Shown: in pieces, positions 1 to 31,379 of the stretch | Position numbering within the stretch: the stretch's first letter is position 1 | Layout: every line of letters starts with the position of its first letter | Notes under the pieces: model-generated | Told to the model about the DNA's origin: nothing | The model's database searches: none | What the model saw: only the letters and a program-made list of their open reading frames with translations | Source: Cylindrobasidium torrendii FP15055 ss-10 | Lineage: Eukaryota; Basidiomycota; Agaricomycetes; Agaricales; Physalacriaceae | DNA length: 31,379 nucleotides | Direction: 5' to 3' | Assembly: GCA_000934385.1 (NCBI GenBank) | Contig: KN880701.1 | Coordinates: 1-31,379 of the forward strand | Program-made: the position numbers and the translations under genes

Positions 1-112
1 TCGATCGTCGAGGGTGATACCGAGTTGTGTAGAAATAATCGGCCCGATGGACTAAAGGGCGAGCATTCCGAGTTGGCAACAGCCTGTATTGGGTAGGTAA
101 GACTGCAACTCG

Positions 113-135
113 GTGAAGTACCTACAGTACTTCAC
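113..135. repeat. Perfect 9-bp inverted repeat with 5-nt loop
   Basis: Positions 113-121 (GTGAAGTAC) and 127-135 (GTACTTCAC) are exact reverse complements separated by CTACA. The octamer CCGAGTTG at 68-75 is also matched in inverse at 106-113 (CAACTCGG), and a related CCGAGTTG lies near 22. The block sits just downstream of the minus-strand gene ending at 171, so it may form a hairpin in that gene's 3' untranslated RNA. It could also be the end of a small degenerate element; the window edge prevents a decision. Confidence 0.5.
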
Positions 136-170
136 AGTGTACTTATACTACTATACTAATTCACATGTAT

Positions 171-957
171 CTAAACGATGAGTAATACAACTGTCCATAT
201 CGGGACACCATTTGTAAGTCCGGGGGACGTACGACTCGTCTCGTCGCTTCGATCCTTTGTGCTGACCAATCGATCCGTGATCGGGATTGGCTTGGAATTC
301 CAACAAATCCACTGGTCGTTGAATTTCAAGACAGGCGGAATTTTGGAGAGGACTTCGCGGTATGCGACTTGTGAAGGAAAGCCAGCAGCAAGATTGTGTA
401 GTAGCGACACCAGCACAGATAGAGTCAAGTTTGGTGAGGTCGTGTGTTTTGGATACAGCTCGAACAGAAGGTGCGGGATGATGGAAGAGATGTAGCGGGG
501 CTTGTTGAACACCACTGAAAGATACAATGAGGTTTCGTAGACTTGAGCTCGGCATGAGTGGCATGGACGCAGAGAGTGATGGATGTAGCAACCTTCGACC
601 GCAAAGAGATCCGTGCGTTTTGAAGAGTACAAGCCCTCGCGTAGCTTTCCTGTAGAGGTTTAGGCCAAATAAGATGTGTAGACTGGGCCCACGCACGAAA
701 AAGGATCAAGACGTTCTCCTCGGCGCTATCGTCTGCGCTAGCTTCAGAAAGAACAGCGTTCAACTGTTTTCCGTTTGTATGAATATCCGATGGGGGGCCA
801 AAGCGTATACCTTTTCCGCAATGTAGGCCCGATACTCTTCTTGCACTCTAGTGTTCTTGAGGCTGATCTGATGAGATAGACTTCAAGATCGTTCTGAAGA
901 GCGGACTAACGAGTCGCCGTCCTTGTCGATTCCACTGCTTCTGCTGACGGACGGCAT
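171..957 (-). CDS. Conserved-looking hypothetical protein, 4 or more exons
   Basis: Unrecognised gene reconstructed by splicing. Three introns are well supported: 764-810 (GTATAC..AACAG), 650-696 (GTGCGT..TACAG) and 542-592 (GTTGCT..TCAAG). Joining their flanks gives one frame containing [15 protein letters not shown], then [32 protein letters not shown] and [12 protein letters not shown]. The product looks helical and leucine-rich. Splicing removes the frame changes exactly, which argues for a real gene. The first exon is uncertain: ATG at 957 needs either a 30-nt intron or a roughly 80-nt one to enter the frame. The end is also uncertain: the frame reads to TAG at 171, but an alternative GTACGT intron (171-232) would move the stop to 151. 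The C-terminal 40 residues look disordered, so the 3' end may be truncated. A PCI/SAC3-like helical protein is conceivable but not supported by any motif. Start is 247 bp from the ERG6 start, on the opposite strand. Confidence 0.55.
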
Positions 958-1204
958 GTATTGCATCTGTCGTTGCTTTCCTCTTCCATTATGGTTGTGG
1001 CGGCGCATGCTGGTCGAGAGGAACAACAATTACCTGCCTGCCACTAAGATAATGTGGCCGATCGCACGAGGCAAAAATCAGGCCATTCCAAATGCGCGTG
1101 GGTGGTTTAAAATTCAGGCCGTTCATTCGTGGAGGTTACCGGCTCCTTCCCTCCTCCTCCCATCTTCAACGACCCCCTTCTTTTTTTGCAAATTTCTCAA
1201 CGAA
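958..1204. promoter_or_regulatory. Divergent promoter region of the 171-957 gene and ERG6
   Basis: This 247-bp interval separates two divergent starts. The last 60 bases before the ERG6 ATG are pyrimidine-rich (CCTCCTCCTCCC, then a CTTCTTTTTTT run at about 1180-1190), as is common just upstream of highly expressed fungal genes. I saw no clear TATA box and no sterol-regulatory-element-like motif. Confidence 0.4.
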
Positions 1205-2352
1205 ATGGCCGCTACCACTCCCGACGCCGAAGGTCGCATTCACTCGCGCATTGAGAACTACTCCAACTTCTGGCAAAAGGACCTGTCCAAGGAGCAGGAC
1301 GTCGACACCGAAAACCGCTCCGGTGCCTACGCGGATGTCGTCAATGGTGCGTTGTCCGACAAGCGCATATATCCCCTTGCTGACGTTGCTACAGGCTACT
1401 ACGATGCGGTGACCATGGTCTACGAGTACGCTTGGTCGCAGTCCTTCCACTTTTCCCGCTTCTACAAGGGCGAGAGCTTTGCCGCTTCCCTTGCACGCCA
1501 CGAGCACTACCTTGCCGCACAAATGGGTCTCAAGCCTGGCATGCGCGTTCTCGACGTCGGCTGCGGTGTCGGTGGTCCCGCTCGTGAAATTGCCCGCTTC
1601 GCGGACGTCACCATCGTCGGCCTCAACAACAACGACTACCAGATCCAGAAGGCTCGCGCCCACACCAAGAAGGCTGGCCTCGAGGACCAGGTTTCTTTCG
1701 TCAAGGGTGACTTCATGAAGCTTGCGGAGCAATTCGGTGAGGGCTCGTTCGACGCTGTGTATGCCATCGAGGCAACCTGCCACGCGCCATCATGGGATGG
1801 TGTATATGGAGAGATCTTCAAGGTGCTCAAGCCCGGAGGTGTCGTACGTCGCGTTTTTTTTCTGTTCCTTGTTGCGCAGACCCTAACGACAAACTCCAGT
1901 TCGGTGTTTATGAGTGGGCCATGACCGACGCATGGGACCCGTCCATTCCTTCGCACAAGGAGCTTGCACACGAAATCGAGATTGGCAACGGTATCCCCGA
2001 GATGCGGCCTCTTGCCATGGCTCGCGACGCCATCAAGACCGTCGGCTTCGACCTCAAGCATGAGGAGGATCTTGCTGAGCGCCCAGACGCCGTCCCTTGG
2101 TACTACCCTCTCGAGGGCGACCTCATGAAGGCACAGACCGCCTGGGACCTCATCCTCTGCTGGCGTACCAGCACCAGCGGCAAGTTTGTCACCCACAACG
2201 GACTCCGACTCCTCGAGTTCTTGCACATCATTCCTCAGGGAACCAAGGCTGTCTGCGACGAGCTCAAGGTAGCGGGCGACTCTGTATTGAAGGGTGGACA
2301 GACCAAGCTGTTCACACCGATGTACCTTGCGATTTGCCAAAAATCCAACTAG
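1205..2352 (+). CDS. ERG6: Sterol 24-C-methyltransferase (ERG6)
   Basis: Transfers a methyl group from S-adenosylmethionine to C-24 of zymosterol-type sterols, the fungal-specific step of ergosterol synthesis; the enzyme acts at the ER and lipid droplets. Three exons: 1205-1346, 1395-1843 and 1900-2352, giving 347 residues. Visible family features are the sterol-binding region [18 protein letters not shown] (residues 57-74), SAM motif [11 protein letters not shown] (99-108), the following [10 protein letters not shown] segment, and the [13 protein letters not shown] block of exon 3. Intron 1 (48 bp, GTGCGT..CTACAG) has no stop and keeps frame, so an uncorrected reading would insert 16 foreign residues in the normally continuous VNGYYDA motif. 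Intron 2 (56 bp) has a CTAAC branch site. The start is the ATG of [11 protein letters not shown], the usual N-terminal length. Length is slightly below the yeast enzyme's (about 380). Identification is firm. Confidence 0.95.
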
Positions 2353-3189
2353 ATGGAGGGTCGTCCTTTCTTGCTACATAGATTGCTCATTTACCACTTG
2401 CGGGCCTGGATTTTAGATACCATACTCATAATGCATATAAATATTGTCATTCGTTTAAAACCGTGTTGTCCGAGCGATGATCTGAGTAAAGCAGCGCGTC
2501 GGAGCCAGATATCTGAGTGTGCCTGTCTCGTAGTGTCGTGCTATCGTCGTCTCTCTCCATCTCCTACCTACTGTACGAATCCTGCCAACACATACAGGCG
2601 CCGACGTCTCCCTACTCCACCGAATTGAGATCTATGTAAGTTGGCGGCGCAATTTGAAATAATATTGTTACGCAGATTGCATGAGTGTTTATGGAGAGAC
2701 GCTTTCAAATAGACACTATGCAGTGGACAAAAAGCATAGCAACTTGTCAAGTGAACTGTGAAACTCAATGACAGGGCAAATGTACCCAAGGCATTATTAT
2801 TGAGTCTTGGTGAAATTTCATGATGCGCTGTAATATGCAAGCGGAATCCGGTCGAATCAGAGTTACATGGCATTTGACTGAGTGGCAAGGGCAGACTCCA
2901 GCCCGCAGTGGTACCGATCGAAACTGATGGTCGATCGTCGCATACTCGAAGGCAACTTGCTAGAAGTGCACGCTTCAACCCTTTAACAGAAACGATGCTT
3001 GCACCTCAGCCACAGTGAACGCATCACGTGGTCGCGATTGCGCGTGATGTAGCGGCCCGAAATCTGCCGATTGAGGCCGACACGAGGCTTGCCTGCTATC
3101 TTCCATGATCTCGTACTTTGTAGGCGAGCGGTCCGGATAGCCTATACCACGATGGCGCCGACATTTCATCTTGGCTTTCCTCCTCCATC
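2353..3189. other. Intergenic region between ERG6 and the beta-mannosidase gene
   Basis: No gene is supported in these 837 bp. The left part is the ERG6 3' region (AT-rich, AATGCATATAAATATTG near 2431). A CACGTG E-box lies at 3025-3030, inside a small inverted repeat (CATCACG 3022-3028 / CGTGATG 3043-3049), about 160 bp upstream of the beta-mannosidase ATG, and may be a promoter element. Open frames here on the minus strand have low-complexity, unspliceable content and were not accepted. Confidence 0.5.
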
Positions 3190-6187
3190 ATGGTCGCCGC
3201 TGCACGCAGCCTCGAGTTGAAGTCCAACTGGGTTTGGAAGGAATGCAAGGATGGCAACCTTCGAAGGGCTCTCTACGATGCTGGATGGCGCACCGCTCAA
3301 GCTTATCCTTCAGAAATTCACGTTGAGCTGCTCAAGGCCAAAATGATACCGGATCCGTACATCGGATTCAACGAACACCTAGTCCAGTGTAAGCTATTTC
3401 GACATTCTCTCACAACAAGCACTTAGCGCCGCGTATACAGGGATTGGCGAGACCGAATGGATCTACAGGACGACATTCTCCTTCGACGCTAATGCGCCCG
3501 GGAGTGAGCATTCCCAGCTCGAGTTCCTTGGTCTCGACACGGTGTGCGATGTCTACCTGGTTCGTAGCATGACCAGCCTACCGGAATGCAAATCTGACTG
3601 TAACAGAACAGCGAGAAGACACTGTCGAGCGACAACATGTTCCAGACGCATGTCGTCTCCGTCACGCTCAAGCCCACCAACACTCTCATTCTCCACTTCC
3701 ATAGCGCTGCCAAGCTCGCGCGCAAGCTGGAGGAAAAATACGGCCGCGTTCGTGCTGGTTCGACGAATCTCGGTGACCCAAGTCGTGTATATGTCCGAAA
3801 AGCGCAATACGGCTGGCGATGGGATTGGGGCCCCGAACTCATGACTTGTGGTCCATACCGTCCGATAACCTTGAAGACATACACCGCCAAGTTTGGAGAT
3901 GTTCTCGCTGGCGCCGATGCTAACCTCGAGGACGAAGGTGGCTCGCTCAACATAGTTGCTGTTGTAGACGGGATAACGTCTGGTCTTATGGTGCGAGCAA
4001 CTATCGCACGCCCAGGCGGCCAGGTCTTGCGCGAGGAAGTTGTCTCTCCCGACACCGAAATCAATTGGAAATTCTCAAAATATACAATCAAGTGGTGGTG
4101 GCCTGTGGGATACGGAGAGCAGGTTTTGTACAACGTAAAGCTTGAACTTCTTGGTCCGGTATGTGCTGCGCTACACAGGAAAATCTAAGCTCATACCCTC
4201 TAGGATGGTTGTGTTGTCGATAGCGCAACCAAACGGGTCGGATTCCGCCATGTCGAGCTTGTTCAGGAAGAGATAGTAGAGTCAGATCAATACGGAACGG
4301 GAACCACTTTCCTCTTCGAGATCAATGGTGTCCGGATGTTCATGGGAGGTAAGTAGCTTCAGTGTCAGACGACGCTCTCTCACATAGCCGTAGGTTCGAA
4401 CTGGATTCCGGCAGACAACTTCCTCACAAACTTGACTGAGGAGCGCTATCGCGCCTGGCTTCTCCTTCTCCGAGACGGAAACCAGAATATGGTGCGCGTC
4501 TGGGGAGGTGGTATTTATGAGCCCGACTGCTTCTACGACATTTGCGATGGTATGTTGGTATCCATATCCTTGTCGCGCCGCTGATGTCGTCCAGAATTAG
4601 GGATACTTGTCTGGCAGGATTTTCAGTTTGCGTGTGGGGTGTATCCGGCACACGACGAGTTTTGCGCGTCGGTGGAGAAGGAAGCTGAGGATAATGTCAA
4701 GCGCTTGCGGCACCATCCATCAATAATCATCTGGTGTGGGAATAATGAAGACTATCAGATGGTACTGCAGTGGGGTGGTGAGTATGGTAACCCAAGTTGA
4801 ATGTGCGCTCATGACTTTTCAAGATGTCGAATCCCTGCCAGCGGTCAAGTTGTACGAAGAAATCCTTCCTTCGGTTGTAAAGGATCTATACGACAACTTG
4901 ATACCATACCATCGCGGCTCACCTTACGGCGGAAAGGGCTGGGATACGGCGGACCCGACAGTTGGCGATGTGCATCAGTGGAATGTCTGGGGCGGCAAGG
5001 AACTTCCGTACCAGGAGTACGACCGCAACGGTGGCCGTTTTGTCAGCGAATTTGGCCTACCGTCCATGCCCGTCATGAAGACCATTGAGGGGTGGATGGG
5101 GGACATTCCTATCGAGGACGTACATCTTCAAGATGCGATCATAGCGCAGCATACGCGCGCTGGCAGTTATGAGCGCCGATTCGCCATTGTTGTCAACGAG
5201 AACTTCAGGGTTAAAGAGGATTTAGAAGCGGCTGCGTTCATCACACAAGTTATGCAGAGCGAGGGAGTGGGCTACGCATATTCGAGCTGGAAACGCCAGT
5301 GGAAGGGTCCGGGCAAGCAATATGTACGTTTGTCACACCGACGTTGTCCAGGCTCTGACGCGTATAGTAGACCGCTGGAGTTATCGTCTGGCAGCTCAAT
5401 GATTGCTGGCCGGTCGCGTCTTGGGCCATAGCGGATTACTATGTTAGTAATCTCTGTCTATATTGGCAGACTGGTTGTTGACAAGCATGTGCAGCTGCGA
5501 GCGAAGCCTGTGTACTACAGTATCAAACGACATCTCGCGCCTTTGGCGCTTGGTGTCTTCCGCAACGTTGAGAAGAACAGGCCTACGGATCGTCCTCGTC
5601 AGTATTACGAGTATGGTGCCATCCAAAGCGTGGGCGCTACCGTCAACGTGTGGGGGACAAACTCGTCTTTGACCTTGTGTATCGCTACCCTTCGGCTCGA
5701 CTACTACGACCTCAAATCAGACTGGACAAAGTCTGAGTCTTTCTCGGTCAAGTTGCTTCCCAACCAATCCACCGAGCTTGTTTCCGTTGTCGTACCCGGA
5801 CCTCCTCCCGATGTGTCTCCCTCACCTGACGGGAATCCTGCATTCACAAACACGAGCAGCGTTATTGTTGCTGTAAGACTGATAAACCCGCGCAATGAAG
5901 AGGTTCTGGCGCGGTTTACCGACTGGCCGCAGCCGTACAAGCTCCTTCGATTCCCTGATCCCGAGCTCAAGGTCACTGTCGACCGAGAAGAGGGGACGAT
6001 AGAGGTCGCGGCATTGAAGCCAGCAAAGTGTGTATTCTTCACCACCGACGGCGAGATCGATCCCAAATGGAGCGACAATGCGCTCGACCTTATGCCAGGG
6101 GACCCTCAGTTGCTGTATGTTGAAGGATTGGGCGACCAGGAAATCAGTGTAGCATGGTTGGGAAGAGAGAAAGCGGAATTGGTGTGA
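3190..6187 (+). CDS. Beta-mannosidase, glycoside hydrolase family 2
   Basis: Predicted to hydrolyse terminal non-reducing beta-D-mannose residues from manno-oligosaccharides, a retaining GH2 enzyme. Nine exons (3190-3388, 3441-3559, 3607-4158, 4204-4348, 4394-4549, 4595-4777, 4824-5323, 5371-5442, 5495-6187) give 872 residues, and all phases close exactly. The N-terminal jelly-roll carries WIYRTTF; the GH2 loop reads KAQYGWRWDWGPELMTCG; the (beta/alpha)8 domain has NMVRVWGGGIYEPD, then the acid/base Glu in WCGNNED (about E442) and the nucleophile Glu in FVSEFG (about E527). The short exon 8 encodes GVIVWQLNDCWPV. There is no signal peptide, so this is likely the intracellular clade, downstream of secreted mannanases. 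The exon 8/9 junction could use AG at 5485 instead of 5494, adding three residues. Codon use and introns match the neighbours; nothing indicates transfer. Confidence 0.93.
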
Positions 6188-6704
6188 GATATAGTATTCA
6201 TTGCTGTTGTTGTGCTTTTTGTCTACGAGGATATATGCTCATGTATTCAAACCTTAATCAGAGACCCTTCAATGAGAGTGTACGGGAACTCTGCCATTTT
6301 CAATAGTAGAAATGACTGATGTTGCTGTAATTTAGTGACGAGGCGTCAAACTTTGATTTGCAGCGCTGAACGTGTGGACGTTGGATGGACGCCGGATCAG
6401 TTGGATAGTGATAGCCGGTATGTTCGTCATTGACAAGACACATAATGAAAGTAGTAGGAAACCAAGTAAGTAGATGCATAAAGACCTAGAAGACAAGGCT
6501 CAGGCGCCCCAGGATAAGCTCTGTGAGAACAGATGGTTGAACGTTTAAACTAGCCAGCCGTCTCCAGCTCAAGCCCATCCTGCGTCCCCGCCTTCTCTAG
6601 ACTTCCACCTCGAGGCTGTTCCTCTTCCCTTTGTCTGAGCCTGAGGGAAAGTCCGCATTTACGAGGTGCTTCAGCTGGCACATTTCTAGCAGGAGATTAA
6701 TCTG
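6188..6704. other. Convergent intergenic region
   Basis: These 517 bp lie between the 3' ends of the beta-mannosidase gene (+) and the coiled-coil gene (-). The sequence is moderately AT-rich up to about 6550 and CT-rich from 6555 to 6640. No open frame with spliceable, protein-like content was seen and no RNA gene was recognised; it presumably holds the two 3' untranslated regions. Confidence 0.45.
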
Positions 6705-8045
6705 TCAGCGAAGTGCATCCCAGTGCTTGTCAATCTGTCGTTCGAGCGCGTCATCAGAGGCGGACATTTGTTGCCTCTCCTCCCTATTGTCTGCGTTCTT
6801 GGAGGTTTGATTGGCATATTTCGCTGACAGAAGTTCAGTCTCCCGTTGGAGCGCACCCAACTCCTGCAGTTGACTTCCCTCCACATCCTGGTTAGCATAC
6901 TTCTCTTTCAGGAGGTCTATCCTTCTTTGAAGCGCGTCCATCTCGTCTCGTCTCTGTGCCCGCCGCGCCCATACCTGCTCCTGCTGCCATTTTTCCTTGC
7001 GCACCTTCCACTGGTATGTTTTTCCACGCTACGCCAGTTTCAGAATGCCTCCACTAACAACATAGAGTTGAACTCACAGTTTTCCCACATACCATATCAT
7101 AATCGAAATACGCCCACTCATATTTGAACTTTGCGAATAGGTCTGGGAGTTCTTCTGGTGGGCTGAGGCCTTCGTGTGGCGGGTTACGGCTAGTCCGAAT
7201 CTTGGACCAGACTTTCCCAAAACTTGTGTTCGGTTTTGCCACCACATCGGGGCAAAGCTGTGTGACCATACCCCAGATAGCGGCGACATACCACTGACCA
7301 ACTGTCGTAGTCATCTCGCGTGTTGGAACGGCCCTGCTGGCGACCTTGGCCATCACCGCCAGCTGTTCAAGCTGAAGCGGAGGCATGGAGCGGGGAAACA
7401 CAATCTTTTCAATGCATCTTGTTTTGCGGCTTGGGATGAAGTGTTCCAGTGACACACGGTGGGAACGGGGAAATGTCCAGAACTTGTCCGAACCGGCTGG
7501 CTCTTCATGATAAGCAGCGCGAGAACAGGCGTCGTATTCGAGGTCAGCAAATGTCTTGAAATCGGCGGCTGGAGCTTTGGAGCCACGAGAGGTTGTCGGC
7601 TCGAACCGCCTTGAGTGCAGTGTTGTGCATGACTCTGAGTATGCGCTTAGCCCATCCCCAGAGTGGGACGATTCCTGTGAGGACTCTTGGGCGGCCTTGG
7701 TGTCAGCGGCATCGTCGTGGTGAATGAGGATAGCTGTGCGGGGATTTGCCTGTGCGCGCGGAGCTTCGGGGTTCGGAACACGGACGACTCGAGGACTCGA
7801 GCAACAAGAATGTCGGAGTATGGTGCTTGCACCGTTTTCAGGTAGCAAATCTCTGAAACGATGAACTGGCCATACAGTTTACTTTCTGCGCAGAAGGTGT
7901 ACAGCAAGCGCACGGTTTGCGATGCCGAGGTTTTCTCGTGGCGGAAGATAAAGTGGCTGTCAAGAAACTGGAAGGGAGCGGGTTTCAGGTGCAGAGCAGA
8001 CATGACGGAGGAGAGAGTATGCTGGGCATGCAAGAGTAGAGCCAT
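6705..8045 (-). CDS. Hypothetical protein with C-terminal coiled coil
   Basis: Not recognised. Three exons on the minus strand, 8045-7903, 7852-7078 and 7028-6705, with introns of 50 bp (GTACAC..TTTCAG) and 49 bp (GTGAGT..CGTAG), give 413 residues with consistent phases. Visible parts in order: an N-terminal segment with SALHLKPAPFQFLDSHF; a Ser/Glu/Asp-rich, probably disordered stretch (about 60-120); a globular-looking middle with FPRSHRVSLEHFIPSR and VGQWYVAAIWGMVTQL; then KFKYEWAYFDYDMV; then a charged C-terminal coiled coil (about 310-413). The coil contains a 27-residue duplication: ALQRRIDLLKEKYANQ is followed by ALQRETELLSAKYANQ, with a weaker third copy ending in ALERQIDKHWDAL. No signal peptide or membrane segment. 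Likely an Agaricomycete lineage-specific protein; the coiled coil suggests oligomerisation. ATG 8003 (MSALHLK) is an alternative start. Confidence 0.65.
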
Positions 8046-8522
8046 GATGGTTCAAAGGAAAGGCTGCTGGTTGTGCCAGCAAAGCAAAGGGAAGAGTGCG
8101 GCGTAATCGAATCAACCTCGCGGCTGTTGGCTGTACTAAGTTGTAAAAAAGGAATCGACGCTTTCACGCCGCGGCTCCTCCAAGTTCCGACACACGTATG
8201 CCCGCGTCGTGGCTTGGATCTGTACATTGTACTTTAAGTTATGCTTCAACATGATAGTCAGACAACGAATTACCCACAATGCAACCATGTGGCATCTATC
8301 TACAAGACTTACATAAGTAAACAATGACCTCCGCATTGCTCCTGCATGCACAGTTAGTAGTTTGAACATCGATCTCGGGGCAAGGCATAGGGCTCATGCA
8401 CAGTATTGAAAGAGTATAATTTCGTGGGATAAAGCTGAACAGTAGTGGTGGCCTACATTTTGCATGTGAACTATGAAAGCGCTGCTAAGAACTTACATTA
8501 CTTACATACAGTGGTGCGCGCA
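8046..8522. other. Intergenic region upstream of the coiled-coil gene
   Basis: These 477 bp contain the promoter side of the minus-strand gene starting at 8045 and the 3' side of the minus-strand gene ending at 8523. Short open frames are present but none has convincing composition or splice partners. CTTACATAAGTAA-like and ACTTACATTACTTACAT runs (8308-8320, 8490-8510) are the only local pattern; no function can be assigned. Confidence 0.4.
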
Positions 8523-9297
8523 TTAATTGGCATTGGATGGTCGGTAGCCGGTAGCAGAACAAAACACTCGTTCTACCGCCTCGATGTTGTCTTGTGAGAC
8601 ATAGGCCGGCAGTGTCTGCAGTTCACTTTCATAACCTGGCATCCAGCCCACGCCAGTCTCAATCATGCGACAGCGCGTGTTGTAGTACGCCTCCAACCAG
8701 GTTGGGCGTTCGGAAGGGTCTTTGAGTCGGCGAAGTTTGGCAAACTGTTCTGGAGGGAACATTGCGACAATGGTGCCAGATCCACCCCAAAGTTCGTGGG
8801 TGACGATGGGATATCCCTTCTTCCTCGCCTGTTCGCGCACCCTATTCCATGCCTTGATCCCGGCTTTGGACGCAACTAGCGATGAGATAGTCATTGAGCC
8901 TAGAAAACACCAAATAGAAAATATAACCTACTAGCTGTTGCGCCAATTCTGTCCCCGCCAATGGCTACTTCGAACGCGATTGCCTTAAACGCCTTCAGTC
9001 CGATTTCTAGTACATGTTCCCTCCCACTGTGATCTAGAATGAGAAACTTCGTCTGGAATAAGAACGCGCGGCGGACTTTGCTCTCAGATAACAACAGAGA
9101 AGATGCATCTTGTAGAGCACTTCGCCTGGCTCAGATCCATTAACAAATTTGCTATTTACCGCGTTAGTTCTGTTGTGAGTATGATAGATATCGCAGGAAA
9201 CGCACCTCATAACATAGGCAGAGAGAACCTCATTGATGCCACTATCGTCGTTAACCTGGTCAAAATATCGTGCAGCAAGGGACTGGGTGAGGGCCAT
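8523..9297 (-). CDS. Hypothetical protein of about 195-200 residues
   Basis: Not recognised. Minus strand, start ATG 9297 (MALTQSLAARYFDQVNDD). The first exon ends at 9206 with AG before GTGCGT. The best in-frame acceptor is at 9081 (pyrimidine-rich, ends CTGAGAG), a 125-bp intron, after which the frame reads KVRRAFLFQTKFLILDHSG and AFEVAIGGDRIGATA. A second intron runs 8931-8876 (GTAGGT..GCTAG, 56 bp; an acceptor at 8900 would also keep frame and add eight residues). The last exon, 8875-8523, encodes ASKAGIKAWNRVREQARKKG, HELWGGSGTIVAMFPPEQF and RPTWLEAYYNTRCRM, a globular alpha/beta-like composition with no known motif. A nearer acceptor at 9152 (with a CTAAC branch) fits splice rules better but leads into a different frame, so the first junction needs transcript evidence. 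No signal peptide or membrane segment. Confidence 0.5.
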
Positions 9298-9915
9298 GGA
9301 CGAAGGAAAGGAAGACGCCCGGTCATGCCATCTGTGCGGGGTTTCGCCGATCACAATAAAGATAAGGTAGTGTTACTGTACTTGGTTTGGTCATGCTCAG
9401 ACTGTATAAGCAATTTGATATGTCAGCAACGGATTGGTAACAATGAATTGAAGGTACTAAGGTGGCCTGTCTTTCCGGGTCTCGGCCCGAGTCGTGCACG
9501 TGCCTTTGCAGTAAATGCACCTGACTTTTAGCACTAAGAAGCTTGCATGTCTATCTGGATATATGTACATACTGTAGGCTACCATGATAGATCGTACGCT
9601 TTGCAATACCTGCCAGTGAGTCGAGCAACTGTTCAGTGGTGCCGGGTCGACAAATAGATAGTAGAAGCTAATAAGACGAAGTGGTGAATCGTCCACCTTT
9701 TGTCGATTTCCTACTCTGTTAATTGTACTTGCATCACTGTTAACTTTGAGTTATTCTCAAGGTTATTCTTTCCGAAGAGCGCCACCTGATCGCCGTGTGA
9801 TTGCCGCATTGCCCAGGTGTCGGCTTGCTCACAACGTCCATCTTGTTCATTCTTGCCTATTGAACCTTCGCTTTTATCTTTATATCCTCTTCTTGTACAA
9901 AGATAATCCATAATC
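9298..9915. other. Divergent intergenic region upstream of MOB2
   Basis: These 618 bp separate the minus-strand gene starting at 9297 from the MOB2 start at 9916, so they should contain two promoters. The last 150 bp before MOB2 are pyrimidine-rich (TTGCCTATTGAACCTTCGCT, then TTTATCTTTATATCCTCTTC), with TTTATATCC about 30 bp upstream of the ATG. No supported gene or RNA gene was found. Confidence 0.45.
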
Positions 9916-10926
9916 ATGTCGTTCTTCAATTCCATTGGGTATGGCGCTCTGTAGCAGACCGGTATCTGGCTGACAACCGCGCAACAGGCGTTCTATGTCT
10001 CGCGCTCCTCGCAATCCAAAGAGGTCTCCGACACCAACGTCTGCTACTTTTTCTCCGGTGGACTACCCGCCAAACTCGGCTCCTTCGTCTCCCGTGGTAT
10101 CCACCCCGCAAAAGGCATTGTATCTCTGTAGTCCCTTTGTCGAGGCATCCCTTGTCAAGGTGCGTGGTTATGGAATAACTCGCGACGCGCTCTTACATTC
10201 CGCTGCAGGGAAAGTTCAAAACGATAGTTCTTCTTCCCAAATACGTGGATATAATGGAGTGGGTTGCGGTCAACAGTGCGTAGTCAAACGGCCCACTGTT
10301 GCTGCATTGCTTACACGCGCTTGCAGTGTTTGACTTTTACACAAACCTGAACGAGTTCTACGGCGTCATAAGCGAATGTTGCACGCAGAGCTCTTGCCCA
10401 ACCATGTCTGCTGGCCCAGTGTCCGTCGCATTCCCGTTGCTTCCGCATCCATTCTTAGCGTCCACAGCCTAAACTACACCTGGATCAACCAGGATCGCAA
10501 AAGTGTCCAACTCCCCGCTCCGACGTATATCGACTACGTGATGACTTGGGCTCAAAATCTCATAGACGACGATTCGGTATTTCCCACTAAATCTGGTGCG
10601 CATGCAGTTCCCCATACGCGTTCAGAGCAATGCGCTAACGGTGGCAACTAGGCCAGGACTTTCCGCAGTCGTTTCCGTCTACTATCAAGCACCTCTATAG
10701 GCAGCTTTTGCGCGTCTTTGCACACATCTACCACTCCCACTACCATCAGATTCTTCACCTCCGCTCAGAGCCTCACTTCAACAGTCTTTTCGCCCATTTC
10801 CTCGCGTTCGGTCGTGAATACGAGCTTCTCGAGATGAAGGACCTCAAGGGCTCCCCTTCCGCTCCTGTCGGTGTTGGTGCCCTTTGGGAGAAATGGCGCG
10901 AGATGGGCATTTTGGAGGGGCAGTGA
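9916..10926 (+). CDS. MOB2: MOB kinase activator, MOB2-like
   Basis: Mob-family co-activator that binds the N-terminal region of an NDR/LATS kinase; fungal Mob2 partners Cbk1/Orb6-type kinases in polarised growth and septation (RAM/MOR pathway). Six exons (9916-9938, 9988-10159, 10209-10275, 10327-10420, 10468-10595, 10652-10926) give 252 residues with closing phases. Diagnostic blocks across the joins are GKFKTIVLLPKYVDIMEW, FDFYTNLNEFYGVISE, CPTMSAGP, NYTWINQDRKSVQLPAP, YIDYVMTWAQNLIDD and RVFAHIYHSHYHQI. The Mob zinc ligands appear intact: C-x4-C in CTQSSC and H-x4-H in HIYHSH. The first 23-nt exon encodes only MSFFNSIG, followed by a Ser/Pro-rich tail before the Mob fold. The LNEFYGV and EPHFNSLFAHF segments fit Mob2 better than Mob1, though the split is judged by eye. 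Confidence 0.9.
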
Positions 10927-11276
10927 GTGTCGTACAGTATGCGTGTGCATCCGACCAGGATCTGGTATCCTTACGGTGCTCTATGTAATCCCAAATTGCT
11001 TTATAGATACCCTGTTGCACAAGAAGAACGTTCTCTTCGAATCGCCTATTTGGATCATGTCGTTGGTTCTCACTACAATCAGCATGCATGCACAGGCTTT
11101 CCCGATGTTCCGACTGGCATTCTCGTCTACGTCTCTATCTTAGCGCCGGAACGGGTCTCAAAAAAAGTGCGCATCGTGCGTTGGCACTCTGGTATTCTGC
11201 TGATGTGAAGGCGACGCAACCATAAGGCCTTGAACAGTGCGCTCGAAGACAGAGTTATATTAAGTTGGGTGTACGA
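10927..11276. other. Convergent intergenic region after MOB2
   Basis: These 350 bp lie between the MOB2 stop and the stop of the first DUF6593-like gene. A plus-strand open frame crosses it but lacks a credible start context and continues only as a read-through of 3' untranslated sequence. No other structure was seen. Confidence 0.4.
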
Positions 11277-11880
11277 CTAGGAACCAGCCTTGAACCCGAT
11301 TTTGGCTGCCTTGACTGCCTCGTCATTCTCTTGCTTCCTCCACTCCATGTACATCGCCGTGGCCACAATCTCATCGAGGATGGGATATGCAACAGGGAAG
11401 ACGCGCAGTGCCGTACCGCGGTATGTTGCCACGCACGCTGGCTCGGGAGGAGGAACGGTGTTGGGTTGATGTGGTGGGTGTGCAAGTGGGTGCTCAGATT
11501 GGTCTGTAAGCGTCCATCCGGTGCTCGCATGCTTCCATCTGTACGTGCGCCCGTTTGAGGCGGTGAACTCGCGACCTGAGCTGAGATGGGTGAGTATTTG
11601 GGCTATGGTGATTGCGCAGGGCGTTGGAGATGATGTACCTGAAGATGCCACTGCTATGGGGTAGACGGTCGAAGCCGTGTACTGTGCACACGTCGTCGTG
11701 GAAGTCGTGCATTTCGACGACCGCGATCTCGGTGGGCTGGGGGACGCCTTGAAGCTTGCGGATTCTTGTTTTCTGGCTCCAGGACCCCGGCGTAATCCAT
11801 TCGTACGCAGGGGCTTCCAGACGTGCGTCGATGAAGCCGACAAGTTTATCGGAGTCCAAGTGGTCGAATATCAAGAACAT
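11277..11880 (-). CDS. DUF6593-like protein, paralogue 1
   Basis: Small single-domain protein resembling the fungal DUF6593 family (beta-rich, often in multigene sets in Agaricomycetes; function unknown). Two exons, 11880-11639 and 11580-11277, joined across a 58-bp intron (GTACAT..TCTCAG), give 181 residues. The N-terminal half has AYEWITPGSWSQKTRI and the C-terminal half the hallmark FTASNGRTYRWKH, then TALRVFPVAYPILDEIVATA. Splicing restores IFSSGREFTASNG, matching the second copy at 12310-12961 residue for residue around the junction, which supports the model. No signal peptide or membrane segment. Together the two genes form a direct tandem duplication on the minus strand, 429 bp apart. 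The DUF6593 assignment is from memory of the family pattern and could be a sister family. Confidence 0.75.
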
Positions 11881-12309
11881 GGTGAGGGGTATAACAGTGA
11901 GGATGTATTACTTGTAGGTTGAAAAATATGCAAGGCCTTAAAACCCTTGGACGAGGATGTGATCAACATGAAACGAGCGCGCAGAAGGCAGGATATGACA
12001 GACCCAACGGCGGTGAACGGCGTGTTCGGAGTGGAGACTTGAAGCTTTCTGGCGTCTCCGTCGTCTTTGGGATCACGGCGGATCGCCCAGATAAAGGTCC
12101 AAAACTTCTGGAAAATCCTGAGGATAAGCTAGAACCGGAGGAAATGTCCCAATCGCTCTCTGGTTATCTGAGGCCACGACGCTGTTGACTGTGCTCATGT
12201 ACACTCGTTGAAACACGGTGGATACATATGAATATTGGATTTTCACATTCGATCAGGTGCGCAAAACAGTAAGTAGTACATAAATGGGATGACAAATCAC
12301 AAAGAGTGT
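11881..12309. other. Intergenic region between the DUF6593-like paralogues
   Basis: These 429 bp contain the promoter of paralogue 1 and the 3' region of paralogue 2. A short plus-strand open frame (11919-12188) has no homologue-like features. Sequence between the two genes was not seen to share long blocks with the upstream side of paralogue 2, so the duplication is old outside the coding regions. Confidence 0.4.
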
Positions 12310-12961
12310 TCAGGCAGCTACAGCGCCACCAGCGTCTCCTACCGCGGCTCCAACCTCTCCAAATGCCTTCGCTCCGGATTTGTCGTGGCCCGACTTCCAC
12401 TGTACATAGAAAGCTGTACCCACAACCTCGTCGAGGATTTGATAACCGCTGGAGTAAACCCTCAACGCATTACCGTGGTACGTCGCGATGCATGTGGGGT
12501 CAGTTGGAGGAAGAGGCATAGGCGCAGGCTCTCCGTGGTAGCCAACGTTGACCGGATACGGGGGTAGGTGTGGTGGGAACGAGGACTGGTCGAACAAGGC
12601 CCATCCCATAGTGTCAGACTTCCATTTGTATGTACGACCGTTCGAAGCGGTGAAAGAGCGGGATGAGCTTGAGGGAAGTTAGCTATCACGCAGAATGGGC
12701 AGCCCGAAGAACACGCCTGAAAATTCCCGAAGCGCCTGAGCGGGGGCGACGGTCCACACCGTTTATGATGCACACGTCGTCGCTGAAGTCGTGCACCTCT
12801 ATTATGGCCATTTCCGTAGGCTGCGCGACTCCCTGGATCTTGCACATGCGTGCCTTCTTGGACTTGGGCTTTGCCCATTGGTAGGCCGGGACCTCCAAGC
12901 GCCCATCGACGAAGCCGAACATTTCTGCGTCGTCTCGCAGTGCTTCCAAAATCAAGTACAT
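12310..12961 (-). CDS. DUF6593-like protein, paralogue 2
   Basis: Tandem paralogue of the gene at 11277-11880. Two exons, 12961-12717 and 12667-12310, give 200 residues. N-terminal half: MYLILEALRDD, VDGRLEVPAYQWAKPKS and VAQPTEMAIIEVHDF. C-terminal half: SFTASNGRTYKWKSD, ATYHGNALRVYSSGYQILDE and VVGTAFYVQWKS. The intron (12668-12716, 49 bp, GCTAAC branch, CTCAAG acceptor) starts with GC, not GT: AG before GCGTGT. This is the only junction that reproduces the paralogue's IFSS join and keeps frame. The tail is extended by an Ala/Gly-rich stretch (GEVGAAVGDAGGAVAA) missing from paralogue 1. The frame is open upstream to 13180, but the ATG at 12961 aligns with the paralogue's start. Confidence 0.72.
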
Positions 12962-13871
12962 GATGCAAGTAGAGGTATGATGAAGATTGGATGTGGGGGT
13001 TTGAGGAGACGACTTGCGCGGAGCGCCGTCCTTTATGTTGAAGTGCGCCAAGATGTGGAGACAGTCTGCTACATCATAGAGGATAGAGGTAGCGCGCCAT
13101 CGTTTCAGCAGACCGACCAGACCGTGTTTACTGTCAAGTTCATACAATACGCTCCGCATTGCGATGGGCTCGTGTACCAAGTTGCCCCACCACTAGACGT
13201 TACAAGTTAAAACTCGAGGTCATTGCCGTACGCAAGTAAAGCTCATAGTCCCATGCTCCATAATACAGCTCACCCCTCCTTGTTTCTCGGCAGCTGGTAC
13301 TTAGATTGTGGAGGTCAGTTCGAGTACCGTTTCCCGCCTTGCATCAGGGGAGCCCATTGGCGTGCGACGATTCGGAAGCCGGTGGGAAAAGCCATTCTTC
13401 GGGGCGCAGAGACCTGTACTTCACTAAGTAGTCGAAGCGCTTCTGAGGGCAGCGAAGGGAATACTGAGTGATAAGCTTTCTCGATCCCGTCGGCAAGGTG
13501 GGAAAGGGGTATGAAAGCCAGAGCTGGAATTGGTATAGCAACTTCGAGAACAAGTATTGAACGCGCAGTAAAAGGGCGGGCAACCGTGGCCAATCCGTCG
13601 CGACGAGTGAGAGATAGATATCTTGATTCTACATACCGGGCGATGTCATCAAATTCATTCGACCCAGAAAGTTACAGGCACCTCCAGGGACTCCTGTGCA
13701 CTGCGTATACCGGATTGCTCAGACAACCCGACAACCGGACGCAGCTTGAGGTAGGCTTGAGGTCTGATCATGGCGCGGTAAAAAGTCAATAAGTGAAGCA
13801 GATATAAATTGGCAATAGCAGCCATCCTCCCGAGTCCCAGTGCGTTATATTATACATATGAAAGGGTATGA
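12962..13871. other. Intergenic region, no supported gene
   Basis: These 910 bp lie between the start of DUF6593-like paralogue 2 and the end of the Sel1 gene (both minus strand). Overlapping open frames of 80-90 codons occur on both strands around 13223-13790, with none showing a domain, splice partner or clear composition advantage. A short real gene with unusual splicing cannot be excluded; I see no other structure. Confidence 0.4.
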
Positions 13872-15561
13872 TTATTGGAATTTTTCCTTGTAAATCCATG
13901 CCAGGCCAACGTCGCTGACGCCTTGCTTGACCTAGAGGGCGTTTAGTACCACCACCACATGATATGCGGACAAGATAGAAACTGACCGCCATCCGATACC
14001 ACTTCGCAGCCTCCTTCCTATCCTTTTTGCATCCTTTGCCATTCGCTAAACAAAACCCAAGGTCGTTCTGTGCATCCGGGTCCCCGAGCTTCGCTGCTGT
14101 CGTGTAGTAGCTCACAGCCATCTTCTGGTCCTTCGCGACACCCCAGCCTTGAAAGAAACACTGGCCGACCTCATAGATAGCCAAGACGAGCTCTCCACGC
14201 ACGCCTTCCTTGCTCCCGACCGGTCCTTTCTCTAGGTCGGCCACTGCAAGCTCTGCGGCTTTTCTGAGCCATGCAAACCCAGACTTTTCGTCCTTCTTGC
14301 ACCCCCAGCCATGCCGTAGACTGAGGCCCCACATGAGCATTCCAACCCCGCAGCCACCGTTCATGGTCGCGCTCTTCTCAAAACACACGGCCGCCTCCTC
14401 CAGCCGATTGGCTTCGTGGTGTGTGATGCCCTGCTGCAAGAAATCATTCACCATTGATGGATCCGTCGACGAGGCCTGTTCATTTTGGAGAGAGCGCGAC
14501 GACGCAGCCGCGCCTGGCTGGAGATATTGAGTATTCTGGAACTGATTCCGCCGTGGCGAGGGTGTGTGTGCAAATTGACTCCCGATGGGTGAGGGACTGG
14601 CGCTGTCGTACTGATAGTAAGAATAGTCGGAATACACACTCGTCGGAGAGCCTGTCCGGACTGAAGGAGGCTTGCGGGGCAGATGGACGTCTTCCGGTCG
14701 TTCTGGGGGTGGTCGAGACATGGATGCGGGTGATGGAGACCGATGAGTTGAGCGGTCAGAGAAATACTGGTCCTGGCGGTAGCCGGACTGAGGCGATGAA
14801 GGCGACGGCGAGCGCATTGAACCAGATGACGAATCGTTCCGCGCATTGCGCTGCAGAACAACAAGCTTTCGGCGTTCCATGTCCTCGTCCGACACCAGCG
14901 GCCTCACTGGCCGTGAGTAGTTGTTGGTGAGCGGTTTGACGATGGCTGTCTTGCCTACACCGACAGAGGAATGTTGCTGGTCCGGGAATTCATACATGGG
15001 CTCGGAGATGACCACCATCGGCACAGGGGAGTCTGGGGAAGCAGGGGGTTGGCCCATTTTCTGGGCGACGTACGAATCTGGATGTGCACGCGCCGTGGAC
15101 CACGAATCCCGGAGCGCTGGGGCCGACGTCGTGTTGGTAGAGTACATGCTGTCTCTGTCTGTGTATCCATAGGCTGAGAATCCGTCACGTTGTGGGGAGA
15201 GATTGCCCGCGTCAAAGTCAATGTACGATGCATCGTCGCGTTCCGAGGCTGTTGCGACCGAGCTGCGCGAGAAATGACTGTGCAAAAGTGGGGAGGATGG
15301 CGCCAAATTGTGTCCTCGACCGCGCTGTTGTGGAGGCGGTTGCTGTGGCCGTGGTGGAGTAGCGAGATGATCTCGAGAGTTCGGAACGTAGTCCTGCTGT
15401 ACTGGATAGGTGTACCCATGGTTCAACTCGTTTGCCGCTGGAACATCCACATTCCGCGGTGGTGCCCGGCGCGATGAAGTGCGTCTGACAAGCGTTTCCA
15501 GCGGCGAATTCTTCTGATATCCAAACGAACTGGGAGTTTGCGAGTAGTTGGCTGCCATCAT
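13872..15561 (-). CDS. Sel1-repeat protein, Skt5/Dsf2-like
   Basis: Probable regulatory scaffold. Sel1-repeat proteins of this layout include Skt5/Chs4 activators of chitin synthase and Dsf2-type proteins, so a role in cell-wall or septum regulation is inferred. Two exons, 15561-13987 and 13931-13872, flank a 55-bp intron (GTCAGT..CTCTAG) and give 544 residues. Residues 1 to about 370 are low-complexity, rich in Ser, Pro, Tyr and Gln with many SP sites, likely disordered and phosphorylated. About 375-540 hold at least three Sel1 units: EEAAVCFEKSATMNGGCG with WGLSLRHGWGCKKDEKSG; YEVGQCFFQGWGVAKDQKMA; and NDLGFCLANGKGCKKDRKEA. Splicing replaces a nonsense tail with AAKWYRMAVKQGVSDVG and ends in LAWIYKEKFQ, the expected family ending. 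No CAAX box as in yeast Skt5, so a Dsf2-like or other Sel1 subfamily is at least as likely. Confidence 0.82.
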
Positions 15562-15822
15562 GTTCGCGGAAAGAGATTAGACTGGGACTTTGTTAGGTTA
15601 TTTGGCGGTCAATAGTATTTTCATTACATTCGAAATGGCCGGAGTCGCCTTCGCCGTCGAGGTCACTGATCAAGGGAGCATAAGCGTCGCCAAGCGATCA
15701 CTCGACCTTTACACGGCTACCGGCCATCATTGATCGGAAGCAGTAGTGGCCGTATATGAACCTCTGAAAGGAATGCCACTCACTTGGCTACCTCCTACCA
15801 CCCATCCTATTAGATTACAAAA
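15562..15822. promoter_or_regulatory. Divergent promoter of the Sel1 and F-box genes
   Basis: A 261-bp interval between two divergent starts. It contains the imperfect palindrome CCGGCCATCATTGATCGG-like stretch near 15720 and a GTCACTGATC motif near 15661; their function is unknown. No TATA box is obvious. Confidence 0.35.
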
Positions 15823-17034
15823 ATGGTAGGACTACTGGATCTTCCCTCGAAAATCCTGGATCATATCGTCCGCTATGCGATTGACAACAGTTGCGAGGCC
15901 TGCGAACTGTCTCCCGTCTGCAAGCAATTCCACCAGGTCTTGATACGGCACATGTATAAATCTGTATATGCCACTGGCAGCATCAAAGTACGCGATGCTG
16001 TTCTCGACCTCCTGCACCCATACGGACATCATATCTTTGATTTCCGCATACATTTCTTGGCAGAGGAATTCGCAAATGGGAATGTCGAGCGCCTCATCTA
16101 TGGCTTTGGGTGCATGACCTCGCTCACGAGATTCGCGGTATCCATTTCCTTGGACAAGAAGCCCTCGCCACACGGGCCCTCGCAGACTCTCATGACCACA
16201 GCCGAGCGCGACCAGTGGGTACACCTCTGCTCATCCCTTCCCTCTTCCCTCGTCTACCTTCACCTCATTGATTTCCATGTGGCGGACGCATGGGAAGGCA
16301 TAGTGGCCTCCGACTTTCCGTCTCTTGAACATCTAGACCTCCAACTCTACGGAAAGATACATCCCACTTCACCCCAGAAGCTCAAACACAGCAGCAACCT
16401 CACATCTCTTACCAAAATCTCGCTCTCCACTCATCTGTTTCTTCGCCCCTCCACGGTTGCTGAGTTATCCAAGTCTACACACCTCAAAGAGCTGTGCATC
16501 GGACCAAGCGATTTGACGGACATGGCTCATTTGGAGTGTGTTCGTTCCGTCCCAGCAATGGCTCACAGCGCGGAAATTGAGGCCATGATAGCTGTACTCT
16601 CCCCGCGTATCGAGCGCCTCACAACGTCGTTCGCTTCCGCCGGCCTTCAGCTTCTCCTCATGCAATTTCCCAACTTGGTACATCTCACCGTGCACAATGT
16701 CGACTTTTGCTGGCAAAACAATGACATGAAAACATTCATCGTATCATTCTTTGCCTCACCGCTCCAGCCGCTGGAGATCCTGTATTGCGCACGCATTCCA
16801 CGCTGTTTCGCGCAATGGATGGACCCCTCCAATAAATGGCCTCACCTGGAACAGCTCATAGTGTGGAAGTCTATGTCCGAGGACAATGGACCCGTTGATT
16901 GGCGCCCTGCGAAACCCTCTTGGGTCAATGTAGGCGGAAGAATGATAATGGAAGGCAAATGGATGGGTGGCGATCGGTTAGTCCTGGAAAGCAACTGCAT
17001 TGCCAGGGGGAATCTGGACTGGGAGATAGACTAG
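15823..17034 (+). CDS. F-box/LRR-like protein, single exon
   Basis: Probable substrate adaptor for an SCF ubiquitin ligase. One 403-residue open frame starting at MVGLLDLPSKILDHIV. Residues about 4-45 look like an F-box: LLDLPSKILDHIVRYAI, then CELSPVCKQFHQVLIRHMYK. The rest is built of leucine-spaced segments as in Agaricomycete F-box proteins, e.g. FPSLEHLDLQLYG, SLTKISLSTHLFLR, THLKELCIGPSDL and FPNLVHLTVHNVDF. It has no N-terminal coiled coil or zinc knuckle and no intron, so it belongs to a different subfamily from the three at 23-31 kb. It converges on the GAR transformylase gene, with only 60 bp between the stops. Substrate unknown. Confidence 0.8.
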   Translation: MVGLLDLPSKILDHIVRYAIDNSCEACELSPVCKQFHQVLIRHMYKSVYATGSIKVRDAVLDLLHPYGHHIFDFRIHFLAEEFANGNVERLIYGFGCMTSLTRFAVSISLDKKPSPHGPSQTLMTTAERDQWVHLCSSLPSSLVYLHLIDFHVADAWEGIVASDFPSLEHLDLQLYGKIHPTSPQKLKHSSNLTSLTKISLSTHLFLRPSTVAELSKSTHLKELCIGPSDLTDMAHLECVRSVPAMAHSAEIEAMIAVLSPRIERLTTSFASAGLQLLLMQFPNLVHLTVHNVDFCWQNNDMKTFIVSFFASPLQPLEILYCARIPRCFAQWMDPSNKWPHLEQLIVWKSMSEDNGPVDWRPAKPSWVNVGGRMIMEGKWMGGDRLVLESNCIARGNLDWEID

Positions 17035-17094
17035 CTCTGTTGGAGCAAAGTGTTTTACACCAATAAACATGTACAATTGATTCGTTACTTTTCC

Positions 17095-17712
17095 TTATGT
17101 TGCGAACGCTTTCAAGTCTGCTAGAACTGTCCGTGTCGCCTCGACAATGACTTCCCACTCAGCCGCATGCAGACGCGTCTCGAAGGACTCGAGCGTGTCT
17201 CCTTCTTGGAATGGAACCTCCCGCACGAGTACTGGCGCGCCACGGTCGACCTCTTTCACGACTCGATGCACCATACACCCCGAACGCGTCGTCTCTCCCT
17301 TCTTCCACGCCTCAAACGCCCGTTCGATTGAGTGTGTTCCATCAAATTCGCCTGGGAGTGCAGGATGAAGGTTGATGACGGGTACGCCTTTGAGCAGGTC
17401 CAGGAAGCTTTCGCCGAGGACGTGCATCCATCCAGCGAGCACCACAACGTCCGGCTTTGCTTCCAAGACCAATTTCGCGATTTCGGCATCATAATCCGAC
17501 CTCGTGTGTCCTGGGAGTGATTTCAGGTAAGGCTGCAAGGCGAGGTATGCCGTAGGGATGGGTGGGCTGCAGGATCGTGCACGTTCGAGTCCATACGCTG
17601 CTTTTCGGTTGGAGAGGACGAGACATATGGATGCATCGGAGAAATTGGCGTCTATGAGCGCTTGAAGATTAGTTCCAGAGCCGGATATGAGCACGACGAT
17701 GCGTTTGGACAT
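17095..17712 (-). CDS. ADE8: Phosphoribosylglycinamide formyltransferase (ADE8-type)
   Basis: GAR transformylase: transfers the formyl group of 10-formyltetrahydrofolate to glycinamide ribonucleotide, third step of de novo purine synthesis, cytosolic. Intronless, 205 residues, the usual length of a monofunctional PurN/Ade8 enzyme. Start is the first ATG (MSKRIVVLISGSGTNLQALI), where SGSGTNLQAL is the GAR-binding loop. AGWMHVLGESFLDLL precedes the catalytic NLHPALPGEFDG with N114 and H116. D156 in KEVDRGAPVLVREVPF completes the Asn/His/Asp catalytic set, and VHRVVKEVDRGAP is the family signature. In fungi the activity is separate from the bifunctional GARS/AIRS protein, which fits this stand-alone gene. 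The frame is open upstream to about 17871 but holds no other ATG. Confidence 0.95.
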   Translation of the reverse strand: MSKRIVVLISGSGTNLQALIDANFSDASICLVLSNRKAAYGLERARSCSPPIPTAYLALQPYLKSLPGHTRSDYDAEIAKLVLEAKPDVVVLAGWMHVLGESFLDLLKGVPVINLHPALPGEFDGTHSIERAFEAWKKGETTRSGCMVHRVVKEVDRGAPVLVREVPFQEGDTLESFETRLHAAEWEVIVEATRTVLADLKAFAT

Positions 17713-18018
17713 TTTCGGTGATGATGGTTTTGTGCTCAAATCTTGATCGTTACTTCGGTCCGCGGATGCCACGGTCACGCTTGTATGATTTTGATCGACG
17801 AGCCGGTTCCCTCGAGGACTACAGCATTTTCTTAGTATTCCTAGGCCGGAGACATCCGCACTGACAAACAATTATTTTACGCCGTTTGTTCACAGCTCGG
17901 CCAACTTCACTGAGCCATATCAGCACTTTGCCGCCCCGCCTCTGCCTTCAATCCCGCTGGTTTGACACAGTCCTAAACAGCGGAGGGCCAGCCATCACCA
18001 TCATCATTGTCCGGACCG
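17713..18018. other. Promoter region of ADE8 and 3' side of the HNH gene
   Basis: These 306 bp lie between two minus-strand genes. A plus-strand open frame (17886-18233) overlaps the HNH gene's last exon and is taken as a shadow. I saw no TGACTC (Gcn4/Bas1-like) site. Confidence 0.4.
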
Positions 18019-18974
18019 TTACTCGCTATCCCCCTCCGTGGGCAAAGGGACTTCGTGATATGAAATATTGGGCAGGAGGCGATACTCCTGTGTGGCATAG
18101 TGACGGAGAACACACTGGAGGTAGTGCCATCGAAAAAGACCAGGTGGCGGATTATCGGGGTGACCAGGCCACGGTGCATCTTTCAGAACGATCTCGAGCA
18201 GGAGTGGAAGTGGAAGTCCGGGGACAGGACTAGTCCCGAAGATATTCGTCGGTGTTGTGAAGAAGCAGTGCACTTTGTATCGATTCTGTCGAATTCTCAT
18301 GTTCATAAGTATATCATAAACAAGAACCATTGGCTGACCGACGACCCTATTCGGCGGAATCCCAGTCTGTAGGAACTGAAAAATGGCTCCAGGTTTCTTG
18401 AGAGTGTGATTCCAAACATAGGGTGGAAGATGCCGACGTTGGCTCCCTGGTAGCCGCAAAACGTTTGGAGGATGTGTGAAGCCTGGACACCTCCCATTGT
18501 CTTGGGACAGATGTGGCTGGTGACATAAGTGTCATGAGTAGAGAAAGCCCTGGATATCCAGCATGTATCGTCGTCTCGCTCGAGAACTGCGGTACGCATG
18601 GCGCCAGCGCGCCCTGCTGAGTCTGTTGTGCATTCATTCTTCAGCAACCAAATCTTGCAGAGTTCTACGACCGCTGTCGGCGGCAACTCGTAGAGATATC
18701 TCGTGTCCCTCAATGGCTCTAAGGCTGTAATATGTCGCCAAGTATTGTTGGGGCCCTCGGCACAGAGTATGCCACGAGATTGAGCTGGGTCACAGAGGTC
18801 GTGCGCAATGGATAAGAGCCAGTCCGATTGCTCATTTCCGATGAAGTCATTGAAACTGTCGGTCATGCCTTGGATGAGAGGAATGTACTGCGTACTGTCA
18901 ACTACTGGCATTGTTGCATCCGTCGTGGGTGGTGCACCAAGGACGCTCGAACGGATCACAAGAGTGAGCGGCAT
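18019..18974 (-). CDS. HNH-fold nuclease-like protein, probably degenerate
   Basis: Matches the layout of fungal HNH-domain proteins (HNH_2 type). Two exons, 18974-18346 and 18295-18019, joined over a 50-bp intron (GTCGTC..ATGAG), give 301 residues. Residues 129-141 (AVLERDDDTCWIS) correspond to the family's R-D-x-x-C start and 153-157 (SHICP) to its AHI-P motif. The expected N-G..L-L..D-L-H core reads MFGITLSRNLEPFF at 186-199, so Asn is replaced by Phe and the second His by Glu. The C-terminal LFRWHYLQCVLRH matches the LLRWHFRQAVL motif typical of these proteins, which supports the splice. These proteins are numerous in Agaricomycetes and of unknown role; this copy is likely non-catalytic. 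The frame is open to 19058, but that ATG nearly overlaps the divergent gene's start; ATG 18974 is preferred and 18911 is possible. Confidence 0.65.
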
Positions 18975-19059
18975 GATGATGATGGTTGGAAGCAGGCGTC
19001 TCGTTCGGAGACTGCCGACGCGTGCCGATCGAATGTATAGATGCTGATCATTGCCCACG
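18975..19059. promoter_or_regulatory. Very short divergent intergenic region
   Basis: Only 85 bp separate the preferred start of the HNH gene (minus) from the start of the Cys-rich module gene (plus). Both promoters must overlap each other or extend into the opposite coding sequence. If the HNH gene starts at 18911 the gap grows to about 150 bp. Confidence 0.4.
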
Positions 19060-22000
19060 ATGTCCTACGAGCCTGGTCAACAGACGGGCTTTGCGGCGGA
19101 GCCTGGGAACGACGCCCATTACTTCGATTATGTCAGCATCCTTGCATCTCATCCCACCGTACACCAGAATCCGCCAGAGCAAGCACCAGAATGCAGCGTA
19201 CGCAACTGCCAAGAATTGTCCGAGCCCCCCAACAAAATGTGCGCCGGCTGCCGTGAAAAGCATCGGAAATACGCAACGACGAAGAGGGCGCGACGGAAGC
19301 AGGAAAAGGCAGCCGCAAGTGGGCTTGAGTTTGACGCAGGAAGTCCATCCAACGCATATATGCCCAAGGAACCGGCCGAGGTGCGTATGCAACCCTCTCT
19401 GAAGATTTTCTCTAAGCATCACATAGCCATATGCAAACGCTTCATACAACTTGGCATCCGTTTCCCGACCATTTGCCCAACCAGATCCATGGGCAGGTGC
19501 TATCGACCCGCGACTAACGAGCAGCGAACTGGCCGGCGCACTCACTCCCTTGCCCACGATTTTCCCTACAGGGAATGTCCATCATCACAATCTCCAACCA
19601 TTCGCGGAGCCACTGTTGCCGCCGCCGCCGCCGCCTCCGGCAGCGGTACCACCACCTACGAAACGCCCACGACTTTCCTTACCGCCTAATACAGAGGAGG
19701 CTGGCCCATCCGGCTCTGCGGCGCGGTACTGTTCTGTGAAAGGATGTCATATCATACTCGCTGCCCAATACCCCTTCAAGATGTGCGAACCATGTCGAAA
19801 TCGGTATCGCGAGTACGGCATCACCAAACGGCGCAAATGGAAGGAAGACCGCGTTGCATACGAGCACGAACTGGAGGGCTTGCTTGCGCAGGAGGAAGAA
19901 CGCAGACAAGCAGAAGGATTGCCACCACTCGCTGACTCTCCCGATGAGTTTTTACAATGGCAGCAGTCTGTCGTTAACGAAAAGGTTGATACCGAAGGCT
20001 CACTCGGTGGCCGTTTATCCTCCATACCTGTGGATACCGGCCGCGTTAATTCGCAGGTCATCAGCAGTTCTCTCAACGCGCCGCATATGTGCACTGTCTC
20101 TCATTGCCATAAAGTCTTGCCTGCGACGTATAGATACAAACGCTGCGAACAACATCGATACCAGAATCGGCACCACAGTCAATTGAAGCGTGTCCGTGAG
20201 AAAGAGGTCAAGATCGCTGGGCCCCCAGAGGGCGCTATTGGGGAGATGTTTGGCTTGCGGCTCTCTGCGACGCCGCCACCAGACAACCAAGATGAGCAGT
20301 CAATGGAACCAGAGACTCCCGGACCGTCACCAGCGAAGAGGACCGCCTCGGGGTCCGCAAAGGTGCTTCCATTATAAACCAAATATTCTGTGCAAGTACT
20401 CAGACTGTTCACAGCGTCCAAAGAGCCGGACCAGTCACTGCTCTCAAGATGATTGCCAGAATTTGGTTGCACCAGACACCAGATGGCGCATGTGCGACAT
20501 ATGCCGCAGGCAGCGACGGGCAGAAGCAGCGGAAAGGCGTGCCGAGGATGAAAAGGAGATTGAGGAGGCGCGCGACGAACACTCACCGCCGTTGCGCCAG
20601 GTCGTTATCACCGAGGCGACAAGGGCTCATGTTAGCAATCGTGAGCCCACACCTGACTCTACGCTGCAGCAAGAGGAATCGCCGAGCGTTTCCCTCAAGC
20701 GCAAGGCTCCTCCAGATGATGCAGAAGCCGAGGAAGAAGACACTCAGCCCGAGCAAGTACCATCACCAGCTGCTGCTCCTCCATCGGCTTCTCCGCCGCC
20801 GCCTCCCCACGAAGACGACTATGTTATAGGACGGGATCCCTCTATAGAGCCTATACCAGAACCACCTCCAGAGCCTCTACCAGAGCCACCTCCAGAGCCT
20901 ATACCAGAGCCACCTGCAGAGCCTGCACCAACCACTCCGCCTGTTAAGCCTCCTCCGTCGCATAAACCTGGAGCAACCCAAGAGGCAGCCCCAGCTGCAT
21001 CAACAGAGCGGTTTACAGCACCAGCCCAGCCTCCTGCGCCCAATCCATACGCACATCTCATCCCGTCATCTCCATTCACGGCGCCATTGTCGACTGGGTA
21101 TTACCCATATCCCTACGGCTACCCGTACTACATGCCTCCAATGGGGTTTTATCCCCCATATATGGCGACGCCGACAACAAGCGCTCCTGGCGCGCCTCTT
21201 CCTGTCGATCCAAATCATCCTGTGCCAGGACAGCCTCCCGCACCGATCCCAACGACAGCATACCCATTTCCGTACGGCTATTATCCACATTATGGATATG
21301 GGGGGTATCCGTATCCGTATGCGCCCCCGAAAACGTTCCCGCCCTTACCACCGCCACCCCCGCCGCCGCCAAGGCAGGTTAGGAGCAGCAGCAAGAAAAA
21401 TTATGATGAGACGAGTGTCGATGTGCAGAAACGACCGGGTAGTCAACAAAGCGAACGACCGTTTGAGAAGGCACAACCGCCCCCGCCTATTCCTTCGCAG
21501 GCATGTCAGGCTTCTGCAAAACCATCCGAAGCTCCCTCTGTCGCGCTGCAGGCTTCTTCAGCATCGTCTCAGGTCCCCCCTGCGGAGCAGCCTGTAGTGG
21601 CGCAGGCTCCTTCAGTTCCGCCTCAGGGTATTCCACCTCCGTCGCAGGCCGATTCTTCGCAAGTATTGAGTCCCTCTCCCGCATCAGCGCTCCCTCAAGG
21701 TTCAGCTCCTCCACAAGCGCCAGTTTCTTCTCAAGCATCGGGGCCAACCCAACCGCTGCCACCATTCTCCCATGACGGGACCCATGCTGCTGTACTTCAG
21801 ACAGTGACTGCAGCGTCAACAATGCCATCGCCCGTTCCGATAGCCCAACCCCAAGCCAACCCGACGGTTCCACTACCGGCATTCCCATCAGTGCCACTCG
21901 GAGCTACGGGCCTGCGGCTGCCCCAGCCACCTCCTGTCGAGTTCAGGCATTCGTTGTACTCCACATTTGGGAGTACGGAGGGAGGGCAAGGGATTCCACC

Positions 22001-22640
22001 GCCGCTACCACCGCCAGAGTTCGATGCGTTAGTGAATGGGCCGTTGAAGGTGAAGTCGTTCATTGCGTATAATCCAGAGGTATGCTGTGTCACGTTTCGC
22101 TATAGTGTGAGTGATGCTGATGAGAGGATGGTTTAGCAGGCGCGGAATGCGGGCAAGAAGAAGCCGAGGTATTATATGTCGGTGGACGAGGAGGAGGCGT
22201 TGCATCATCTCCAGGGTGCGAACGCCGCGGGCGCGGGTGCGACGAGTGCTGCATCGTCTAGTAGTAGTACAATACCGAATGGTGTACCTTCGAGCACGCC
22301 GCCGCCTCCTGCGCCTGTTTTGGCGGGTGTCAAACCAAGCACGGCTTTCGGGGACAGAAAGAACATGGCCGTCGAAGGAGAAGACGGGATGGATGTTGAT
22401 GAAGAGACGAGAGCTTCTCCACCTATGGTTCGCAACATCTCTCCTTCACATATTCCGTTTGACTTATGTGTGCAGGTCACACGGGTATGCTGCACGCCCA
22501 AGTGTACCAAGATGATACCGGCGGAAGTGGTGGGGACCGTGTGTGAGAAGTGCAAGGCGAAGATGCGGAAAATACGGCAGACTGTGAAGAGGAGGGGGCA
22601 TTTGGAGCCGAAGGGATTGATTCAGGCGAAGACGCTGTAA
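19060..22640 (+). CDS. Five-module Cys-rich (zinc-binding-like) Pro-rich protein
   Basis: Not a family I can name. Exons 19060-19380, 19427-20362, 20415-22079 and 22137-22640 join in phase 0 throughout to give 1141 residues; a further in-frame 48-bp intron (22428-22475) would leave 1125. Five modules share C-x4-C-x(10,12)-C-x2-[CH] followed by an Arg/Lys-rich helix. Their first Cys residues are at 45, 209, 329, 428 and 1092 (DNA 19192, 19730, 20090, 20439, 22488). Examples are CSVKGC..KMCEPC then GITKRRKWKED, and CTVSHC..KRCEQH. Between modules 4 and 5 lies about 600 residues rich in Pro, Ala, Tyr and Gln, with octapeptide repeats, poly-Pro and Tyr/Pro/Gly stretches (YPYGYPYYMPPMGFYPPYM). Four paired Cys/His suggest one zinc per module; the basic helices suggest nucleic-acid binding and nuclear location. 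A transcription or chromatin scaffold is inference only. The acceptor at 20396 is an alternative to 20414. Confidence 0.8.
20850..20930 (+). repeat. 24-nt tandem repeat encoding a Pro/Glu octapeptide
   Basis: About 3.3 copies of a 24-nt unit of the form CCTATACCAGAGCCACCTCC plus AGAG, encoding P-[IL]-P-E-P-P-P-E. It lies inside exon 3 of the Cys-rich module gene. Copies differ at a few third positions and at one P-to-A change, which suggests slippage-driven expansion in coding sequence. Confidence 0.8.
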
Positions 22641-23006
22641 GATGAGAGCAGTATCTATGGTCTAATTTTTATACTTATCCGTATGTATCACTATCACTCT
22701 GCTGGGAAACTAGTACGAGAGTGTATCCAAGTACAAGGATTGATGAATGATTCTTTTCATTGAAAATTCTACACCTTAGCTTGTCTGGAGACCAAAAGAA
22801 ACTACACGTCCGCGTTCGAACGCTAGATTTTTGAATTTCGTGAACGGACTGTATTATCTTAGTGCGCAGCAAAAGGGTATCAATTCGTTGTCGATAGTTG
22901 GTCGATAGCGTTAGATGACCTGTAGTCTAGCACGCTAAGTTCGAAGGTCTTCGCCAAGTATAGAATGAAGCGATCAAACAGTTTTTTGATTCAAAAAGTA
23001 CAAATC
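22641..23006. other. Convergent intergenic region
   Basis: These 366 bp lie between the stop of the Cys-rich module gene (+) and the stop of F-box paralogue A (-). The sequence is AT-rich, consistent with two 3' untranslated regions. No gene or RNA element was recognised. Confidence 0.45.
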
Positions 23007-24869
23007 TTATACTATTGCCTCGTATTGGACAACCCCGGTGCGCTGGACGGATGGCAACACCTCATCAGTATCCTCGCCATACTGCGTGTCATGCTGTCCT
23101 ACACAGACCCAAATCCCCTCAGCCTTCCAGCTCCTCAGCCGGGCCAAGAGTGTCGACTCCCTAAACGGTGGCTTGTATGGACTAGGACCATCTGGTGACG
23201 TGAGATACTTATTCATTGCCGCGCCCCGTCTACTTTCGAACATAACCACCAATCTCCTCAAACGCGGTCCGGCTACCTTGTGAACGCACACCTCCAAAAA
23301 CCGCTCGATAACAATGTCCGCGTCCTTTTTATACGGTGCAGCTAGACTGTGGAAATCTGCTTTGTAGCGCAGGTTGAGAGTTTCGAGACTCGGGAACACG
23401 TTGGGTCGCGTAAGAGTCGACAGAGTTTCCAAGTCTTCTTGGTCACTCACGCGAAGGGTGAGTGTCCTCAGGCCGGCGAGAAGAGGAAGCAGAGCGTCCC
23501 AATCACTATCGCTAGGGCACTGCTTCCTGCTATAGTAGTTGTCGATGACCAAGTCAAGGCTTTCCAGCGCACATCCAGATAGTACGAGCGTGTTATGAAG
23601 CCTTCTAATGCGGATACCCTGTCGTCCTGTATTGATGACATGACGAAGAGCAGGGCATTTTAGATGCGATGATACCTTTTCAGCGCCGTCTAGCCGCAGC
23701 GTGTGCAGATTTGGTAGGAAGATGGGCCTCCTGATGGTCGCCGAGTCTGAGACACGGCAGCTACGGAGATCGAGCTCAGTGATAGAGGCACAGTGTCGCA
23801 AGAGGCGTGCCGTGCAGCGTAGGCTACCTGTCTGAAGAGTTAAGGTCTTGAGCTCTGTGAGGGGGAAACCTAAACTGTCGATCTGGAGATGGATGTCGGA
23901 CGCCCGAAGTACGTTGTCGTCTATGTCCAGAAGAAGCTCAAGCTCCTGCAGGGGAGGACACGATTGAATGATAGCCAGGAGCCTGTCCCAATACACGGTG
24001 TTGGGTACATCGTCCGGAAGTCGCACTGCGTCAATTTCATCGATGCTCATTGTCAGCGAGAGCTTGCGCAGATTTGGAAAGTCGTTATTATTTTCTGCGC
24101 CCTCGTAAACCCTGTATCTGCCTGGATGACCACGAAGGTACAGATTTTCCACGCGAGGAAAGAAATCGCCGAGACCAGAGAGGCAGTCGTTCGGGTCCTT
24201 GGAGTCCAGGTCAACATCCAGTGTGAGAGGTTCATTCTTTGCTCTTGTCAACGTCGTCGTAATCCGATTCGGTCTTCCCCGCGTGTCAAGTCCAAGCTCC
24301 ATTTCGTGCGAGCTCCGAAGCTTGAACGAGGGTCCAGTCCAAAGACGTGAGAAGTCGCATCCAACTTGACGCCATCGACGACAAACAGCGATGATATTCC
24401 ATGGCGCACTGCGTTCAGAAAGATGCTTGCGTCCGTACAAGCTATAGCGTCCTCCTGGACGTAGGCAGGCCAGGAAAATCTGGCACAGAACCTCATTTGG
24501 AAGATCGTGGGCGCGGCAGAGAAGGCCCTGGTGTGCATAAAGAAAGATTTCGGCTTCCTGGCGCTGGTTCCTGAGCCTCTGAGCAGCGGCCTCTATCGCT
24601 TTGATTTCGTTGTCGATGGTTTGTATGTCGGCTGATATGTCGCCAATGAATGTGGACAAACGAGAGTGAGCATCGTGCGGTACTTGGTCATATTGGGAAA
24701 ACGTGGTTCCGAGGTATTGGGAAAACGGGGATGGTCGCTGTGACAATCTCGTTGGTTCGCTTGCCGGGAGGTGGCAGCGAGGGCAGTAAATGTCTGGAAG
24801 ACGGAGTCAGCGGCTAATAAAGATACTTGTTAATACGTTACCTTTTTGGACAATATCCATAGCACTCAT
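23007..24869 (-). CDS. F-box/LRR-like protein, tandem paralogue A
   Basis: Putative SCF ubiquitin-ligase adaptor. A 28-nt first exon (24869-24842, MSAMDIVQK), a 48-bp intron (GTAACG..TTCCAG, CTGAC branch) and a large second exon (24793-23007) give 604 residues. In order: an N-terminal C-x2-C knuckle, YCPRCHLPASEPTR (residues 12-25); a coiled-coil helix with IDNEIKAIEAAAQRLRNQRQ (about 69-88); an F-box, LPNEVLCQIFLACLRPGGR, then WNIIAVCRRWRQVGCD (about 105-155); then leucine-rich segments (LREL-like, e.g. PPLQELELLLDID, LPNLHTLRLDGAE, FPSLETLNLRY). The last part, SWKAEGIWVCVGQ, ends in VVQYEAIV, shared with copies B and C. The layout is typical of expanded Agaricomycete F-box families; substrate unknown. 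Transcribed in the same direction as the MYND gene and both sister copies. Confidence 0.85.
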
Positions 24870-24889
24870 TCTTATAATGAAAGTGCGAG

Positions 24890-24961
24890 TTGGTGGTACA
24901 AGGACAAGTGCAGCGCCCGATCGATTGGCATGTCACCAGCAACGTGACTGAAGGCCTGACC
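24890..24961. promoter_or_regulatory. Conserved upstream block, F-box paralogue A
   Basis: Upstream of paralogue A, the plus strand reads CCGATCGA, then TGTCACCAGCAACGTGACTG (24931-24950). AACGTGAC starts at 24941, 72 bp from the ATG at 24869. The same elements in the same order occur upstream of paralogues B and C. By strand, the element in gene orientation is GTCACGTT. Confidence 0.45.
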
Positions 24962-25133
24962 TAAATACTTAAGTAACATGCAATATGCTGCAATATGTAT
25001 GCGCTCCAGTAATAGGATGTCCAAAGTGGCTGTCCTTATCATCTCATCCGAATTAAGTACCTCAAATAAGAGTTTGTCAATTATTGCATTATCCATGAGT
25101 ACATACTAGTGAAGGAATTTCGAGGCGCTAGTA

Positions 25134-26783
25134 CTACGTCTTTGTAACCTTCTCGCGCTGTATCTTCTGCACTTTGTGCGTGCCCTCCATAAACAGTCTA
25201 AATATTTTCCTACTTACTTCCCCTGTTGGCTCCGACCTTGCCAACATCCTCCATGTCACTATCCTCAGCTCCGAGTCTATAATGTCCTCCGCCTCTTTCG
25301 CCGTCAAGCGCTCGATGCTCCTGTTCAAAATAGCCTCCTGGTCTGACTCTGTGGTCTTGAATTTCTTCCAATCGACCCCAAGCTTCTTGTTGACTGTCGA
25401 GAAGAGGCGACACATTGGCTTGTGCGAAATTTCCGGATGCTTCCAAGCGGCATGCTGACACTCTTGAGAGCAGTAACGCACGACATGGCAAGCACTGCAC
25501 GACTGCAGCTTGCGGTCCAGAGTGGCTGACGACACAGAGCAATTCGGTGCGGCGCATCCACCGAAGACGGTCAAATTATGCATCTTTTCACAGGCGTCCT
25601 TTATCAACAAGCTGGGGTCTGCTTGATATTGCTCGAACGGATTATAGAGCTCCGTCCTGATGCGCGGTGACAGAGGTGGCCATTCTTCGTCCAAGTCCAA
25701 TCCAAAAATGGCGTTTGGGGAATTACAAGATTCGTAGAAGAAACTTCCGATGATAGCCAGCCTCTCTGCTTGTTCGTCGTAACTATCCTTGAAGATGTCC
25801 ATACAGAGCGCACGAGAAGCGAAAAGAACAGCATCCTCGCTGATACGGTCCTCAGGTAGGTGCCATGCGCTAAACACACTCATATCACCGCCCTGGCTGA
25901 GCACGAGCCGAACCTCGTTCATGAATTCAGTGAGCAAGTCAAACTTCCCGAGATACCTGCGAAGTCGATGATTTGCATCCAATGTGCGGTTGGCGTGGTC
26001 AACCAATTGCCTTGCCCAGCTCGGGACGCGCGCAAGTGCCGGCATCATAGTCGATGAGGACATCCTCGTCAAAGAGTACAGAAGAAAGAGGGGATTATAT
26101 GCATCGGGGAAATGATTGAAGATCGTCCAAAGCATGTAGGCAAGAATAAGAGGATTACCCCCGAAAACGTCGGCATACTTCATCGGCCAAATGGCACGCC
26201 CAGTTGCCTTGAGCGACTTGTCTGACGACTTGACCAACTTTTCGATAGTCGGCCATGGGCTCGTGAAACCAACTTCCTTCTTATCCATCAAGCCGCGGTG
26301 AGCGATTGAGCAGATGCTTTCGAACAGTTGTTCGCTCGCCTCGGACGCAGTCGATGGCCGGCGCTGGGCTACATCGTGTACCCACCAGTTACTATCCTTT
26401 GGACACTTGCACACTGGCTGCGCGATGGTTGCAACATTCGTGTCACTTCTGAAATGCGACAGAAATCGTATAGCAGTGGCAAATATGTCTGGATTCATAC
26501 GGCGAAGCTCCTCGGCGCACTCTGAGTGCGAGGTGAACACCTTTTCGACACCAGCATAAAAGACAGAGCATCGGGTAGGGTGATCCGGGTTCGAGAGCGA
26601 GTCGATAAAAGCCGCGATGGTGCTGGGATGCGGAATGGGCACGATCTTGCCATTGATGTTGACAAGGGTGGGCATCTTGGAATCCTGAGATCCTCGAACC
26701 AGGATGAATTTTGCTATTTGGAACAGTGTAGTCAGTACAACGAAGAAACGGATTGCGATTCACTTACAAGATTGTTGCGACAT
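25134..26783 (-). CDS. MYND-type zinc-finger protein
   Basis: Function unknown; MYND fingers bind proline-rich partners, often in transcriptional or methyltransferase proteins. A 16-nt first exon (26783-26768, MSQQS), a 54-bp intron (GTAAGT..AATAG) and a large exon (26713-25134) give 531 residues. Without the first exon the frame would start at an internal ATG (26675); splicing adds SKFILVRGSQDSK. Most of the protein is a helical region with WPTIEKLVKSSDKSLKATG, YMLWTIFNHFPDAYNPLFLL and SAWHLPEDRISEDAV. The MYND finger lies near the C-terminus (about 392-440): CAAPNC, then CSACHVVRYCSQECQHAAW and HKPMC, with the full Cys/His set. This C-terminal finger after a long helical domain is a common Agaricomycete architecture. 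No SET domain is visible. It interrupts the F-box tandem array but shares its strand. Confidence 0.85.
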
Positions 26784-27052
26784 GATCATAGGACAGGTGG
26801 TGATGGTCACTGGTAGTGGTTGATCATGCATGATACGCTCTCTTTGCTTACGTCATCCCATCACGGACGTTGCCGGACTCGCCTATTTAGGTCGTTCGAG
26901 GCGTTCTTTGTTCTTTAGTCTTTGGCTTGTAATCCGCTCAAAGGATTATTGATTGCACACTTCAAGATGGATCCTCTTGCACGCGCGACTTGGGTCATAT
27001 TGGTATTTCATTAATGGATTGTAAGATGATTCAAATTAAAAATGTGCACGTC

Positions 27053-28939
27053 TTATACTATCGCCTCATACTGGACCACCCCGGTGCGCCAATCAGATGA
27101 CACTACCACTCCAGTGTTGTCTTCTCTGGATCCAAGGTCATTGTGTCTCTCGAACTGGCCTACACACACCCACACACCCTCGGCTTTCCAGCTCTTCAGT
27201 CGCTGCAAGAGGGTAGACTGCCTCGATGGTGGCCTGATTTGCCCGCCAAGAGCAACCTCTTTGGCTTCCATCAAGGCTTTCAGCTCCGCATCATCCGGCA
27301 TGCTCTCGAACATGACCACCAATCTATTCAAGCGCGATCCGTCTTCCCTGTGAACGCACACCTCCAGAAAGCGTTCTATAATGATGTCTGCGCCATCCTC
27401 GTCTTCCACAAGATCGTCAAAGTTTTCCGTGTAACGCAGGTTGAGAGTTTCGAGACGCGGGAACACATTCGGACGAGTAAGCCTCGACAGATCGTCCAGG
27501 TCTTCCCGGACACCCATGCGAAGCGTCAGAGTCTTCAGGCTGGCGAGCAGAGGCAGCAATGCATCCCATTCGCTATCGCTGGCGCTGTTCATCCTGAGAA
27601 AGTGATTGTTGATGATCAAGTCCAAGCTTTCCAGTGCACATCCGGATGCCGCAAGTAGATCATGAATCCTTTGGATGCGGATGCCCCGCCATCCTGTATT
27701 GATGATATGGCGAAGAGCAGGGCACTTCAGATGCGATGACACCGTGTCGGCGGCATCTAGTCGCAGCGTATGGAGGTTTGGCAAGAGGATGGGTTGCCCA
27801 ATAGTTGTCGAGTCTGTGATGAAGGAGCTGCGAAGCTCGAGCTCAGTGAGGGAGAGATGGCAGTGTCGCAAGAGGCGCGCTGTGCAGCGGAGGCTGCCCA
27901 TTTGAAGGGTCAAGGTCTTGATCTCTTTGAGGGAAAAGTTCAAGTTGTCCATCCGAAGATGGATGTTGGACGAGTGCAGGTCATCTTCGGCCACGTTCAG
28001 GAGCAGCTCAAGCTCCTGCAGAGGGGGGGAGGATTCAATGATAGCCAGTAGCCTGTCCCAATGCACCGTGCTGGATACGTTGTCCGGAAGTCGGTCGGCG
28101 TCAGTGTCACTGATTTTTGCCGTGACCGAAAGCTTGCGCAATATGGGAAAGTCACTCTCGTACTCCGCATCCTCGTAAATCTTGTACCTCCCCGGGTGAC
28201 CACGAAGATACAGAGTTTCCACGCGAGGGAAAAAATCGCCGACATTGGAGAGGTAATCGAGCGGGTTTTGACAGTCCAAGTCAACGTCGAGCGTGAGAGG
28301 TTCCTTCTTTGCTCTTTTCAGTGCCGTTGTTATGCGGTTCGGGGTACCCCATGGTGTCAGTTCGAATGCCAACTCGTTTGAACTCCGGAGCTTGAAAGAG
28401 GGTCCAGTCCAAAGACGGGGGAGGTCACATCCAATTTGACGCCACCGGCGGCAAACGGCAATGATGTTCCACGGCGCACTGCGCTCGGAGAGATGCTTGA
28501 GTCCGTACAAGCTGTAGCGTCCGCCTGGCCGTAGGCAGGCCAAGAAGATGTGGCACAGAACCTCATTTGGGAGATCGTGGATGCGGCAGAGAAGGCCCTT
28601 GTGTGCGTAGAGGAAGTTTTCAGCCTCCCGGCGCTGGTCCTTAAGCCTCTGGGTAGCGGCCTCCATTGCTTTGATTTCCTCGTCGATGGCTTGTATGTCG
28701 GTTGAGATGTCCCCAATGAACGCGGACAAGCGGGAGTGAGCATCGTGCGGGACTTGGGCGCATTGAGAGAGCGGGGTTCCAAGATATTGCGCAAATGGAG
28801 ATGGCTGCTGTGACACTCGCGTTGGTTCGCTCGCTGGGAGATGGCAACGAGGACAGCAAGTGTCTAATAGATAGGTTCAGTAGCTGCACAGAGCAACCAT
28901 AAATCTCGTACCATTTGTGTCAATATCCATAGCACTCAT
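27053..28939 (-). CDS. F-box/LRR-like protein, tandem paralogue B
   Basis: Second copy of the array. First exon of 28 nt (28939-28912, MSAMDIDTN), 48-bp intron (GTACGA..TATTAG) and second exon 28863-27053; 612 residues. Same order as paralogue A: C-x2-C knuckle TCCPRCHLPASEPTR, coiled coil (IDEEIKAMEAATQRLKDQRR), F-box LPNEVLCHIFLACLRPGGR, WNIIAVCRRWRQIGCDLPRL, then leucine-rich segments including PPLQELELLLNVAEDD and FPRLETLNLRYTENF. It ends in SWKAEGVWVCVGQ and VVQYEAIV. Identity to A and C is high along the whole length, with divergence concentrated in the leucine-rich loops and in the variable stretch just before the end. No disabling change was seen, so all three look intact. Confidence 0.85.
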
Positions 28940-28959
28940 TTTTCGACGAAAGCGCAAGT

Positions 28960-29058
28960 TACTGGAACGAAGGCAAGCGCAGAGCAATGCCCGATCAATG
29001 CGTGTCACCAACCACGTGAACGTGACCCTGGCCATCAATCCACCCCAATTGGGATGAA
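28960..29058. promoter_or_regulatory. Conserved upstream block, F-box paralogue B
   Basis: Contains CCGATCAA, GTGTCACCAACCACGTGAAC, AACGTGACC (29019-29027, 80 bp from the ATG at 28939), CTGGCCATCAAT and ATTGGGATGAAG. A CACGTG E-box occurs at 29013-29018. Order and spacing match the block upstream of paralogue C closely. Confidence 0.5.
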
Positions 29059-29189
29059 GTGGGTGTAAGTAAGTACGCTCAAGGCTTGTCGCATATAAGC
29101 TACATTGTTAATTTCAACTTCATAACTCTGTGCTCGAGGTTTTCATATTTGGTGCAAACAAAAGGCATATGTAGTAATAATCACAGAAA

Positions 29190-31099
29190 TCATACCAACG
29201 CCTCGTATTGTACTACCCCGGTGTTTAAATCAGGCAATACTACTATCTCATTGAAATCTTCTCCTGGACGAAAGTGCCTCTGTCTTGTGAACTGGCCTAC
29301 ACAAACCCACACACCTTCAGCTTTCCACCCCCTCAGGCGCTGCAAGAGTGTGGACTCCCTTGACGGCGGCGGAATTCTTTCACCAATCTCTCCGCCCTCT
29401 GCAATAAAGGCCCTCATCGCCGCATGCTCCGGAAAGTCCTCGAACATAACAACCAGTCTGCGCAAACGCGATCCATCCTGCTTGTGGACGCACGCCTCCA
29501 AAAACCGCTCAACAATGAGGTCTGCGTCCCCATGATTTGTTGCGGTGAGATCCTCGAAGATATGCGAGTAACGAAGGTTGAGAGTTTCGAGGCTCGGAAA
29601 CACGTTGGCGTGCGTGAACGACGACAAGACGCCGATGTCATCCCAGTTATGCAAGTGAAGCGTAAGCGTCTTGAGGCCAGTGAGAATAGGGGGCAAAACA
29701 TCCCATTTGCTTTCGCTGGGGAGCTTCACCATGCCATAGTTGTTGATGGATAACTCTAGGCTTTCGAGCACGCAGCCGGATCGTACGAGTAGATCATGGA
29801 TTCCTTGGGCGGTCCTGCTTGTCCATCCTTCACTATTGACATGGCGAAGGGCAGGACATTTCAGCTGCTCCAACACCTGTGAGGCATTGTCTAGCTGCAG
29901 CGTGTGGAGATTTGGCAAGAGGATGGTTTCGCTGACGGTCTCCCACTCCGGAAGGGAGCTCCCGGTCCATAGGTTGAGCTTGGTGACAGAGGCGCATTGT
30001 CCCAAGAGAAGCGCCGTACAGCGAAGGCTACCCGTCTCAAGAGTCAACGTCTTGAGCTCTTCGAAGACTAGATGCACGTTTTCCATATCGAGATGAATAT
30101 CGGGCGCCCATTGGATGCGGTTGTCTACGTCCAGTAGGAGTTCGAGTTCCTGCAGAGGGGGGCACGATTGGACAATACCCAGGAGGATGTCCCAATGCAC
30201 GGTGTTGGCCACGTCGTCTGGAAGTCGGTCTACATTTGTCTCGTTGAATTTCGCTGTCAACGAGAGCTTGCGCAAGTTTGGAAAGATATTCTTGGATTCC
30301 ACATCTTCGAATGCCAAAATCTCGCCAGTCTCGTACCTCACTGGGTGGCCACGAAGATAGAGAGTTTCCACGCGAGGGAACAGGTCACTGAGTCCGGAGA
30401 GGTAATGATGGGGTTCTTTGCAATCCAGGTCGACATCCAGTGTGAGAGGTTCATTCTTTGCTCTTGTCAACGCCGTCGTCAATCGATTTGGTTTGCCATC
30501 CCACGAGTCCAGTCGAAGCTTCATTTCGTCTGAGCTCCGGAGTTTGAACGAGGGTCCAGTCCAAAGATGGGGGAGGTCGCATCCAACTTGACGCCAGCGA
30601 CGACAAACAGCAATGATATTCCATGGCGCACTGCGCTCGGAGAGGTCCTTGCGTCCGTACAAGTCGTAGCGTCCGCCTGGGCGGAGGCAGCCCAAGAAGA
30701 TCTTACACAGAACCTCGTTTGGAAGATCGTGGGCGCGGCAGAGTAGGCCTTTATGTGCGTCGAGGAAGACTTCGGCCTCCCGGCGCTGGTCCTTGAGCCT
30801 CTGGGTAGCAGCCTCCATTGCTTTGATTTCCTTGTCGATGGCTTGTATGTCGGTTGAGATCTCCCCAATGAACGCGGACAAGCGGGAGTGAGCATCGTGC
30901 GGGAGTTGAGCGCATTGGGAGAATGTAGTGCCGAGGTACTGAGCAAAGGGGGATGGCTGCTGTGACAATCTTGTCGGCTCGCTTGTTGTGAGCTGGCACC
31001 GCGGACAGCAAGCATCTGGTACACAAAGTAATCAGGCCGGTAGCTGGCAATAGCACCTAGAGGTAACTCACCATCTCGGTCAATATCCATATCGCTCAT
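29190..31099 (-). CDS. F-box/LRR-like protein, tandem paralogue C
   Basis: Third copy. First exon of 28 nt (31099-31072, MSDMDIDRD), 56-bp intron (GTGAGT..TACCAG) and second exon 31015-29190; 617 residues. N-terminal knuckle ACCPRCQLTTSEPTR, coiled coil (IDKEIKAMEAATQRLKDQRR), F-box LPNEVLCKIFLGCLRPGGR, WNIIAVCRRWRQVGCDLPHL, leucine-rich segments such as PPLQELELLLDVD and FPSLETLNLRYSHIF, ending SWKAEGVWVCVGQ and VVQYEALV. The intron of this copy is 8 bp longer than in A and B, but its position and phase are the same. Compared with A and B it has an insertion near 30290-30340 (EILAFEDVESKN). All three genes are transcribed leftward. Confidence 0.85.
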
Positions 31100-31379
31100 T
31101 TTTTTCCTGATAAAGGGCAAATTTATTGTAAGTTGGGGGAACGAGCACGAGGAAGACAACCGCCGACCGATCGCGCGGCATCAACGTGACCCTGACCATC
31201 AATGGTCCCCGATTGGGACGAATGGCCATCCTGTCTATGAATCAAATGTATGGATTCATCCGTGACGCGTAACAAAAAAGTATTATCCTAATAATAAAGA
31301 AAAATGATTAGTCAGCCGTGTCGCGTGGCTTATGTAGCCAATCAGCGCTTCAGCTGAGACCAGCGACCATGGCCAAGAA
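31100..31379. promoter_or_regulatory. Upstream region of F-box paralogue C, to window end
   Basis: Contains the conserved block CCGATCGC, CATCAACGTGACCCTGACCA (AACGTGAC at 31183-31190, 84 bp from the ATG) and GATTGGGACGAATGG up to about 31225. The following AT-rich stretch (AGTATTATCCTAATAATAAA) and the last 60 bp show no gene. The window ends before any further tandem copy could be seen. Confidence 0.45.

What the first reader, a model, noticed from the sequence alone, without database searches (positions are those of the whole stretch)
19060..22640. Undescribed-looking five-fold C-x4-C-x(10,12)-C-x2-[CH] module protein
One spliced gene carries five copies of a Cys-rich module, each followed by a strongly basic helix. 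Spacing is C-x4-C-x12-C-x2-C in modules 2, 4 and 5, ends in H in module 3, and is x10 in module 1. The modules are far apart in sequence yet keep the same spacing, so they are selected units. I cannot match the pattern to GATA, Zn2Cys6, C2H2, LIM, RING, MYND or TAZ fingers. Four modules occupy the first 450 residues and one the extreme C-terminus, bracketing about 600 disordered Pro/Tyr/Gln-rich residues. This could be a multivalent DNA- or RNA-binding scaffold. Seen: spacing, basic helices, composition. Inferred: zinc binding and nuclear role.
Basis: partly seen in the sequence, partly recalled or inferred. Interest (0 to 1): 0.78.

Follow-up and report, generated by a model that had tools for sequence, protein, structure and literature searches.

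The report
Five-module zinc-finger protein of mushrooms
A mushroom gene encodes a protein with five copies of a small, probably zinc-binding unit that each end in a positively charged helix; the same five-part design recurs in many related fungi, the family libraries searched do not know it, and it may grip DNA or RNA in the nucleus.

Summary
The gene is CYLTODRAFT_493965 of Cylindrobasidium torrendii (P0001, 1125 aa); joining five exons reproduces it exactly, with four introns, not three. Two searches gave 130 proteins, query included; the organism names shown are, to my knowledge, all Agaricomycetes. By profile, 77 of 130 carry M1-M2-M3-M4-M5; the rest are partial or repeat M2, none out of order. 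C-x4-C-x12-C-x2-C/H is the rule: 490 of 579 module hits (51 gave no pattern). The window's M1 x10 is this species' own; the His of M3 is a class feature (121 of 121 with a pattern). AlphaFold2 folds all five as knuckle/hairpin plus long helix, with mostly disorder between. No Pfam, NCBIfam or PDB sequence family matched the module over cut-off. GATA is excluded with a control; an A20 finger resembles the core in geometry only; a plant AN1 variant shares the first four ligand spacings but needs four more ligands that are absent. One diverged second gene was found. Best reading: an undescribed treble-clef-like finger family in a nuclear, probably DNA-binding, multivalent regulator. Zinc, nucleus and DNA are inferred.

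The parts
19060..19380 (+). exon 1 (start codon at 19060)
   Evidence: joined exons equal P0001 exactly
19192..19323 (+). module M1, C-x4-C-x10-C-x2-C plus helix (residues 45-88)
19427..20362 (+). exon 2
   Evidence: D134, L137, S140, L142, A143, A145, L146 listed as invariant columns of a 40-row alignment; but a strict text pattern for the core finds 56 of 130, or 44 of 106 proteins of 800 aa or more
19730..19915 (+). module M2, C-x4-C-x12-C-x2-C plus long helix (residues 209-270)
19940..19993 (+). second helix behind M2 (residues 279-296)
20090..20215 (+). module M3, C-x4-C-x12-C-x2-H plus helix (residues 329-370)
20415..22079 (+). exon 3
20439..20579 (+). module M4, C-x4-C-x12-C-x2-C plus helix (residues 428-474)
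20595..22424 (+). disordered Pro/Ala/Ser-rich region (residues 480-1070; interrupted by intron 22080-22136) with a PYYMPP patch at 21123-21140
   Evidence: a YYMP-type patch was found by pattern in 34 of 130 proteins
22137..22427 (+). exon 4
22476..22640 (+). exon 5 with stop codon
22488..22595 (+). module M5, C-x4-C-x12-C-x2-C plus basic helix near the C-terminus (residues 1076-1111)

Best explanation
The gene encodes a member of an undescribed family of five-module finger proteins of Agaricomycetes. Each module is a treble-clef-like finger: a C-x4-C knuckle and a short beta hairpin hold one zinc together with C-x2-C/H at the start of a helix, and that helix runs on (17-43 residues in the model) with many Lys/Arg. 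Most likely the helices lie on DNA, four clustered heads plus one on a long flexible tether give avidity and let the protein bridge separate sites, and the disordered Pro-rich region and the IDPRL..SELAGAL motif recruit partners, so that the protein acts as a nuclear transcription or chromatin regulator. Shown: modules, conservation, order, mutual similarity of the modules by profile. Predicted: fold and disorder. Inferred: zinc, nucleus, DNA, regulation.
For: Five matches against at most 1 in 20,000 shuffles. 130 proteins including the query: 77 M1-M2-M3-M4-M5, 4 with the M2 profile hit twice, 49 partial, none out of order. The module classes resemble each other: 8 of 10 profile pairs at 93-99.5% probability, M4-M5 84%, M3-M5 only 28%. 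Behind the fourth ligand, positions +1, +5, +11, +12 and +14 are nearly always Lys/Arg in M1-M3; M4 lacks this at +12 (30%) and M5 at +11 (hits with a pattern only). Mean net charge of the 20 residues after the fourth ligand is +3.9 to +7.9 by class. AlphaFold2: M2 alone mean pLDDT 90; full length gives helices starting just behind the third ligand in all five modules, and 735 of 1125 residues under 50.
Against: No binding, localisation or expression data were found. Foldseek gave no significant solved fold (0 of 8 with E <= 0.001); 5 of those 8 weak matches are ribosomal chains and one a zinc finger-RNA complex (RNA contact), one the A20 finger with ubiquitin (protein contact), so structure does not favour DNA. 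Charge is not strongly one-sided on the helix (moment 0.07-0.16 per residue). The second helix behind M2 may mean that M2 binds protein.
Confidence: 0.55

Rival explanations
1. RNA-binding scaffold: the basic helices bind RNA, and the disordered region drives condensates or mRNP assembly.
Confidence: 0.2
2. Protein- or ubiquitin-binding A20-like fingers: an adaptor of ubiquitin signalling or chromatin.
Against: Loop x12 instead of x11, no zf-A20 match in Pfam scans, and a long basic helix that goes beyond the 33-residue A20 chain.
Confidence: 0.1
3. Diverged GATA fingers, as three database names say ('GATA-type domain-containing protein').
For: UniRef names of P0028, P0059 and P0069; sub-threshold Pfam GATA, E 0.12-0.4 in 3 of 8 relatives and in 2 of 26 (best 0.24).
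Against: Profile comparison to 12 GATA domains of the same genome: 0.2-5.9% probability, against 99.1% for half the GATA set against the other half. 18 GATA matches in the genome, none on the window's contig (22 candidates scored). First knuckle x4 and loop x12, not the x2 and x17-19 of those domains.
Confidence: 0.03
4. The modules belong to separate transcripts or are an artefact of joining.
For: RNA-seq was not available; the relatives are predicted proteins too.
Against: 77 of 130 predicted proteins hold all five; the public model of this gene is the same join.
Confidence: 0.02

Closest known systems
A20-type zinc finger (zf-A20, PF01754; CX2-4CX11CX2C as stated in PMC9570247, passages read)
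   Same: C-x4-C, about a dozen residues, C-x2-C at a helix; A20 ZF7 superposes at rmsd 1.6 over 32 residues
   Different: x12 not x11, His as fourth ligand in M3, long Lys/Arg-rich helix, no Pfam match
AN1 zinc finger, expanded plant form CX4CX12CX2CX4CX2HX5HXC (PMC9570247, passages read)
   Same: exactly the same spacing of the first four ligands
   Different: AN1 has four further ligands; the modules have Lys/Arg, not Cys, at +5 behind the fourth ligand in most hits of every class; no AN1 match in Pfam
GATA zinc finger (PF00320)
   Same: CxxC at the start of a helix; loose database naming
   Different: C-x2-C knuckle and longer loop in GATA; no profile similarity
CYLTODRAFT_424464 (P0131, own genome contig C165)
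   Same: module-like repeats, two of them scoring 28.3 and 21.7 bits to the module profile
   Different: two further repeats score only 6.3 and -1.4 bits; loops x11, x12, x12, x14 (the script printed 15 for the third, x12 by reading); another C-terminal part; no relative found but itself
Ribosomal zinc-bearing chains (4v8p_AL, 9r9o_Sd, 7r81_e2; which ribosomal proteins they are is not stated in the answer)
   Same: weak fold resemblance
   Different: no sequence match in the PDB; no significant E-value
bZIP basic region (signature recalled, compared by eye, no call)
   Same: the M3 helix reads QNRxHSxLKRxR; the spacing of N and R resembles the recalled signature
   Different: two positions of the recalled signature fail, a knuckle precedes it, no Pfam bZIP match

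Membership tests
zf-A20 | CX2-4CX11CX2C spacing | tested here: not met
   x12 in 490 of 579 module hits, x11 in 1
zf-A20 | Pfam PF01754 match | tested here: not met
   none (P0001 in the last)
zf-A20 | same fold of the core | tested here: inconclusive
zf-AN1 (expanded plant form) | first four ligands CX4CX12CX2C | tested here: met
   spacing; AN1 form in PMC9570247, passages
zf-AN1 (expanded plant form) | second ligand set CX4CX2HX5HXC | tested here: not met
   position +5 behind the fourth ligand is Lys/Arg in 95% or more of hits of M1-M5; no Pfam AN1 match
GATA | C-x2-C-x17/19-C-x2-C spacing (as in the 12 domains) | tested here: not met
GATA | profile similarity | tested here: not met
   0.2-5.9% against a 99.1% control
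RanBP2-type finger (spacing C-x2/4-C-x10-C-x2-C recalled) | Pfam match | tested here: not met
   none; x10 occurs in 2 of 579 hits, one M1 (the window's) and one M5
bZIP | Pfam bZIP match | tested here: not met
   none
zinc finger (general) | binds zinc | not testable with these tools
   four Cys/His ligands in 528 of 579 hits (the pattern itself demands them) are only suggestive
transcription factor | nuclear, sequence-specific DNA binding | not testable with these tools
   basic helices only

The most novel reading that the evidence does not exclude
A new class of DNA-reading head in Agaricomycetes: a one-zinc knuckle that caps and orients a single bZIP-like basic helix, so that a lone helix can read DNA without a zipper. 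Five non-equivalent heads on one flexible chain, each with its own conserved helix, would read a composite site or staple distant sites, as a core regulator in this clade.
Probability: 0.25. Interest if true: 0.8.

Novelty: new variant of a known kind. Interest (0 to 1): 0.58.

Why it matters
The family is found in many Agaricomycetes and yet matched no entry in the libraries searched, so a regulator list built from Pfam matches would not pick it up. A conserved candidate nuclear regulator with an undescribed finger is directly testable in Coprinopsis or Schizophyllum. One study counts 172 conserved unannotated orthogroups among those specific to complex multicellularity (PMC8893723, passages read); whether this family is one of them was not checked.

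Tried and rejected
GATA membership: rejected with a control (the 12 domains came by pattern from the 12 loci fetched of 18 matches). An earlier run caught only 3 GATA domains because one strand was read; it agreed (0.4 and 0.5%).

zf-A20 in the own genome: nothing rang, in the controls either, so uninformative.

ArfGap: a Pfam match at E 3.2, far under cut-off, over M1 of P0001; not pursued.

Ich1 of Coprinopsis (recalled as a nuclear protein of about this size, needed for the cap): rejected, because papers call it an O-methyltransferase or methyltransferase (passages; the passages give homologue lists, expression and phenotype). No sequence was compared.

Snowball (snb1): a seven-helix protein with DUF6533 (passages), so not this family.

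Relatives in viruses and prokaryotes, sought with the M2 profile only: 28 and 13 stretches matched a pattern, none confirmed. Viral fold library with the full model: 0 of 30 matches with E <= 0.001, a weak test because the model is mostly disordered.

Relatives outside Agaricomycetes: none seen, but the protein search works by exact 5-residue words and scored only the 7,991 and 7,982 candidates sharing most words, so absence is not shown. PHROGs and PADLOC were not searched.

Paper searches: spacing patterns gave one paper, on plant A20/AN1 proteins, where the string is part of an AN1 form; gene names gave none; broader terms gave nothing seen on this family (of the listings of 56 and 96 only PMC8893723 and PMC10949477 were opened, passages only). 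One search concerned A20 only (listing). One search listed 15 of 62 papers naming the species; none was opened for that. Of the 12 papers, five were opened for passages.

Full report
What is there. The finding lies in a gene on the + strand. A protein search returned the gene itself: P0001, 'hypothetical protein CYLTODRAFT_493965, partial', Cylindrobasidium torrendii FP15055 ss-10, Agaricales, Physalacriaceae. Joining 19060-19380, 19427-20362, 20415-22079, 22137-22427 and 22476-22640 gives that protein exactly, 1125 residues. The five matches to C-x4-C-x(10-12)-C-x2-[CH] are far beyond chance: at most 1 in 20,000 shuffles.

It is a conserved family. A search with residues 1-480 gave 84 proteins; a search with a 26-row alignment gave 117, of which 46 were new; in all 130, query included. 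The organism names shown are, to my knowledge, all Agaricomycetes. I looked up five species, the window's own included: Agaricales, Jaapiales, Corticiales, Gloeophyllales and Amylocorticiales; that others are Polyporales, Russulales, Boletales or Atheliales is recalled. With class profiles built from 56 proteins, the architectures of the 130 are: 77 M1-M2-M3-M4-M5, 20 M1-M4, 13 M2-M4, 8 M2-M5, 5 M1-M2, 4 M1-M2-M2-M3-M4-M5, 2 M1-M3 and 1 M1-M2-M2. Double M2 may be a split hit, and short ones are often fragments or partial gene models. The order is never broken.

Spacing and ligands. Of 579 module hits, 490 have x12 (M1 88 of 109, M2 98 of 135, M3 121 of 124, M4 118 of 122, M5 65 of 89). 51 gave no pattern (12, 24, 3, 4 and 8), and 38 have other loops (9 in M1, 13 in M2, 16 in M5). 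Among hits with a pattern the fourth ligand is Cys in 97 of 97 M1, 110 of 111 M2 and 81 of 81 M5, His in 121 of 121 M3, and Cys 102 or His 16 of 118 in M4. So the x10 of the window's M1 is this species' own, and the His of M3 is a class feature. M5 is the loosest class.

Modules are distinct and related. In a FastTree of 113 short sequences (111 modules of 25 proteins and 2 of the second gene), M1, M2, M3 and M5 are each an exact clade, and M4 is one plus a module of the second gene; supports 0.77-0.99. Profile comparison: 8 of 10 class pairs at 93-99.5%, M4-M5 83.9%, M3-M5 27.6%. Mean identity to the window protein over 39 relatives is 0.57, 0.66, 0.76, 0.47 and 0.35 for the cores of M1-M5, against 0.22 and 0.12 for two linkers and 0.13 for the disordered region. 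A short motif between M1 and M2 (IDPRL..SELAGAL) has seven columns listed as invariant in a 40-row alignment; against that, a strict text pattern finds its core in only 56 of 130 proteins, or 44 of 106 of at least 800 residues.

Known families. Pfam: no family over its cut-off in the four window exon pieces or in P0001 and four others. In 8 relatives the only matches over cut-off are a MYND finger in a Schizophyllum protein and a ubiquitin-like domain in P0084, both outside the modules. In 26 alignment members nothing was better than E 0.014. NCBIfam: none for the window pieces. PDB by sequence: none for the M2 profile up to E 10 or for P0001 up to E 1. GATA is rejected with a control. The exact string CX4CX12CX2C is in print as the first half of an expanded AN1 finger of sweetpotato relatives (PMC9570247, passages). 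AN1 goes on with CX4CX2HX5HXC; the modules have Lys/Arg where that next Cys would be, so this is a shared spacing, not membership.

A second gene. A consensus-like M2 query found a weak match on contig C165 (E 0.0048), and an M4-like query found another part of the same gene (E 0.0054). The joined gene has four patterns; two score 28.3 and 21.7 bits to the module profile, the others 6.3 and -1.4. It is CYLTODRAFT_424464. Queries with M3, M5 and two modules of the second gene found no third gene; the tool scores only its best candidates, so this is a lower bound.

How it most likely works. Behind the fourth ligand, +1, +5, +11, +12 and +14 are nearly always Lys/Arg in M1-M3, with one exception each in M4 (+12) and M5 (+11). 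M3 has Q, N and R at +3, +4 and +5 in 121 of 121 hits with a pattern. Such position-specific conservation on a basic helix suggests nucleic-acid recognition, more likely DNA in a nuclear regulator; this is inference. Four heads in the first 475 residues and one at the end of a chain of about 600 disordered residues suit avidity and bridging. RNA binding remains a real rival, protein binding a lesser one.

Verdict. Real, conserved, and not found in the libraries and papers searched (papers). The kind (small zinc finger with a basic helix) is known; the family and its five-head architecture look new.

Noticed in passing
own genome contig C165, L009:2314-4841 (minus strand of L009): Second gene with four module-like repeats, CYLTODRAFT_424464 (P0131, 854 aa), no relative found but itself.
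   Followed up: partly
19502-19543: Short conserved motif IDPRL..SELAGAL between M1 and M2, perhaps a docking helix.
   Followed up: partly
P0033, P0039, P0058 (Schizophyllum commune): Proteins of 1878-1971 aa that also carry a MYND finger (precomputed Pfam; in P0039 at 422-452); a fusion or a gene-model join.
   Followed up: no
P0126 (Arthromyces) and P0084 (Dentipellis): Modules joined to other domains (PF20151; a ubiquitin-like domain), perhaps gene-model fusions.
   Followed up: no
M2 of Mycena relatives (for example P0008, P0013, P0014): The M2 loop is x15 instead of x12 in 11 of 135 M2 hits; those named in the first 84 proteins are Mycena.
   Followed up: no
23010-31031: Three F-box-like ORFs and one MYND ORF among four long minus-strand ORFs.
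   Followed up: no
17098-17871 and 13789-15576: Formyl transferase and Sel1-repeat ORFs upstream; ordinary neighbours.
   Followed up: no
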